Assembly: GCA_029865225.1 (NCBI GenBank)
Contig: JAOUHJ010000013.1
Span: forward strand, 1-64,000
Source: Nitrospira sp.
GTDB taxonomy: Bacteria; Nitrospirota; Nitrospiria; Nitrospirales; Nitrospiraceae
DNA: 64,000 bases
Reading direction: 5' to 3'
Shown: in pieces, positions 1-64,000 of the stretch
Position numbering within the stretch: the stretch's first letter is position 1
How the letters are laid out: the number at the start of each line of letters is the position of its first letter
Made by a program: the position numbers and the translations under genes
The notes under the pieces: model-generated
The model's database searches: none
What the model saw: only the letters and a program-made list of their open reading frames with translations
Told to the model about the DNA's origin: nothing

Positions 1-237
1 TGTTGGCCTTCGCCTGATCTTGGACAGCACCAGGAGGCATGCACGTGAAAACCCGCCATCACCCGTCCGAAACCCGCATCAAATCATGTGGGCTCCCACC
101 AGGTCTCGGCTATCTTGGACAGCAATGCATTTAAATATGAAACGGACTCCTATTGGGAACGATATAGCATTTCAACGATTCATCTGGTGGGTGGGGTCGC
201 AGTGCATGTCTGAATCGACGGGACCGAAGCAGCTTCC
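1..237. other. no gene recognised
   Basis: No convincing gene is visible on either strand; open frames here lack recognisable motifs and a good ribosome binding site. The only structure seen is a 13-base direct repeat, ATCTTGGACAGCA, at 17-29 and 112-124. It may be the downstream region of the DksA-like gene or a remnant of something outside the window. Confidence 0.4.
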
Positions 238-687
238 TCAGCCTCGAGCTTGTTCTTCCTGTTCCTGCAGGGTCTTGCATTCGATGCAGAGTGTGGTTAC
301 GGGGCGGGCCTTGAGCCGCTTGTAGGGAATATCTCCACCACAATGCTCACACGTTCCATAGGTAGCCGCATCCATCCGCTCCAGGGCTTCCTCAATCTTT
401 TTGAGTAACTTCCGTTCGCGGTCACGAATTCGCATCGAAAAGTTCTGGTCGATCTCGGCGGACGCCTGGTCGCTGACGTCCGGCAATGCTGCGATGTCCC
501 CGCGATGTGTCAGGACTTCCCCGGCTTCATTGAGGATGGCCTCGCGTTGGCGTTCGAGATCGCGGCGTATATCCGGATATTTTCCATTCTTGGGGACGTT
601 CTTTCGAGGAGTTGCCGAACGTTTGGAGCGTGTTGACTTAGGGGCTTTTGTTGAAGGCGTTCGCTTTTTGGTGGAACGTGCTTTCAT
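238..687 (-). CDS. DksA/TraR-family zinc-finger protein
   Basis: This 149-residue protein has the DksA/TraR layout. A basic Lys/Arg/Ser-rich N-terminal tail (about 1-38) is followed by a coiled-coil segment (about 40-108) and a C-terminal four-cysteine zinc finger with Cys113, Cys116, Cys134 and Cys137. A DVSDQA sequence sits near residues 70-75, where DksA carries its DxxDxA tip motif. Family members bind the RNA polymerase secondary channel and modulate initiation with ppGpp. The long basic tail differs from E. coli DksA, so the exact role (DksA, TraR/YbiI or a Nitrospira-specific variant) is not settled. The ATG at 687 is the only good start seen. It lies downstream of the dnaX-ybaB-recR group on the same strand. 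Confidence 0.85.
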   Translation of the reverse strand: MKARSTKKRTPSTKAPKSTRSKRSATPRKNVPKNGKYPDIRRDLERQREAILNEAGEVLTHRGDIAALPDVSDQASAEIDQNFSMRIRDRERKLLKKIEEALERMDAATYGTCEHCGGDIPYKRLKARPVTTLCIECKTLQEQEEQARG

Positions 688-771
688 AGCCAGGGCTCTA
701 CGTCTATGTTAATGAAGGGACTATATCAACCTACCCGAGAAGGGGTCAACGAGTGTCGATGTCCACTACGA

Positions 772-1374
772 CTACAAATCCCGACGACCCTCGATCGATT
801 TCAGCAACGTTACTTCGTCCGCATACTCAATGTCCATGCCCACGGGAATACCATAGGCGATGCGAGACACACGGATCCCGAATGGCTTAAGCAATCGAGT
901 GAGGTAGATCGCGGTGGCTTCTCCTTCTATGGTGGGGTTCGTGGCAAGAATCACTTCTTCAACTCCACCAAGCTTGACACGGTCGATTAACTCATCCGCT
1001 CGGATGTCGCCTGGACCGACACCGTCGAGCGGAGAAAGCGCACCCAACAGGACGTGATAGAGGCCACGATAGGCACCGGCCCGTTCTACGGCGTACAGAG
1101 TGCTCGGTTCCTCTACGACGAAAATCTTGGTTCGATCACGTTTTGGGTCTAAACAAAACTCGCATAAATCCCCTTCAGCGATATTCCGGCATTGTCGGCA
1201 AAACGCCAATCCGTCCTTCACCGCACGTATAGCGTCGGCCAGTCGTAATGCGTCTTCCCGTTCGGCCTTCATCAGGTGAAAAGCCAACCGTTGCGCACTC
1301 TTGTGACCGACTCCAGGGAGACGGACTAACTCCTTGATCAGTCTTGCCAACAGGCCTTGTTGATCGACGGCCAT
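772..1374 (-). CDS. recR: recombination mediator RecR
   Basis: RecR acts with RecO/RecF to load RecA at single-stranded gaps. The 200-residue length is typical. The order is a helix-hairpin-helix (LVRLPGVGHKSAQRLAFHL, about 16-34), a C4 zinc finger (Cys59, Cys62, Cys71, Cys74) and a Toprim domain starting at IFVVEEPSTLYAVE. The Walker-like C-terminal end (YGIPVGMDIEYADE) is also present. It follows ybaB by two bases, giving the common dnaX-ybaB-recR gene order. ATG start at 1374. Confidence 0.97.
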   Translation of the reverse strand: MAVDQQGLLARLIKELVRLPGVGHKSAQRLAFHLMKAEREDALRLADAIRAVKDGLAFCRQCRNIAEGDLCEFCLDPKRDRTKIFVVEEPSTLYAVERAGAYRGLYHVLLGALSPLDGVGPGDIRADELIDRVKLGGVEEVILATNPTIEGEATAIYLTRLLKPFGIRVSRIAYGIPVGMDIEYADEVTLLKSIEGRRDL

Positions 1375-1376
1375 CG

Positions 1377-1700
1377 TTAAAATAAGCCCGGGATTTTCAT
1401 TCCGCCGGTCAACGCTTTCATTTCACTTTCCATCAATTCCTTCGCCTTACGGAGTGCTTCGTTCGTCGCGGCCACCACCAGATCCTGAAGCATATCGACA
1501 TCGCCGCTCTTCACGATTTCAGGATCGATGGCCACGCTGACAATCTGCATCGCACCGTTCGCGGTTACCGTGACAATCCCACCGCCTGCCGTGCCGCTGG
1601 TGGTCTTCGATGCCGCTTGTTCTTGAAGCTTGGCCATCTGTTCCTGCATGGCTTGAGCTTGCTTGAGAATGTTGTTCATGTTGCCGAAAGGGTTCTTCAT
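1377..1700 (-). CDS. YbaB/EbfC nucleoid-associated protein
   Basis: This 107-residue protein belongs to the YbaB/EbfC DNA-binding family, small dimers that bind DNA and often sit between dnaX and recR, as here. The N-terminus has a Gln-rich amphipathic helix (KQAQAMQEQMAKLQEQA). The core has the family features VTVTANG and SVAIDPEIV, followed by the conserved LVVAATNEALRKAKELM helix. The start codon overlaps the dnaX stop by four bases, suggesting translational coupling. Confidence 0.95.
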   Translation of the reverse strand: MKNPFGNMNNILKQAQAMQEQMAKLQEQAASKTTSGTAGGGIVTVTANGAMQIVSVAIDPEIVKSGDVDMLQDLVVAATNEALRKAKELMESEMKALTGGMKIPGLF

Positions 1701-3490
1701 TCGTGTGCCTCCTGTTGCGCTACAGTCCGAACCTCGGCCAATTCAGCGCCGAAGATCTCGAGTGCCTGCTTCACCGTCGGATTCGCCCTTGCGCGTTCGA
1801 ATAACACCATTCGCTGCTCTTCTTCCTTGGCGGCTCGAACTTGAGCCATGGTTGGCCCAGGTGGATGGGTATCATCCAGCTCGACAATGCGAACCCGGAC
1901 GGGGTGCCCCGTTTGTTGCTCACACAGCTTCGCCAAGATAAGAAGATTGTCCTGTTTTTCCAATCTGGCTCTGGCCAAGGTTGCTTGCTTCGGAAATCCG
2001 ATGGTGACGAGCTCGCCCTCTATCCAAACAAAGCGACCAGCCTCGAGAAACGGTGCCATATTTGGGAAAGAGGCATTGACTTCCTCTTGTACCGATTCCC
2101 AATGCAATAGGGTTCGTGGGCCGACGGTTGTAGTCGTCATGGCCGCTGAAGTTGAAGATGCAGTGCTTAAAGGTTTGGGGGTGGGGTGTGGGAGGGTTTG
2201 TCCATCATCGCATTCCGCCTGTGAGTCGGAGCTATGTCGAGGGGCTAACTTTTCCCCAGCAGGCACATCCTGGCGCTGAGAAGAGGGGGGGAGAGTGGTC
2301 GGTGGAACGGGCGTCTTCGCCTGCGGCCTAGGGAGATTCGGCTTGGATGGTGGTGTGGCCTCTACAGGTCGGTCCGTACCACGGTCTCGCTGGCGGAACA
2401 ATCGTGTGGCTCGGATGGCGGCAGTTTCTACCACGAAACGAGGGTGGGAGCTGAATCGGAGCGAATCTTCAGCCTGAATGAAGATTGCCAATAGTTCCTG
2501 GATTTGTTCGGGCGTCAACGATTTCGCTTCTACCGAAAGCTGGTTCAGCTCATCTTCCGCAGTTTCAATCAAACTGCGCAATTCGGTTGTACCGGGAACG
2601 ACTGCGGCCACAAGCAAATTGCGTAGACGTTCGACCACGTCTGCGCAAAATGCCCGCAAGTCATGTCCTTGATCAAGCAACTGGGCAAGGCTGGTCAGTG
2701 CAGCTGGGCTATCTTGGGCCAAAATCGCTCCCACGAGTTTCTGGACCATCTCTTGGGGCACGGCTCCCAAGATTACTTCAAGTTCGGAATGGCGGATCGT
2801 CTTGCCGCCATAGGCGACCACCTGATCAAGCAGGCTCAGGGCATCTCGCATGCTTCCTTCGCTGGCTCGAGCCAGGGCCACGAAACTTCGGTCCTCGAGG
2901 GTCAACTGATCTTGAGCCGCGACATGTCGAAGCCGCTCGATGATCTCGGCCCTGGCGATGCGCCGAAAATTGTAATGCTGGCATCGTGAGAGAATCGTCG
3001 CGGGGATCTTGTGAATTTCCGTGGTGGCAAACACGAAGACGACATGCGCTGGGGGTTCTTCGAGCGTCTTTAAGAGGGCATTAAATGCTGAGTTAGAGAG
3101 CATGTGAACTTCATCGATGATATAGACGCGAAACTGCCCACGAAACGGTGTGAACTTGACGTTTTCTCGAATTTCCCGGACATCGTCCACACTGGTGTTG
3201 GATGCGCCGTCGATCTCAATGACGTCGACCGAACTCCCCTGTGCGATCTCGCGGCAGTTCTCGCACATATCGCAAGGATGATTGGTCGGTCCTCGCTCAC
3301 AGTTGAGCGCTTTTGCGAGGATTCGAGCGACGGTCGTTTTGCCCACACCGCGCGTACCAGAAAATAGGTATGCATGCGCGATCTGCCTCATCGAGACCGC
3401 GTTCCTGAGTGTTTGGACGACATGGGATTGACCGATCACGTCGTCAAATGTGCCGGGTCGATATTTCCGAGCAGAAACTTGGTAGTCCAA
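1697..3490 (-). CDS. dnaX: DNA polymerase III subunit gamma/tau
   Basis: This is the clamp-loader ATPase of the replicative polymerase, 597 residues long. The AAA+ core contains Walker A GTRGVGKT (45-52), zinc-binding cysteines (Cys64, Cys73, Cys76, Cys79), Walker B IIDEVHML and the SRC motif (ILSRCQHY). A Pro/Ser/Thr-rich linker (about 380-440) precedes the tau-specific C-terminus. The start is TTG at 3490, preceded by a GGGAT Shine-Dalgarno; the sequence MDYQVSARKYRP matches the family's N-terminus. I saw no A-rich slippery site in the linker, so production of a short gamma form by frameshifting is not evident. Confidence 0.97.
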   Translation of the reverse strand: MDYQVSARKYRPGTFDDVIGQSHVVQTLRNAVSMRQIAHAYLFSGTRGVGKTTVARILAKALNCERGPTNHPCDMCENCREIAQGSSVDVIEIDGASNTSVDDVREIRENVKFTPFRGQFRVYIIDEVHMLSNSAFNALLKTLEEPPAHVVFVFATTEIHKIPATILSRCQHYNFRRIARAEIIERLRHVAAQDQLTLEDRSFVALARASEGSMRDALSLLDQVVAYGGKTIRHSELEVILGAVPQEMVQKLVGAILAQDSPAALTSLAQLLDQGHDLRAFCADVVERLRNLLVAAVVPGTTELRSLIETAEDELNQLSVEAKSLTPEQIQELLAIFIQAEDSLRFSSHPRFVVETAAIRATRLFRQRDRGTDRPVEATPPSKPNLPRPQAKTPVPPTTLPPSSQRQDVPAGEKLAPRHSSDSQAECDDGQTLPHPTPKPLSTASSTSAAMTTTTVGPRTLLHWESVQEEVNASFPNMAPFLEAGRFVWIEGELVTIGFPKQATLARARLEKQDNLLILAKLCEQQTGHPVRVRIVELDDTHPPGPTMAQVRAAKEEEQRMVLFERARANPTVKQALEIFGAELAEVRTVAQQEAHE

Positions 3491-3605
3491 CGGTCTCTAT
3501 CCCTTTCCCGTGTGCGATAATTTCAGGATGGAGAGGCACGCGGGAGAGTTCAGTGCCACGAGAAGATCAGCTGATTCTACTTCCCGCAATTTTGAAAAGA
3601 GAAGT

Positions 3606-3706
3606 GGGGCCAGGTGATCCTGCGGCACACAGAACTGGCTGCTTACCGTTGCTTCCTTCCGGACCTGGCGGGGTTCACAGGGTTCCATTGCACAGGGCCC
3701 AGCCCC
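3606..3706 (-). ncRNA. ffs: signal recognition particle RNA (small bacterial 4.5S type)
   Basis: On the minus strand the segment folds as a long hairpin with complementary ends (GGGGC at the 5' end, GGCCCC at the 3' end). It carries the conserved SRP core: CAGGTCCGGAAGGAAGCA with the GGAA tetraloop, followed by the symmetric-loop partner AGCAGCCA. It sits between tRNA-Ser and dnaX on the same strand. It would bind Ffh for co-translational membrane targeting. Ends are estimated from the terminal pairing. Confidence 0.92.
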
Positions 3707-3819
3707 TATTCTCATATGAAACTCTCCGAATAATAATTCATCACACTACGGTCTCTGTTCACTCGCACGAATATGCCATGGTGAAAAGAAGCGAGCCCAA
3801 CATAATACGAAGTGTAATA

Positions 3820-3909
<90 letters not shown>

Positions 3910-3933
3910 GCGTCGAGAAGTACAAGGGTTGGC

Positions 3934-3962
3934 ATCTTAGCATGCGTGTGCATAGCCAGCAA
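3934..3962 (-). promoter_or_regulatory. candidate sigma-70 promoter for tRNA-Ser
   Basis: On the minus strand, -35 TTGCTG (3957-3962) and -10 TAAGAT (3934-3939) are separated by 17 bases. A TGC just before the -10 makes it an extended -10. It lies about 25 bases upstream of the tRNA-Ser 5' end. Confidence 0.5.
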
Positions 3963-4069
3963 GGCGAACGGGTCACGAGGCATATGTTGGTCATGAGTTC
4001 AACTTGAGATCTCCTTTGTTAGGTGTGATGATAAGAAATAGTAGGATAAAGTTCCCTCGGTCGTATGGG

Positions 4070-4099
4070 TTGACACTTATAGGGGTCCGACGGTACAAA
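4070..4099 (+). promoter_or_regulatory. candidate sigma-70 promoter for tRNA-Leu/tig
   Basis: A perfect -35 TTGACA (4070-4075) is followed after 18 bases by TACAAA (4094-4099). It is about 70 bases upstream of tRNA-Leu and would read into tRNA-Leu, tig, clpP and clpX. Confidence 0.45.
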
Positions 4100-4166
4100 G
4101 CTATACAACATTGCCTATTTTGCTGTCTTACGTAAGGGGGTAGCTCCGCGGACATTCTCCACTCAT

Positions 4167-4249
4167 GCGAGAGTGGCGGAACTGGCAGACGCGCGAGACT
4201 TAGGATCTCGTGGGTGACCGTGGGGGTTCAAGTCCCCCCTCTCGCACCA
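4167..4249 (+). tRNA. tRNA-Leu (anticodon UAG)
   Basis: An 83-base class II tRNA. The acceptor GCGAGAG pairs with CTCTCGC, the anticodon loop CTTAGGA is closed by CGAGA/TCTCG, the variable arm is TGGGTGACCGT, and the T-loop is GGTTCAAGTCC. CCA is encoded at 4247-4249. It ends only 33 bases before the trigger factor gene, so they may share a transcript. Confidence 0.96.
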
Positions 4250-4282
4250 ATCACTTTAGTCCCCTAAGCTGGGAGCTCGATC

Positions 4283-5602
4283 TTGACGATGAAGATGGAA
4301 GTAACGGAGCTGGGACCGATGAAGCGTGCCTTGAAAATAGAGGTGCCAGCTGAGGAGGTGAGCCAGCAATTTTCGCGTGCGTACCTGGAACTCAACCGAC
4401 AAATACGGATACCAGGATTTCGCCCAGGGAAAGCCCCGACGGCAATTCTAGAACAGCGTTATGCCAAAACGGTTGAGGAGGATGTGATTCGAAAACTCAT
4501 CCCTGATTTTTATGATCGAGCCATCAAAGAAGCAGGAATTAGTCCGGTGCTGGTAGAAATTCCGCCTCTGGATCGCGTGAAAATCAAGAAAGACTCTCCT
4601 TTCACATTTACGGCGACGGTCGAAATCAAGCCGTCGATCGAGCTTCACAGTTATAAAGCTCCCAATCCCATTTCCCTCTCAGCTGATAAGCGCACAGTCA
4701 CGAGTGAACAGGTAGATCGCGCTCTGGATGTATTACGTGAGCAGCATGCTCAGTTAGACGCCGCACCAGTGGGTACGGCGTTGACCGAGGAGGCCTATGC
4801 CATCGTTGACCTTGAAGGATTCCTAGACGGTACACCTCTTGAAGGTGCTAAGAAAGAAGGGCAGCTGCATCGCGTAGGGTCAAAGGCGACTTTGCTGGGC
4901 ATAGAAATCGATGCACAGCTTATCGGAAAATACCAGGGAGACGTTATAGAAATTCCTCAGACCTATCCCGCGAACCATCCTGACCAACGAGTCGCGGGAA
5001 AAACCGTTAGGTTCCGTCTAGAAATCAAGGGAGTCAAACAGAGGAAGCTTCAGGCGCTCGACGACGAATTCGCCAAGGACTGTGGACCGTATGCCTCCCT
5101 CCAAGAGTTAAAAGACAAGCTACGCGGTGAAATGGAAAAGGCTCTCAAGAAAGATATGGAAGAGTCGTATAAGGATACACTTCTCAAACGCCTGCTCGAA
5201 ACGCATCATTTTGACCTACCTGATTCACTTGTCGAACGAGAACTCAGTGCAATTGTGCGACAAAAACTCCAAGCCCGGCATCGAGGTAACGCTACTGATA
5301 CGCTACCTGCATCGGATGCGGAAGAACAGAAGAGGATTCGCGAAGACCACCGTGAGGAGGCGAATCGTCGTGTGAAAGCGGGGTTGATCCTCGAGGCCAT
5401 TGCTGAGAAAGAAGGGTTGTCGGTGAGCCAGGACGATCTCAACAATGAAGTAACCCGACTCGCCTCGGAGCTCAGGGTGCCGATGGCCGACCTTGTGAAA
5501 ATGATTCAGGCAGGGGGGCAGGATTCCATTGAGGAATTACGTACCCGAATCTTGGCTGACAAGGCGCTGGATTTTGTGTATCGTCATGCGATTATTCAAT
5601 GA
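4283..5602 (+). CDS. tig: trigger factor, ribosome-associated chaperone
   Basis: Trigger factor binds the ribosomal exit tunnel through L23 and chaperones nascent chains; it also has a peptidyl-prolyl isomerase domain. The protein has the ribosome-binding signature GFRPGKAP (45-52) in its N-terminal domain, a central FKBP-like domain (about 155-250) and a helical C-terminal substrate-binding arm. Its 439-residue length is typical. The TTG at 4283 has a GGGAG Shine-Dalgarno seven bases upstream. The ATG at 4289 gives the usual MKMEVTEL-type N-terminus and remains possible. The tig-clpP-clpX order is widely conserved. Confidence 0.97.
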   Translation: MTMKMEVTELGPMKRALKIEVPAEEVSQQFSRAYLELNRQIRIPGFRPGKAPTAILEQRYAKTVEEDVIRKLIPDFYDRAIKEAGISPVLVEIPPLDRVKIKKDSPFTFTATVEIKPSIELHSYKAPNPISLSADKRTVTSEQVDRALDVLREQHAQLDAAPVGTALTEEAYAIVDLEGFLDGTPLEGAKKEGQLHRVGSKATLLGIEIDAQLIGKYQGDVIEIPQTYPANHPDQRVAGKTVRFRLEIKGVKQRKLQALDDEFAKDCGPYASLQELKDKLRGEMEKALKKDMEESYKDTLLKRLLETHHFDLPDSLVERELSAIVRQKLQARHRGNATDTLPASDAEEQKRIREDHREEANRRVKAGLILEAIAEKEGLSVSQDDLNNEVTRLASELRVPMADLVKMIQAGGQDSIEELRTRILADKALDFVYRHAIIQ

Positions 5603-5671
5603 TGAAGGCAGCCGTTCGTCGCGCCTGATTTCGTCCGACAGGGGCGTCTAGAAGAAAGGAACTGAGGAACT

Positions 5672-6310
5672 ATGTTGGTCCCGATCGTCGTGGAACAGAC
5701 CAATCGAGGGGAACGAGCCTATGATATTTACTCACGCCTTCTCAAAGATCGCATCATTTTCCTTGGTGCCCCGATTGACGACGTGTTTGCCAACCTGGTG
5801 ATCGCCCAACTGCTTTTTCTTGAAGCGGAAGATCCGGAGAAAGATATAAATCTCTATGTCAATTCGCCCGGGGGGAGTGTGACTGCGGGATTGGGGATCT
5901 ACGATACAATGCAGTATGTGAAACCTCCAATCAACACCATTTGTCTCGGTCAGGCTGCGAGCATGGGGGCTCTCCTTTTGACTGCTGGAACAAGAGGTAA
6001 ACGGTTTGCTTTACCCAATGCTCGAGTGATGATCCATCAACCGTTAGGTGGATTCCAAGGTCAGGCGACAGAGATCGATATCCATGCTCGAGAAATACTA
6101 AAGATTCGCGAACGCCTCAACGAGATCATGGCCAAGCACACAGGGCAACCTATCGAAAAAATCGCTCACGATACTGAACGGGATTATTTCATGTCGGGTG
6201 AGGAAGCGAAACGATACGGGATCATTGACGAGGTCATTACGCGGCCTCCGAAATTCATGAAAGCAGTGGAGTCCGGCGACGGAGGAAAAGACGGGGCCAA
6301 AGGCAAGTAA
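5672..6310 (+). CDS. clpP: ATP-dependent Clp protease proteolytic subunit
   Basis: ClpP forms the tetradecameric serine-protease chamber that degrades proteins unfolded by ClpX or ClpA. The protein has 212 residues. The catalytic triad is visible: Ser97 in [11 protein letters not shown], His122 in MIHQPLGG, and Asp171 after HDTER. The NSPGGSV substrate-binding strand is present. No long propeptide is seen. The Shine-Dalgarno GAGGAA lies just before the ATG at 5672. clpX follows 14 bases after the stop. Confidence 0.98.
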
Positions 6311-6324
6311 CACGGGGGGGATCC

Positions 6325-7581
6325 ATGGCCAAGCAGGAAAAGATGGACCGACACTTGCGGTGTTCTTTCTGTGGAAAAAGCCGAGATGAAGTGCGAAAAC
6401 TGATAGCCGGACCGACAGTCTATATTTGCGATGAGTGCGTCAATCTCTGCAATGACATTATTGCTGAGGATTGGGAGGAAGCGAAAGAGGAGATTTCATC
6501 GAAGCTCAAGAAGCCTGCGGAAATTAAGCACCACCTCGATCAATATGTCATCGGCCAGGAGCGCGCTAAACGTATCTTGTCAGTGGCCGTTCACAATCAC
6601 TACAAGCGCATCTCTTCAAAGGAAAAAGGGGTTGATGATATTGAACTTCAGAAGGGTAACATCCTCATGGTGGGCCCCACCGGGACAGGGAAGACCCTTC
6701 TGGCACAAACCTTGGCCAAGTACCTGGATGTTCCGTTTACCCTCGCCGATGCGACAACCCTGACCGAGGCCGGTTATGTAGGGGAAGATGTTGAGAACAT
6801 CATCCTGAAACTCCTGCAAGCGGCTGACTACGATGTTGAACGGGCTGAACGCGGGATCGTCTACATCGATGAAATCGATAAAATCAGTAGGAAGAGCGAC
6901 AGTCCATCGATAACTCGGGATGTTTCCGGTGAGGGAGTACAGCAAGCCCTCTTGAAATTGATTGAAGGCACAATTGCGAATGTCCCTCCGCAAGGAGGGA
7001 GAAAGCATCCGCATCAAGAGTTCATTCAGGTGAATACCAGCAACATTCTGTTTATCTGTGGTGGCGCGTTTGTGGGACTGGAGCAAGTCATCGAGCAACG
7101 GCTGAATCGAAAGTCGATGGGGTTTGGGGCGGAAATTCGCGGGAAAAGTGATGTACGCTTGGGCGATCTACTTGCGAAAGTGCAGCCTGAAGACTTCTTG
7201 AAATATGGGCTAATACCTGAATTTGTCGGACGGTTGCCCGTTGTTGCGACACTAGAAGAGTTGGATGACAGAGCCCTTATCCGTATCTTGACGGAACCTC
7301 GCAATGCCTTGACGAAACAGTACGAAAAGTTGCTTTCCTTCGAAAAAGTCAAACTACGGTTTACAGAGGGGGCGTTGGTGGCTGTCGCACGAAAAGCGTA
7401 TTCACAGAAAACTGGTGCTCGCGGCCTTCGAGCCATATTGGAAGAGGTAATGCTCGACGTAATGTACGACGCACCGTCCCAGAAACAGATCATCGAGGTA
7501 GTCATTACGGAGGATGCCATCCAGGGCAAGAACCCACCGATGCGTATCTTTGAACAAGAGAACGATGCCAAGACAGCGTAA
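6325..7581 (+). CDS. clpX: ATP-dependent Clp protease ATP-binding subunit ClpX
   Basis: ClpX is the hexameric AAA+ unfoldase that feeds substrates to ClpP. The 418-residue protein has the N-terminal C4 zinc-binding domain (Cys13, Cys16, Cys35, Cys38) and Walker A GPTGTGKT. Walker B is IVYIDEIDK. Sensor and pore features include GYVGEDVE and the RKSMGFGAE segment, and the C-terminal ClpX domain carries KTGARGLR. It is directly downstream of clpP with its own GGGGGG-type Shine-Dalgarno. Confidence 0.98.
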
Positions 7582-7764
7582 ATATTATGGAATTTCTCGT
7601 TCACGCACTAGCCTCCTCGACATTTTAGAAAGACCTAGGTTGGTCGGTATTCTGGCTGAGACCACCGACATTCTTCTCTCCCTCTAGTACTCCTATCCAT
7701 TATCTCGACAAGCAGAATCCCTGAGCTATACTTTCCAGGTGTACAGTGGTTGGACGGAGGTCTT

Positions 7765-8283
7765 GTGAAATACCCTGTTTCTCTGAGTTTCCGCCATAAG
7801 GGCAAGGTCCTCGAACTTGACCCAGCCCGGGAAATGGTTGTCTTAGTGGGGGCTAAGGGAGAACCGATCGGCAGTTTAACTTGGGATTTCGTCATCGACC
7901 AGATTCTCGCCTATCACAAAGTTTCCGCTCAAAAAGAGGTTCGCTCTGAGCCACGGATCTCACTTGCGTTTCGAGTGAGGTATCACACCCCAGACGGCGT
8001 GCGATTTGAGAGTCGGGCTGGAGGTATCGGGGGGGGGGGGTTATTTATTGAAAGCCAATCTCCCCTTCCTGTAGGGACGAAGTTAGCCATGGAATTCTCC
8101 CTTCCTGAAAAGTCAGAAGAATGGCTGCCGGCTAAAGGGAGCGTTGCCTGGGTTTGTCCTAAAGCCGACCAATATACATTCAGTCCTGGAATGGGAATAC
8201 GATTTACTGAGATTGCGGATGAGATACGCGATCGGATCCATGAGTTGGTGAAAATTACCCAACATACGAGTCAGGCAGCTTAG
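7765..8283 (+). CDS. PilZ-like domain protein, first of a tandem pair
   Basis: A 172-residue protein from the GTG at 7765, chosen because ACGGAGG lies just upstream and the N-terminus then aligns with the downstream paralogue. Residues about 1-55 form a small unknown domain (VKYPVSLSF...). Residues about 60-165 resemble the PilZ variant found in Myxococcus paralogue families, with a basic EPRISLAFRVRY segment and the beta-barrel GGLFIES and FSPGMGIRF strands. The canonical D/N-x-S-x-x-G loop is replaced by GGIGGGG, so cyclic-di-GMP binding is uncertain. The glycine loop is encoded by a 12-G homopolymer. It sits 42 bases upstream of its paralogue. Confidence 0.8.
   Translation: MKYPVSLSFRHKGKVLELDPAREMVVLVGAKGEPIGSLTWDFVIDQILAYHKVSAQKEVRSEPRISLAFRVRYHTPDGVRFESRAGGIGGGGLFIESQSPLPVGTKLAMEFSLPEKSEEWLPAKGSVAWVCPKADQYTFSPGMGIRFTEIADEIRDRIHELVKITQHTSQAA
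8029..8040 (+). repeat. 12-G homopolymer inside the PilZ-like gene
   Basis: Twelve consecutive G bases encode the GGGG of the GGIGGGGLFIE loop in frame. The same loop in the neighbouring paralogue is written with interrupted glycine codons (GGTGGGGGCGGC). Long G tracts are prone to slipped-strand mispairing and to sequencing error. Confidence 0.95.
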
Positions 8284-8324
8284 TACCATTCCTCATGTAG
8301 CATACTACAAAGAGTCTCGGTTCT

Positions 8325-8843
8325 ATGAAACTTCCTGTTGTTTCCACTGCAGGTCATGAAGGTAAGTCTCTCGTCATCGATTCGAAGCTAGAAACGATCA
8401 CCATCCAAGACCCCTTTGGCCAGCTGTTGGGTGCTATGTCATGGGGTGCGGTCATCGAGCGTGTACTCGCCAGCGGTGAAGATGCCCGGTTTGCTCATTG
8501 CCGCGCCCAACCGCGTGCACCTCTTGCATTGAAAGTCCGTTACACGACGCCAGAAGGTAAGCAGTTTGATAGTCTGACAGGAGGTATCGGTGGGGGCGGC
8601 CTCTTTATTGAAAGCGGGGCTCCCTTGAAGCCAGGGACAGAGCTGACGGTTGAATTTGCCCTTCCAGATAAACCGTGGGATAAACTGACCGCGAAGGCCA
8701 AGGTCGCTTGGGTTCGAAGCAAACCCGAGCGATATCTGCTGTTTCCTGGGATGGGCGTTCAATTCATCGAACTGGATGAGCAGGTTCAGAAGGAACTAGT
8801 TGGGCTGGTCGAGGCACTGAACCGAAGCAGAAGCTCATCCTGA
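8325..8843 (+). CDS. PilZ-like domain protein, second of a tandem pair
   Basis: A 172-residue paralogue of the preceding gene, clearly alike over its whole length: MKLPVVSTAGHEGK against VKYPVSLSFRHKGK, QPRAPLALKVRYTTPEGKQF, GGIGGGGLFIESG and LFPGMGVQFIELD. The same two-part structure is present, a short N-terminal domain followed by a PilZ-like barrel with a glycine loop instead of the classical D/N-x-S-x-x-G motif. It probably arose by tandem duplication, and the pair may act as a heterodimer or as two related adaptors (inference). Nothing nearby names the process regulated. Confidence 0.8.
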   Translation: MKLPVVSTAGHEGKSLVIDSKLETITIQDPFGQLLGAMSWGAVIERVLASGEDARFAHCRAQPRAPLALKVRYTTPEGKQFDSLTGGIGGGGLFIESGAPLKPGTELTVEFALPDKPWDKLTAKAKVAWVRSKPERYLLFPGMGVQFIELDEQVQKELVGLVEALNRSRSSS

Positions 8844-9142
8844 AAGTTTAAGGGATCCCGTCCGTTTGCCAAATGTCCGTGAGTCTCGCGTCTCATCGAA
8901 AATTTCTTCTATCCTTACCAGCCCAAACACATCCCCTTAAGAAACCCTAACGCCTAGCTGCCTCCCCATGGATGACGATACCAAAGGAGTTCTTTGAGAA
9001 TTGAGTCGTTGCTGCGGTCCGTGGTAGCGTCAAAAATCTTTCGCACTTTCATTTTGCGGTGGCCCCCTCTCTGGCTTAGGCCACAGTCATTTCCTGAGGG
9101 AATTGCGTCAACAGCTCCATATGTACTGGACTCCGCAGGTAT
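8844..9142. other. intergenic region without recognised gene
   Basis: About 300 bases between the convergent PilZ-like and HEAT-repeat genes. No tRNA, long open frame or clear rho-independent terminator is seen. Confidence 0.4.
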
Positions 9143-9559
9143 TTAGTTTCTATTGAGAGCTTGTGAGGCCGCCTGCCGTACTGACGTGTCGTCATCCTGC
9201 AGAAGCATTGTCAACCTAGATCGCGTTTCAGGATCCAATCCAGAAAGCCAGCCCAGGCTCCGAGCGGCAGCTTCACGGACTAATGGCTCTGGATCATCCA
9301 GCTTTCCCAGAAGCATGGGCTTGGATTTGAGATCACCGATCTTTCCCAAGGCTTCTACTGCATTCCTTCGAACAAGCGTATCGCGATCATCTAGCAACAG
9401 GATAAGAAGATCTAGCGCTTTCTGTGGTTCCGGTGAGGGACTATCTTGGTAGCAACCGACGGTCAAAGTGAAGCATGCTAGGAAAGGGAATGTAAGGAGG
9501 GACCATTTGATGCGGCACGCATCTGACGGCAGTATGGAGAACAACGAGAAGTACGTCAC
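9143..9559 (-). CDS. HEAT-repeat putative lipoprotein
   Basis: A 138-residue protein with an N-terminal hydrophobic segment ([18 protein letters not shown]) ending in a lipobox-like TVGC. It is followed by about three HEAT repeats of the PBS-lyase type ([48 protein letters not shown]). HEAT repeats form protein-binding solenoids; no catalytic motif is seen. The GTG start overlaps the stop of the upstream TatA-like gene by four bases, so the two are probably translated together. The export signal suggests it works in the periplasm or at the outer membrane (inference). Confidence 0.75.
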
Positions 9560-10356
9560 GGGGATTTGGAGCTCTCGCCCTCTTCCAGGGGAAGTTCCTT
9601 TGCGGCTTCGATCGATTGCTGGATTTCCTTTTGGGCCGCATCCATTTCAGCTTGGATGGTCTGCATCTGGGGATCCACGCTGTTGCGAACATCGGATACC
9701 GCCTGGCGGAATGTTCGTACGACTTCCCCGAGGCCTTCTCCCAGATGTTGCATGTTGTCTGGAGAGATCCCCACAGCTGATGGGGTCGTTTTGGTTTTGA
9801 GTGCAGCTTGCTGCGCCTGCACACGTGCGACGGCATCCTTATTCACGATCGCTGATGGGCGCTTTACGTTGGCTTTGGCTTGTGGCGAGGCTGGCAAAGG
9901 CGGATACGAGGCACGAGCTGCTGGCGGAGGCATTGCATCCCGCTGCTCCATCGAAATCACCTGATGGGAAGAAGACGTTTGGACTGGTTTTGGAGGAGTT
10001 ATCGATGCTTGAGGAGTATGCGGCGAAGTATTGTATAGCATCGAAGCGGTCGTGCCCGGCGTCAGTTCAGGCCCTGGTGTGTAAGGGGTATTTGTTCTGT
10101 CAGGAGTGGAGGACAGCGTTGCAGCGGAAGATGCCCCCGTCGTGCCTGTAAGAGGAGCTTCAACTGACCGTGGTTGTACAGTTTCCTGTTGGGCCTCATT
10201 TGGTGGGGATGGGGAAGCCTCATTGACCTCTTTTCGAAACCCTTTCAAGGCCTTACCGACGCCCTCACCGATCTGTGGCAGCCGACCGGCACCAAAAATG
10301 ATCAGAATGATGATGAGAATGATGATGAGCTCAGAGAAACCCATGGTCCCGAACAT
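9556..10356 (-). CDS. TatA/TatB-family protein with long extension
   Basis: Residues 1-45 are a complete TatA-type unit: a transmembrane helix (about 8-22), the FGAG hinge and an amphipathic helix ([16 protein letters not shown], 29-44). Normal TatA is about 60-90 residues and TatB 100-170, but this protein has 266. A Pro/Thr/Ser-rich linker (about 48-195) leads to a second amphipathic segment ([16 protein letters not shown], 205-220) that closely mirrors the first, then a charged coiled region (225-258). It may serve as TatA or TatB in twin-arginine export of folded proteins. tatC is not in the window. The next gene overlaps its stop codon. Confidence 0.8.
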
Positions 10357-10462
10357 CTCTGCCCTCGTGTGGAGAACCTTGTATCAAGAAGGATGAGAAT
10401 TCAATCTATCCGTTGCTAAGAGATGGTGTCAAGGAAGTCGAACGCTCAAGGTGTGCTGAAGA

Positions 10463-11665
10463 CTAGAGAAGAGGCACGAGCTCCGTCTGAAGTGGTAGGC
10501 CATAGACCACGGCCTCTCGCTCCGACACATAGACGTCCAACTCGCTCCTGATCCCGAATTCTCCAGGAAGGTAGATGCCCGGTTCAATAGAAAAACAGGT
10601 ACGCGGCATAAGCCGGCGACCGTCCTGAGTTTCTAGGTTGTCGATATTGGCTCCATTGCCGTGGACTTCCTCACCGATCGAGTGGCCGGTTCGGTGGATG
10701 AAAAAATCCCCGTACCCAGTCTCCTGAATAGCTTTCCGGCAGATCTCGTCGACTTCCCATCCACAGGGAAATCGTCCGGCCAGCACTTGCCCCTGGACAA
10801 ATGAGAGTGCCGCATCACGGCCTCGCCGCACGTAATCAAAGATCATACGATGCCTGGCCGGCACCTGTTTTGCGCTGTAGCCGGTCCAGGTAATGTCGCC
10901 ATAGACAGATCCTGGGAGGGTTTGCTTCGCCCACAGGTCGATCAGAACCAAGTTGTCGCGGGTTATGGGGGAAGATCCGGACTCAGGCGGAGTGTAATGA
11001 GGATCAGCGCTGTGAGCATCCACCGCGGCGATCGGAGCACTGGATGTCGTCAGACCTGCGTCGCGTATGTGTGAGAGGATGAACTGCTGCAAGTCGTATT
11101 CTGTAAGCGGACGTTCGTGATGGAGGCAGTAGACTACATGAGCAAAGGCGTCATCAACGATGCGTCTGAGCCTGTCAACAGCGTACTGATGGGATTTGAG
11201 CTGTTCGTCCGTCCATACTGCTTCAAATCGTTGTACGAGATCGGCAGATGTAATCACCTCGAGGCCGAAGCTTCGAATCAACTCGATCGTACCCGCATCG
11301 ACTCGCGAGAGATATGGAACGGCGTTCAAGGGCGAGTACTGCATGGCGACTTGACGTCGACCGCGCAAGAGGGACGCCAAGAGCAGCCGCTGCTGTTCCC
11401 ATGACACGTAGTATTGGACTTGGCCAGGTAGCTCATCAAGCACGTGTGGTTCAATCCTGTGAAGAAGTTTGACAGGATCTCCGGTGGCCGGTATCCAATA
11501 GTACCAACGACGAGTGACGTGCCGAGTCTGATCGAGGAGCAACACACGATAGGCAAGCGGGTCGCTTCCGCGAAAATCGTAGAACAGCCATCCGTCAACT
11601 ATCTGCAAATCTCGAAGCGCTTCTTGGATCGCGAGAATTCGTCTATGATGCATGCCGTTTTTCAT
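10463..11665 (-). CDS. M24-family metallopeptidase (Xaa-Pro aminopeptidase-like)
   Basis: A 400-residue pita-bread-fold protein. The N-terminal creatinase-like domain covers about 1-165. The C-terminal catalytic domain shows the dinuclear-metal ligands: Asp in LIDLWAK, Asp in YGDITWTGYS, His in HRTGHSIGEEVHGNG, Glu in SIEPGIYL and Glu in GIRSELDV. Members remove N-terminal residues, commonly before proline, in the cytoplasm. Substrate specificity cannot be read from the motifs. It lies upstream of the TatA-like gene on the same strand with a gap of about 100 bases. Confidence 0.88.
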   Translation of the reverse strand: MKNGMHHRRILAIQEALRDLQIVDGWLFYDFRGSDPLAYRVLLLDQTRHVTRRWYYWIPATGDPVKLLHRIEPHVLDELPGQVQYYVSWEQQRLLLASLLRGRRQVAMQYSPLNAVPYLSRVDAGTIELIRSFGLEVITSADLVQRFEAVWTDEQLKSHQYAVDRLRRIVDDAFAHVVYCLHHERPLTEYDLQQFILSHIRDAGLTTSSAPIAAVDAHSADPHYTPPESGSSPITRDNLVLIDLWAKQTLPGSVYGDITWTGYSAKQVPARHRMIFDYVRRGRDAALSFVQGQVLAGRFPCGWEVDEICRKAIQETGYGDFFIHRTGHSIGEEVHGNGANIDNLETQDGRRLMPRTCFSIEPGIYLPGEFGIRSELDVYVSEREAVVYGLPLQTELVPLL

Positions 11666-11742
11666 GGAGGCAGATTATCCTTGGGATGAGAGGCGTCAAT
11701 CAATCGATGGTCTTCACGTGAACCATGATATACTGAGACCCT

Positions 11743-12207
11743 ATGATATCAGATGCAATGCGGGATCTCTCGGCCTTTCGGATCACGCTTTTCTTCGGGC
11801 CCGAGCCAGTTGAGAAGAAACCCCATATCGTGGCCTGTGTGTTCAATGTCAAAAAGAGGAGTTGGAAAGCAGGTATCCAGGTAGCGGTGGAGATTAACAC
11901 GAGTCAGCTCCTGGCACTTCGAAAGACCATGGCACTGAATGATCGGCTCGCGGCAATATTGAAAGAAGTTGAGCCGGATGAAGTCTCACGCTATCAGGAG
12001 CGTGCTGAAGATGTGTTTGACCAAGCTCTCTGTCGGTGCAAGCTGGGTCTTCGATTGAGCTCTGGTCTCACCCAAGAGAATCAACGAATAGACGCTGATC
12101 AATTGATGGATGAACTGAACGAGGAAGTCGGCGCTCGGACCGAAGAAATTGTTGCTTCGATCATGGATGAACTGGATCTAATCCCAAGTTACCCATCATC
12201 ACTATGA
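11743..12207 (+). CDS. hypothetical protein
   Basis: A 154-residue protein that I do not recognise. The N-terminal part (FRITLFFGPEPVEKKPHIVACVFNVKKRSWKAGIQVAVEI) looks like paired beta strands. The C-terminal two thirds is strongly acidic and helical (KEVEPDEVSRYQERAEDVF, DELNEEVGARTEEIVASIMDEL). No signal peptide or membrane segment is seen. An ATG at 11758 is an alternative start. It is divergent from the M24 peptidase gene. Confidence 0.6.
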   Translation: MISDAMRDLSAFRITLFFGPEPVEKKPHIVACVFNVKKRSWKAGIQVAVEINTSQLLALRKTMALNDRLAAILKEVEPDEVSRYQERAEDVFDQALCRCKLGLRLSSGLTQENQRIDADQLMDELNEEVGARTEEIVASIMDELDLIPSYPSSL

Positions 12208-12228
12208 AGCGCAAAACAGCCGGGGGGC

Positions 12229-12256
12229 TTGCATTCACATCTGAATTTGTTATAAC
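12229..12256 (+). promoter_or_regulatory. candidate sigma-70 promoter
   Basis: TTGCAT (12229-12234) and TATAAC (12251-12256) are separated by 16 bases, about 75 bases upstream of the GTG start at 12331. It would drive the small exported protein and the C26 peptidase. Confidence 0.45.
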
Positions 12257-12330
12257 GCATGTCGGTATCACTCGTATGGTGCGCATGCAGTGATTGAGTT
12301 TGTGCCTTTGAGAGGAAGGAGGGGCATCAC

Positions 12331-12735
12331 GTGAGACTTGCGATGGTGATTCTTGTCGTTATCCTGACCTATTGTTCGATGCTCGTGGCTCCCGCATGGA
12401 GTCAGTCCTCGTCCGCTGATCAACAGCAAGGGACGGCTACCGGAGCCGGTATGGGAGCGGCTTCTGCGGCTGCCACCATACTGTATTTTCCATTTAAGGC
12501 TGCCTTTGCGATCGGTGGTGGGATTGTGGGTGGCCTTGCTTATGTGTTTTCGGGTTTCAGCGAGCCTACGGCGATGAATATTTGGGTGCCCAGCGTGTAC
12601 GGCACCTATCTCATTACTCCCGAGCACTTGACCGGGGATAGACCGGTTCGTTTCCTCGGTGTTGCCGCTGAAAACGAAGGAATGTCAAACACGCATTCAA
12701 CGCCGTACGAACCACCGTACGAACCTGTGCAGTGA
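12331..12735 (+). CDS. small exported protein of unknown function
   Basis: A 134-residue protein starting at GTG 12331 behind a strong AAGGAGGGG Shine-Dalgarno. A classical signal peptide (about 1-25, ending in APAWSQ) is followed by a Gly/Ala-rich stretch and a hydrophobic segment (AAFAIGGGIVGGLAYVFSGF, about 66-85). A polar tail contains a Tyr/Pro repeat (PYEPPYEPV). It is probably anchored in the membrane or located in the periplasm. The function is unknown. The C26 peptidase gene begins two bases after its stop. Confidence 0.7.
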   Translation: MRLAMVILVVILTYCSMLVAPAWSQSSSADQQQGTATGAGMGAASAAATILYFPFKAAFAIGGGIVGGLAYVFSGFSEPTAMNIWVPSVYGTYLITPEHLTGDRPVRFLGVAAENEGMSNTHSTPYEPPYEPVQ

Positions 12736-12736
12736 T

Positions 12737-13477
12737 ATGAAGCCTGTCATCGGCGTGACGCCAGACTTTCATGCTGGTGACAGGAAGGATATGGGCGGAC
12801 CGGAACCTACCTACTTCCTGCGGGCCCGGTACATTCGAGCCGTTGAAGAACTTGGCGGCATTCCTCTGATCCTACCGCTCGTGGCTGATCCAGCTGCTCG
12901 GAGACGGCTTCTCGATGGTGTCGATGGACTCCTGCTCACAGGGAGCGGGCCGGACCTTCCACCAAGGCTCTATGGCGAAAAGAAGCGCTACAAGTTTCCG
13001 ATGGTCAGCGAGCGTCGCGCAGATTTTGAACTGGAAGTGGTTCGCCAGGCCAGAGTACGGGATCTTCCACTCTTGGGGATCTGCGGAGGAATGCAGACAG
13101 TAAACGTCGCCTGTGGAGGGAGCCTCTTTCAGGACATTCCTGCACAGGTCCCAAGCGCGATGAACCATCGTCAGAAGGCGAAAGCGATCCATGTTTCTCA
13201 TGCCGTCACCGTCGCATCCAAGAGCCTCTTGAGAAGGGTGGTCGCCAGTGAGACCCTCATGGTCAACAGCTCACATCATCAATCGGTCAAGAGGGTTGCC
13301 CCGTCACTTATGGCAAGCGCCCTTGCACAAGATGGGATCGTCGAGGCGATCGAGTCACCTCACCATCGATTTCTACTCGCGGTTCAATGGCATCCTGAAT
13401 TCTTATTTGAGCGGCATGTGGGTCATCGTCGGCTATTTGAAGCCTTGCTACGGGCGGCTCGTCGGACTCGTACATGA
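12737..13477 (+). CDS. gamma-glutamyl-gamma-aminobutyrate hydrolase family (peptidase C26)
   Basis: A class I glutamine-amidotransferase-like hydrolase of 246 residues, similar to PuuD. The N-terminus MKPVIGVTPDF is typical. The nucleophile is Cys116 in LLGICGGMQ, and the catalytic His and Glu are in VQWHPEF. The LLLTGSGPDLPPRLYG segment matches the family's conserved GG/GxDvxP-type loop. Family members hydrolyse gamma-glutamyl amides, such as gamma-glutamyl-GABA in putrescine breakdown, but the natural substrate here is unknown. ATG 12737 is preferred over an upstream in-frame ATG because it begins at the conserved N-terminus, just after the preceding stop. Confidence 0.88.
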   Translation: MKPVIGVTPDFHAGDRKDMGGPEPTYFLRARYIRAVEELGGIPLILPLVADPAARRRLLDGVDGLLLTGSGPDLPPRLYGEKKRYKFPMVSERRADFELEVVRQARVRDLPLLGICGGMQTVNVACGGSLFQDIPAQVPSAMNHRQKAKAIHVSHAVTVASKSLLRRVVASETLMVNSSHHQSVKRVAPSLMASALAQDGIVEAIESPHHRFLLAVQWHPEFLFERHVGHRRLFEALLRAARRTRT

Positions 13478-13592
13478 CCTGTTTGGACCATTTCATGCCA
13501 TGGCCGCTTCTCCGTCTGAGCATCCTCTTGTTAGATACTGAACTGATGAACAGTTTCAGATTATTGATCCCAGTTAGTCAAAGTCGAGCATC

Positions 13593-15062
13593 ATGGGCCT
13601 GGGGGCGGCTGTGAGCAACCCCCTTCTTCGAACAAAATCCATCGATCAAATTCTGGCCGATGCCGACCAGCCAGAGCACCGGCTCAAAAAAACGCTGACA
13701 GCGTGGGATCTGACGGCACTCGGAATTGGTGCGATTATTGGGACCGGCATCTTTGTTCTGGTAGGAACTGCCATAGTCGGCGATGCACATCGTCCAGGAG
13801 CCGGACCAGGCATTGTCCTTTCCTTCGTCCTTTCCGGACTCACATGCGCACTGGCTGCCCTCTGCTATGCGGAATTCTCGGCCATGATCCCAGTAGCCGG
13901 GTCGGCCTACACCTTTTCCTACGCGACGTTGGGAGAGTTTCTCGCCTGGCTGACCGGATGGAATCTCATCTTGGAATATGGAGTGGCCTGCGTCGCCGTC
14001 GCAATCGGCTGGTCCGGATACTTTACCAACTTGCTCAAACTCGCGGGCCTGGAACTGCCGTATTGGGCGACCAACCCACCGCATTGGGCTGGAGGGCCTG
14101 AAGGGAGCATCGCCAATTTCCCAGCTGCGATTATTGTGCTGTTGGTCACAGCCATTCTGGTCAGAGGCATTAAGGAAAGCGCTCGCGCCGCAGGTATGAT
14201 CGTCATCGTGAAGGTAGCGGTCATCTTATTCTTTATCGCCGTTGGGGCTCCGGCAGTGAACGCAGAAAACTGGACACCCTTTATGCCGAATGGGTTTGAG
14301 GGAGTCCGAGCCGCAGCCGCCATTATCTTTTTTGCGTACATCGGGTTCGATGCCGTGTCGACCGCCGCAGAGGAGGCACGGAACCCTCAGCGAGACGTTC
14401 CCTTGGGGATCCTTTGCTCGCTGGCCGTGTGCACCGTACTCTATATCTCCGTTGCCGCCGTCCTTACCGGGCTGGTTCCAGTGGGCCAAATTGACGTTCA
14501 TGCCCCGGTCGCAGAAGCGCTGCGAGTCGTGGGTTTTAAGTGGGGCGCTGCCATTGTGGCCTTTGGCGCTGTCGCGGGCATCACCAGCGTGTTAGTCGTC
14601 ATGATGCTGGGCCAAATCCGGGTGTTCTTTGCGATGTCACGTGACCAGCTTCTGAGCCCAGGGTTCTCCAAGGTCCATCCAAGATTCGGGACCCCGCATC
14701 GTGCGACTATTCTGACAGGCGTCGCTGTTGCGATTTTGGCCGCATTCTTCCAAATCGGGGAAGCCGCCGATATGACCAACATCGGGACGTTCTTCGCGTT
14801 CGTGCTTGTCAGCTTCGGGGTAATGCTGCTTCGATATACCAAGCCGCATCAATCCCGCCCCTTTCAACTTCCTCTGATGCCTCTCGTGCCCATCTTGAGC
14901 ATCGGCGCATGTCTCTACCTCATGGCCGGATTGCCACAGGCTACCTGGATTCGCTTTGTGGTATGGACTGCTATCGGGATTCTTGTCTATGTCGGCTATG
15001 GTATGAAGCACAGCAAATTGGCGGCTGGACGAGATACGCGTAGTAATGCGTTACCCGGATGA
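13593..15062 (+). CDS. APC-superfamily amino acid permease
   Basis: A 489-residue integral membrane protein with about 12-14 transmembrane helices. Its N-terminus resembles the cationic amino acid transporter (CAT/YfnA) subfamily: [24 protein letters not shown] is the TM1 unwinding motif, followed by [21 protein letters not shown]. It probably imports amino acids by proton- or sodium-coupled symport or exchange. The substrate cannot be deduced. It follows the C26 peptidase after a gap of about 115 bases and may form a loose catabolic unit with it (inference). Confidence 0.92.
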
Positions 15063-15089
15063 TTCCGCTGCACTCGTATCGATGGAAGA

Positions 15090-15563
15090 CTAGGCAGGCT
15101 TTCCGGACGGCTGTGCCGGGGGAGCAGGAGCTGTATCAGGAGTCTCTGTACCCGAGGGCGTTGTTGCTGGAACCGAAGTTGTTGTAGAAGGAGGTGATGC
15201 GGGAGAGGGAGACGCCGGAGCGGCTTCTGGTGGAGTCGCGGGCTTTGGCGGCGGTGCCGCAGGCTTCGGCGGAGCAGGTTTTTCGGGCTTAATGCCTTTT
15301 TCCCATGCTGGGCCTGAATAGAGATCTGCCGTTAACCCATTGGTTTTCCACTTCTCTTCAAAGTCTGCAGCAGCCTTGTTAGGTGTTTCGCCGATTCCCA
15401 TGACATCGTTCCACGGGTATACTTTGGGTCCGATCTGGCACTCGGATTCGGTCCGTCGCAAATACAATGCGATCGGATTACCTCTGTAGGGTCCAAGAAA
15501 GATATGGACGGATCCGACGTATTCGAGCAATGAGGCCATAAGGCCCTCCCAAGGAATGCTCAT
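15090..15563 (-). CDS. hypothetical protein with Pro/Ala-rich tail
   Basis: A 157-residue protein. Residues about 1-90 form a compact segment (FLGPYRGNPIALYLRRTES, YPWNDVMGIGETPNKAAADF). From about 92 to the end it is almost entirely Pro, Ala, Thr and Ser, with the first part rich in PPKPA units. The tail is probably disordered, and I recognise no family. Starts at 15563 (ATG) or nine codons later are both possible. It lies upstream of nothing obvious and is convergent with the amino acid permease. Confidence 0.55.
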   Translation of the reverse strand: MSIPWEGLMASLLEYVGSVHIFLGPYRGNPIALYLRRTESECQIGPKVYPWNDVMGIGETPNKAAADFEEKWKTNGLTADLYSGPAWEKGIKPEKPAPPKPAAPPPKPATPPEAAPASPSPASPPSTTTSVPATTPSGTETPDTAPAPPAQPSGKPA

Positions 15564-15652
15564 GATGCCACAAGAGGTGACAAAGGGGCAAGTTGCTGGA
15601 GTATGAGGTGATCTCAGATCCTGGCGGTTAACGAGAGCTATACCGTCCCTGA

Positions 15653-16756
15653 TCAGATCTCGGTCTTTGCGATCCGCTCACGGGTGTGGTGGATAGAACG
15701 TAAGAGAGCCATGTGGCTTCGGCAGCCTACCACGAGTTTCGCATCAGAAATCGTCACCGGTCGATAGGAGCGTAAGAACCGCTCCTTTAATCGGTGGATC
15801 CGGGCAAAGGATTGTGCCAGCCGTCCTGCAGAAAGGTCACCGCCTGTAGCGGCCTTCTCGACGGCGTGATAGGCAGCAACGATGCCATTACGGTCTTTGC
15901 AGATCAATGGCATGTCGCAGCCGGCCTGGATGGCCTGCACGGCCGCATCCCCGATGCCGTAATGGTCGATAATGGCGTGCATCTCCAAGTCATCCGTGAG
16001 GACGACACCGTCAAAATACAGCTCTTCTCGCAGGAATCGCCCGATAATCGCAGGAGAGAGCGTGGCAGGGCGAGTCTCATCAAGTGCCCGATACACGACA
16101 TGGGCGCTCATCAATGTAGCCACTCCGTTGATGATCGCGTGTCGGAAAGGAGGAAACTCGATGTGTTCGAGCCTTGCACGGTCCGCCGTGACGATGGGCA
16201 ATTCTTTATGCGAGTCCGAGGTGGTGTCACCATGTCCAGGAAAGTGTTTCCCACAGGCCACGACGCCATTGTCCTGCAGTCCTCCCGCGGTAGCCAATCC
16301 TAATTCGGACACGATACGAGGATCTGATCCGAATGCACGATCACCGATTATTGGATTCAGAGGGTTGCTGTTCACATCCAGAACAGGCGACATGTTCATG
16401 TTGATGCCGACCGCTTTGAGCTCTTTCGCGGTCGTGGCCGCTGCCGCATAGGCTAACTCCGACGAGTGGCAGTAGCCCAGCACTTCACATGGGGGGAAAA
16501 TCGTGAACTCTTTCGGCAACCGTGAGACACGTCCGCCTTCCTGATCGATGGAGATGAGGAGAGGGGCGTGCGGACTGCAACGCTGAAGCTCGTTCGTCAA
16601 GTCAACAATTTGTGCCGCCGATTCGAGGTTTCTTGCGAAGAGGATGATTCCACCCGGCTTGTATTCGGTGATAAACGAAGCGAGATCTGGCGAAACGGTT
16701 GTTCCGTCGAACCCTATCATGAACAGCTGGCCGATTTGGTCGCGAGAAACCGTCAT
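15653..16756 (-). CDS. nagZ: beta-N-acetylhexosaminidase, GH3 family
   Basis: NagZ removes N-acetylglucosamine from muropeptides during cell-wall recycling in the cytoplasm. The 367-residue protein has the GH3 NagZ hallmarks. The catalytic His/Asp loop is KHFPGHGDT (170-178), the substrate-binding ISIDQEGGRVSRL is near 69-80, and the nucleophile Asp is in VVLTDDLEMHAI. The length is similar to E. coli NagZ plus a short C-terminal extension. It is encoded immediately downstream of pepA, with a five-base gap. Confidence 0.92.
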   Translation of the reverse strand: MTVSRDQIGQLFMIGFDGTTVSPDLASFITEYKPGGIILFARNLESAAQIVDLTNELQRCSPHAPLLISIDQEGGRVSRLPKEFTIFPPCEVLGYCHSSELAYAAAATTAKELKAVGINMNMSPVLDVNSNPLNPIIGDRAFGSDPRIVSELGLATAGGLQDNGVVACGKHFPGHGDTTSDSHKELPIVTADRARLEHIEFPPFRHAIINGVATLMSAHVVYRALDETRPATLSPAIIGRFLREELYFDGVVLTDDLEMHAIIDHYGIGDAAVQAIQAGCDMPLICKDRNGIVAAYHAVEKAATGGDLSAGRLAQSFARIHRLKERFLRSYRPVTISDAKLVVGCRSHMALLRSIHHTRERIAKTEI

Positions 16757-16761
16757 ATCGT

Positions 16762-18279
16762 TTAGTGAGTGAGTGAGCGATCAATCAGGAACTGGATCAA
16801 CAGCCTGGTTCCGATGCCGGTTGGTCCTTTGGGAATATAGGCACGCTCCCGCTCACTCCAGTCGGTACTGGCAATGTCCAGATGCACCCAGGGGTAATCA
16901 CCGACGAACTTGCTGAGGAATAGGGCGGCGGTGATCATGCCGCCGCCCCGCCCGCCGATATTGCGCATATCGGCCACATCACTGCGTAGTTGTTCAAAAT
17001 ATTCTTCCCATAGCGGCATTTCCCATACGCGTTCCCCCGCTCGAAGGCCTGACTGACGAATCGCTTCCTTCAATTTTGTATCCGTGCCAAACATCCCGAT
17101 CGCAAATTGGCCTAACGCAACGACGCAGGCTCCGGTCAGGGTGGCGATGTCGATCAGGGCGGCCGGCTTGAACCGAGACGCATAGGCGAGACCGTCGGAT
17201 AGGATCAGACGGCCTTCGGCGTCGGTGTTTTGGACTTCGACGGTTTTCCCGGAGAGGGTCTTAACGACGTCTCCGGGTCTCATCGCCCGACCACCAGGCA
17301 TGTTCTCAGCGACGGGAAGAATGCTGATGAGATTCAACGGAAGCTTCAACCGAGCGGCTGCGCGTATCGTGGCCAGGACCTCTGCTCCACCGGTCATATC
17401 GGCCTTCATATGTTCCATATTCTCCGAAGGCTTGAGTGAGATTCCCCCCGTGTCAAAGGTGATGGTTTTACCGACCAAGACGACCGGACGCTCGTCTTTC
17501 TTCTTGGCTCCGTGGTACTCGAGAATAATGAACTTCGGTGGTTCATGGCTGCCCTTGGCAACTCCCAGGAGAGCACCCATGCCCAGGCGTTCCATGTCCT
17601 TCTGCTCGAGTATTTTCAGGCTGATGCGTGTCTCCTTGGCCACGGCCTTGGCTTCATGAGCGATCCTCGTGGGAGTCATCACATTGGAGGGATGGTTGGA
17701 GAGATCCCTGACGAACACCGTGGCTTCCGCAGTGGCCACACCACGACGAATTCCTTCCGATATCTGACCGAGGTCGCTGTTATGCGAGATCAGGACCGTC
17801 ATCGCCGTTAATTCGCTATTGGCGGGCGCGTCACTCCGGTACGCGGTGAATTGATAGCTCCCGAGGATAGCGCCTTCGGCCATCGCTTGTGCGACATCCA
17901 AGGGCGAAGAATCACGAGGGGTGAGGCTTGGAAGCGCGACCACGAAGGTACGGGATTTTGCACTGCGTACCCGTTTGACGGCATGCCCCATGGCTTGCCG
18001 AAACTGATCAAGCCCCAAGTTGTCCCGCTTCCCGAGCCCGACAAGAATCAGCCGCTTCGCTGGAATTTTTCCGTGCGTATGGAAGAGGACCACGTCGTTG
18101 GCCTTTCCTTCGAATTCCTTCGAGTGGAGGAGGTCACGGAGCGCCCCTCCAAGAGATCGATCCAGCACCGCTGCGTCTTGGCTCGAGAGTCCCTCACCCT
18201 CACAATGCAGGAGCACAAGCGTATCCGCAGTCTCGGTATCTACTTGACCCTGCTTGGGTCTGACTCGCATGATGTTCAT
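16762..18279 (-). CDS. pepA: leucyl aminopeptidase (M17)
   Basis: A cytoplasmic M17 aminopeptidase with two metals. The C-terminal catalytic domain shows the signature NTDAEGRL and the metal/catalytic residues in LVGKTITFDTGGISLKPS and HMKADMTGGAEVL; the N-terminal domain is the PepA/LAP macro-like fold. I place the start at ATG 18279 (505 residues), because AAGGAG lies six bases upstream. The more distal ATG at 18294 overlaps that Shine-Dalgarno. Some PepA proteins also bind DNA, which cannot be judged here. nagZ follows almost directly, consistent with a peptide and cell-wall recycling pair. Confidence 0.95.
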   Translation of the reverse strand: MNIMRVRPKQGQVDTETADTLVLLHCEGEGLSSQDAAVLDRSLGGALRDLLHSKEFEGKANDVVLFHTHGKIPAKRLILVGLGKRDNLGLDQFRQAMGHAVKRVRSAKSRTFVVALPSLTPRDSSPLDVAQAMAEGAILGSYQFTAYRSDAPANSELTAMTVLISHNSDLGQISEGIRRGVATAEATVFVRDLSNHPSNVMTPTRIAHEAKAVAKETRISLKILEQKDMERLGMGALLGVAKGSHEPPKFIILEYHGAKKKDERPVVLVGKTITFDTGGISLKPSENMEHMKADMTGGAEVLATIRAAARLKLPLNLISILPVAENMPGGRAMRPGDVVKTLSGKTVEVQNTDAEGRLILSDGLAYASRFKPAALIDIATLTGACVVALGQFAIGMFGTDTKLKEAIRQSGLRAGERVWEMPLWEEYFEQLRSDVADMRNIGGRGGGMITAALFLSKFVGDYPWVHLDIASTDWSERERAYIPKGPTGIGTRLLIQFLIDRSLTH

Positions 18280-18375
18280 TCCGTTCTCCTTCATGATGCG
18301 TCAATCAATGATCGACATACATTACGCGCAGATGGGTTCCAAACTGGCCTCATGACAGAGGGGGGATGGTAAGCC

Positions 18376-19011
18376 TCACACGCCCCTCATATCAGGGGCC
18401 CAGATGTATTTGTGTAGTTGCAACTGAAGTCGGACCGGTAGGCGATCTGCCAAGATCCATTCGCTGAGGTCACGAGGGTCAAGCGTGCCGAACACCGGAC
18501 TAAACAGGACCGGACAGCGTTCGGTCAGCCGAAAACGATCAAGCATGCTCTTGGCCCAATTGTAGTCGATCTGATCTTGAATAACGAATTTCGCCTCGTC
18601 CTGTGGCCTCAGCCGTTCGACATTGGGCCAATGCATCCGTTCTGTCATACCGCTTCCCGGACACTTTACATCCAAGATGATACGGACCGATGGATCAACT
18701 GCGGCTGTATCCACGGCTCCGCTTGTTTCAAGGAGGACCGTGAACCCTTCTTGGCACAAACGGTGGAGTAAGGTGATGGTCTCTGTCTGGGATAATGGTT
18801 CACCTCCGGTCACTTCGACCAACGAACACCCGAATGACTGTATCTTTTCGAGGACCTCATCGAGTGAAAGTTCAGATCCTCCGAAAAAGGCGTAGTCCGT
18901 ATCACACCAGGTACAGCGAAGTGGACAACCGGTGAGCCGCACAAACACGCAGGGCTGCCCTGCGAACGTCGATTCGCCCTGAACGCTGTGAAAAATTTCC
19001 GTCACGCGCAT
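18376..19011 (-). CDS. queE: 7-carboxy-7-deazaguanine synthase (radical SAM)
   Basis: QueE converts 6-carboxytetrahydropterin to 7-carboxy-7-deazaguanine in queuosine/deazapurine biosynthesis. The 211-residue protein starts with IFHSVQGESTFAGQPCVFVRL. It carries the radical-SAM cysteine motif CPLRCTWCDTDYAF, and VEVTGGEPL provides the SAM-binding GGE. No other que genes are nearby in the window. It lies between pepA and a HAD phosphatase on the same strand, with gaps of about 80 bases on each side. Confidence 0.93.
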   Translation of the reverse strand: MRVTEIFHSVQGESTFAGQPCVFVRLTGCPLRCTWCDTDYAFFGGSELSLDEVLEKIQSFGCSLVEVTGGEPLSQTETITLLHRLCQEGFTVLLETSGAVDTAAVDPSVRIILDVKCPGSGMTERMHWPNVERLRPQDEAKFVIQDQIDYNWAKSMLDRFRLTERCPVLFSPVFGTLDPRDLSEWILADRLPVRLQLQLHKYIWAPDMRGV

Positions 19012-19089
19012 GAGAAACGTGCCCTACTCACAGCGGTGCTGATCGGATGACCGACAGAGGAAACCGTGTGTCCTGGATCAGGACGATGC

Positions 19090-19770
19090 TTATTGCCATT
19101 TGACAATCGGCCATTTCTTACGTCGAGCGATGGAGGCCATTCCACGAATGGGATTCACCACCGTCGGGTGGCCCACGGCCTGTAGCAAATCGAGATCACC
19201 AGGACTGTCTCCGTAGGCGTAGCATTGAGACAGATCCAAGGTCAGCTCATGGGTTAGACGATCAATCAGTTGGCGTTTCCCTTGGCCGTAGGGAAGCGGG
19301 GGGATAAGAAAACCAGTATAGAGGCCGTTCATCTGCTCCAAACGACTGGCAAAGCATCGATCAGCCTGAAGCGCTTCCGCGACAGGAGCGATCAAGAAAT
19401 CGATGGACCCCGTCACGAAGACGATGGCATGGCCGGCCCGTCGATGTTCTTCAAGCGCCCGCATCGCAGGAGCCGAAACACGGGGACATAATTCCTCTCG
19501 ACAGAATTCTTCGCCCAGAGGTTGGATTACTTGCGCAGGTTTTCCGGCGAGGTAGAGCTTTCGTGATCGAAGCGGATGCAGCGAGAGGGTCGGGAAATGC
19601 CGCAGTAGCCAAGAGACACTCTCTCGGGCTTCCGGCCATCCCACGATCCCACGACGCCAGAGCCAACGGAAAAATCGTAGCTCGCTCGCTTCCCCAGGCA
19701 AAAGGGTATTGTCGACATCGAAGAAGGCAACGATGGAAGAGGAGAGCCCGCGCTGATCTGTTTGTATCAT
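19090..19770 (-). CDS. HAD-superfamily IB phosphatase
   Basis: A HAD phosphatase of the SerB/CicA-like IB class. Motif I is FFDVDNTLLPGE with the nucleophilic Asp, motif II is VFVTGSIDFLI, and motif III/IV is YAYGDSPGDLDLL. The helical cap lies between motifs I and II. The substrate is unknown; phosphoserine or a lysophospholipid-type monoester are possibilities from relatives. ATG 19770 is preferred over a GTG at 19785, with no strong Shine-Dalgarno for either. It is transcribed away from tRNA-Leu. Confidence 0.85.
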   Translation of the reverse strand: MIQTDQRGLSSSIVAFFDVDNTLLPGEASELRFFRWLWRRGIVGWPEARESVSWLLRHFPTLSLHPLRSRKLYLAGKPAQVIQPLGEEFCREELCPRVSAPAMRALEEHRRAGHAIVFVTGSIDFLIAPVAEALQADRCFASRLEQMNGLYTGFLIPPLPYGQGKRQLIDRLTHELTLDLSQCYAYGDSPGDLDLLQAVGHPTVVNPIRGMASIARRKKWPIVKWQ

Positions 19771-19823
19771 GGGCGACTCGTGCACAGAAAAATCGGTGCC
19801 GATTTTACCGGAGCTTCAGTTGA

Positions 19824-19853
19824 TTGACAACAATTTTACCGTACTCCTATAAT
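19824..19853 (+). promoter_or_regulatory. strong consensus sigma-70 promoter
   Basis: Perfect TTGACA (19824-19829) and perfect TATAAT (19848-19853) are separated by 18 bases. This is the best promoter seen in the window. It reads toward tRNA-Leu(GAG), whose 5' end lies about 110 bases downstream. Confidence 0.75.
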
Positions 19854-19883
19854 ACGGGCTCCCTCAAGCTCGTTCTTCGTGAC

Positions 19884-19958
19884 TCGTGAAGCGCATCTCG
19901 TGAAACGCTTGGCGAGACCAACTCAAGACGAACGACGCTTCACGATCGACGTTTCACG
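19884..19958. repeat. alternating inverted repeats in the tRNA leader
   Basis: TCGTGAAGCG (19884-19893) is the exact reverse complement of 19936-19945, and CGTGAAACG (19899-19907) is the exact reverse complement of 19950-19958. The arms alternate (A, B, A', B') and A resembles B, so several mutually exclusive hairpins are possible. This lies between the consensus promoter and tRNA-Leu. Confidence 0.7.
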
Positions 19959-19965
19959 CGTTGTT

Positions 19966-20049
19966 GCCGAAGTGGTGGAATGGCAGACACGCACGTTTGA
20001 GGGGCGTGTGGCGAAAGCCGTGCGGGTTCAAGTCCCGCCTTCGGCACCA
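19966..20049 (+). tRNA. tRNA-Leu (anticodon GAG)
   Basis: An 84-base class II tRNA. The acceptor GCCGAAG pairs with CTTCGGC, and the anticodon loop TTGAGGG is closed by CACGT/GCGTG with one G-T pair. The variable arm is followed by the T-arm GCGGGTTCAAGTCCCGC, and CCA is encoded at 20047-20049. Confidence 0.95.
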
Positions 20050-20100
20050 TTTGTTGACCTTCATCGAGCAGCGTCTCTCTGCACCATTCAGGCTATTTAT

Positions 20101-20150
20101 ATCTAGACTTTTGGCCCTATCCCGTAGGACACTGGCGCCGCCTTGTGCCC
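20101..20150 (+). promoter_or_regulatory. conserved leader segment, copy 1
   Basis: This segment starts ATCTAGACTT and contains CGTAGGA at 20123-20129. It is repeated upstream of the next kinase gene at 22691-22740 with about one base of indel. It lies about 195 bases before the kinase start and may hold a shared promoter or operator. Confidence 0.4.
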
Positions 20151-20295
20151 ATTTCTACACGCCTGAGTGACGAGTGATGAGATCGTCTCATCCCAAGCTA
20201 TGTCCCGCCGTCTTATCGCGGCTAGGGTCACTCCCTTATGGAAGCTCCAACGCTTCTTCGATCAGTTACCTCGATCACCCGGCAAGGAGTCTCAC

Positions 20296-22584
20296 ATGAT
20301 TTCTACCAGTAACCTGTCTGTGTTGGATCTGCTGCGCAGGCGGATTGCCGATCTCTCGCGTGAACTGGCCGAACGGGATAGTGTGTTGCACGAACGCACT
20401 CGGCACCTCCGTGTTGCTCAGTCTCTGGCTCATCTGGGTAGCTGGGATTGGGAGATCGAAAGCGGCGAGGTTCGATGCTCGAAAGAGTTGTATCGCATCT
20501 TCGGCCGTGATCCTGGTTTGCACCACATGACCTTCGAGATCTTTGTGTCGGCACCTGTCCCGGGCGATCACGATCGAGTTGTCGCTGCAATCAATGATGC
20601 GTTGGGAGGGAAGGCACCGTATGATGTGGAGTACCGAATCGTCCGACCGAATGGTGACGTGCGGACGATTCATTGCTGCGGTGAGGTCCTGCGAGACGAC
20701 AGCGGCAAGCCCTGTCGGATGTCCGGCTCAGTCCTGGACATCACGGAGCGCAAGCGCACTGAGGCGATGTTGCGTTCCTCGCAAGAAAAGCTGAGGCAGG
20801 CCCTCCAAGCATCGGGCATTGGACTGTGGGATTGGAATACCGAAACAAACGATGTGGTCCTTTCGGAGGAGTGGAAACGTCAGCTCGGGTATGAGGAGAC
20901 GGAGCTCTCTGACACATTCGAGACGTGGGTGACGCTGCTGCACCCAGATGATCATAGTCGCGCCATCGCGTATATGGGAGAGTACGCGCGTGAACGCCAA
21001 GGAGAGTATCGGCAGGAGTTCCGCCTGAGGCATAAGGACGGAACGTACCGATGGATTGAGGCCCGCGCCTCCTTTGTGACGGAAACCGACGGTTCGCAGA
21101 TCCGCCTCCTTGGTTCACATACCGATATCACCGAACGCAAAAGAATGGAGGAGGCGGTATGTGAGAGCGAGGACCGATACCGAACGTTGGTCGAGCTGTC
21201 ACCGTCCGGGGTCTTCGTGTTCTCTGAAGGGCGGACAGTCTATGCCAACCACACGGGCGCCATTCTCATGGGAGCGAATGATCCCAAAGAAATTCTCGAT
21301 CGCCCGATGTTCGATTTCATCCATCCAGACTATCACGACGAAGTCCGTGAAAATGTGAAACGGCTGCTCACGGGAAACGTTTCCGTCCATAGTGCGGAAC
21401 GGATATACGTGAAGATGGATGGCACATCGGTTCCGGTTCAAGTGGAAGCCGCACGGATCATGTGGAACGGCAGGCCCGCCATCCTTGTCCTGTTCTCCGA
21501 TATCACCGATCGACAACGGGCTGAGGACGAGTTACGCCGATCCCATACCTTCTTGCGGCAGGTGATCGACGCCGATCCGAACTTTATCTTCGCCAAGGAT
21601 CGTGAAGGACGTTTTACGATGGCCAACAAGGCGGTCGCCGATTGTTACGGAACCACCGTGGAGAACCTCATTGGCCAGTCAGACGCTGATTTTAATCCCA
21701 ACTGGGAAGAGGTTGAGTTTTCTCGTCAAACGGATCTCCAGGTCATGAATTCCTTGCAAGACTACTTTATGGCGGAGGAAAAGATCACGGATTGGTCTGG
21801 GAAAACGCGCTGGTTACAGTCCGTTAAGCGGCCGATTGTTGATACTCATGGGCGGGCCCATATGGTGCTTGGTGCGGCGACCGACATCACTGAGCGGAAG
21901 CAAATGGAAGAGATGCTCGTGCGACGCGAAGAAGACTTGAGTACGGCGCTTCGAGAACGAGAACGCATCAGCCAGGATCTCCATGACGGGATTCTCCAAT
22001 CGCTCTATGCCGTCGGGCTCAGTCTAGTGGCATGTAAGCCATCGATCATGCAACAACCAGAACACATTGCTGAAAAACTTATCACGACGCTCGATCAGGC
22101 GATCGGGCAACTTAACCACGTGATGGGAGAGCTTCGTAATTTCATCACTGGTCTGGAGTCACACCTCGTACAGGGTGGTGACTTCCCGACGGCGCTACGA
22201 ACCATGATCCACTCAATGTGTGCCGCCAATTCCGCCAAGTGTCGGGTGCGGGTCGATGACGCAGCCGGGAGTCATATCTCAACCGAGCAGGCGGTCCATG
22301 TCGTGAACATTGCTCGGGAGGCATTGAGTAACGCCCTCCGTCACAGCCATGCCACACGTATTACCCTATCCTTGCGACAATACATTGGTTCCGTCTGTCT
22401 CGCCATTACGGACAACGGGATCGGATTTAGTCCAAGCTCAGTGCGGGGTGTTGGTCGTGGGTTAGCCAACATGGCGGAGCGGGCTCAAAAAATTGGTGGC
22501 TCATTCATAGTCAGATCGGAGCCTCACAAGGGCACAAGGATTGTACTCGATCTTCCGAAGTGTCCCAATGGGAACACTCACTGA
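20296..22584 (+). CDS. cytoplasmic sensor histidine kinase with four PAS domains
   Basis: A 762-residue kinase with no membrane segment. After a short coiled coil (1-42), four PAS/PAC domains run at about 43-158, 159-287, 288-410 and 411-545; each ends in a DITER/DITDR-type PAC motif. The kinase core is of the NarL-partner type: a HisKA_3 box with His563 in ERISQDLHDGILQSLYAVG and a HATPase domain (EALSNALRHSHA, TDNGIGF, GRGLANMAERA). I chose ATG 20296 because AAGGAG lies six bases upstream; longer starts lack one. It resembles the following kinase in every domain it has, and the regulator at 28766 is its likely partner. Confidence 0.9.
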   Translation: MISTSNLSVLDLLRRRIADLSRELAERDSVLHERTRHLRVAQSLAHLGSWDWEIESGEVRCSKELYRIFGRDPGLHHMTFEIFVSAPVPGDHDRVVAAINDALGGKAPYDVEYRIVRPNGDVRTIHCCGEVLRDDSGKPCRMSGSVLDITERKRTEAMLRSSQEKLRQALQASGIGLWDWNTETNDVVLSEEWKRQLGYEETELSDTFETWVTLLHPDDHSRAIAYMGEYARERQGEYRQEFRLRHKDGTYRWIEARASFVTETDGSQIRLLGSHTDITERKRMEEAVCESEDRYRTLVELSPSGVFVFSEGRTVYANHTGAILMGANDPKEILDRPMFDFIHPDYHDEVRENVKRLLTGNVSVHSAERIYVKMDGTSVPVQVEAARIMWNGRPAILVLFSDITDRQRAEDELRRSHTFLRQVIDADPNFIFAKDREGRFTMANKAVADCYGTTVENLIGQSDADFNPNWEEVEFSRQTDLQVMNSLQDYFMAEEKITDWSGKTRWLQSVKRPIVDTHGRAHMVLGAATDITERKQMEEMLVRREEDLSTALRERERISQDLHDGILQSLYAVGLSLVACKPSIMQQPEHIAEKLITTLDQAIGQLNHVMGELRNFITGLESHLVQGGDFPTALRTMIHSMCAANSAKCRVRVDDAAGSHISTEQAVHVVNIAREALSNALRHSHATRITLSLRQYIGSVCLAITDNGIGFSPSSVRGVGRGLANMAERAQKIGGSFIVRSEPHKGTRIVLDLPKCPNGNTH

Positions 22585-22690
22585 TATGCGTGTTTACAGC
22601 CCGTGCGGCGAAAGTGGTCTGAGTTCCCTTCATGCCTTCTGTACCATGGATTCCCTGCAGCCTCATCCTTGAAGGTCCTGGGCCATTCGG

Positions 22691-22740
22691 ATCTAGACTT
22701 TGATCGACTCTCGTAGGAGACTAGCCCCCTCGTTGGGACC
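22691..22740 (+). promoter_or_regulatory. conserved leader segment, copy 2
   Basis: The second copy of the ATCTAGACTT ... CGTAGGA segment (CGTAGGA at 22712-22718), about 167 bases before the large kinase gene. Here the core reads TCTCGTAGGAGA, a small inverted repeat that could be a binding site. Confidence 0.4.
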
Positions 22741-22857
22741 TTTTCTTAGGAACCCGTAGTCGAGCTGTAGGCGAAGAGTTGTTCTTGGCGAAAGCCGCTC
22801 CAGGGGGCTGAGCCATTCTTGCCCTATTGTCGATGTCGTGCAGCAAGGAGCTCGAAC

Positions 22858-25800
22858 ATGAGCGCGACAAGCCATCCTCCCGAACTAGATCTGTTGCGGA
22901 AACAGGTCGCCGACTTAGCGCGTGAGTTGACAGAACGGGACCAGGCCCTTCGCCATCAAAATCGAAAGATGGATGGTGAGCTCCAAGACCTGCGCGAACA
23001 GTCGGAAATGCTTCGAGCTATCGTGGCTGGCACTGCAGCAGAGACCGGCGAGGACTTTTTCAAGACCCTGGTGCTTCATCTGTGTTCGGTGTTTGGCGTG
23101 CAGTATGCCATCGTGGGAGAGATCCAACCAGCGGCCGTCAGGAAGATTCACACCATTGCGGTCTCTTCAGGGGGCTCACTCGTCGAGAATTTTGACTATC
23201 CCCTTGTCAACACACCCTGCGAAATAGCACTGCAACATTCTTTTGCCTGCTTCGAGCGAGAAGTACGGGCTTCGTTTCCGGCATTTGAACGATTAGACCA
23301 GTTGCGGGTCGAGAGCTATTGTGGCGTATCGCTCAGCGCAAGAGATGGGACGGTTATTGGCCTGCTCGCGGTTATGGATACCAAGCCGTTTCCTAATGCC
23401 CAACGACTGAAATCGCTCATGGCCGTATTTGCGTCACGTGCGGGAGCCGAACTCCAGCGATGGCAGATCGAGAACAAGCTCCGTGATCGGAATCGCCATC
23501 TGATCGAATCCCAGGCTCTGGCACATCTAGGAAGCTGGGATTGGGACATAGACAGCGGAAATGTCTGGTGGTCGGATGAACAATATAGGCTCTTTGGCCA
23601 CGAACCGGGAACCATTCCAGCCACCCACGATACCTTCTTGCGGGCCGTCTATCCGGATGATCGAGGCTACGTGCAGGGAGCGATCGACGCAGCCCTGGCA
23701 GGCCGGGCCCGGTTCGATATGGAATGTCGGATCGTCCGGTCAAACGGGGAGGTTCGTGTCGTCAACTGTCGAGGTGAGGTGCTGCGAGACAGCGGCGGCC
23801 AACCTATTTCCATGTCTGGTAGCATGCTCGATATCACAGACCAGACTCGGGTGGAGGAGGCGCTGAAGGCTTCTCAGAGTAAGCTTCGGCAAGCTCTGCA
23901 AGCCTCAGGTACTGGGTTATGGGATTGGAACACGAACACAAACGAGGTGGTATTTTCCAAGGAGTGGATCTGCCAACTTGGATACGAGCAAGGGGACCTT
24001 TCATGTTCCTTTGAGACCTGGGTGAGCCTTCTTCACCCGGAAGATCGGGATCGAGCGATGGCGTATGTGCAGGAGTATGTGGCTCATCGGAGGGGCGATT
24101 ATCGGCAGGAATTTCGATTACGACATAAGAACGGGACATATCGATGGATTGAAGCGAGAGCCTCCTTTGCTACGGAGGCGGATGGCAGACGAATTCGGTT
24201 GCTTGGCTCCCACACGGACATTACCGATCGTAAGCAGATGGAGGAGGCGGTACGGGAAAGCGAGGAGCGCTATCGAACGTTGGTCGAACTTTCCCCTTCT
24301 GGTGTATTCGTCTTCTGTGAAGGGCGGACGGTGTATATGAATCACACGGGGGCCCTCCTCATGGGAGCCAAGGATGTGCAGGAAATCATCGACCGACCTA
24401 CGTTTGATTGCATCCATCCTGACTATCATCAGGAAGTCCGCGAGAATGTAAAACGACTCCTGAGCGGTGGCGTCTCTGTCCATAGCGCAGAGCGGATCTA
24501 CCTCAAGTTAGACGGAACACCGATTCTGGTTCAGGTCGAGGCGGCACGGATCACCTGGAACGGCAAGCCAGCTATTCTCGGCTTCTTTTCTGACATTACC
24601 GAGCGCAAAGAGGCTCAGGAGGCCGTTGTCGCCCTCAATGCCTCGCTGGAACGACAGGTGTGTGACCGGACGGAAGCATTGCGCCGGAGTGAAGAGCGCT
24701 TTCGTCAATTTGCCGAGTCGGTCGGTTCCGCGTTTCTGATTGCTGATATTTCGCCGGACGCACTGGACGTCGTATATGTGAACGCGGCGTTCACGTTCAT
24801 CTGGGGCATCGAGCGAGAGGAAATCTGTCGAGAAGGGTCGCTGTGGCTCGACTCGATCCATCCGGAGGACAAGGAACGGGTCAAGGCGAACCATGATCGC
24901 TTTGTTGCCGGTGGGACGACGGCGGTGTTTTATTGTGAGTACCGAATCGTCGGGCGCGACGGCTACATCCGCTGGATCGCTGATCGCAGAGTAAGAATGA
25001 CCGGGTGGGAGAATCGGATTGCGGGTATTGCGGAGGATATTACAAGTCACAAGCAACAGCTAGCGCTCATGCAGCAAACGGAAGCGATCGGAAAGATTGG
25101 GGGATGGGAGCTGAACCTAGTTACCAACCGTCTCTGGTGGAGCGATGAGACCTACCGGTTGCACGACACGACGCCGGAGTTGTACAGCCCGACGGTTGAA
25201 ACTGCCTTGAAGTTCTACGCACCCGAGAGTCGCCCCGTGATATCAGAAGCGTTGGGGAAAGGGGTCACACAGGGGTTGCCGTGGGACCTTGAGTTGGAAC
25301 TCATCACGGCCAAGGGGCGTCGGATCGCGGTGCGGGCTGCCGGCATGGTCGACGTCGTGAATGGACGAGCGGTGCGGGTGTATGGAACGTTCCAAGACAT
25401 CACCGAGCGCAAAATGGCAGAGGAGGCCCTCCAGCGAGCGCATGATGAATTGGAACGCAAGGTGATCGAGCGTACGGGAGAATTGCGGGCCAGCGAGGAG
25501 CGCTATGCACGTGCCACCGCCATCGGCAAAGTTGGGGTATGGAACTTAGATGTCTTAAACGGTCAATACCACGGGGATGCCAATCTGAAGGCTCTTTTTG
25601 GCTATGGCCCAGAAGAACTTTCAGCCGATCCCTTTGTCTGGTTGAACTTGGTCTATTTGGACGACCAGCCGAGCGCCATGAAGAACTTCGAATTGATGCA
25701 AAGCGGGGCAGCTGACGAGTGCCACTACGAGCTTCGCATGGTGAAGAAGGATGGCTCCATGATATGGACTGATGTTCGATGCCATGGTGTGCGTGATCGG

Positions 25801-28800
25801 AAGGGGCGTTTGACACACTTGATTGGTGCCACGGTCGACATTACTGAACGCAAGGAGGCGGAGGAGGCGCTGCGGGCCAGCGAGGAATTGTTTTCGAAAG
25901 CGTTCCGGTCCAGCCCCGACCCGATGGTGTTGGTGGAGCTCGACTCCGGCCGGTGGCTCGACGTCAACGACGCCTGTCTCGCCGGTCTTGGATGTAAACG
26001 AGAGGATGTGGTCGGGCGAAGGGGGGAAGAACTCGAGCATCGGCTGACGCCAGATGACCAGATCCCCTTCATTGAGCGATTGAAGCGGGAGGGCTCGATC
26101 CGCAATTTCGAAGCTGTTTTTCAGACGGCCTGCGGTGAACGCCGTGATTACCTCGTGTCTGCAGAACAGATCGAGTACCACGGGAAATCTTGCATGATCA
26201 TACTCAGCAAAGACATCACCGAACGGAAGAGAGTACAGGAAACGCTTCGACTGAGCGAAGAACGCTTTCGCAGCCTGTTTGAAAATTCTCCCATCGCCTA
26301 TCAATCGCTCGACCTAGAAGGGCGGTTCCTCGACGTGAATCCAAGGTTGTGCCAGCTGTTCGGATATCAAAGTGAGGAATTGATAGGGAGGAGCTTCGGG
26401 GATCTTTGGGCCGATGATGTTCGTTGCGATTTTCCCAAGACGTTCGAGGCCTTCACGAAGACCGGCCAATTGCGCAACGAGCTTTCGCTTCGTCGTCGAG
26501 ACGGAACCATCGTCAATGCCGTGATAGACGGACGTGTCCAGCACGACCAGGACGGTGATTTCATCAGAACCCACTGCATTCTGACTGACATCACCGAGCG
26601 GAAACGAATGGAGGACGCGCTACGCGAAAGCGAGGAACGATTCTCCAAGGCGTTTAGGACAAGTCCTCATCCTATAGGGATCACGGAGGTGGCAACGGGC
26701 CGCTGTATCGAGGTGAATGACGCCTGTCTGCAAGCATTCGGTTTTCGTCGTGAGGAAGTGATCGGAAACACCACGTTGATGCTCGGGATCTGGCCGAATC
26801 TCGAAGATCGAGTGCGGGTTATCGAGCGATTGAAAGCTGGGCAGCCGGTACGCAACATGGAGTTTGCCTTACGGGCCAAATCGGGTGACCTACGCTACTT
26901 TCTGACATCCGCGGACCTCGCCGAGCTCAACGGAACGCTCTGCGTGGTGACTGTGGCGAACGACATCACGGACCGGAAGCATGCGGAAGAGGCATTGCGC
27001 CTCAGCGAAGAGCGGTTTGCTAAGGCATTCCATGGCAGCCCCCATCCACTGGTCATTACCGAGTTGGATACCGGTCGAGTGGTGGATATGAATGATGCTG
27101 CCAGTCAGATGTTAGGCTATCGCAAAGAGGAGGTTGTGGAGGAAACGACATTGCAGATAGGGCTCTGGGATTCTGTGGATGAACGGGCCCGATACCTCGA
27201 TCTGTTGAAGCGACAGGGATCGACCCGCAACGTGGAGGTGAAGCTGCGGAGCAGAAGCGGCGAAGTCCGCCAGTGCCTGCTGTCGTCAGAAGTGATTATG
27301 CTGAACGGCAAGCAATGCTCTGTGACCGTCGGGAATGATATCACCGAGCGCAAGCGCATGGAGCAAGCGCTGCAGTTGACCCAGTTTTCGGTCGACCAGG
27401 CAGTCGAAGCGATTCTGTGGTTGGATTCGACCGCTCGAATATTCAATGTCAACGATACCGCATGCCGAATGTTGGGGTACTCCCGGCCGGAACTGACGTC
27501 GATGACGGTGCATGACATCGACCCCAATTTCCCAGTCGAGCGTTGGACGGAGCATTGGGGTCATTTGAAGGAACAAGGGGCGTTGGCATTTGAGGCGAAA
27601 TATTGGACATGTACCGGCGACGTGTTGGAGATGGAGGTGACCTTCAACTATCTATCGTATGACGGAAAAGAGTACGGCTGTGCGATTTTGAGAGACATCG
27701 GAGAACGCAAACGAGCCGAAGCGGAACTTCGCCGGTCGCATACGTTTTTGCGACAGGTCATCGACACAGACCCGGACCTCATCTTCGCCAAGGATCGTGA
27801 CGGACGTTTTACGATGGCCAACAAGGCTGTCGCTGATTGGTATGGGACGACGGTGGACGATGTGATCGGAAAGTCGGATGCTGACTTCAATGCCAATGTG
27901 GATGAGGTGGAGTTCTTTCGAGATCACGATTTGGAGGTGATAAATTCCGGGCGGGATCGGTTTATCCCGGAGGAAAAATTCACTGACGTGATGGGGCGCA
28001 CTCGTTGGTTACAGACCGTCAAGAGGCCGATTTTCGACGACACTGGTCAGGTTCACATGGTGCTTGGAGCGGCGACCGACATTACAGAGCGCAAGAGGAT
28101 GGAGGAGATGTTGCTCCAACGGGAACGAGATTTGAACGCAGCGCTCCAAGAACGGGAGCGAATCAGTCAGGATCTCCACGACGGGATTCTCCAGTCGTTG
28201 TATGCGGTGGGCCTTGGGTTGGAGGGTTGTAAACCGATGATCAAGCAACAGCCGGGACCTGTCGCGGCGAAGTTCATGTCCACACTCGATCAGACGATTG
28301 GGCAGCTCAATCACGTGATGGGAGAGGTGCGTAATTTCATCGCCGGTCTTGAATCTCACGTGATCCAAGGCGGTGATTTTCCGTCGGCATTACGGACCAT
28401 GGTTCAGACGATGTCCAGCGCCTCTCGGGCGAAATGTGTGATACGAATCGACGAGGCGGCGGCACGCCGCCTGTCCACCGAACACGCACTTCACATTATT
28501 AACATCGTTCGGGAAGGCCTCAGTAATGCCTTGCGCCATAGCCAAGCCACACAGATCGTGGTATCACTCCGGGAATTGGTCCGTACTATTCGTCTCACCA
28601 TTCGTGACAATGGCATCGGCTTTAATACTCGGTCGGCTCAGGGCGTTGGTCATGGGTTAGCCAATATGGCGGCCCGGGCTCAAAAGGTCCGGGGATCGTT
28701 CGCCCTTCAATCGAAACCATGGAAGGGGACGAAAATCTTACTCGATCTTTCAAAGGATGGTCACGATGCTCACAACCAAAACACAAGTTCAAACCATTCG

Positions 28801-28818
28801 TGTGTTGCTGGTCGATGA
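22858..28818 (+). CDS. giant GAF/12-PAS sensor histidine kinase
   Basis: A cytoplasmic kinase of about 1986 residues. The order is coiled coil (1-60), GAF (about 60-205), then twelve PAS/PAC units beginning near residues 213, 337, 464, 610, 735, 875, 1005, 1130, 1255, 1380, 1500 and 1624. A HisKA_3 box (His1774 in SQDLHDGILQSLYAVG) and a HATPase domain (EGLSNALRHSQA, IRDNGIGF, GHGLANMAARA) complete it. PAS1-3, the last PAS and the catalytic core match the preceding kinase; the GAF and PAS4-11 are extra. ATG 22858 has AAGGAG seven bases upstream. Ligands are unknown. A NarL-type regulator gene overlaps its 3' end. Confidence 0.92.
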   Translation: MSATSHPPELDLLRKQVADLARELTERDQALRHQNRKMDGELQDLREQSEMLRAIVAGTAAETGEDFFKTLVLHLCSVFGVQYAIVGEIQPAAVRKIHTIAVSSGGSLVENFDYPLVNTPCEIALQHSFACFEREVRASFPAFERLDQLRVESYCGVSLSARDGTVIGLLAVMDTKPFPNAQRLKSLMAVFASRAGAELQRWQIENKLRDRNRHLIESQALAHLGSWDWDIDSGNVWWSDEQYRLFGHEPGTIPATHDTFLRAVYPDDRGYVQGAIDAALAGRARFDMECRIVRSNGEVRVVNCRGEVLRDSGGQPISMSGSMLDITDQTRVEEALKASQSKLRQALQASGTGLWDWNTNTNEVVFSKEWICQLGYEQGDLSCSFETWVSLLHPEDRDRAMAYVQEYVAHRRGDYRQEFRLRHKNGTYRWIEARASFATEADGRRIRLLGSHTDITDRKQMEEAVRESEERYRTLVELSPSGVFVFCEGRTVYMNHTGALLMGAKDVQEIIDRPTFDCIHPDYHQEVRENVKRLLSGGVSVHSAERIYLKLDGTPILVQVEAARITWNGKPAILGFFSDITERKEAQEAVVALNASLERQVCDRTEALRRSEERFRQFAESVGSAFLIADISPDALDVVYVNAAFTFIWGIEREEICREGSLWLDSIHPEDKERVKANHDRFVAGGTTAVFYCEYRIVGRDGYIRWIADRRVRMTGWENRIAGIAEDITSHKQQLALMQQTEAIGKIGGWELNLVTNRLWWSDETYRLHDTTPELYSPTVETALKFYAPESRPVISEALGKGVTQGLPWDLELELITAKGRRIAVRAAGMVDVVNGRAVRVYGTFQDITERKMAEEALQRAHDELERKVIERTGELRASEERYARATAIGKVGVWNLDVLNGQYHGDANLKALFGYGPEELSADPFVWLNLVYLDDQPSAMKNFELMQSGAADECHYELRMVKKDGSMIWTDVRCHGVRDRKGRLTHLIGATVDITERKEAEEALRASEELFSKAFRSSPDPMVLVELDSGRWLDVNDACLAGLGCKREDVVGRRGEELEHRLTPDDQIPFIERLKREGSIRNFEAVFQTACGERRDYLVSAEQIEYHGKSCMIILSKDITERKRVQETLRLSEERFRSLFENSPIAYQSLDLEGRFLDVNPRLCQLFGYQSEELIGRSFGDLWADDVRCDFPKTFEAFTKTGQLRNELSLRRRDGTIVNAVIDGRVQHDQDGDFIRTHCILTDITERKRMEDALRESEERFSKAFRTSPHPIGITEVATGRCIEVNDACLQAFGFRREEVIGNTTLMLGIWPNLEDRVRVIERLKAGQPVRNMEFALRAKSGDLRYFLTSADLAELNGTLCVVTVANDITDRKHAEEALRLSEERFAKAFHGSPHPLVITELDTGRVVDMNDAASQMLGYRKEEVVEETTLQIGLWDSVDERARYLDLLKRQGSTRNVEVKLRSRSGEVRQCLLSSEVIMLNGKQCSVTVGNDITERKRMEQALQLTQFSVDQAVEAILWLDSTARIFNVNDTACRMLGYSRPELTSMTVHDIDPNFPVERWTEHWGHLKEQGALAFEAKYWTCTGDVLEMEVTFNYLSYDGKEYGCAILRDIGERKRAEAELRRSHTFLRQVIDTDPDLIFAKDRDGRFTMANKAVADWYGTTVDDVIGKSDADFNANVDEVEFFRDHDLEVINSGRDRFIPEEKFTDVMGRTRWLQTVKRPIFDDTGQVHMVLGAATDITERKRMEEMLLQRERDLNAALQERERISQDLHDGILQSLYAVGLGLEGCKPMIKQQPGPVAAKFMSTLDQTIGQLNHVMGEVRNFIAGLESHVIQGGDFPSALRTMVQTMSSASRAKCVIRIDEAAARRLSTEHALHIINIVREGLSNALRHSQATQIVVSLRELVRTIRLTIRDNGIGFNTRSAQGVGHGLANMAARAQKVRGSFALQSKPWKGTKILLDLSKDGHDAHNQNTSSNHSCVAGR

Positions 28819-29428
28819 TCACGAGGTGATTCGTGTGGGGCTTCGGACCGTGCTGGCTCAAAACCAGGGGATCACCGTGGTAGGGGAAGCCGGGACAATG
28901 GCGGATGCCATTCTGCAGGCTCAGAAGCTCAAACCCGACGTGGTTTTGATGGATGTGCGTCTTCCCGACGGTTCCGGCGTCGATGCCTGCCGAGAGATTC
29001 TTGGGGCTCTCCCCACCACCCGAGTCATTTTCTTGACGTCATATGCGGACGATGATTCAGTGCTCGCGGCCGTGCTCGCCGGGGCACAAGGCTATGTCCT
29101 CAAGGAAATCGACTCGCCGGGACTGCTGGAAGCCATTCGTTCGGTCGCCAAGGGGCAATCCATACTCGATTCGACGGTGACCGAACGGGCCCTCAGATGG
29201 TTGCGAGGAGTTCATGATCTCCCGGCTCCTCCAGGTACCGACCAACTTTCGTCTCAGGAAGAACGCGTCGTCGCATTGGTTGCCGAGGGGAAGACCAACA
29301 AGGAGATCGCGGTTGCGCTCGGGCTCAGTGACAAGACCGTGAAGAACTACCTCGCAAATGTCTTTCAGAAGCTTCGGATCACCCGGCGTGCCCAGGCGGC
29401 CGCCTTCTTCGTCAAGAGGCAAGGCTGA
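28766..29428 (+). CDS. NarL/LuxR-family response regulator
   Basis: A 220-residue regulator with an N-terminal receiver (about 12-125; acidic pair in LLVDDHE, phosphoacceptor Asp63 in VVLMDVRLPDG, switch Thr in IFLTSYAD, Lys in YVLKEID). A C-terminal LuxR-type helix-turn-helix follows (LSSQEERVVALVAEGKTNKE, then LGLSDKTVKNYLANVFQKL). ATG 28766 is chosen because AAAGGA lies about eight bases upstream. The gene starts inside the 3' end of the giant kinase, so translation is probably coupled. It is the obvious phosphorylation target of both HisKA_3-type kinases just upstream. Confidence 0.95.
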   Translation: MLTTKTQVQTIRVLLVDDHEVIRVGLRTVLAQNQGITVVGEAGTMADAILQAQKLKPDVVLMDVRLPDGSGVDACREILGALPTTRVIFLTSYADDDSVLAAVLAGAQGYVLKEIDSPGLLEAIRSVAKGQSILDSTVTERALRWLRGVHDLPAPPGTDQLSSQEERVVALVAEGKTNKEIAVALGLSDKTVKNYLANVFQKLRITRRAQAAAFFVKRQG

Positions 29429-29545
29429 TGGTGCAACATTTGGCTCTAGTATTCTAGGGGCAAAATTCTCGTCGCGTTACGACCTTCATCTCTGGGCACT
29501 CTCCCTCAATTCGTATAGGCTCACTCTGGGTAGTTGTAGTTACAC

Positions 29546-29560
29546 GTACACGGTGTGTAC
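29546..29560. promoter_or_regulatory. palindrome upstream of PAS protein gene, possible operator
   Basis: GTACAC and GTGTAC form a perfect 6-bp inverted repeat around a GGT centre, 20 bases before the start codon at 29581 and just ahead of its GGGAGG Shine-Dalgarno. It could be an operator or a hairpin affecting translation. Confidence 0.3.
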
Positions 29561-29580
29561 CTACCGGGAGGTTGTCCCGC

Positions 29581-31890
29581 ATGACTGCTGTTATCTTCCT
29601 CGTATTGCTCTTGCTCGTGGGGCTTTCACTCTGGATTGCCATTCGACAGCATCAGGAGAACGTTCTGCAGGCAAGGGTTATCGCGGCGGCGAATTGCGGC
29701 ATCCTTGTGACGGATGCGACTCTTCCACATCATCCCATCATCTATGCGAATCCCGCGGTCCTGTCGTTAACCGGTTATGCCGAGTATGACGTCGTTGGGC
29801 AGACAACGGCGATGTTGAACGGCCCTGGAACTGATCGGGGGGCGATCGAAAAACTCGCGTTGGCTCTCCAAGACGGACGGGCGTGCCGCGTATCGCTGCG
29901 GCATTACCGCAAGAACGGGACGTCGTTTTGGAATGAGGTGACCTTGTCACCGATTGAGGATCAGACGGGACGGGTCCGGTCGGTGATTTGGATCATGAGC
30001 GATGTGTCCCATCTCCGGCAGGTGGAAGCGGAGCGTCATCGTAAGATGCCGTCCTCGACGATTCTATGTGATTTTGTTAGAGAAGGTATGTTGGTAACGA
30101 CCGCATCGGAGATCATGTATGTCAACCAGGCTGGGTTTACTATTTTGGGCGCCACGTCGGCCGAAGAAATCATCGGCAGCCAGTATTTGGATTTTGTGCA
30201 CTATGAGCAACAAGAGGCCGTACGCCTCTGGATTGCACAGACAGTGGGGTCACGCCAGTCGAACGGCTGGTTGGAAACGAAACTCGTACGATGTGATGGG
30301 CAGGAAGTCGTGGTTGTCCTGTCCGTGGCGCCTACCATGTGGGATGGAAAAGGATCCGTTCTGGTCTGTTTTTCTGACAGGTCTGTCCAGCAACCAATCG
30401 AAATCGAATTCCCCAACAGGCGGCATCAGTTCGTGCAAACCCACTCCAGTGCGGACCATGATAGTTGGGGATGGGCAATTGGGAATGGCGCTGAGATTTG
30501 GTCGGAAGAGCACTATCGTGTGCTTGGATACGAACCGGGTTCAGTTCCGCCAACCTATGAGACCTTTAAAAAGGCCCTCCATCCAGAAGACCGCGAGCGT
30601 GTTCTCACCCTGGTCGAGGAAACGTTTACTTCTGATCGCCCCTATGATCTCGAATGTCGGATCATCCAACCTGGTGGGGATATTCGATTTGTCCGTTGCC
30701 GTGGAGTGCTGATACGAGGTTCCTCCGATCAGCCTATTCGGATGTCTGGAAAAATTGAGGATATCACGGACTACAAACTGCTGGCGGCGATGGCTGAAGA
30801 ACGAGATCTTCAATTAAAGACGGTTCTGGAGTCGACCTCTGACGGTATGCTGATGGTTCGTCAAGATGGCACGATCTCCCTTATCAATAGCCGTATCGAA
30901 CGAATGTTTGGGTATGTTCGAGAGGAGCTCCTAGGGCGACCTGTCGAGTGCTTGCTGTCAGCGCGAGATCACGAGGAGCAGCGAGAAGGGCGTGACGCCT
31001 GCTTCTCAAGCGTCGGCTCCGGTCCCCTAGAGATCACTCGAGAAGTGCATGGACGTCGCAAGGATGGTGTGGAGTTTCCGGTCGGAGTCCGGCTGTCTCC
31101 TGTTTATCAGTCCAAGGGAAGGACAATCATTATGACGATAAGCGATCTCGCTGCTGGTCAGCAGACCACACAGGCGAGCGAGGAGATCAGGACTCGATGT
31201 GATCTTGCAATCCTGGCCGGACAGGTGGGGATCTTTGAGTATGACCACCGGACGAACACTCACATCTGGTCGCCGATCTTGCGTGAGATCTATGGGGTCA
31301 GGGAGGACGAGTCACCTTCTCTGGATCGCTATCTGGAGTTGGTTCATCCCGGGGATCGAGAGAGGCTGCGCGCCGGGATGGTGCAGGTCCTCGATCATGA
31401 GAAGGAGAAGCTGTACACGGCTGAACACAGGCTGATCCGGCCGAACGGATCCGTACGGCACATTCGCCTTCGAGCCTTGACACAGTGTGAAGGTGCGGGG
31501 ACCAAGCGGCGGCCCATGCACACGATCGGGATGGTTGTCGACATCACGGATCAGGTGAATGCCTCAATGGTGGTCCAAGTTGTGGAGGAGATGGAGACCA
31601 TGAGGAGCTTGATTGGTGGTATTGCCCATGAGCTGAACAATAGTCTTACTGCTGTGCTGGGCTTCAGCGAATTGGCGCTGGACTTGATTCCAGCCGAGAC
31701 CAAAGCCCATCGCCATATCAACCAAGTCATCGCCGCGGGGAGAAAAGCCCGCGAGGTGGCTCAGAAGATTCGCCGTGGTCTAGATCACGCGTCGTCCTAT
31801 CCGGTCACTCGGGCAGCCGGGATCAATTCCGATCAGGAACGATCGACTGTGTCCATCGAGGTCTCGGATGCCGTCGGTCCTCGTAGTTGA
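29581..31890 (+). CDS. membrane-anchored five-PAS protein with phosphoacceptor helix but no ATPase domain
   Basis: A 769-residue protein. One N-terminal transmembrane helix (about 4-22) is followed by five PAS domains at about 32-145, 158-275, 288-400, 406-525 and 533-655. The first resembles a LOV domain (NGPGTDRGAIEKLALAL, YRKNGTSFWNEVTLSPI), but the usual flavin-adduct Cys position reads GQTTAM. Then comes a HisKA-like helix with His683 in GGIAHELNNSLTAVLGFSE. Only about 86 residues follow, with no N, G1 or G2 box, so the protein cannot phosphorylate itself. ATG 29581 has GGGAGG nine bases upstream. The next receiver gene overlaps its end. Confidence 0.85.
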   Translation: MTAVIFLVLLLLVGLSLWIAIRQHQENVLQARVIAAANCGILVTDATLPHHPIIYANPAVLSLTGYAEYDVVGQTTAMLNGPGTDRGAIEKLALALQDGRACRVSLRHYRKNGTSFWNEVTLSPIEDQTGRVRSVIWIMSDVSHLRQVEAERHRKMPSSTILCDFVREGMLVTTASEIMYVNQAGFTILGATSAEEIIGSQYLDFVHYEQQEAVRLWIAQTVGSRQSNGWLETKLVRCDGQEVVVVLSVAPTMWDGKGSVLVCFSDRSVQQPIEIEFPNRRHQFVQTHSSADHDSWGWAIGNGAEIWSEEHYRVLGYEPGSVPPTYETFKKALHPEDRERVLTLVEETFTSDRPYDLECRIIQPGGDIRFVRCRGVLIRGSSDQPIRMSGKIEDITDYKLLAAMAEERDLQLKTVLESTSDGMLMVRQDGTISLINSRIERMFGYVREELLGRPVECLLSARDHEEQREGRDACFSSVGSGPLEITREVHGRRKDGVEFPVGVRLSPVYQSKGRTIIMTISDLAAGQQTTQASEEIRTRCDLAILAGQVGIFEYDHRTNTHIWSPILREIYGVREDESPSLDRYLELVHPGDRERLRAGMVQVLDHEKEKLYTAEHRLIRPNGSVRHIRLRALTQCEGAGTKRRPMHTIGMVVDITDQVNASMVVQVVEEMETMRSLIGGIAHELNNSLTAVLGFSELALDLIPAETKAHRHINQVIAAGRKAREVAQKIRRGLDHASSYPVTRAAGINSDQERSTVSIEVSDAVGPRS

Positions 31891-32239
31891 CGATCAGGAC
31901 CAGGTCCGCCAGCTTATTCGTGAAACCCTGGAGCAAGCCGGCTATGAGGTCGAAGAAGCTCGGGATGGGAAAGAGGGGTTGGAGCGGTACAGAACGAAGG
32001 CGGCCGATCTAGTAATCATGGACATCCTGATGCCTGACCAAGATGGGCTCGAAGGTATTCTGGTGCTTCGACGGGAATTCCCTGACTCTCGTGTGATTGC
32101 CATGACCGGAGGATCCGAAGCGATCGGCTTCGGCAATGTCTTAGATATCGCTAAGATGCTCGGCGTCAGACGGACTCTTCAAAAGCCCTTCGACCTTAAG
32201 GTACTCCTTGATACGGTTGCTTCAGAAATGATCGACTAA
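31868..32239 (+). CDS. CheY-like single-domain response regulator
   Basis: A 123-residue stand-alone receiver. It has the acidic pair in VLVVDDQDQ, phosphoacceptor Asp52 in LVIMDILMPDQDG, Thr in VIAMTGGSE and Lys in LQKPFD. There is no output domain, so it would act by protein contact or as a phosphate shuttle. The start lies 23 bases inside the upstream PAS protein gene in another reading frame, indicating translational coupling and a likely partnership. Confidence 0.92.
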   Translation: MPSVLVVDDQDQVRQLIRETLEQAGYEVEEARDGKEGLERYRTKAADLVIMDILMPDQDGLEGILVLRREFPDSRVIAMTGGSEAIGFGNVLDIAKMLGVRRTLQKPFDLKVLLDTVASEMID

Positions 32240-32330
32240 TTGAGCCCACCCTGCGCGCTTCCTCTCCCTGTTGACATCGCCATGTGGCCCCGTCACACTC
32301 TACCGTTCGAATTGACCCCCTGTCGGGATC

Positions 32331-32756
32331 ATGAAGTTTCTGAATGTCATACTTGGTACTACGGTCGCGACCATCGGATTCTGGCTGATCTGGGGCAGTA
32401 TTTCGCCGTTCATCGTGCTCGGGTGGGCTTTCACCGTAGGACTGTTTCTATGGGTGATGGCGGAGTCGATCTCGCGAACATGGGCGTGGTCCACGCTCTT
32501 GCTCGGCTTAGAAAGCTTGGTCTGGCCGATTGTGTTGATGGTTCAACTCAAGGGGACGTCTGACACAGTTCCTGAGTCTGAAATGGGAACGATGCTCTCC
32601 GCCGTCGTCCTCGGTCTCTTTTCATCGGTGTTTTGGATCTCATTTGCGTATGGGTTGTTCAATCGATCTCGAACACCTGATTCGCCACTCTCCAAAGAGC
32701 GCTCAACCACGCTGAGCGGGTCGCGATCGATGAAGAAAGCGAAAAAGCCGACTTAG
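32331..32756 (+). CDS. small membrane protein of unknown function
   Basis: A 141-residue protein with about four hydrophobic segments (VILGTTVATIGFWLIWGSI, FIVLGWAFTVGLFLWVMAES, WAWSTLLLGLESLVWPIVLM and the AVVLGLFSSVFWISFAYGLF segment). A basic, Ser-rich cytoplasmic tail ends KKAKKPT. I recognise no family. It overlaps the convergent priA gene by four bases. ATG 32331 is the best start. Confidence 0.65.
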   Translation: MKFLNVILGTTVATIGFWLIWGSISPFIVLGWAFTVGLFLWVMAESISRTWAWSTLLLGLESLVWPIVLMVQLKGTSDTVPESEMGTMLSAVVLGLFSSVFWISFAYGLFNRSRTPDSPLSKERSTTLSGSRSMKKAKKPT

Positions 32757-34999
32757 CCTTGTCCGGTTTCGACAGGGTCTATGTCGATGTCAAACTTGAT
32801 CCGCCCTTTTTGGTACTTCCGTTCTAATACCCGCAGAGATTCATGGACTCGACGACTCAGAGTCCTGTGTTCAGTTGCTTTGACCAGCATGCGTTGATGG
32901 TGGTGTCCAATCCGTGTACTAATGGCCTGGACGGGCCCCAGTACGACCAAGGACTCCTGATTAGATCCAATCTGGCCAAGATCCATGGCCCATTGCTTTG
33001 CGGCTTCTTCGACTAGCTCACGAGTTGTTCCGGTTACCGAGAGCTCCGCCAGGTGGCACATCGGTGGGTAGTTAAGTAGGCGGCGTGCCTCAAGCTCTTC
33101 CTGGTAGAAACGATCGGGGTTTCCCGATAGCAAAGCTTGAACGGCATGATGGGTGGGAAATCGCGTCTGGATGATGACTCGACCTCCTGCCAAGGCCGGG
33201 GAGGCTAAGTCCGCAGCATCCATCAGGAGCTGATAGGTCCGCTCGGCTGATCGAAAATCGGAAATGTACAACTCGGAATCTGCCTGAAGAATGCCGACCA
33301 ATCCATGTGGTGGTAGTGGATCTCGGCGAAACAGTGCTTGCGTTCCTATCAGAATGTCCCAAGTCCCAGACCTCGCGGATTCCCACAATTGGCGGGCGGC
33401 AGCCGATCGACGAAGCGTGTCACCATCGATCCGTGCGATCTTGGCGTGTGGAAACAAACGACGAGTTTCGGCTTCAATTCGCTCCGTACCGTCTCCGATG
33501 GGACTCACACGAGATGCCTGGCACACGGGACAGGAATCGGGCAACCCATCCGAGCTACCACAGTAGCGGCAGGTGAGACGGCTGGCCTCCCTATAATAGG
33601 TGAGTGAGACGGCGCAGGAGGCACAGCGAGGTACCCAGCTACAATCTCCACACACCAAGGTCCTTGCGTACCCTTTTCTATTGAGAAAAAGCAGTACTTT
33701 CGCCTGTCTCTTCAGGGTTTCCTGGATCGCTGAGATCAGTTTTGGGTTGAATAGGGTTCTTCCCGACTCCTTGCGGAGGTCAACGAGCTCGATTCTTGGT
33801 CGAAGCGTTGCATTGTGATGAACGTCGAGATGCTCGGCGGTGGCGTCGAATTTTGACTCAAGAGATGGATGCGCCGAGGCCAGGACGAGCAGAGCTCGCT
33901 CGCTCTCAGCCCTCATGCCCGCCACCTCCCGAGCATGATATCGAGGCTCCTGAGGCTCTTTGAGGGCGGTATCCTCCTCCCCATCAACCCAGATCAGTCC
34001 GATCGATTCAATGGGCGAGAAAATGACAGAGCGAGTTCCTACGATCACGGATGGAGTCGAAGTCTCACTTCGTTCCAATCGATCCGACCCGAAAGATGCA
34101 TGTGCGAGGGTAATATGAAGCCCTGTGAGAGTTGAAAGGAGCTCCTTAAGCCACAGGGCTCTCGCGATCTCGCCGGTTATCACAATGGCGGACCGTTTCA
34201 GTGAGTGCGCCTGGTGAATGGCGTCGGCAAGTCTTCTGATTCGATCCGGCCATGGAGCCTGTAGGACGAGTTTCTGCATATGGTTGCCTTGAAGGCACTG
34301 GCTGACGCGAGCTCTCCAAGAGGGATCTGAGTCCGGAAAGTTTGTATGGAGTAGAGCGGTGTCTATCCGTGCTCCGTCACCTGGTTCATTCGACACCAGT
34401 GCCATGAGCCGTTTCTGCTCTTTGACCTTGGGATTGTCTGGCGGCACGCGAGCGAGCCAGGACTTCTTGATGAGGGTATCGACGATCCGTAGAGTGCTTG
34501 CTTGTCGAGTCGGATGCAGAGTCGACGAAAGGATTCCCGTCGTTCGACGGGCAATTCGCTGAAGAGTTGGTCGCAGGTCGTCGGGGCAACTGCCAGCTGC
34601 CAATGCGACATGCCCTTGCGGAGTAACCGTGTATCGAGCGGGGGAAGTCGGGCGCATTGCGAACGGGGAAGATACGAGTCGAAGACATTGCCCCCAGGGT
34701 GCAACATAGTAGGAAGCAATATCGTGAGAGAGTTGGAGCAGCTTTGGGGACAGTAACGGATTCTGTCCATCCTGTACGAGAGAAGAGATCTCCCTAAGAG
34801 AGGCGGCCCTTATTTCGGCTGGAAGCTCATGCGTGAGCGAAACAACCGCTCCTTCCAGCATTACACGGCCAAATGGGACGAGGACGCGGCTTCCGACACT
34901 AATGACTTGAGCTAAGGTGGAGGGGACTTGGTAGGTGAAAGCCCGTTCGATATGACGTGGAACAATAACATCCGCATAGAGCGGATTACTTCGCCTCAT
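32753..34999 (-). CDS. priA: PriA-family primosomal protein N' with degenerate helicase motifs
   Basis: PriA recognises stalled replication forks and reloads the replisome. The 748-residue protein has the PriA layout: N-terminal DNA-binding domain (YADVIVPRHIERAFTYQVP), helicase lobes with an inserted zinc module (cysteines in CGDCSWVPRCASC, CRYCGSS and CPVCQ), and the C-terminal RRLLNYPPMCHLAEL region. The Walker A GxTGSGKT is absent; the aligned segment reads LQAPWPDRIRRL. Walker B is DGEED rather than DEEH, and the arginine-finger motif VI is lost. It therefore probably binds forks without unwinding. ATG 34999 is preferred (AGGGA upstream); ATG 35026 would add nine residues. Confidence 0.88.
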   Translation of the reverse strand: MRRSNPLYADVIVPRHIERAFTYQVPSTLAQVISVGSRVLVPFGRVMLEGAVVSLTHELPAEIRAASLREISSLVQDGQNPLLSPKLLQLSHDIASYYVAPWGQCLRLVSSPFAMRPTSPARYTVTPQGHVALAAGSCPDDLRPTLQRIARRTTGILSSTLHPTRQASTLRIVDTLIKKSWLARVPPDNPKVKEQKRLMALVSNEPGDGARIDTALLHTNFPDSDPSWRARVSQCLQGNHMQKLVLQAPWPDRIRRLADAIHQAHSLKRSAIVITGEIARALWLKELLSTLTGLHITLAHASFGSDRLERSETSTPSVIVGTRSVIFSPIESIGLIWVDGEEDTALKEPQEPRYHAREVAGMRAESERALLVLASAHPSLESKFDATAEHLDVHHNATLRPRIELVDLRKESGRTLFNPKLISAIQETLKRQAKVLLFLNRKGYARTLVCGDCSWVPRCASCAVSLTYYREASRLTCRYCGSSDGLPDSCPVCQASRVSPIGDGTERIEAETRRLFPHAKIARIDGDTLRRSAAARQLWESARSGTWDILIGTQALFRRDPLPPHGLVGILQADSELYISDFRSAERTYQLLMDAADLASPALAGGRVIIQTRFPTHHAVQALLSGNPDRFYQEELEARRLLNYPPMCHLAELSVTGTTRELVEEAAKQWAMDLGQIGSNQESLVVLGPVQAISTRIGHHHQRMLVKATEHRTLSRRVHESLRVLERKYQKGRIKFDIDIDPVETGQG

Positions 35000-35114
35000 G
35001 GCGGTCGAGTCCCTATCGAAAGCCATTCTGCATTCTATCAGTGGAGAACTACGAAGAACATCGGGTATTGCGGCATGCTCGCGGAAGGGGTTCGGCTGAT
35101 GGATCGAGGGAGGA

Positions 35115-35142
35115 CAGGAACTCCACCTTCGCAGAGTTCCTG
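35115..35142 (-). terminator. hairpin downstream of the OmpA-family gene
   Basis: A perfect 9-bp stem (CAGGAACTC / GAGTTCCTG) with a 10-base loop lies just after the OmpA-family stop codon at 35156. No T-tract follows it on the minus strand, so it is a weak candidate for an intrinsic terminator and could instead be a processing or pausing structure. Confidence 0.35.
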
Positions 35143-35155
35143 GTTTCGGTCGAAG

Positions 35156-36712
35156 CTAGTTCGCTGGTGTTCCGGTAGCTGGTTGTTGAGGCAGATCTTG
35201 CTTATCTGTGTCTGTCGTCGTTGGACCACTCGGATCAGAGCCGTTGTCTGTGCTTGACCCATCTCTTCCAGAAGTTTGTGAAGAATCACCCAGCGACAAG
35301 GTTCCCGGACGAGCGGGATCGTCTGAAGCGGCATTAGCGGAGGTCTGTTGGTCGTCGCTATCACGTGCATTCAAAGTGGAAAGGTTGCCACCCGGAGATT
35401 GCGCGTGAGCGTTTGCATCGGATGTAGGCGTTGAAGGATCAGTGGTTGGATTGTACAGGAGAATTTCCACCCGCCGATTTTTCGTACGACCTTCCTCAAC
35501 CGCATTTGTGGCCACTGGCTTGGTGTCCCCAAGCCCCACCGCGCTAAGACGAGACGGCTCCACTCCACCCTTCTCCAGCAGATACCGAAGGACCCCGTTG
35601 GCGCGTACCTTAGACAATTCCAAATTGTTGGGATACCGGGATTTGAGAGAGGGGCCGATCTCCACGTTATCCGTATGACCTTCGATTCGGATCAGCCTCA
35701 TATCGTCAGTGTTCTGCAGGTATTCGATCAACTGGTCTAGGATCGGGTAATTTTCAGGTTTAATAGCCGCGTCTCCAGAGTCGTAGCGCAGGAACTTGGC
35801 CATTTCACCAAGATTGAGACGGCTCTGACCAGCGTCATCCTGGATTGCCAGCTTGCTGGATACTAGATCAACCGGAGTGACCTCTGTCGCCTGTTGTGTC
35901 GTGGACAGATCGTCGTTTGTTGCGACGGGCGGCAGCATGGGTTTGGAGGCTTCAAGGAGCTTGAACCGATCTCCTTTCATGACCCGAGTCGTGACCCTCA
36001 GGACTTTGGCGACAGCGGTGCGTGGTTCGGTCGTCAGCACCTTGAGTTGGCCGATCTTTCGCGGAGGAAGTCCTGCGCTCTGACGCTGGATATCGAGAAG
36101 ATCGCCGGATTTCAATCCATCTTCCCAGCCTCGATCCAAGTACACAACATTCGATTGGGCTACGAGCGTCATCGATCGGTCCGCTTGGAGTTCAACGATC
36201 ATCCCTTCGAGATCGGAAACGTGCTCCGCGGGGCTTGGCTCGATATCTGCCGTTGGGGCAACAAACCGCACTACTCGGTCGCCTGGAGAGATAGGTCCGT
36301 AGCTTATTATGGCCTTCGCTGTGGTAAGGGTATGATCGGCAGCCGTGACCTTCACGATTGCCGATCGATTCACAACAAAACCAAGGTATTCTCGAGTGAC
36401 TGGGTGAAACACCTTCCGAACCCGGCGATAGACGGTAAAGAGATCCCCAACTGCCACGTCAGTTGAGTTGTGTAATTTAAGATAGAGCGAGTCATGCTTG
36501 CCCAAGAGCATTCGATTACCCGAGGACTGATTATCGCCGGTTACCAAGTTCACGGTCCCGTCCATTGAGGATGTTTTCTGGATGGAGCCGCTGGCGAATG
36601 CCAGCGCGCGATCACCCAACCGAACGGATTCGACCTCTGAAACCTGGGCTTGTGCCCCATCGAGTGAGACGCTCAGACACAGGATTAAGACAAGGCATGC
36701 CACGGTTTTCAT
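35156..36712 (-). CDS. OmpA-family outer membrane/peptidoglycan-binding protein
   Basis: A 518-residue exported protein. A signal peptide (about 1-22, ending GAQA) is followed by a beta-rich region (about 60-270) of unknown fold containing DRVVRF and RAQ-type repeats. An OmpA C-terminal peptidoglycan-binding domain follows at about 325-430 (IRIEGHTDNVEIGP, LSKVRANGVLRYLLEKGG, LSAVGLGDTKPVA, NRRVEILL). The tail (about 435-518) is Ser/Asp/Thr-rich and probably disordered. It likely tethers an envelope structure to the cell wall. The Shine-Dalgarno AAGGA lies seven bases before the ATG at 36712, and a good promoter precedes it. Confidence 0.88.
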   Translation of the reverse strand: MKTVACLVLILCLSVSLDGAQAQVSEVESVRLGDRALAFASGSIQKTSSMDGTVNLVTGDNQSSGNRMLLGKHDSLYLKLHNSTDVAVGDLFTVYRRVRKVFHPVTREYLGFVVNRSAIVKVTAADHTLTTAKAIISYGPISPGDRVVRFVAPTADIEPSPAEHVSDLEGMIVELQADRSMTLVAQSNVVYLDRGWEDGLKSGDLLDIQRQSAGLPPRKIGQLKVLTTEPRTAVAKVLRVTTRVMKGDRFKLLEASKPMLPPVATNDDLSTTQQATEVTPVDLVSSKLAIQDDAGQSRLNLGEMAKFLRYDSGDAAIKPENYPILDQLIEYLQNTDDMRLIRIEGHTDNVEIGPSLKSRYPNNLELSKVRANGVLRYLLEKGGVEPSRLSAVGLGDTKPVATNAVEEGRTKNRRVEILLYNPTTDPSTPTSDANAHAQSPGGNLSTLNARDSDDQQTSANAASDDPARPGTLSLGDSSQTSGRDGSSTDNGSDPSGPTTTDTDKQDLPQQPATGTPAN

Positions 36713-36746
36713 AGGTCGTTCCTTTTAGGCTAGAGTCCTTTGGAAA

Positions 36747-36774
36747 ACCATAGCAAAAGGCGCTGCATTGTCAA
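36747..36774 (-). promoter_or_regulatory. sigma-70 promoter of the OmpA-family gene
   Basis: On the minus strand a perfect TTGACA (36769-36774) is followed after 16 bases by TATGGT (36747-36752). Transcription would start about 30 bases before the OmpA-family ATG at 36712. Confidence 0.6.
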
Positions 36775-37269
36775 GAATTTGAGTGTGATTGATCGAGTTT
36801 GACCCACATTTCCTCTCAGTGTTACCTTGAGATCGGCGAGAGTGCAGGGGCATTCTCCCTCAGAATCTTGTCGGAGTGTTGAAGACGTGAATAAACATAA
36901 GCAACCAGTCTCTCTATCCAAGGGATTCAGCATGAAGAGTCGAATCGAGACGCAGATCCACCGGCGCCGAACGATTAAGATTTTTTCTCCTCTCCAAATT
37001 GAATGGGATGGTGTCCAGCCGTTAAGGACCGAACCTTCTCGAATCGATCCAGATATCAAGCAGGATCCTGCGTCAGCGGGGAGTTGATTCCGTACAAGGC
37101 TATTGACCCTCTTGCAGCGGCGGCTCACGGCCTGTCCTTTTATTGCTAGGGCTTTCGGGTCGACCGTAATTAGGTCCTTTGTTCTCTTGCTATCCCCGAG
37201 AGCTGGGCACTAAGATTCCTCAAATCAATTGATGAATACCCTTTCCACGTCAATGCCTTGTGAAAGAAG
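36775..37269. other. intergenic region upstream of the nuo cluster
   Basis: About 500 bases between divergent genes. A plus-strand open frame at 36827-37087 has no good Shine-Dalgarno or recognisable motif. A weak promoter candidate, TTGCTA - 18 bases - TAAGAT, ends near 37217 and could serve nuoA. No RNA gene is recognised. Confidence 0.4.
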
Positions 37270-37659
37270 ATGGGGATGGACGGCGCTGAAATTCTCCTTG
37301 CGTACCTGACCAAGTACTTCCCGATTCTTCTGTTTATTTTTGTGACCTTGATATTTGGAATGGTGACGTTGCTCATCAGTTATTTTGTTCAACCTAGGTA
37401 CCCGGAACCAGAAAAATTGACGACTTACGAGTGTGGGTCTGAACCATTTTCCGATGCGCGCATGCCATTCCCTGTCCGGTATTACATTTTTGCGATGCTG
37501 TTTGTCATTTTTGATATTGAGGTCATCTTTCTCTATCCGTGGGCGGTTGTTTTTAAGAAGATTGGGATCATTGGGCTAGTCGAGATGCTGATCTTTATCG
37601 GTCTTTTCGTCGTGGCATACGTCTATGCCTGGCGCAAAGGGGCACTGGAGTGGGACTGA
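37270..37659 (+). CDS. nuoA: complex I subunit NuoA
   Basis: A membrane subunit of the proton-pumping NADH/ferredoxin:quinone oxidoreductase, 129 residues with three transmembrane helices. It has the family motifs [15 protein letters not shown] and [22 protein letters not shown], which forms part of the quinone-chamber and first-channel region. The ATG at 37270 is followed by a second ATG two codons later. It begins the twelve-gene cluster and is followed by nuoB after seven bases. Confidence 0.96.
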
Positions 37660-37666
37660 GGGCTGT

Positions 37667-38194
37667 ATGGGACTGATTCAGTTGGGACGACATGAAAAAG
37701 ATGGGGCTCCGGACGTCATTACAGGGTCTCTGGAAAAAGCTGTGAACTGGGCGAGAAAGGGCTCCCTCTGGCCTATGACGTTTGGTCTGGCTTGTTGTGC
37801 GATTGAAATGATTGCCGCCGTTTCTTCACGGTACGATATGGACCGATTTGGGGCGGGCGTGTTCCGCGGTTCCCCCAGGCAGTCTGATTTGATGATTGTC
37901 GCTGGTACGGTATGCCGTCGAATGGCGCCGGTGATTAGAAAGATCTACGATCAGATGCCGGAACCTAAGTATGTGATTGCAATGGGTTCCTGTGCCACCT
38001 CAGGCAATATTTATGACAGCTATCCCGTTGTGCAGGGAGTGGATCGATTCATTCCCGTCGATATTTATGTGCCCGGCTGCCCTCCGACTCCGGAGGCCCT
38101 GTTAGATGGGATTCTCAAACTACAAGAGCGCATTATGCAGAAGCGCGTGTTTGTGACTCAACCTGATCAGATCAAGGCGCATTTGAAAGTCTGA
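37667..38194 (+). CDS. nuoB: complex I subunit NuoB (N2 cluster)
   Basis: NuoB carries the terminal 4Fe-4S cluster N2 that reduces quinone. The 175-residue protein has the ligand set in [23 protein letters not shown] and [14 protein letters not shown] 37667 is chosen because it begins at the conserved N-terminus MGLIQLG, seven bases after nuoA; an upstream in-frame ATG overlaps nuoA. nuoC follows seven bases later. Confidence 0.97.
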
Positions 38195-38201
38195 CCATCG
38201 C

Positions 38202-38699
38202 ATGCATCCATTACTCGATCGTATTCAGCAGGCTTTTTCGTCGGGAATTACCGGTTTGGCGGAATGGCGAGGCGATGTGGCTGTGACGGTTTCACGGGAT
38301 AAGCTTCATGAGGTCGCCCAGTTCCTGCGGGACGATCCGTGGATGGATTTTGACTACATCGTCCACGTGAGCTCCGTGGATTGGCCGGATGATGAAGAAC
38401 GATTCGAGGTTGTGTGGGAGTTCTACTCCATTCGAAAACGTCATCGTATCAGGCTCAAGGCTCGGGTGCCTGAGTCGGATTGCGTGGTTGATTCCTTGAC
38501 GGACCTTTGGAAAGGTGCCGACTTCATGGAGCGCGAGGTCTATGACATGATGGGTATCCGATTCCGAAATCATCCAGATCTCCGTCGAATCCTTATGCCG
38601 GATGATTATACGGAGGGGTATCCGTTGCGAAAAGATTTTCCATTGCGCGGCAAGGGCTGGCGAGACACGTTTGAATTTCTGGATGAAATTTCCCGGTAG
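38202..38699 (+). CDS. nuoC: complex I subunit NuoC (30 kDa)
   Basis: A 165-residue peripheral-arm subunit. It shows the 30-kDa signature around EREVYDMMGIRFRNHPDLRR and ending PLRKDFPLRG, with an upstream YIVHVSSVDW strand. It is a separate gene and not fused to nuoD, and is 14 bases before it. It contacts NuoD and NuoB near the quinone site. Confidence 0.97.
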   Translation: MHPLLDRIQQAFSSGITGLAEWRGDVAVTVSRDKLHEVAQFLRDDPWMDFDYIVHVSSVDWPDDEERFEVVWEFYSIRKRHRIRLKARVPESDCVVDSLTDLWKGADFMEREVYDMMGIRFRNHPDLRRILMPDDYTEGYPLRKDFPLRGKGWRDTFEFLDEISR

Positions 38700-38713
38700 G
38701 ATTCTGAAATTAT

Positions 38714-39958
38714 ATGGCTTTCGAAGACCAAAGAACCACCGTCTATAAGATCGATCCAGAGCATCCGGAAAGCGAGAGCCTTCCGACGCTTCGAACCGAG
38801 GAGCTCTTGCTCAATATGGGGCCTCAGCATCCAAGTACGCACGGTGTGCTGAAGGTGATTCTCGAGTTGGAGGGGGAGCGGCTGGTGAAATCTACTCCGG
38901 TGATGGGCTATCTCCATCGTGGAGTCGAAAAGCTCGCAGAAGACGGAACCTACCATCAGTTCATCCCACATACGGATCGGCTGGACTACGTCTGCGCAAT
39001 GTATAACAACTTTGCCTACTGCCGTGCCGTCGAAAAACTCTTGAATCTTCAGGTGCCGGAGCGGGCGGAATATCTCCGCACGATCGTCGCAGAAGTCCAA
39101 CGCATTATTGGTCATCAATTTTGGCTGGGCGCCCAGGCGCTTGACATAGGGGCCATGACCGTCTTTTTTTATACGTTTCGGGATCGAGAAATACTGCTCG
39201 ATTGGTTCAACGAACTGTGCGGCGCTCGCCTGACGACCAGTTGGTATCGAATCGGCGGGGTGGAGCGTGACTTGACGCCGGCGTTGATCGACAAGCTTAA
39301 ACAGTTTTTAGAGTATTTCCCGGCGAAGATCGATGAATATCAGGTGTTCCTTGAGAAGAACCGCATTTGGATCGGGCGTACGAAGGGGGTTGCCGTCATT
39401 TCTGCCGAAGACGCGGTTAGTTTTGGGTTGAGCGGCCCTGTGCTCCGCGGATCAGGGGTGGACTACGACTTGCGCAAGTATGAACCCTATAGCGCGTATC
39501 CAAAGTGTGAGTTCAGCGTGCCGGTCGGGAAAAACGGCGATACGTATGACCGGTATTGGATACGAGTGATGGAACTCTATGAAAGTGTCAAAATCATTCG
39601 GCAATGTCTGGAACAGATGCAGGAAGGGCCTATCATGGCGGATGCTCCAAGTGTGACGCTACCGCCGAAAGAACGGGTTTTCACCAACTTAGAGGCGATG
39701 ATCCAGCAGTTTAAGCTCTTTTCACAGGGGTTCGATGCGCCACCTGGAGAAATCTACTGCGGGACTGAGGCACACAAGGGTGAGTTGGGGTTTTACATCG
39801 TCAGTACGGGAGGCGGAAAGCCATATCGGCTGAAGATTCGCGCCCCATCGTTCGTGCACATGGGTGCTTTTGACCACATGGCTCGAGGTTATATGATCTC
39901 GGATGCCTGCACGATTTTTGGCACCTACGATATTGTGATGGGTGAATGCGATCGATAA
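38714..39958 (+). CDS. nuoD: complex I subunit NuoD (49 kDa)
   Basis: The 414-residue subunit forms the quinone-binding chamber with NuoB. It carries the nickel-hydrogenase-like signatures NMGPQHPSTHGVLKV and GYLHRGVEKLAE, then YLEQAQ-equivalent FVHMGAFDHMARGYMISDAC near the C-terminus and ending GECDR. The gene is complete. Normally nuoE and nuoF would follow; here the next gene is nuoG after 85 bases. Confidence 0.97.
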   Translation: MAFEDQRTTVYKIDPEHPESESLPTLRTEELLLNMGPQHPSTHGVLKVILELEGERLVKSTPVMGYLHRGVEKLAEDGTYHQFIPHTDRLDYVCAMYNNFAYCRAVEKLLNLQVPERAEYLRTIVAEVQRIIGHQFWLGAQALDIGAMTVFFYTFRDREILLDWFNELCGARLTTSWYRIGGVERDLTPALIDKLKQFLEYFPAKIDEYQVFLEKNRIWIGRTKGVAVISAEDAVSFGLSGPVLRGSGVDYDLRKYEPYSAYPKCEFSVPVGKNGDTYDRYWIRVMELYESVKIIRQCLEQMQEGPIMADAPSVTLPPKERVFTNLEAMIQQFKLFSQGFDAPPGEIYCGTEAHKGELGFYIVSTGGGKPYRLKIRAPSFVHMGAFDHMARGYMISDACTIFGTYDIVMGECDR

Positions 39959-40043
39959 GGCTGGGTGGTAGAGCGTGCGGGAGATATACAGCGTTGATCG
40001 GTAGTGGGCAAGGATAAGGAAAGCCGATACAGGGTGTAACACG

Positions 40044-42737
40044 ATGGGACTCAAGCCAGCTACGAACCCCGATGTTGAAGCGACAACGATCGAGCTGAGC
40101 ATCGACGGAAAATCAGTGACGGCCAAGGATGGCGTGTCTTTGTATGACGTCATTTCAATGACCGGCAAGATCATCCCAGCCATGTGTTACCACTACACGT
40201 TTGATCCGTTTGGTTCCTGCGGGATGTGTCTGGTGATGCAAGACGGGAAAAAGGCCCCCGTCCGGTCCTGCACAGCCAAGGCGGCAGCGGGAATGGTGAT
40301 CCGAACGGAGGGAGAGGACTTGTTTCTGGCGCGTAAGAAAGCCGTAGAGAAACATCTCTCTGTGCATCCTCTTGATTGCCCGGTGTGTGATGCAGATGGA
40401 CACTGTGAATTACAGGACATGGCCTTCCAGCACGGGGTGACAAACCTGGCCAATGCCAAGCAGAAATTCATCCCGGAGGACACGCGTAGTCCGGTCCTTG
40501 ATTTCAATATGAATCGTTGCATCGCGTGCGCAGAGTGCATCAATGTTTGCAAAGATGTGTTGATGATCGACGCGCTGCAGTTCATGAAGAAGGGCGGCTT
40601 CAATCAGGTCGTCCCTAAAGGCGACCTGGCTCTCGACTGCGAATTTTGCGGGGATTGTCTAGCGGTCTGTCCCGTTGGAGCGATCACGAACAAGTTTTCC
40701 AAATATCTGTACAAACCCTGGCAGATGAAGGAGACGACCACGACCTGCAATTACTGTGGGGATGGCTGTCAGCTGTACTTGGAAACGAAGGATACGGAAG
40801 TGATCCGTGTCTCATCTCCATTGTCCTGGAAAAATAAATGGGGGGATCGTTCTGAAACTGCGAAGGGCCATGGAGGGCTTTGTGTACGAGGGCGTTTTGG
40901 GTTCGAATATCTAGATAGTCAGCACAGGCTTGTGCAGCCGTTGGTTCGTGAAGGCGACCGATTGGTCGAAAAGTCGTGGTTGGAGACCATGCATGCCCTG
41001 GTAGATCGGTTTACCGAGATTAAGCAAAAGCATGGTGCCGATGCCATCGCGGGTTTGGCAACGGCGCGCTGCACCAACGAAGAGCTATATCTGTTCCAAA
41101 AGCTGATGCGCACCGGTTTCGGCACCAACCAGCTCGACAGTAGTGCACGCTATGGGCACATGAATTTTGTGCTCGCCTCCAAGCATGCCATCGGAGTAGG
41201 GAGGACATCGAACGATTGGGAGGATTTGACGAAGGCGAAGGCCATCATTGTGATTGGTTCCAACATCACGGAAACGAACCCATTGACTGCCGTGCGAATC
41301 AAAGAGGCGATCCGGGTCTACAAGGCTCAGGTTGTCACCCTCGACAGTGCCATTACGAATATGGCCAAGCTGGCATCGCATCCATTCTTAATCAAGCCCG
41401 GGACTGAAGGGGCTGTGATCGATGGCCTCGTGAAGGCGGCGATTGCCTATGATCTGGTGGACGAAGCCGCTGTCGGCAAACATCCTAGGGCGTTTGAGGA
41501 GCTTAAAAATGCGGTGGCGAATCTAACGCTAGAAGACGTATCTGCTCAGACAGGGCTCACGGTTGAGACGTTCAAAGAAATCGCCTCTATTTTTGCCGAA
41601 TCGCCAAGATCCATCATTCTGTGTGCGGAAGGGATTGTCAGGAGAACGAATGGCTATCAGAACGTCCTCAAGCTGATGGACCTTGCTTGGATTACCGGGA
41701 AGATCGGGCGACCGGGATGTGGTGTGAACACCGTGACCGAAGAGCCGAACGAGCAGGGGGCAGTGGATATGGGCGTGGCCCCGGAGTTCCTCCCCGGACA
41801 GGCTCGTTTTGATGACCCATCCGCTCGGGACCGTTTTTCCGGGGCATGGGACGCGTCGCTTCCGTCGATCGGATCAGGAGCACATCTGGTTGAGATTCTA
41901 AAAAGGTGTAAGAGCGGACAGATTAAGGCCCTCTACGTGCTGGGGGAAAATCCTCTGGCAACGTTCCCCGCCTCGATGGAGGTACGGGCTGCACTCGAAC
42001 GCTTGGAACTGCTAGTCGTGCAAGATCCTTTTCTGACTGAGACGGGGAAGATGGCTGATTTTGTGCTTCCTGCCTGTACCTATGCGGAAAAAGAGGGCAC
42101 CTTTACGAACCTGGAAGGTCGTGTTCTTCGGATTCGCCAAGCGATGGATCCCCTGGGAGAAAGCTTGCCTGATTGGCACATCATGACGGCCCTTGCCAAT
42201 GCCATGGGTTGCAGATGGGAATACCAATCAGCCAACGATATTCAGAGCGAAATAATGAAGCTCCTTCCCGGGTACTACAACCTTGGTCAACCTCGGAAAT
42301 TCGCACCCGCGCTCGATCAGTATCTGTCCAACGGGTATGCGGGAGAGGTGAAAGCCCGTTACCGTACGAGCCAAGCCTCTGTGGAACGTGCGCGCCCCTT
42401 TATGCTGATCATGGGGCAGTTGTTGATGCATTCAGGAAAGCTGTCGACGCACGCATCCGGACTGATCAAGATTGCTCCCAACACCGGGAAATTGCGAATG
42501 AATATACGGGATATGGAACGTCTGGGGATGCAGGATGGCACGAAGGTGCGGTTGATCTCTGATCGTGGGTCGCTTCAGCTTGCTGTGCAGCCCGATCAAT
42601 CCATCGCGCCAGGTACCTGTTTTTTTTCTGAACATTTCAATGAGCCACCGGTGAAAGATTTACTGACGGTTTCGATCGATGCCACAACGGGTGTGCCGTC
42701 GTTCAAACAGATGTGGGTCAGTGTTGAACCGGTGTAA
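40044..42737 (+). CDS. nuoG: complex I subunit NuoG
   Basis: This is the largest peripheral subunit, 897 residues. It holds an N-terminal 2Fe-2S domain (CYHYTFDPFGSCGMCLV) and the His/Cys cluster (HPLDCPVCDADGHCELQD). Two 4Fe-4S ferredoxin motifs follow (CIACAECINVC and CEFCGDCLAVCP), then a fourth cluster motif (CNYCGDGC) and a molybdopterin-oxidoreductase-like C-terminal domain. The full set of iron-sulphur ligands suggests it accepts electrons from a partner. That partner (nuoE/nuoF or another donor) is not encoded beside it. nuoI begins 40 bases downstream. Confidence 0.95.
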   Translation: MGLKPATNPDVEATTIELSIDGKSVTAKDGVSLYDVISMTGKIIPAMCYHYTFDPFGSCGMCLVMQDGKKAPVRSCTAKAAAGMVIRTEGEDLFLARKKAVEKHLSVHPLDCPVCDADGHCELQDMAFQHGVTNLANAKQKFIPEDTRSPVLDFNMNRCIACAECINVCKDVLMIDALQFMKKGGFNQVVPKGDLALDCEFCGDCLAVCPVGAITNKFSKYLYKPWQMKETTTTCNYCGDGCQLYLETKDTEVIRVSSPLSWKNKWGDRSETAKGHGGLCVRGRFGFEYLDSQHRLVQPLVREGDRLVEKSWLETMHALVDRFTEIKQKHGADAIAGLATARCTNEELYLFQKLMRTGFGTNQLDSSARYGHMNFVLASKHAIGVGRTSNDWEDLTKAKAIIVIGSNITETNPLTAVRIKEAIRVYKAQVVTLDSAITNMAKLASHPFLIKPGTEGAVIDGLVKAAIAYDLVDEAAVGKHPRAFEELKNAVANLTLEDVSAQTGLTVETFKEIASIFAESPRSIILCAEGIVRRTNGYQNVLKLMDLAWITGKIGRPGCGVNTVTEEPNEQGAVDMGVAPEFLPGQARFDDPSARDRFSGAWDASLPSIGSGAHLVEILKRCKSGQIKALYVLGENPLATFPASMEVRAALERLELLVVQDPFLTETGKMADFVLPACTYAEKEGTFTNLEGRVLRIRQAMDPLGESLPDWHIMTALANAMGCRWEYQSANDIQSEIMKLLPGYYNLGQPRKFAPALDQYLSNGYAGEVKARYRTSQASVERARPFMLIMGQLLMHSGKLSTHASGLIKIAPNTGKLRMNIRDMERLGMQDGTKVRLISDRGSLQLAVQPDQSIAPGTCFFSEHFNEPPVKDLLTVSIDATTGVPSFKQMWVSVEPV

Positions 42738-42777
42738 GTGGATGTGTACAGTGGCCGGTTTGTGACGAGGAGCTGCA

Positions 42778-43365
42778 ATGAGTGTCGCCGCCCTGACAAA
42801 GAAACTCCTTCATGCCGCATTGTTCTATGAGATTTGGGACGCCATGAAAGTGACCTTTCGGCACATGCTTCATAAGCCGATGACGTTTCAGTATCCGCGT
42901 GAACAACGAACGATCCCTGATACACACAGAGGAGCGCTGAGTTTGCTTCGGTACGATGACGGACAGGAGCGCTGTGTCGGTTGTGATCTGTGTGAAGTCG
43001 CGTGCCCGTCTCACTGCATCAAGGTGATCAGTGCGGAGGATACGACCCGCCCTCTTCAACGATACGCAAGTGAATTCTATATTGATATCACGAAATGCGT
43101 GTTCTGTGGCTATTGCGTCGAGGCCTGTCCGGTGAACGCGCTGGCGATGACCAAGATGTACGAATATTCGACGCATGACAAACGGAGTCTGTTGTTCGAC
43201 AAGAAGCGGCTTTATGATATCGGCGAGCGCCATCTTGAGGATGGGAAGAAGTACCTCTACGCCCATAATCAAGAAAAGGATGTGGAGCAGAGCCGGGAAT
43301 ACCGGTACTACTTTCCTCAGTCGGTACAGAAGGCTACCCAACAACCTCCCAGGCATCTGAGCTGA
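42778..43365 (+). CDS. nuoI: complex I subunit NuoI (two 4Fe-4S clusters)
   Basis: A 195-residue ferredoxin-like subunit that passes electrons from NuoG toward NuoB. It has two CxxCxxCxxxCP motifs, CVGCDLCEVACP and CVFCGYCVEACP, and the conserved RGALSLLRYDDG and YASEFYIDITKC segments. It directly follows nuoG, where nuoH would ordinarily be found. Confidence 0.96.
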   Translation: MSVAALTKKLLHAALFYEIWDAMKVTFRHMLHKPMTFQYPREQRTIPDTHRGALSLLRYDDGQERCVGCDLCEVACPSHCIKVISAEDTTRPLQRYASEFYIDITKCVFCGYCVEACPVNALAMTKMYEYSTHDKRSLLFDKKRLYDIGERHLEDGKKYLYAHNQEKDVEQSREYRYYFPQSVQKATQQPPRHLS

Positions 43366-43374
43366 GCTGAACAC

Positions 43375-43902
43375 ATGATGTTGGTGTTTTTCGCGTATTT
43401 CGCGTTGGTCAGTATTGCCTCCGGCGTCCTCACGGTGTCCTTACGCCACCCCGTTCACTGCGCGCTCGCGCTACTTGCCTTACTTTTGCACGTTTCAGGG
43501 CTGTTCATCCTTTTGAACGCAGAGTTCTTATGGGCAGTGCAGGTCATTGTCTACGTCGGAGCCATTCTGGTGCTCTACCTGTTTGTGTTGATGTTGATGA
43601 ATTTAAAAACGGATGAACGCTATTTCCATCCATCGGCTCTGTATTTTGTCGGGCCAGCGGTCTTGGGCGGGGTGTATGTGCTTTTCCTTCTCCTGCAGTC
43701 TCCGTTCGATGGCGCGAAGGGTACTGCTCCGGCAAGCGCAGTGCTCCAAGACGGTGATACCTATGCAGTCGGTATCAAAATGTTCAGCGACCACATCCTG
43801 CAGTTCGAAATCGTCGGTATCTTTCTCCTCGGGGCTATTATCGGTGCCATTGTCCTTGCCAAAACGCCGAAGCCTCTTGACCCCAAGGAAGAACGTTTAT
43901 GA
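43375..43902 (+). CDS. nuoJ: complex I subunit NuoJ
   Basis: A 175-residue membrane subunit with five hydrophobic helices. The conserved TM3 pi-bulge region reads EFLWAVQVIVYVGAILVLYL. It forms part of the E-channel with NuoK and NuoA. The stop overlaps the nuoK start by four bases. Confidence 0.95.
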   Translation: MMLVFFAYFALVSIASGVLTVSLRHPVHCALALLALLLHVSGLFILLNAEFLWAVQVIVYVGAILVLYLFVLMLMNLKTDERYFHPSALYFVGPAVLGGVYVLFLLLQSPFDGAKGTAPASAVLQDGDTYAVGIKMFSDHILQFEIVGIFLLGAIIGAIVLAKTPKPLDPKEERL

Positions 43903-44201
43903 TCCCCCTTTCTGCCTACACAGCGGTGAGCGCCGTGTTGTTTATGACTGGGCTTCTCGGCGTACTTGTGAGGCGCAATTTCATTATTGTTCTCATGTCG
44001 GTTGAGATGATGTTGAATGCGGCCAACATTAATCTTGTGGCATTTTCGCACTATTTAGAATCTATGGCGGGACAGCTGGTTGCTCTTTTCGTCATTGCCA
44101 TTGCTGCTGGTGAAGCTGCCGTTGGTCTAGCCATTATCATTGTGGTCTTTCGGGGCAAGATATCGACCAATGTTGACGAGATGAACCTTTTAAAATGGTA
44201 G
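43899..44201 (+). CDS. nuoK: complex I subunit NuoK
   Basis: A 100-residue three-helix membrane subunit. Conserved glutamates lie in LMSVEMMLNAANINLV and AIAAGEAAVGLAI, which belong to the proton pathway. A gap of 125 bases follows before nuoL, longer than others in the cluster, and it contains a 6-bp inverted repeat (CCCAGA/TCTGGG) near 44265-44290. Confidence 0.96.
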   Translation: MIPLSAYTAVSAVLFMTGLLGVLVRRNFIIVLMSVEMMLNAANINLVAFSHYLESMAGQLVALFVIAIAAGEAAVGLAIIIVVFRGKISTNVDEMNLLKW

Positions 44202-44326
44202 CGGGATCTTGTTGAAGGCCAGAGGGCTTCGTACGTGGTGCATCATTCTCGCTCATAGGCTTCCCAGATGATTGGCCGTCTGGGGGATGATTCCCTGACC
44301 TAATATGCGGAGAACTATAGGATATC

Positions 44327-46303
44327 GTGTCGAACCTCACCGATCTGCTGATTAAACTGATACCCATTTTCCCGTTGGCGGCAGTCGTTTTGAACGGCCT
44401 GCTCGGGAATCGCTATTCCCGTGATATAGCCCATCGGCTCGCATGGGGATCGGTCGGGCTGTCGTTTCTCTGCACGCTGGCGGTGTTCACTGATGTATTG
44501 CGGACTGGAACGACGCATGAAGTGATCGCCTACCAATGGATTTTTGGGGAGGATCTGACGGTCAATCTTGCCTATCTCGTGGATCCGTTAACCTGTGCCT
44601 GGTTGTTGGTCGTTACCGGTGTGGGTTTTCTGATCCACGTGTATTCCGTCGGATACATGCATGGGGAAGCTGGGTTTACACGATTCTTCACGTATATGAA
44701 CTTGTTCATGGTCTCCATGCTCCTGCTCGTCATGGGGAACAATTATCTGGTCCTCTTCATCGGGTGGGAGGGGGTAGGGCTCTGTTCCTATCTCCTGATT
44801 GGCTATTACTATGACAAGGTCTCTGCTGCGAAAGCCGCGACGAAAGCATTTGTCGTCAACCGAATCGGAGATGCAGGTTTTCTGGTTGCCATTTTTTTGG
44901 TCTTCGTCAACTTTAGGACTCTCGACTATACCAAGGTCTTTGCGCAGGTCGGCCAACTGTCTCCGGAAATGGCCACAGCGATAGCCCTGTGCCTATTGGT
45001 GGGCGCGGTGGGAAAGTCGGCACAATTGCCTCTCCACACGTGGTTACCCGATGCGATGGAAGGTCCAACACCGGTCAGCGCCCTCATTCACGCGGCTACC
45101 ATGGTAACGGCGGGTGTGTACATGATCGTGCGGAACCATGTGATTTTTGATCTTTCTCCCGTTGCCATGTCTGTGGTGGCGTTCGTCGGCGGTGGCACCG
45201 CCTTGTTTGCCGCGACCATCGGACTCGTTCAAACCGACATCAAGCGTGTGCTGGCCTATTCCACTGTGAGCCAGCTGGGATACATGTTCCTGGGTTGTGG
45301 GGTTGGTGCCTACACAGCGGCGGTGTTTCACGTCATGACCCACGCGTTCTTTAAGGCGTTGTTATTTTTGGCTGCGGGATCTGTCATTCACGCACTATCC
45401 GGGGAACAGGATATTCGGAAGATGGGCGGGCTGAGCAAGCGTATTCCGTGGACTCATCGTGTGTTCCTGATTGGTACGATCGCTATTGCTGGGTTGCCTC
45501 CTCTAGCTGGATTCTGGAGCAAGGATGAAATCATGGCCCACGCCTTCATGAATCATCACTATCTCCTCTACAGCATGGCCGCGATCGGTGCCTTGATGAC
45601 GTCGTTTTACATGTTTCGGCTGACGTACCTCACGTTCTATGGCTCTTCAAGGATGGATCATCATACGGAAGAGCATGTGCATGAGTCTCCTATGGTCATG
45701 GTCGCACCCTTGATGGTGCTGGCCTTTCTATCCGGAGTGGGCGGATTAGTCCTCGGATTTCCTCCAGAACATGGTTGGCTGCATGGATTTTTGGCTCCGG
45801 TGGTCGGAGTTGCGGGAGAACATGAGGCCAGTACAGGGCTGGTATTTCTGTTAATGGGTCTGGCGGTCGCCATTGCCGTGATCGGATGGGGACTCGCCCA
45901 TTTCCTGTATGCCGTGAGTCCGGTCACGGCCGACGGCTGGGCTGAAAAGTTTGCTGGGATGTATCGAACGCTCTTGAACAAATACTATGTCGACGAACTG
46001 TACGACCTATTGTTCGTCGAACCAGTGAAACGTCTCGGGATGTTCCTGCACTGGTTTGATCACACCGTCATCGATGGGGTGGTGCGTGCAGTCGGGCGGA
46101 TGGCCGACTGGGGAGCCGCTGGTTCCACGTGGATCGAGAAATACATCGTCTATGCAGGGTTGAATGTGATCGGGTATGGCAACCACTTGGCAGCTCGTGA
46201 AGGACGAAAAATGCAGAGCGGCATGGTCCATCACTATGCGGCCATCATTGTGGCGGGTCTTTTTCTGCTGGCGGTGGTGGTTCAACTTATCGTTCAGATG
46301 TAG
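44327..46303 (+). CDS. nuoL: complex I subunit NuoL, antiporter-like pump
   Basis: A 658-residue antiporter-like subunit, longer than the 613 residues of E. coli NuoL. Channel residues are recognisable in LFIGWEGVGLCSYLLIGYYY, VGAVGKSAQLPLHTWLPDAMEGPTPVSALIHAATMV and YSTVSQLGYMF. The C-terminus carries the lateral amphipathic helix region (KYYVDELYDLLFVEP, EKYIVYAGLNVIGYG) with extra length compared with the usual form, which would fit a membrane arm with one more pump. GTG start at 44327. Confidence 0.96.
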   Translation: MSNLTDLLIKLIPIFPLAAVVLNGLLGNRYSRDIAHRLAWGSVGLSFLCTLAVFTDVLRTGTTHEVIAYQWIFGEDLTVNLAYLVDPLTCAWLLVVTGVGFLIHVYSVGYMHGEAGFTRFFTYMNLFMVSMLLLVMGNNYLVLFIGWEGVGLCSYLLIGYYYDKVSAAKAATKAFVVNRIGDAGFLVAIFLVFVNFRTLDYTKVFAQVGQLSPEMATAIALCLLVGAVGKSAQLPLHTWLPDAMEGPTPVSALIHAATMVTAGVYMIVRNHVIFDLSPVAMSVVAFVGGGTALFAATIGLVQTDIKRVLAYSTVSQLGYMFLGCGVGAYTAAVFHVMTHAFFKALLFLAAGSVIHALSGEQDIRKMGGLSKRIPWTHRVFLIGTIAIAGLPPLAGFWSKDEIMAHAFMNHHYLLYSMAAIGALMTSFYMFRLTYLTFYGSSRMDHHTEEHVHESPMVMVAPLMVLAFLSGVGGLVLGFPPEHGWLHGFLAPVVGVAGEHEASTGLVFLLMGLAVAIAVIGWGLAHFLYAVSPVTADGWAEKFAGMYRTLLNKYYVDELYDLLFVEPVKRLGMFLHWFDHTVIDGVVRAVGRMADWGAAGSTWIEKYIVYAGLNVIGYGNHLAAREGRKMQSGMVHHYAAIIVAGLFLLAVVVQLIVQM

Positions 46304-46328
46304 CTAGGAAGGTCAACAGGTTTTCAGC

Positions 46329-47888
46329 ATGCTCGAAGAGCTTACAGCTGGATTTCCCATTCTCTCCTGCATCCTCTTCCTCCCGGTGGTTGGAGCGGTT
46401 TTGCTTTGGGTCGTTGAGGATGAAGATACGGTCAGGAGTGCCGCCCTTACCATCGCACTCGTTGAGCTTGCGCTCTGCATCTTCGTGCTGCTTCGCTTTG
46501 TGCCGGAGTCGGCTGCCATGCAGTTTACGGAGCGTGTGCCGTGGATCCCAGCCCTCGGAATCAGCTATCACGTGGCGGTCGATGGGATCAGCGTCCTGTT
46601 CGTAGGGCTCACGGCTTTTTTGACGGTGCTGGTCGTGGCCTACTCCTGGGATACGATTCGACATCAGGTCAAATTGTACATGATGTGCTTGTTGGCCCTC
46701 GAGACGACGACCATGGGTGTCTTTGTGTCGTTGGACCTGATCTTGTTCTTCGTGTTCTGGGAGCTGATGCTGATCCCCAGTTATTTCATGATCAAGTTAT
46801 GGGGAGGCGGAGCCGAACGTCATTACGCGGCGTTGAAGTTCGTCATCTACACGCTGTTGGGCAGCGTCTTCATGCTGGTCGGCATCGCATTGCTGAATAT
46901 CAATTTCCATGAGTGGGCCTTGTTGCATCACGCCGATCAGGTGTACTCGTTTGATTTCCTCGACCTTTTGAATGTGCCAATTCCCCTCAGTCAACAGATG
47001 GTGATCTTTTGGCTGATGTTTTTGGGATTTGCGTTCAAGGCACCAGTCTTCCCATTTCACACCTGGTTGCCTGATGCCCTCTTAGAAGGACCGATTGGAA
47101 TAGCCGTCGTATTAGCCGGCCTCAAGTTGGGGACCTTTGGCTTTATGCGCTTCAGTATTCCACTGCTTCCGGATGCCTCAAAAAGCGAAACGGTTGTCAC
47201 CATCCTGGTGGTTCTTGGTCTCTGTGCCATTCTCTATGGAGCCTGGATGGCGTTGGTACAGGCCGATTTGAGACGTCTCCTCGCCTACAGCAGTGTGAGT
47301 CACTTGGGTTTTGTGGTCGTGGGGTTGTTTGCTTTGAACTATCAGGGTCTGCAGGGCAGTTTGCTGACCATGATCAATTTGGGGTTCAGCACGGCTGGTT
47401 TGTTTTTTATAGCCGGGTTTTTGTATTCCCGCCAGCAGACGACAGAGTTGTCGGCCTTCGGCGGAATGGCGAAGCAGGTGCCGTTGCTCGCCACATTTTT
47501 TCTCATTATTGGCCTGGCTTCCATCGGACTACCTGGGACAAACGGCTTTGTCGGCGAGTTTCTGATTCTCCTGGGGGCGTTTGAGGCCAAATGGTGGTTT
47601 GGAGCCGTGGCCGTGTTGGGAGTGATTTTCGGCGCCGCCTATTTTTTGTGGTATTACGAACGGTCCATGCTTGGACCCATTGGGACAGCGGTCCGAACCA
47701 CGATGAGCGATTTGCACGTTCGTGAAATGATCATTGCCGTCTCATTGTCTGTCATGATTCTTTGGATCGGACTCTATCCCTCTCCGTTTCTACGAATCAT
47801 GAACGGATCTGTTCAAGCCCTTGTCGACCGGCTTCACCACGATCAGTCGGCGGCAATTGTAGGCCCACACGTTCAAGAGGGGAAGTAG
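46329..47888 (+). CDS. nuoM: complex I subunit NuoM, first copy
   Basis: A 519-residue antiporter-like subunit. The conserved Glu is in FVFWELMLIPSYFMI, the helix-7/8 lysine region is FLGFAFKAPVFPFHTWLPDA, and YSSVSHLGFVVVGLF follows. It ends nine bases before a second NuoM-type gene. The two copies differ in length and sequence and do not look like a recent duplication. Confidence 0.96.
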   Translation: MLEELTAGFPILSCILFLPVVGAVLLWVVEDEDTVRSAALTIALVELALCIFVLLRFVPESAAMQFTERVPWIPALGISYHVAVDGISVLFVGLTAFLTVLVVAYSWDTIRHQVKLYMMCLLALETTTMGVFVSLDLILFFVFWELMLIPSYFMIKLWGGGAERHYAALKFVIYTLLGSVFMLVGIALLNINFHEWALLHHADQVYSFDFLDLLNVPIPLSQQMVIFWLMFLGFAFKAPVFPFHTWLPDALLEGPIGIAVVLAGLKLGTFGFMRFSIPLLPDASKSETVVTILVVLGLCAILYGAWMALVQADLRRLLAYSSVSHLGFVVVGLFALNYQGLQGSLLTMINLGFSTAGLFFIAGFLYSRQQTTELSAFGGMAKQVPLLATFFLIIGLASIGLPGTNGFVGEFLILLGAFEAKWWFGAVAVLGVIFGAAYFLWYYERSMLGPIGTAVRTTMSDLHVREMIIAVSLSVMILWIGLYPSPFLRIMNGSVQALVDRLHHDQSAAIVGPHVQEGK

Positions 47889-47897
47889 GTTCCGGTC

Positions 47898-49604
47898 ATG
47901 GGAGAGTCCGTACTGCTCTATATTCTCTTCGCTCCCTTTCTGGGCGCGTTAGGGTTAATCTTTGTCTCGAATCGACAACCGCTCCTTGTCCGGAGCATTG
48001 CCGCTGGTTCCGCGTTTGTCGCGTTATTAGCTTCAATCTATCTCTTCTATGCCTATGATCCGGTCAAAGGTGGATTCCAGTTTATCCAAAAAATTGAATG
48101 GTCCCGACAGCTCGGTATTTCCTTGCATCTCGGCGTCGATGGTATCGGAACCCCCCTGGTGTTGGCCTCAACGATTCTGTTGTTTGCTGGGATCTTCGTA
48201 TCCTGGCACATCAAAGATCGTACGAAAGAGTTCTATATCTGGTTGCTGATCCTAGCGGCTGCCACGATCGGCGTCTTCATGTCCCTGGATCTGTTTTTCC
48301 TCTACTTCTTCTACGAAATGTCCGTCATCCCGATGTACCTATTGTTGGGTATGTGGGGAAGCCACACGAAGAAGTACCTCGAGATGACCGATTCTGAAGG
48401 AATGAAACTGAGGGATTCCGTCGGTTTTATTTTCAATTTCGGTTCCAACAGCAAAGAATACGCCGCGATGAAATTAGTGCTTTTCTTGTCCGCGTTTGCT
48501 GTGGCCGCGTTAATGGGCATTCTGCTCATCTATAAGTATTCCGGGCTGAACACCTTCGACATCCTGGTGCTTCGCGAGCAGGCGAATCTCATGAATATCC
48601 CGGTTCTGGGAACGACACTGGACAAGATTATTTGGATCTTGGTGTTCTTTGGATTCGCATCGATTGCTCCCCTTTGGCCGATGCACTCGTGGTCTCCAGT
48701 CGGCCACGCGGCTGCGCCGGCTGCGACAAGCATGCTTCATGCCGGCGTCCTGATGAAGCTAGGGCACTTTTCCATCATTCGGGTTGCGTTTGAAATTCTC
48801 CCTGAGACGACCAGGGAGCTGATGCCAATCGCGGCCGTCCTTTGCATGTTTAGCATCATTTATGGTGGCTTCGTCGCCTTTTATGCCAAGGACACCAAGT
48901 ATGTCATCGGCTATTCGAGTTCCAGTCATATGGGATACGTCTTTCTTGGCATGGCGGCGCTCAACTACATTAGTTTGAGCGGCGCCGTCATCTACATGTT
49001 CGCCCATGCTTTGGCGACGGGGATGCTCTTCGCGATGGCGGGATGGGTCTATGACCAAACACATTCCCGCGACATCCCTTCATTGGGCGGCCTCTCCAAC
49101 AAAATGCCGTTCATCACGGCCTGCTTTATGGTGGCCTGTATGGCGTCGATCGGGATGCCGGGCACGGTGAATTTTATTGCGGAGATCATGATTGTCGTCG
49201 GCAGTTGGAATAAGTACCCCTTGCAAGTGATCGTAGCCATGCTGGGCATCGTGCTGACCCTCGCCTACCTGTTCAAAATGATGCGCGGACTGTTCTATGG
49301 TCCCATGAATCAGAAGTACAGCCATGCTCATGATGCGGTTTCGACGGTGGACCGATTGCCGCTGTTGATCATGATCGCGATCAGCATCGGGTTCGGTATC
49401 TTCCCAACGCATCTGTACGACGTTGTTCGCTCTGGTGTGGATCCGTTGATCGTGAGAATCACAGAGGTCGTCCCTGTTGCACAATCGGGGAGCGACGAAG
49501 GTGTTCAGCATACCGTCAGTCACTCGAAGATCCCGTTGACCTCGCCGATCATCGCCGATGAGGTGGCGGCGACTCCACTACAGATTTCAGGAGGACGGGA
49601 ATGA
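47898..49604 (+). CDS. nuoM2: complex I subunit NuoM, second copy
   Basis: A 568-residue NuoM-type pump. Hallmarks are FLYFFYEMSVIPMYLLLGMWG with the conserved Glu, the helix-7/8 region FASIAPLWPMHSWSPVGHAAAP, and YSSSSHMGYVFLGM. A hydrophilic insert (about 155-190, KKYLEMTDSEGMKLRDSVG) is absent from the first copy. The canonical lysine-containing FAVKVP/FAFKAP is changed to FASIAPL, so its proton path may differ. It overlaps nuoN by four bases. In Nitrospira-type complexes a second NuoM is predicted to add a proton channel. Confidence 0.92.
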   Translation: MGESVLLYILFAPFLGALGLIFVSNRQPLLVRSIAAGSAFVALLASIYLFYAYDPVKGGFQFIQKIEWSRQLGISLHLGVDGIGTPLVLASTILLFAGIFVSWHIKDRTKEFYIWLLILAAATIGVFMSLDLFFLYFFYEMSVIPMYLLLGMWGSHTKKYLEMTDSEGMKLRDSVGFIFNFGSNSKEYAAMKLVLFLSAFAVAALMGILLIYKYSGLNTFDILVLREQANLMNIPVLGTTLDKIIWILVFFGFASIAPLWPMHSWSPVGHAAAPAATSMLHAGVLMKLGHFSIIRVAFEILPETTRELMPIAAVLCMFSIIYGGFVAFYAKDTKYVIGYSSSSHMGYVFLGMAALNYISLSGAVIYMFAHALATGMLFAMAGWVYDQTHSRDIPSLGGLSNKMPFITACFMVACMASIGMPGTVNFIAEIMIVVGSWNKYPLQVIVAMLGIVLTLAYLFKMMRGLFYGPMNQKYSHAHDAVSTVDRLPLLIMIAISIGFGIFPTHLYDVVRSGVDPLIVRITEVVPVAQSGSDEGVQHTVSHSKIPLTSPIIADEVAATPLQISGGRE

Positions 49605-51097
49605 TTTTTTCGCTGAATCTGTCCTTCTCGGATCTGCTGTTACTCTTGCCGGAAATCTTGCTTACCTGCTGGCTCTGTCTTGTGATCATCGTGGACTTTG
49701 TATCTCCCCGTCTACCGAAAGAGCAGTTGGCCTATCTGAGCGTAGCGGGTCTTGTTCTGACACTCGGATGTTTGGCGTGGTTTGACATCGCTCACGTTTC
49801 CGGTGCGCTGTTTGGCAACATGTTTGTGCTGGATCGGATGGCGATTTTCTTCAAGGTCTTTATCCTGGGCGCCACTATCCTTGTGATTCTCTCTTCAGTG
49901 GAGTACGTGAATCGATTCACCTTATTCCGTGGAGAATACTATGTCCTTGTGGTGATGTCTGCGATCGGCATGATGTTCATGGCATCAGCCAATGATCTCC
50001 TTTCAGTCTTTGTCAGTTTGGAGTTCTCCACCCTTGGGTTTTACGTCTTGGTATCGTATTTACGCGAGGACATGGCTTCGAATGAAGCTGGACTGAAGTT
50101 CTTTATCCTGGGCGTCTTTGCCGCCGGGCTATTCGCCTACGGTATCAGTCTCGTATACGGCGAAACGGGCCAGCTGGTCTTTTCTGAGATGTCGTCGGCA
50201 CAGGCGACCCCCGGGTTAATTATAGGATTTCTCCTGATCTTTGCCGCCTTAGGATTTAAGATCGGTGCTGTCCCCTTCCATTCGTGGATACCGGACACGT
50301 ACCACGGCGCTCCAACCCCCGTCACAGCCTTTTTGTCCATCGCGCCTAAAGGCGCTGCGTTGGTGATTCTGCTCAGGATTTTCCTCGTCGCGCTGGCTTC
50401 GTTTAAACCAGTGTGGGTGTACTTATTGGTGGCCGTCTCGATCCTCTCAATGACCTACGGAAATATCGTGGCGATCGCTCAACGAAATATCAAACGTCTC
50501 CTTGCCTACTCTGGGATCGCCCAAATCGGGAATGTCCTGATTGGACTGGCGGCAGGAACGAAGATGGGAAGCGACGCGATACTGTTTTATCTCCTGGCGT
50601 ACCTCTTCGCCAATATCGGAGCGTTCGCCGTCGTCATTGCAGTCAGCCACGCCATCGGACGGGATGAGATCGAGGATTATCGTGGTCTCAATCGGCGATC
50701 TCCGTTTTTGGCGTTTGCCATGTTGCTGTTTCTCTTATCGTTAGCCGGGGTACCGCCGCTTGCCGGGTTTATCGGAAAGCTCTATATCTTTGTCGCGGCG
50801 ATCAAGGAAGGACTCTACACCTTGATCACGGTTGGGCTCATCAACATCGTCATATCGATGTACTATTACCTAATCGTGGTCAAACAAATGTACATCAATG
50901 AGCCCATTGATCCGTCACCGATTAGGATTTCCGGTCCGATGAAGGCCGTCATCTACGTTGGTCTGGCGGGGACGCTGGTGATCGGTATCTACCCCCAGCC
51001 CTTTACAGACTGGGTCGTTGATGCCACGTTGATGTTTTCCAACTTCGTGACTCCTTCTGCGACAGCGGTTCCTTCACCCATTCATGTCGGCGGTTAG
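49601..51097 (+). CDS. nuoN: complex I subunit NuoN
   Basis: A 498-residue antiporter-like subunit. It shows VFVSLEFSTLGFYVLVSYLR, the lysine helix FAALGFKIGAVPFHSWIPDTYHGAP, and YSGIAQIGNVLIGL with the VPPLAGFIGKLYIF segment. It ends the nuo cluster. A kinase gene starts about 95 bases later with its own promoter candidate. Confidence 0.96.
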   Translation: MIFSLNLSFSDLLLLLPEILLTCWLCLVIIVDFVSPRLPKEQLAYLSVAGLVLTLGCLAWFDIAHVSGALFGNMFVLDRMAIFFKVFILGATILVILSSVEYVNRFTLFRGEYYVLVVMSAIGMMFMASANDLLSVFVSLEFSTLGFYVLVSYLREDMASNEAGLKFFILGVFAAGLFAYGISLVYGETGQLVFSEMSSAQATPGLIIGFLLIFAALGFKIGAVPFHSWIPDTYHGAPTPVTAFLSIAPKGAALVILLRIFLVALASFKPVWVYLLVAVSILSMTYGNIVAIAQRNIKRLLAYSGIAQIGNVLIGLAAGTKMGSDAILFYLLAYLFANIGAFAVVIAVSHAIGRDEIEDYRGLNRRSPFLAFAMLLFLLSLAGVPPLAGFIGKLYIFVAAIKEGLYTLITVGLINIVISMYYYLIVVKQMYINEPIDPSPIRISGPMKAVIYVGLAGTLVIGIYPQPFTDWVVDATLMFSNFVTPSATAVPSPIHVGG

Positions 51098-51124
51098 TTT
51101 TCTGCTTTCTCCTATCTAGAGTTC

Positions 51125-51133
51125 TGCTACAAT
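51125..51133 (+). promoter_or_regulatory. candidate extended -10 promoter
   Basis: TGCTACAAT forms an extended -10 element about 60 bases upstream of the kinase gene at 51192. No good -35 is present at the right distance. It may separate the signalling string from the nuo cluster. Confidence 0.35.
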
Positions 51134-51191
51134 TGCTCCGAGCGCGAAGTCTTGTGTTGTTCGGATCCCGCACCACCGTCACATCGCCGTG

Positions 51192-52700
51192 ATGGCTTGT
51201 CATCTAGCCATGGAATCAGCCACACACCAGCAGTCAGAGCCGCCGACCCTCGTATCAGGGGAAGTGGAATCTCGTTCAGACATTGGCCCTGATTCAACGA
51301 GCTCGAGCAATGGCCGTGTGTCCTGGTTCGAAAAACTGACCATTGAGCAACGGATACTGGCTGGTTTTAGTCTTGTGTTTGTCGGGATCCTCGTTATTAC
51401 CGCCGTTTCATACCACAACACCAGTATTGTGCTGACCAATAGTCGACTCGATGGTCGCAGCCACGATCTGCTCCAACTGCTCAGTACCATCGATGTTGCG
51501 ATGAACGAGGCAGAAGATGCCCATCGACGATATCTCGTTACCGGAGAAACGTCCTATCTAGAGTCCTATAAGAAGGTGGTACAACAAAAACCGACATTCG
51601 CCACCTACCTTCGTGAATTAACACGCGGTTCTACGGAACAAGAGCAACGAGCTGGGGTGCTGGAACGGATGATGGAGAAACAATTGAACGCCGAGTCCAA
51701 GGCCATTGACCAGTTCGACCGGGGCGGATTTCGAGCGGTTAAGAAGATGGCGATTGAGGGGGCTGGCCGCCGAGAGTTAGGAGCGGTTCATCAACTCATT
51801 ACCGATATGGATTCAGACGAACGGCAGGCCATGAATCGTCGTATGGCGGACTCCGCTGAGGGGACCAAGAATACGATCGTGCTGTTGGGTCTGGGGGCTT
51901 TTCTCCAGCTGGTTTTGTTGGCGTGGGTCTACTATCTCATTCGCCATGACATTACGGAGCGACGGCGGGTAGCGGAGGAGCTGCAGCGCCGTGGAGAGCT
52001 CTTGGAGGCGGCAAACAAGGAGCTGGAAGCCTTCAGCTACTCGGTGTCTCATGATTTACGAGCGCCTCTTCGGCATATAGATGGGTATGCCGCTCTCCTG
52101 CGCAAAACCGTCGAGCAGTCACTGAGTGAGAAGGGCGCGCGGTATTTACAAACCATCTCCGATGCCGCCAAGCAGATGGGTCAGCTTATTGATGATCTGT
52201 TGGTCTTTTCACGGATGGGCCGACAAGAAATGCTTCACACGAGTGTGAATCTTGAGCAGTTGATCAACAATATTCTTGCGGATTTGCGTCTGGACTTGCA
52301 AGGGCGTGAGATATCGTGGACAATCGCCCCGTTGCCTGAGGTCAAGGGCGATCCGGCCATGCTGAGACAGGTATTTGTGAATTTGCTGACGAACGCCATT
52401 AAGTTCACCGGTACCAGGCCAAAGGCTTCAATTGAAATCGGTGTCGAGCGTCCAAACTCAGCAGAAGTCGTCATTTTTGTGCGTGACAACGGAGTGGGTT
52501 TTGATATGGAATATGCCTCCAAGCTCTTTGGGGTCTTCCAGAGGCTTCACCGTGCTGATGAGTTCGAAGGAACCGGAATCGGTCTCGCCAACGTGCGCCG
52601 GATTGTTCATCGCCATGGGGGGCGGGCCTGGGCGGAAGGAGCTCCAGATAGCGGAGCTACCTTCTTTATTGCGTTGCCAACAAGGAGTCATGAACCATGA
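51192..52700 (+). CDS. membrane histidine kinase with CHASE3-like sensor
   Basis: A 502-residue kinase. Two transmembrane helices (about 55-75 and 225-247) flank a helical periplasmic domain that looks like CHASE3 (EAEDAHRRYLVTGETSYLE). A coiled coil leads to a HisKA box with His287 in FSYSVSHDLRAPLRHIDGY, and a HATPase domain follows (NLLTNAIKF, VRDNGVGFD, GTGIGLANVRRIVHRHGG). The core resembles bacteriophytochrome-type kinases. Start codons at 51189, 51192 and 51210 are all possible, and none has a strong Shine-Dalgarno. The next receiver gene overlaps its stop by four bases. Confidence 0.88.
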   Translation: MACHLAMESATHQQSEPPTLVSGEVESRSDIGPDSTSSSNGRVSWFEKLTIEQRILAGFSLVFVGILVITAVSYHNTSIVLTNSRLDGRSHDLLQLLSTIDVAMNEAEDAHRRYLVTGETSYLESYKKVVQQKPTFATYLRELTRGSTEQEQRAGVLERMMEKQLNAESKAIDQFDRGGFRAVKKMAIEGAGRRELGAVHQLITDMDSDERQAMNRRMADSAEGTKNTIVLLGLGAFLQLVLLAWVYYLIRHDITERRRVAEELQRRGELLEAANKELEAFSYSVSHDLRAPLRHIDGYAALLRKTVEQSLSEKGARYLQTISDAAKQMGQLIDDLLVFSRMGRQEMLHTSVNLEQLINNILADLRLDLQGREISWTIAPLPEVKGDPAMLRQVFVNLLTNAIKFTGTRPKASIEIGVERPNSAEVVIFVRDNGVGFDMEYASKLFGVFQRLHRADEFEGTGIGLANVRRIVHRHGGRAWAEGAPDSGATFFIALPTRSHEP

Positions 52701-53161
52701 ATGCGGCGAAACCAATCGTCCTCGCCGAAGATAATCCACGTGATGCCGAACTTGCTCTTGCTGCGATGGAGGAGGAACATATATCGGACAAAGTCGTCCT
52801 TTGTCATGACGGGGCTGAGGTTTTGGACTATCTTTACTGTCGGGGGCAGTTCAAGTCACGTTTAAAGGGCAACCCCGCCGTGATTTTTCTCGACCTGAAA
52901 ATGCCAAAGGTGAACGGGCTGGAAGTGTTGCGTACCATCAAGGCAGATATCAATCTGCGGCCGATTCCGGTCGTGATGCTGACGTCGTCACGAGAAGAAC
53001 GCGATTTGGCTGAAAGCTATGCGTTGGGAGCGAACGCATATGTGGTCAAGCCTGTTGAGTTTCACAAATTTCTGTCGGCTGTGAAGGAGCTGGGAACGTT
53101 CTGGGGGGTCATTAATGAGCCCCCTCCTGAAGGTCTCCGGTCCGCTCAACCCCATTCATGA
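52697..53161 (+). CDS. Rcp1-type single-domain response regulator
   Basis: A 154-residue receiver with the acidic pair in VLAEDNPRD, phosphoacceptor Asp66 in VIFLDLKMPKVNG, Thr in VVMLTSSREE and Lys in YVVKPVEF. The LYCRGQF loop and overall length match the small receivers paired with phytochrome-like kinases. There is no output domain. AAGGAG lies before the ATG. It overlaps the kinase upstream and the hybrid kinase downstream by four bases each, so all three are probably co-translated. Confidence 0.92.
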   Translation: MNAAKPIVLAEDNPRDAELALAAMEEEHISDKVVLCHDGAEVLDYLYCRGQFKSRLKGNPAVIFLDLKMPKVNGLEVLRTIKADINLRPIPVVMLTSSREERDLAESYALGANAYVVKPVEFHKFLSAVKELGTFWGVINEPPPEGLRSAQPHS

Positions 53162-54786
53162 CAACTCCGCTACGAGTTCTTCATCTCGAATCGAATCGGC
53201 ACGAGAGTGACCGCATTGAGACGATGTTGACGGGTGGCGATATCCCCTGCGTGATACACCGGGTGGAGAGCCGAGCCGCCTATATATCGGCGCTCACGGA
53301 CGGTCACGTCGATCTCATCTTGGCGGAATACAACCTGCCTCGATGCGATGGACGGACAGCGCTTGAACTTGCTCGGAGATTGGCTCCTGGTGTTCCGGTC
53401 ATCTTCGTCTCGGCAACTGTTTTGGAAAAACAGCGAATTGAATTACAGTCTGGCGGCGCCACGGATTGTATTCCGAAAGAGGAACTCGATCGCCTGGTTC
53501 CATCGGTGCGGCGCGTACGGCGAGAGCAACAGGAGCGTGCAGGGCGATTACAAGCCGAAGCAGCGCTGTCGGAAAGCCGTGCGCAGTTCAGACAGGTGCA
53601 GAAACTCGAGGCGGTCGGTCGTCTGGCGGGAGGGTTGGCTCATGACTTCAATAATTTGCTCACTGTCATTATGGGCCAAAGTCAAGTGCTGCTCAGCGAG
53701 ATGGACCTTGAGGATCCCCTAAGAGGTAGAGTTGAGGAGATGCACAAGGCCGGTGATCGTGCGAGGATTCTTATTCGCCAGTTGCTTGCGTTCAGCAGAA
53801 AACAACCGTCTGAGGCGAAGGTTCTGAACCTGAATAGGATCCTGGTCGACTTTGAACCCATGCTGCGGAGGTTGATAGGTGAGGATATTCAACTCATATT
53901 GAGACCCAGTATGGATGATCTCAGAGTCAAGGCCGACCCAGCCCTGCTCGAGCAGGTTGTGATGAATCTCGCGGTCAATGCACGGGATGCCATGCCAACG
54001 GGGGGAAAACTCACGATAGAAACAGCTGTAACAGATCTCGATCACACCCCCCTGTACCACATCAGTCCACTAGCGCCAGGAGCCTATGTCAGGCTTTCAG
54101 TCGCCGACAGTGGCTGCGGTATGACTCCAGAAGTACAAGCGCATATGTTTGAACCCTTCTTTACGACCAAGGAAGAAGGAAAGGGAACCGGATTGGGGCT
54201 CGCGACGGTCTTTGGCATTGTGACTCAGGGGGGGGGCGGACTGGACGTGACCAGTAAGACTGGGGAAGGAACTCGGTTTGATATCTACCTTCCACGTGTG
54301 GAGGCCGAGATTGAGACTTCTGTGAGTGAGCAGGCAATCATGCCGTCACCACGGGGGCACGAAACGATTCTTCTTGTCGAGGATGATGAGAATGTTCGCG
54401 TACTGATGGCCGACGAACTCCGCAAGTATGGGTATCGAATCGTGGAAGCAAGAAATGGGGTGGAGGCCTGCCTTGTGGCCACCCCATACATCAAGAAGCT
54501 CCGGCTCTTGCTCACCGACATTGTCATGCCGGGAATGAGTGGGGTAGAACTTGCTCGGAATCTCCGTGTGATTAAGCCGGGGCTCAAGGTGCTCTTCATC
54601 TCAGGCTACACGGATGATATCGGGGTCGGTGCGGGTGACCCAGCCACCCTGTATCTGCAAAAGCCATTCACGCCGGAAGTATTAGCAGAGAAGGTGCGCG
54701 AGGTTCTTAACCTTGAGCCTTCTAGTCAAAAGGGTGGTGGCCACATATCGGAGCCGGTACAGTCATCGATTCCAAGTCAATCCTGA
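53158..54786 (+). CDS. hybrid histidine kinase, receiver-HisKA-HATPase-receiver
   Basis: A 542-residue cytoplasmic hybrid kinase. The N-terminal receiver-like domain (about 5-120) lacks the phosphoacceptor Asp; the site reads LILAEYNLP with Glu57. The HisKA box has His162 in GGLAHDFNNLLTVIMGQSQ. A HATPase domain (NLAVNARDAM, VADSGCGM, GTGLGLATVFGIV) follows, and a C-terminal receiver has Asp454 in LLLTDIVMPGMSG. Phosphate would pass from His162 to Asp454, perhaps then to the preceding receiver. Glu57 could mimic a permanently phosphorylated state (inference). Confidence 0.9.
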   Translation: MTTPLRVLHLESNRHESDRIETMLTGGDIPCVIHRVESRAAYISALTDGHVDLILAEYNLPRCDGRTALELARRLAPGVPVIFVSATVLEKQRIELQSGGATDCIPKEELDRLVPSVRRVRREQQERAGRLQAEAALSESRAQFRQVQKLEAVGRLAGGLAHDFNNLLTVIMGQSQVLLSEMDLEDPLRGRVEEMHKAGDRARILIRQLLAFSRKQPSEAKVLNLNRILVDFEPMLRRLIGEDIQLILRPSMDDLRVKADPALLEQVVMNLAVNARDAMPTGGKLTIETAVTDLDHTPLYHISPLAPGAYVRLSVADSGCGMTPEVQAHMFEPFFTTKEEGKGTGLGLATVFGIVTQGGGGLDVTSKTGEGTRFDIYLPRVEAEIETSVSEQAIMPSPRGHETILLVEDDENVRVLMADELRKYGYRIVEARNGVEACLVATPYIKKLRLLLTDIVMPGMSGVELARNLRVIKPGLKVLFISGYTDDIGVGAGDPATLYLQKPFTPEVLAEKVREVLNLEPSSQKGGGHISEPVQSSIPSQS

Positions 54787-54789
54787 TAC

Positions 54790-55695
54790 ATGGAAAGACA
54801 ACACTCAGCATCGTTCCGTGGTCGGTTTTCTGTAGGCTCTACGTTCAAGAGGCACCATTCGGTGCGATGGAGTCGGTTCGGAGCAACGTATCTGTTGGTA
54901 GCTGCATGCGCGTTCCCCACTTCGAGCATAGCCGGGGATATCTCGTGGCTACAACTTTCTGATGGCATTAGGGTGTCGGTGTGGAAAGCCCAGGATCAAT
55001 GCCCGATCGTGCCGAGAATGCTGGTTGTCGATTTGGACCCTGAACGCATAAAGTTCTCCGTTCATTATTACGCCCAGGAAGGACTATCAGAACCGCACAA
55101 GATTGACCAATGGCAGAAACGAACAGGGCACCACGTCGTATTTAATGCGGGGCTATTCCGTGAAAATTTCGCATATCTTGGTCTTCTCTATAAGGATGGG
55201 CATCCGTTGGGGAGCCGACGACACCCTTCGTGGCAGGGGTTGTTTGTTGCAGAGCCATCTGATTCGGGGTTGAGAAAGGCACGAGTCCTTGATTTGGATT
55301 CCGAGGCCTTCGATGAAGAGCAACCTCCCTATCGGGAGGTCGCACAAGCCCTCATGCTTCTGGATCACACGGGGAGGGTTCGCGTGCGGGAGTCGGGGAA
55401 ATATGCGTATCAAACAATCGTCGCTGAAACGATGGCCGGACATATTCTTCTCTTAAAAAGCCTCGGAGCGGCTAGGTTATACGACATCGCGCAGTGTGTG
55501 AAGGATGTACTCCCTACCGTGCGCCAAGCGATGGCCATGGATGGAGGGTCCTCTTCGGATATTCGGATTCTGGAGTCACTGTGGCAGAAGGACATAGACA
55601 CAGAGGACCGCACGTCATGGAAGAGCCTGTTCGCTGGAAACACCGGTAGTCATATTCCGTTGCCTACGGTGATTGGGGCAAGTCCCAGAGAATGA
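54790..55695 (+). CDS. phosphodiester glycosidase family protein (DUF2233)
   Basis: A 301-residue exported protein. A hydrophobic signal (about 33-48) follows a basic N-terminal region. The mature part has features of the DUF2233/NAGPA-like family: VVFNAGLFRENFAYLGLLY, an internal QALMLLD strand, and the conserved MAMDGGSSSDIRI near residue 250. Family members include the human enzyme that uncovers mannose-6-phosphate and bacterial proteins linked to exopolysaccharide. The substrate here is unknown. It starts three bases after the hybrid kinase and overlaps the following lipoprotein gene, an unusual placement. Confidence 0.8.
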   Translation: MERQHSASFRGRFSVGSTFKRHHSVRWSRFGATYLLVAACAFPTSSIAGDISWLQLSDGIRVSVWKAQDQCPIVPRMLVVDLDPERIKFSVHYYAQEGLSEPHKIDQWQKRTGHHVVFNAGLFRENFAYLGLLYKDGHPLGSRRHPSWQGLFVAEPSDSGLRKARVLDLDSEAFDEEQPPYREVAQALMLLDHTGRVRVRESGKYAYQTIVAETMAGHILLLKSLGAARLYDIAQCVKDVLPTVRQAMAMDGGSSSDIRILESLWQKDIDTEDRTSWKSLFAGNTGSHIPLPTVIGASPRE

Positions 55696-56009
55696 TGAAC
55701 ACGTGGCTTCCAATTGCTGGAGTCCTGGCCTACCTCGCTGTTGGTGGCTGTGCGGATGGTGCAAAGATCGTTCAACAGCACGACAGGGGCGGGGTGGTCA
55801 TTTATCCGTTTAAAGAAGAACAGGGGCCCGTCCTCTCTTCGTTTCGAAAGGACGCCCTCGACCTGATGAAAGAGAAATGCACAGGCAGGTCGTACTCCAT
55901 CGTTCGCGAGGGAGAAGCGCAAGGACGAACGCGTGTGGTCAGCCCGCTTGATGGCGCCCAAGAACTCGTGGAGGAACGGCGATGGGGGATTCAGTTTGAG
56001 TGCAAATGA
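55692..56009 (+). CDS. small putative lipoprotein
   Basis: A 105-residue protein with a signal peptide and lipobox-like end (LAYLAVGGC, Cys about 20). The mature part is charged (GGVVIYPFKEEQGPVLSSF, then EKCTGRSYSIVREGEAQG) and ends RRWGIQFECK. The three cysteines suggest a mature-domain disulfide plus the lipid-modified cysteine. Similar short lipoproteins with a GG(V/I)V-Y motif are known as uncharacterised in many genomes. It overlaps the glycosidase gene by four bases. Confidence 0.7.
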   Translation: MMNTWLPIAGVLAYLAVGGCADGAKIVQQHDRGGVVIYPFKEEQGPVLSSFRKDALDLMKEKCTGRSYSIVREGEAQGRTRVVSPLDGAQELVEERRWGIQFECK

Positions 56010-56045
56010 AATAACGGGAGTTGGTCACATCCGATGTGTGTTGTG

Positions 56046-56621
56046 CTAAGCCTGGTTCACCGTCTGCATGAGATCGTGAATGGTCAGGAGACTGATCAGT
56101 TGAACCTTTTCTCTTTCCACACGTGCTCTCCCATCTTGCTCTAGACGGTCCACAATCACCAATGCATGATCTACCCGAAGGCCAGCTTCCCGCGCGACTC
56201 CTACCGCTTTGAGCAAGGACCCACCACTCGTGAGTACATCATCCACGATAAGTGCTCGATCAGTTGGACGAATGCTGCCCTCGATTAACTTGCCTAAACC
56301 ATGATCTTTGGGCTGTTTGCGAACGACGAACGTACGCCACAGACGCTGCGGGGAAGCCGCACAGGCGAAATCAGAAATGGTGACGGCAATTGGGATGGCT
56401 CCGAGTTCCAGCCCTCCCAGACAATCGAATTCAATATCGGTCAGGGCTTCATAGGCCAGGTGCGCCACCAGACGGCGTGCCTCCGGATGTGCCATAAGGG
56501 CGCGACAATCGACATAAAAAGGGCTGATTTCCCCGGAGGCGAGTTTGAATCCTTTGTCACGATCCCATTTAAAAGACTCAGTGTCGTGGAATGATTTCGC
56601 CAATTGTTCCCGAACCGTCAC
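56046..56621 (-). CDS. pyrE: orotate phosphoribosyltransferase
   Basis: PyrE converts orotate and PRPP to OMP in pyrimidine synthesis. The 191-residue protein has the PRPP loop RALIVDDVLTSGGSLLKAV, the FYVDCRALMAHPEA segment and the GGLELGAIPIAVTIS active region. GTG start at 56621 with GGGAGG eight bases upstream. It is convergent with the lipoprotein gene and is separated from the lipid cluster by about 335 bases. Confidence 0.94.
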   Translation of the reverse strand: MTVREQLAKSFHDTESFKWDRDKGFKLASGEISPFYVDCRALMAHPEARRLVAHLAYEALTDIEFDCLGGLELGAIPIAVTISDFACAASPQRLWRTFVVRKQPKDHGLGKLIEGSIRPTDRALIVDDVLTSGGSLLKAVGVAREAGLRVDHALVIVDRLEQDGRARVEREKVQLISLLTIHDLMQTVNQA

Positions 56622-56957
56622 GATTTGTCCTCCCTCTTTCAGGCCCAGCCATGTGTCGGCATTCTACACTGCTAGGAAGACTGCTGGTACACCTTTTCAC
56701 CGATGCTGGTGCGGGGCAACCACGGAGTAGCGACGGATTTGCTCCACTACCGTGTTGGCGACCAACTGCAGGTCGAAGGGCGAGACAGAGCGTAATTCAA
56801 CATCGGACTACCTCGGCCTTAAGTGATCAAGAATCTCGGGGATCTCAACTTTAGGTGGACATTGAATGGTTACTCAAGCCTTAAGATGTGAAGATCAGGG
56901 TCTGGGGCCTTGTTGGGCGAGTGATTTCACATATCAACGGAACACCGACCGTCGAAG
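56622..56957. other. intergenic region holding a degenerate coding remnant
   Basis: This 336-base gap carries no intact gene. The only recognisable content is the minus-strand remnant at 56730-56823. The rest shows no terminator, promoter or RNA that I can support. Confidence 0.5.
56730..56823 (-). pseudogene. remnant similar to the small frame at 58300-58404
   Basis: Read on the minus strand, this segment encodes SDVELRSVSPFDLQLVANT and then VVEQIRR. It matches the small frame at 58300-58404 (VELRYAWPFDLQLIAKT, then LTEQLKR) in protein and, more weakly, in DNA. Just upstream of the shared part it has a one-base insertion and a TAG in place of TAT, so it looks broken. It lies downstream of the FAD oxidoreductase gene. 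Confidence 0.55.
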
Positions 56958-58214
56958 TCACGATAACGCATAATCAGACAGGAGCGCTTCAGCCGCTTTC
57001 CGTCCCGATAACAGCGCCCCATCCAGGGTACCGCTTTCTCGGTAGTCGCCACACAGGTATAGCCCTGCCGCCACACGTGGTGAAGTAGTGCGGTTCCCAG
57101 GTGGAAGCGCGTCTAGTGGAGGTAGCGCGCGGTGGATATGATCGGTCCGCAGATGACGCCACTCGTCAACTTGCGAGCCGAACCATGACTGAAGAGACAG
57201 CCGCACAGCTTCTGGAAAATCATCGTGTGCCTCCAGCTGTTCGGTAGCTGTCACTGAGATTAAGGCTCGCCCAGCAGGTGCGTACGAAGGCGCCGCTTCA
57301 CTCAGCACGCAAAGGGTTCGGACTAACCCTTGGCTCTCACCATTCAGTATCAACCATGGCCCGCGTTGCGGAGCTGCCGGTGCATCGAAATACAGCGTCG
57401 TCGCGCCACGTGCTGAAGAGCTTGTGGCGTGCTCCCCGCGTAAGCGGGCCGCAGTCACGTCATCTGTCGCTATCACTACCACGTCACCTGGGAGCTGTTC
57501 TCCGGACTCCAGGACTAGCTTGGATCCCTGAATGCGTTGAACGGCTTGTTTCAGCTTGATGGTTCCCGCGGGCAATGGAGCCGCAAGGTGCTGTGCGATG
57601 GCGCTCATGCCGTCTCGTGGCAAAGCCGTTCCTCCTCTGCAAAAGGCTTCCCAGACAAGTTCAAAAACCCAGCAGGGAGTTCTCAGCGCTGGCTCCAAAA
57701 ATACACTGCTGAGAAAGGGGTAGAAGAAACGCGCCATCATGGCATCTGAAAAGTGATAGGCCTGCAACACATCGCGAGTCGGCCGAGCGGGGTCTCTCAT
57801 CTTAGAGCAGAGGTGGTGGTGCAATACGTCTCGACGCATACGCCACATCCGCAACTTGTCGGCGAACGAGCCGATAGGACTGATCAGGGTGCGAACCATG
57901 TCCTGCGGTCGACGAAAGGGATCACTCATCAAATGAAAGCGGCCGGCGTGTCGAATGAGCGCTCCCGGATGAAATGGCCGGAGATCCAACTCGGCATAGT
58001 CCAGCGTCTTGCGTGCCTCCGGATAGCCGCTGAGAAAGACCTGAAATCCGCGATCGAGTTGAAAACCTTCTACGTGGTCTGTGCGGACACGCCCACCGAT
58101 GCCGTCAGAGGCTTCAAGTACTGTGCAGGTGATTCCTGATTGTACCAGGCGGCGTGCACAGGCCAATCCTGCAAGACCAGCGCCGATAATAAGCACGTGT
58201 GGAGTTGCAGACAT
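56958..58214 (-). CDS. FAD-dependent amine-oxidase-like oxidoreductase
   Basis: A 418-residue flavoprotein. The N-terminal Rossmann fingerprint is VLIIGAGLAGLACARRL, followed by VLEASDGIGGRVRTD, where the ribose-binding Glu sits. The C-terminal FAD motif is LYLCGDYRESGTLDGALLSGRKAAEALL. The closest families are phytoene/carotene desaturase-like and protoporphyrinogen-oxidase-like proteins, but the substrate is unknown. ATG 58214 is preferred; a strong AGGAGGTGA lies upstream, slightly distant, and an in-frame GTG overlaps it. It is the last gene of the lipid cluster and is flanked by two copies of a short repeated coding motif. Confidence 0.85.
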   Translation of the reverse strand: MSATPHVLIIGAGLAGLACARRLVQSGITCTVLEASDGIGGRVRTDHVEGFQLDRGFQVFLSGYPEARKTLDYAELDLRPFHPGALIRHAGRFHLMSDPFRRPQDMVRTLISPIGSFADKLRMWRMRRDVLHHHLCSKMRDPARPTRDVLQAYHFSDAMMARFFYPFLSSVFLEPALRTPCWVFELVWEAFCRGGTALPRDGMSAIAQHLAAPLPAGTIKLKQAVQRIQGSKLVLESGEQLPGDVVVIATDDVTAARLRGEHATSSSARGATTLYFDAPAAPQRGPWLILNGESQGLVRTLCVLSEAAPSYAPAGRALISVTATEQLEAHDDFPEAVRLSLQSWFGSQVDEWRHLRTDHIHRALPPLDALPPGNRTTSPRVAAGLYLCGDYRESGTLDGALLSGRKAAEALLSDYALS

Positions 58215-58299
58215 TGTCGCTTGTTTCACCTCCTGAGCCCTGGGGACATGGAGTTTCCCAGGCCATCATGCTTTCCCTGCCTTGTCGTCGAAGGCCATG

Positions 58300-58404
58300 T
58301 CACGACAATCTTTTCAGCTGTTCCGTCAACGTCTTTGCGATGAGTTGCAAGTCGAAAGGCCAAGCGTATCGCAATTCAACCCCAGGATACTCGGGCCCAA
58401 GCAT
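58300..58404 (-). CDS. possible small ORF overlapping the cfa 3' end
   Basis: A 34-residue frame, starting at ATG 58404 inside the cfa gene in another reading frame and ending at 58300. It contains PEYPGVELRYAWPFDLQLI and ends LTEQLKRLS. It resembles the remnant at 56730-56823. The similarity is at protein level, which suggests it was or is translated. It could also be the tail of a longer protein whose 5' part was lost. Confidence 0.4.
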   Translation of the reverse strand: MLGPEYPGVELRYAWPFDLQLIAKTLTEQLKRLS

Positions 58405-59702
58405 CGGACAGATTGAGGCCGCCACTCCGGTTTGGAAAAGAGCATGTGCACGGTGCTGATCGAGCGCTCCAGGAACCCTCCTTCACAGTAGGAGAGATAG
58501 AAGTTCCACAGGCGAAGGAAGTCAGGTTGATACCCCAGCTTCCTGATCTCCGGAAGCTTCGCGACAATGTTCCTCCGCCAGGCACGCAAGGTAGGGGCGT
58601 AGTGCGCCCCGATATCTTCGAGGTGAATCAGTCCCAGATCACCGACCTCCGCCGATGCCTGTGTCAGAGCGTTGACGGACGGGATGCAACTGCCCGGGAA
58701 AATGAACCGCTGGATAAAATCGACGGATCGTTTTGCTCGTTCGTAGAATCGTTCGTCGATCGTGATGCCCTGGATGAGGGCCAGCCCCTCAGACTTCAAC
58801 ATGCGGCTGCAGATCTCGAAAAACGTTCTGTAATATTGATGCCCGACCGCCTCGATCATTTCGATGGAGACGAGTTTGTCGAATTGCGAGGCGAGCTCCG
58901 GCAAATTTCGATAGTCCATGAGCAACACCCCGATGCGATCGCTCAAGCCGGCTTCCCGAACGCGTTGCAGTGCCATGTCATATTGCTGCTGCGAGATGGT
59001 CGTAGTCGTTACGCGGCAACCATAGTGAGAAGCGGCGTGGATGGCGAAGCCACCCCAGCCTGAGCCGATCTCCAGCAGATGGTCATGGGCGGCCAACTGC
59101 AGCTTTCGGCAGATGCGATCGTTCTTCGCGCGCGAGGCCTCTACCAATGTCGCGTCGGGGCGCTCGAAATAGGCGCAGGAGTACATCATCGTCTCGTCAA
59201 GCATGAGACGAAAGAATTGGTTGCCCAGATCGTAGTGGGCTGCGATATTCTTCCTGCTTCCCGTCTTCGTATTACGATTCAGCCAATGCATCACTTTGTG
59301 CAGAGGCCGAGACATTCGCGCCATGTCTTCTTCCATGCTATCCAAGAGCATACGATTCTTCACAAAGATCCTGACCAACGCCGTGAGATCATCGCAACTC
59401 CACCAGCCCCGGCCGTAGGCCTCCCCCGCTCCCACAGTGCCCTCCAGCGCGATATCCGCATAGACGCGAGGATTGTGAATGATCACGGAGACCTCACGCT
59501 GGCAGTCCGAGGTGATTCGGCCAAACTGGAATTGCTCCTGTCCTTCCACGAGTGTCACGGCGCCGCGCTGCAGCTTCGACAGACGAGAGAAGACTGCGCG
59601 CCGCGCAAGGCGGTAGAACCAGGACGACGTCATCGATGGGACCTCGTAGCCGTTCGACCGATCATCGAGTGCAAGACCGAACGTACTTGTCTGGTTGCTC
59701 AT
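58326..59702 (-). CDS. cfa: cyclopropane-fatty-acid-synthase-family methyltransferase
   Basis: A SAM-dependent methyltransferase that modifies unsaturated acyl chains in membrane phospholipids. The start at 59702 (458 residues) overlaps the DUF1365 stop by four bases and is preferred over the in-frame upstream start. An N-terminal domain (about 1-150) precedes the catalytic domain with SAM motif LLEIGSGWGGFAIHAA, the LMDYRNLPE loop and the IEMIEAVGHQYY segment. Product identity (cyclopropane, methyl-branched or furan precursor) cannot be deduced. The last 25 or so residues after LFSKPEWRP look non-conserved, and a different frame there carries the VELR-type motif. Confidence 0.92.
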   Translation of the reverse strand: MSNQTSTFGLALDDRSNGYEVPSMTSSWFYRLARRAVFSRLSKLQRGAVTLVEGQEQFQFGRITSDCQREVSVIIHNPRVYADIALEGTVGAGEAYGRGWWSCDDLTALVRIFVKNRMLLDSMEEDMARMSRPLHKVMHWLNRNTKTGSRKNIAAHYDLGNQFFRLMLDETMMYSCAYFERPDATLVEASRAKNDRICRKLQLAAHDHLLEIGSGWGGFAIHAASHYGCRVTTTTISQQQYDMALQRVREAGLSDRIGVLLMDYRNLPELASQFDKLVSIEMIEAVGHQYYRTFFEICSRMLKSEGLALIQGITIDERFYERAKRSVDFIQRFIFPGSCIPSVNALTQASAEVGDLGLIHLEDIGAHYAPTLRAWRRNIVAKLPEIRKLGYQPDFLRLWNFYLSYCEGGFLERSISTVHMLFSKPEWRPQSVRCLGPSILGLNCDTLGLSTCNSSQRR

Positions 59703-60490
59703 GGCGGTGTCTGACTCGTCGCCTGCGGCGACGGCTCCTTTCGTTTCTTTGGGTGAGCGTAGAACGGGATACCCTTGGCCCACAGTTTCAAGGCCTGCCA
59801 ATGGATGGCGGCAATGACCTTGGCCGTCATCATGGGGTACTGGACGAGCACACGCGCGAGTGCGGCGCCGGAGATTTCCCGTCGTTCGAGTTTCATCGTC
59901 GCATCGAAAAAGGGCTTACCTTCGCGAAGATTTTCCATGTGGATCGCCAGCTGCGAGGTCGGTTCGGTAAACCGCCAGTCATACGCCACGTCCATATCGA
60001 TAAAAGGCGAGATGTGGAACACCTTGTCGAGCCGGTAGCGCTTCCTCCTGCCGCGAGCACGATTGTCTTCCGGCCCCAGGACGTAACAGTGCCGTTCTCC
60101 CCAGGGCGTATTCGTGATTTCCGCGACGATGGTGTCGATATGCTCATCGGATCGGTCGTAGCAAAAATAGAAGCTGACGGGATTGAAGACGTACCCGAAG
60201 TAGCGCAGGTGAGTCAGGAGACGGATCGGTCCAGTCGGTCGATTGCCAGTTCTCGCTTCGACGAGTTGACGGATAGATTCATCCAACGGAGTATGTGGAT
60301 CGCCAACATGGTCTGTGCGCTTAAATGAAGCGAGGTTGGTGCGGTCGACGGACCAGCACCACCGATTCTCAAACAGAGTCGGTAATTCGTCCAGGTCCAC
60401 ATACATCATGAACAACCGATAGCTGAAGATATGGCTGACCGGTTGATAGCGGCGATGCCGAACTCGACCTTCGTAAATGGCGCTTCTCAA
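59699..60490 (-). CDS. DUF1365 family protein
   Basis: A 263-residue protein of the DUF1365 family, usually encoded beside cyclopropane-fatty-acid synthase and an FAD oxidoreductase. Recognisable parts are the N-terminal YEGRVRHRRYQPVSHIFSYR and the middle LTHLRYFGYVFNPVSFYFCYD. NTPWGERHCYVL and a DWRFTEPT segment follow. The function is not established. The start overlaps the stop of the FAD oxidoreductase, and its own stop overlaps the cfa start, so the three are translated as a chain. Confidence 0.9.
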   Translation of the reverse strand: MRSAIYEGRVRHRRYQPVSHIFSYRLFMMYVDLDELPTLFENRWCWSVDRTNLASFKRTDHVGDPHTPLDESIRQLVEARTGNRPTGPIRLLTHLRYFGYVFNPVSFYFCYDRSDEHIDTIVAEITNTPWGERHCYVLGPEDNRARGRRKRYRLDKVFHISPFIDMDVAYDWRFTEPTSQLAIHMENLREGKPFFDATMKLERREISGAALARVLVQYPMMTAKVIAAIHWQALKLWAKGIPFYAHPKKRKEPSPQATSQTPP

Positions 60491-61749
60491 GATGAGAGAT
60501 CCTTTCCGAATGATCGACAGACTGCCAACGCGCTCGTCACCCCATCCTCATGAAATCCGTAGCCCCAGTACGCACCGCAATAAGAGGTCCGATTCACGCC
60601 GTTGATCTCGCCGTGGCGCTCCTGAGCAGCAACTGATGCCGGTGAGTACATCGGATGGTGATAGGTGATGCGACGCAGGATCTTGGCTGGATCGATAGCT
60701 TCTGTGTGATTGAGTGTGACACAGAATTCACAGGGCGCGGTCAGACTCTGCAGCTTGTTCATGTGGTAGGTCAGAACCGCACGATCCGGCTGAGCCTCAA
60801 GCAGATGGTAATTCCATGCAGCCCAGGCCAGTCTCCGTTTTGGTAGCAACGACGTGTCGGTGTGCAACACCGCTTCATTCGGCTGATAGTGAATCGCCCC
60901 CAACACATCCTTTTCCGTCGGTGAAGGGTCGGCCAGCATCGCTAGGGCTTGATCGCTGTGCGTGGCGATGATCACGTGGTCAAACCGCAGTGTCCGGTAA
61001 TCGTGCCCCCCCATCTTGGCGCGGATCTCCACATAGTCCGGGAAGCGACCTATGGACTCGACGGCGGAGTTAAGATGAATCCGATTACGAAATGGGGCGA
61101 CGAGTTTTTCGGCATACCGTTGCGACCCTCCTTTGATGACCTGCCAGGTCGGCCGCTCATCGACCGAAAGCATGCCGTGGTTGTTGAAAAACTGGACGAG
61201 GTATCGGGCCGGAAATCTCAACATGGTCTCGTGGCTAGCCGACCAAATCGCGGCTCCCATTGGAACCATGTAGTGCTCAGTGAACTCCCTTGAGTATCGA
61301 TGAGTCTCCAGATAGGAGCCGAGTGAAGGACCTGGCCCCGTCAGTCTCAGCAGTTCCAGCGACTCACGGTTGAAGCGGAGGATGTCCCGTATCATCCGGT
61401 AGAACGAGGGGCGAAAGAGGTTTCGCCGCTGGGCGAACAGTGTATTCAGCGACGTCCCATTGTACTCGAGGCCGGTAGGCTCGCATTTCACACCGAAGCT
61501 CATGTCGCTCGGTTGCGATTCCACGCCCAATTTCTTGAGTAGGGCAATAAAGTTCGGGTAGGTCCAGTCGTTAAACACGATGAACCCGGTATCGACCGCA
61601 TAGGTCTGCCCTTCCATCCGGACTTCGATGGTATTGGTATGTCCGCCGATATAGTCAGCAGCTTCCAACACGGTAATCTCATGGTCTTGGTGCAGGAGAT
61701 ACGCGGCAACCATGCCGGAGATGCCCGTGCCGACGATGGCGATTCTCAT
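60487..61749 (-). CDS. FAD/NAD(P)-binding oxidoreductase of the lipid cluster
   Basis: A 420-residue flavoprotein. The dinucleotide-binding motif is IAIVGTGISGMVAAYLL, followed by VLEAADYIGGHTNTI. It shows the family segments VDTGFIVFNDWTYPNF, VPMGAAIWSASHETML and YCGAYWGYGFHEDGV. This family is consistently found with cfa and DUF1365 and is thought to act on the modified fatty acid. ATG 61749 is chosen because it begins at the Rossmann strand, with GAGGG upstream; an earlier in-frame start adds nine residues. Confidence 0.9.
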   Translation of the reverse strand: MRIAIVGTGISGMVAAYLLHQDHEITVLEAADYIGGHTNTIEVRMEGQTYAVDTGFIVFNDWTYPNFIALLKKLGVESQPSDMSFGVKCEPTGLEYNGTSLNTLFAQRRNLFRPSFYRMIRDILRFNRESLELLRLTGPGPSLGSYLETHRYSREFTEHYMVPMGAAIWSASHETMLRFPARYLVQFFNNHGMLSVDERPTWQVIKGGSQRYAEKLVAPFRNRIHLNSAVESIGRFPDYVEIRAKMGGHDYRTLRFDHVIIATHSDQALAMLADPSPTEKDVLGAIHYQPNEAVLHTDTSLLPKRRLAWAAWNYHLLEAQPDRAVLTYHMNKLQSLTAPCEFCVTLNHTEAIDPAKILRRITYHHPMYSPASVAAQERHGEINGVNRTSYCGAYWGYGFHEDGVTSALAVCRSFGKDLSS

Positions 61750-61821
61750 GATGCCCTCACTGACTCCTCCCGTCATTCCCGGGCTGACCGAGCCGGATGA
61801 GCCGACAAGACGGGACTGCCA

Positions 61822-62352
61822 TTACCTCCATCGTTGCGGGACCTTGCGGACTTTGGAAACGTCGTAGCCTTCCTGGGCGATGAGCGTGAGAAACCGTTGA
61901 TAGTCCGAATCGGGAATTTCGGGTGTTCGCGCCATCAGCCACACGTAATCACGTGCCGTTCTTCCGATGACCGTCTGACTGTACGACTCATCCACATAGA
62001 CGATGCGATAGTCGGCCTTGATCGGCCAGAGGAACTGCATACCCCAGACAGCGTTCGTTTCCCGATCAAGAATGTAGCCGATAGGATGGTACATTTTGAG
62101 TTCGCCGTCGAAGCTGCCTTGGCGGAAACTGAACGTCGTGGCCACGGTCCCGTCCTGGGCCAGGCGATACGATTCCACAGCGTTGTGCGCGTCTTTCTCC
62201 AGAAACGTCGGGATATTGGCGATGACGTACCAATCTCCCATGAATCGCTCCAAGTCCACCGCTTTGGCGGTACGAATAGGTGGAGGGCTACTGCAGGCCG
62301 CAAAGGTGATTAACGGGATGAGCATCATATAAATCGTTATGGCAGGTGACAT
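61822..62352 (-). CDS. blc: lipocalin-family outer membrane lipoprotein (Blc-like)
   Basis: A 176-residue lipoprotein. A signal peptide ends in the lipobox-like FAAC (about 19). The mature barrel has the lipocalin signature FMGDWYVIANIPTFLEKD, followed by AVESYRLAQDGTVAT and ending in DYVWLMARTPEIPDSDYQRF. Blc-type lipocalins bind lysophospholipids or fatty acids at the outer membrane, which fits a lipid-modifying neighbourhood. It is 7 bases downstream of the DUF6134-like gene. Confidence 0.92.
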   Translation of the reverse strand: MSPAITIYMMLIPLITFAACSSPPPIRTAKAVDLERFMGDWYVIANIPTFLEKDAHNAVESYRLAQDGTVATTFSFRQGSFDGELKMYHPIGYILDRETNAVWGMQFLWPIKADYRIVYVDESYSQTVIGRTARDYVWLMARTPEIPDSDYQRFLTLIAQEGYDVSKVRKVPQRWR

Positions 62353-62359
62353 GGCTCCC

Positions 62360-63031
62360 TCACTGAAGCGTGTATCGAAGAACGTCTCCCTTTGCCGTGG
62401 TGGATTGCAGGGCGACCCATCTCCCGCTCAGGGTGTACCAAAGATCGATCGTGAACTTGTCCGTGACGATACGGCGATGTGTGGTTCGAGTCGGAACTCC
62501 CTGCACGGGGATCGTCTCTTCGCCCACCACAAGAATGGACGCAGGCTGATGTTCACCGGTCTGCGAATTTAACAATCGCTCGCCCTTGATCCACTCAGAG
62601 TTCCAATAGGCAAAAGTCTTGATGCATCCTTCACCGATCCAGTTCCCGGACTGTGTCTGCACGTGCATCTGCCCGTTCCGAAAGATGCCGTTCACGAAAA
62701 AAGACTCGCCGTTATCATCCGTCTCCGCGCGAATCTCGCGCAGGCACGTTCCCTCCCATGTTTCGACGTTGGTATGCCGATACTTATAGACGGGGATGTA
62801 CAGGAACTTGACGGTGAACTGCGCGTCTACTCGGACCTGGGTCCGCTCGCCTTCCGTAGATACGTCGAAGCGCTGGCGTCCGATTTCATCCTTGCCGAGG
62901 AAGACCTTGAAGTCATAGGTCTGAGAGCTGGCACTCCAAGCCTGTTGGGTAGGGCTTGCGAGGCAGGTCAGGAATCCGAGGATGGACGCCGCGATGGAAA
63001 ACCTGCTGGTTACGGAACACGCACTGCTCAT
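62360..63031 (-). CDS. exported DUF6134-like protein
   Basis: A 223-residue protein. ATG 63031 is preferred because a signal peptide (about 1-28, FSIAASILGFLTCLASP) follows directly and GAGGA lies ten bases upstream. The mature part is beta-rich (YDFKVFLGKDEIGRQRFDV, FTVKFLYIPVYKYRHTNVE, WNSEWIKGERLLN, LWYTLSGRWVALQS). It resembles DUF6134/DUF3108-type proteins encoded with cfa and DUF1295 genes. It has no catalytic motif and may carry or sense a lipid in the periplasm (inference). Family name given from memory of the neighbourhood. Confidence 0.7.
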   Translation of the reverse strand: MSSACSVTSRFSIAASILGFLTCLASPTQQAWSASSQTYDFKVFLGKDEIGRQRFDVSTEGERTQVRVDAQFTVKFLYIPVYKYRHTNVETWEGTCLREIRAETDDNGESFFVNGIFRNGQMHVQTQSGNWIGEGCIKTFAYWNSEWIKGERLLNSQTGEHQPASILVVGEETIPVQGVPTRTTHRRIVTDKFTIDLWYTLSGRWVALQSTTAKGDVLRYTLQ

Positions 63032-63044
63032 GATCGCTGCTTCC

Positions 63045-63833
63045 TCAAATAGAACCTTCCATGGTCTGTTTCGGAGGGCCGGGAAGGAAGGCATTAGTGT
63101 GAGCGATATACTCTCGATACGCAGGTCGCCGCTCGATGATAGTCTGCTCCATCAGTGTTACGCCTGAGAATTTCAGGAGCAGGTAGGTGAGGAGCAGGGG
63201 TCCCGCAATCGTCCACCAGGCTCCCGTCGGTACCGCAAAAAGGTAGAATCCCCACCAGATCAGGCACTCACCGAAGTAGTTGGGATGTCTGGTATAGCGC
63301 CAGAGTCCGTGGTCCATCACCTTGCCCTGATTGTCCGGATTCGCTTTGAATCGGGCCAATTGCCAGTCCGCAATCGACTCGAGGGTCATTCCGACAGTCC
63401 ATGCCGTTACGGCCAGGACATCGAATGCCCCGACCTCAACCGGGACGGTGAGGGTCTGCCACAGAGGCATGGAGATGATCCAGGCCAGTCCTGCTTGAAA
63501 CCAAAAGATGATGCCAAGACTCTTGAGGGCAAAGCGCGGTTCGTACTTTTGTCGGATGTCGCGATAGCGGCGATCTTCGGGTTCGCCCCAGTTGCGCCAG
63601 ATGATGTAGCCTGACAACCGCACGGCCCACAGAGCGACCAGCGCGAGGATGAACGCCGTCCGTCCTGTAGAGTGATCGGTACCGGTTGCATACACCACTG
63701 CGGCGAAGACGAACATGGGAGCCCACACTCCGTCCACAATGCTGACATCGCGCTTCAGGACACTGACGATCCATGTGGCTGTCGCCACTGCGAGCATCGC
63801 AGCCAACCCCAAGCAGTAGAGCCAGAAGTTCAT
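63045..63833 (-). CDS. DUF1295 family membrane protein (steroid-reductase-like fold)
   Basis: A 262-residue polytopic membrane protein with about six or seven helices. It carries the DUF1295 signature: the basic HGLWRYTRHPNYFGECLIWWG motif, in which the Arg/His/Pro residues bind the nicotinamide cofactor in related reductases. NWGEPEDRRYRDIR and LLLKFSGVTLMEQTI are also typical. It may reduce or desaturate a membrane lipid using NADPH. The start overlaps the DUF2878 stop by four bases. Confidence 0.9.
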   Translation of the reverse strand: MNFWLYCLGLAAMLAVATATWIVSVLKRDVSIVDGVWAPMFVFAAVVYATGTDHSTGRTAFILALVALWAVRLSGYIIWRNWGEPEDRRYRDIRQKYEPRFALKSLGIIFWFQAGLAWIISMPLWQTLTVPVEVGAFDVLAVTAWTVGMTLESIADWQLARFKANPDNQGKVMDHGLWRYTRHPNYFGECLIWWGFYLFAVPTGAWWTIAGPLLLTYLLLKFSGVTLMEQTIIERRPAYREYIAHTNAFLPGPPKQTMEGSI

Positions 63834-64000
63834 GCCATCCTCATCTCCGGCTGGTTTGCATGGCCGTCAAAGCGGGTCGACAATGCCAGAAGCAGTGGTG
63901 TCAGTACCGCCCAGCCGATTGCCAGTGCCGTCATGCCGGCTTGCCTATTTCCAAATTCCAACGCGCCGAATCGGAGACCGCCATAGTAGGCAGCTGGACC
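63830..64000 (-). CDS. DUF2878-like membrane protein, partial
   Basis: The C-terminal 56 residues of a protein that runs off the right end of the window on the minus strand. The visible part reads PAAYYGGLRFGALEFGN, then a hydrophobic helix (MTALAIGWAVLTPLLLAL) and a polar tail. It resembles DUF2878 membrane proteins that accompany DUF1295 and cfa in lipid clusters. The stop overlaps the DUF1295 start (ATGA). Confidence 0.6.
   Translation of the reverse strand, partial: GPAAYYGGLRFGALEFGNRQAGMTALAIGWAVLTPLLLALSTRFDGHANQPEMRMA

Follow-up and report, generated by a model that had tools for sequence, protein, structure and literature searches.

Nitrospira are central to nitrification, and to our knowledge what they sense is poorly known. 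Histidine kinases diversify through domain shuffling and lineage-specific expansion, with new sensors arising from recombined input domains and kinase cores. Among the closest described systems, the HisKA_3 kinases DesK, VraS, NarX/NarQ and LiaS resemble the locus studied here in having a NarL/LuxR-type regulator encoded next to the kinase and a catalytic core with intact H, N, G1 and G2 boxes; DesK and VraS are the best solved relatives of its kinase part. PAS proteins carry two PAS domains on average, and up to 19 have been found in one (cyanobacterial) histidine kinase (PMC10468136).

Here we analyze a 64,000-nt stretch of a Nitrospira sp. contig (assembly GCA_029865225.1, contig JAOUHJ010000013.1, positions 1 to 64,000; hereafter the window) that encodes two such kinases, A and B, and we compare the locus across 40+ Nitrospira genomes plus outgroups. 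Judged from sequence, B is best read as a sensor kinase whose output stays constant while its inputs are exchanged rapidly, and which converges with A on one regulator. We consider it probable that the whole explanation developed below holds, namely an old duplication, contraction of A, exchange of the middle modules of B at linkers, and a single shared regulator.

The kinase pair and the neighboring regulator

20296..22584, + strand: gene A, 762-aa soluble histidine kinase, PAS1-PAS2-PAS3-PAS(last)-HisKA_3-HATPase (ORF, Pfam, core tree)
22858..28818, + strand: gene B, 1986-aa soluble histidine kinase, GAF-12xPAS-HisKA_3-HATPase (ORF, Pfam/HMM)
28757..29428, + strand: NarL/LuxR-type response regulator gene, overlapping the end of gene B, conserved partner (Pfam Response_reg + GerE)
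29572..31890, + strand: gene C, another multi-PAS protein, HisKA match weak and HATPase absent, syntenic neighbor (Pfam)

Gene B starts with an ATG at 22858, preceded by an AGGAG motif. ORF, HMM and Pfam evidence agrees with the layouts given in the initial annotation: A has 762 residues from 20296, with four PAS domains followed by HisKA_3 and HATPase, and B, whose ORF lies exactly where it had been placed, has an N-terminal GAF, twelve PAS domains, HisKA_3 and HATPase. Tandem PAS domains N-terminal to the kinase core, which define a multi-PAS histidine kinase, number 12 in B and 4 in A, whether counted as HMM-detected domains or as DIT-type PAS ends. HisKA_3 and HATPase_c score above the Pfam cut-off in both proteins, as does the GAF of B (28.2 bits, cut-off 22.4), and the catalytic boxes of B are intact (LHDG for the H box; REGLSNALRH, DNGIG and GHGLANM for N, G1 and G2), with the same set in A. 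No clear membrane segment was seen in A or in B. The giant gene is not an assembly artefact, since 40+ genomes, among them the single-contig genomes G001, G040 and G063, have intact frames of this type. Shortly ahead of gene A, a perfect TTGACA-18-TATAAT promoter-like site (19824-19853 of the window) stands upstream of a tRNA (19966-20046). Gene C combines an N-terminal hydrophobic segment with five PAS-like regions; its HisKA match is weak and HATPase is absent. Eight other genomes conserve its short end (~110 aa past the last PAS), others having a longer one, and a CheY-like receiver (31868-32239) overlaps the end of the gene.

At essentially all loci read, B is followed by the regulator gene, in most cases with an overlap, and the regulator is 85-99% identical within the A+B clade and 64-76% in outgroups. 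In two-component pairs, DHp helix 1 contacts the regulator; between A and B this helix is 73-96% identical (mean 87%), compared with 59% for helix 2 and the catalytic domain. Because gene A has no regulator of its own and its DHp helix 1 resembles that of B more closely than do helix 2 and the catalytic domain, we infer that A and B both feed the one regulator at 28757-29428. Both kinases would phosphorylate this single downstream protein, A being the partner with fewer inputs.

Origin of the pair and direction of change

The domains of the two kinases map as follows.

20377-20754, 20761-21141, 21148-21516, 21523-21900, + strand: the four PAS of gene A
21490..21510, + strand: junction in gene A without the fifth PAS (sister of B10), a clean 375-nt in-frame difference at the DIT linker
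23050..23454, + strand: N-terminal GAF of B, an orthologue of the GAF found in most outgroup genes
23470-23847, 23854-24234, 24241-24609, + strand: B PAS1, PAS2 and PAS3, position-wise paralogues of A PAS1-PAS3
24670-25053, 25048-25413, 25474-25854, + strand: B PAS4, PAS5 and PAS6
25861..26229, + strand: B PAS7, of the "Q" family
26236..26604, + strand: B PAS8, seen in no other B orthologue
26611..27354, + strand: B PAS9 and PAS10, of the "Q" family; PAS10 is sister of the fifth PAS of other A genes
27361..27711, + strand: B PAS11, usually beside the last PAS, present in most outgroups and absent from A
27718..28095, + strand: B PAS12 (last PAS), paralogous to the last PAS of A
28150-28356 and 28489-28752, + strand: B HisKA_3 (LHDG box) and HATPase_c (N, G1 and G2 boxes intact)

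The shared parts of A and B (PAS1-3, the last PAS and the core, as first annotated) are 68% identical. In a tree of 33 PAS domains, taken from A and B of the window and of its sister G033, each position of A groups with its counterpart in B (P3 and P12 with support 100/99, P2 with 93/95, and P1 as one weakly supported group, 39/0), making A and B paralogues. The outcome named in the initial annotation as a refutation, a tree that fails to pair matching positions, therefore did not arise. The proposed gene duplication is likewise supported by a rooted 79-row tree built from the kinase core together with the last PAS, in which all A genes form one clade (100/99), A and B together form another (100/99), and the genes outside are single-copy. 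The rpoB tree broadly agrees with the B tree. Judging from the co-occurrence of A and B in three rpoB-tree clades, the duplication is old; the fourth clade has B only, save for one A gene (G054). The latter gene (L108, G054:C406) lies on a small separate contig, in a clade otherwise without A, as would follow from contamination or transfer. A tandem duplication within the genus Nitrospira would have given rise to the two soluble HisKA_3 histidine kinases.

The initial annotation went on to read B as an expanded copy of its neighbor, formed by duplication and then block insertion; the duplication stands, and the direction of change and the block insertion do not. The nearest relatives outside the A+B clade are long, both within the genus (G008, 2013 aa; G002, 2376; G023, 2335; G039, 2431; G040, 2142; G067, 2200) and in another genus (G106, 2194 aa; G133, 2887; G145, 2730; G184, 2652), with shorter genes in G165 (1611 aa) and G169 (1190); the farther outgroup G175 is short (905 aa), with a core 46% identical. 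All of these except G008, G023 and G175 have an N-terminal GAF, 45-57% identical to that of the window, which means that the domain described as added to B was mostly already carried by its nearest outgroup orthologues. Rooting with far paralogues of the same genome was abandoned because the branches were too long and left the A/B root unresolved; the close outgroups were used instead.

Remnants of a longer middle are visible in A itself. The usual A is P1-P2-P3-Q-P12 (14 of the 21 A genes), and its Q is sister in the tree to B10, the Q ahead of PAS11 in B. The A genes of G064 and G065 are longer (1304 aa) and retain a B7-GAF-PAS-B10 (Q-GAF-PAS-Q) stretch, and A of the window differs from A of its sister G033 by the clean 375-nt absence of Q, the fifth PAS present there and in most A genes. 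A genes now have 4-5 PAS domains, and 7 in one lineage. Since A and B are sister copies whose nearest outgroups are long single genes, mostly with a GAF, the giant form is most likely ancestral; the fifth PAS related to B10, the middle stretch of G064 and G065 and the further loss in the window argue that A is a contracted duplicate, shrunk stepwise, with A of the window having lost B10 too. The family would have been long before the duplication, with B keeping the long form and A losing its middle modules, as the trees support. On this evidence the small kinase A is the derived one, which corrects the direction of duplication first proposed.

It is very improbable that B instead descends from a short, A-like kinase that was duplicated and then enlarged by block insertion of a GAF and eight PAS domains. 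Such an origin would suit the position-by-position match of the A and B ends and the shortness of G175, but the long, mostly GAF-bearing nearest outgroups, the retention in A genes of B10 or even B7-GAF-PAS-B10, the secondary shortening of A in the window, and a B middle made of several PAS types that differ between species all speak against it. We also think it unlikely that the ancestor was middle-sized and that A, B and the outgroups grew and shrank independently, in which case "expansion" and "contraction" would both be poor labels. The outgroups could have lengthened independently, their middles share only some B module types (P1, P2, P3, Q, B11, x5, x2), and PAS number ranges from 7 to 15; against this, the closest outgroup genes are all over 2000 aa and remnants of the middle are present in A.

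The N-terminus has a more complicated history. A tree of P2+P3 also separates A from B (support 99), so these two domains have not been homogenised. PAS1 of A, by contrast, forms one clade (100/98) with PAS1 of the GAF-less B genes, apart from PAS1 of GAF-bearing B genes, and the same short leader is common to this group, suggesting that the N-terminus moved as a unit. The GAF may have been lost repeatedly, or lost once and later recovered along with its PAS1; alternatively, a GAF-less N-terminus may have had a single origin close to the duplication and then passed between the copies. Simple GAF loss in A is weakened by the PAS1 tree.

Module turnover in the middle of gene B

We typed all domains by similarity and compared the 38 B genes of the inner Nitrospira clade, finding 30 distinct module orders, with 7-13 PAS domains and lengths of 1312-2441 aa. 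Across the genus, B orthologues have 7-15 PAS domains, and with 19 published in one cyanobacterial histidine kinase (PMC10468136), the twelve of the window, which had been called extreme, are many but not in themselves new. PAS1, PAS3, the last PAS and the kinase core are near-constant, and between them x1-B4-B5-B6, GAF-x2, x8, x15, Q and other modules appear in differing numbers and positions, while the synteny of the locus stays constant. The eight middle PAS domains are thus a cassette mix that differs from species to species, instead of the one inserted block first envisaged.

Close pairs resolve single changes. The B genes of G016 and G018 are 95% identical in aligned DNA and differ by one PAS; those of G013 and G016 (93% identical) differ by an inserted Q and by B6 in place of x2 or the reverse. 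Relative to G033, B of the window lacks the unit x1 and has PAS8 in place of a GAF-like module. The x1 PAS precedes PAS4 in many B orthologues and is absent from B of the window and of G035 (junction near 24705). The place of PAS8 is taken in the sister genomes G033 and G035 by a non-PAS (GAF-like) module of 168 aa, and the nearest relative of PAS8, 63% identical, belongs to another giant ORF of a distant Nitrospira (G061:C115), outside the orthologue set; it lies at L171 (G061:C115:10502-10831), inside an ORF of 2069 aa. Across species, the middle of B has been reshaped by gain and loss of whole PAS or GAF-PAS units, joined in frame at the conserved linker, leaving ends, core and regulator unchanged. 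Two further observations concern individual genomes. Gene B of G043 (L062) is split into three ORFs, through assembly frameshifts or decay of the gene. Between G010, G037 and G076 on one side and G005, G007 and G032 on the other, the HisKA_3/HATPase DNA of B is only ~70% identical, against 82-92% for many PAS domains and the GAF, as though one of the two groups had swapped its kinase core.

The turnover is a strong example of a general habit of the multi-PAS kinases of the genus. It looks genus-wide because two other multi-PAS kinases of the window genome, C145 and C10, also vary in length between species (ORFs of about 660-1618 aa and 680-1065 aa, respectively).

Recent differences between B genes 84-95% identical consist of whole in-frame units with ends at linkers. 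Ten events are clean: each involves one or two whole in-frame units (363-765 nt), and in every case both ends lie in the linker DITERK..EE..LR.SEERF or its coil. A 39-nt motif of this linker occurs 15 times in A and B. In 9 of the 10, the flanking linkers are 44-63% identical over 90 nt, compared with 16-53% mid-domain (mostly ~0.3 or less), and paired linkers share exact identical runs of up to 22 nt; the exception, the G005/G007 event, shows no flank similarity (0.29). Linker-to-linker recombination is what we infer as the cause, and no more strongly than that, because selection for intact domains leaves the same linker breakpoints. The unit swaps would then arise as related linkers recombine, inside the gene, across kinase genes and across species, and if the linker is a signaling helix of set register, the signal could still reach the DHp helices after a PAS dimer is gained or lost.

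For some B units the source seems to be another gene. The extra Q that G013 carries shares 82% identity with a PAS that the window genome has in a different kinase, against 73% with the nearest copy in G013 itself, where we found no donor; the nearest sequences are in other genomes. For transfer between species we used the median of the other shared domains as baseline; the HisKA_3/HATPase core was set aside for this purpose because it is itself unusually divergent between some sister clades. Against this median the most consistent outlier is x15, a patchily distributed PAS whose identity between species is 81-92%, mostly above that of the other domains these species share, which hints at exchange of sensor cassettes between species. 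That the inter-PAS linker is a recombination hotspot, and that cassette exchange between kinase genes and species quickly re-tunes the inputs of a fixed regulator, is a bolder proposal that we think doubtful.

Sensing, constraint and comparison with known systems

The whole-family models of NarQ (85.5 bits, cut-off 553) and NarX (82.8, cut-off 578) matched only the kinase core, and FixL reached 311.8 bits against a cut-off of 850. A pattern search of A, B and C for the LOV flavin motif (NCRFLQ-type cysteine) gave no match. With whole-family models below cut-off and the LOV motif absent, we assign no heme, flavin or other cofactor, and the PDB matches (FixL, BvgS, structural-genomics PAS) are too distant for ligand transfer. 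The variation might be mostly neutral, the PAS domains serving as spacers or oligomerisation repeats whose number and identity hardly matter to signaling. High turnover beside a conserved core and regulator would fit this, as would the failure to find a cofactor motif; single PAS types, however, are recognizable across species, often at 70-90% DNA identity, which indicates constraint, and we consider neutrality less likely than not.

Taken together, the roughly 40 B orthologues provide a natural series in which the output module barely changes and the sensor decks, cleanly joined, vary; some close pairs are one PAS apart. The series makes testable how many PAS domains are needed, whether signals are integrated by PAS domains in a stack, and through which linker registers they pass. 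The locus resembles a fixed switch whose input panel can be rewired. A limited literature search returned no report of PAS-unit shuffling at one orthologous locus, nor of these Nitrospira kinases.

Unlike DesK, VraS, NarX/NarQ and LiaS, B takes its input through a soluble GAF and 12 PAS domains with no clear membrane segment. The 19-PAS cyanobacterial kinase resembles B in its long tandem PAS array on one kinase core (PMC10468136); the array of B, however, has been traced across orthologues and differs in most species, and we found no such report for the 19-PAS kinase. The C145 and C10 kinases of Nitrospira are also length-variable, B being longer and more variable, with a regulator fixed beside it. 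In contrast to histidine kinase domain shuffling in general, the exchange here takes place within one syntenic orthologue, and its breakpoints are visible at the nucleotide level.
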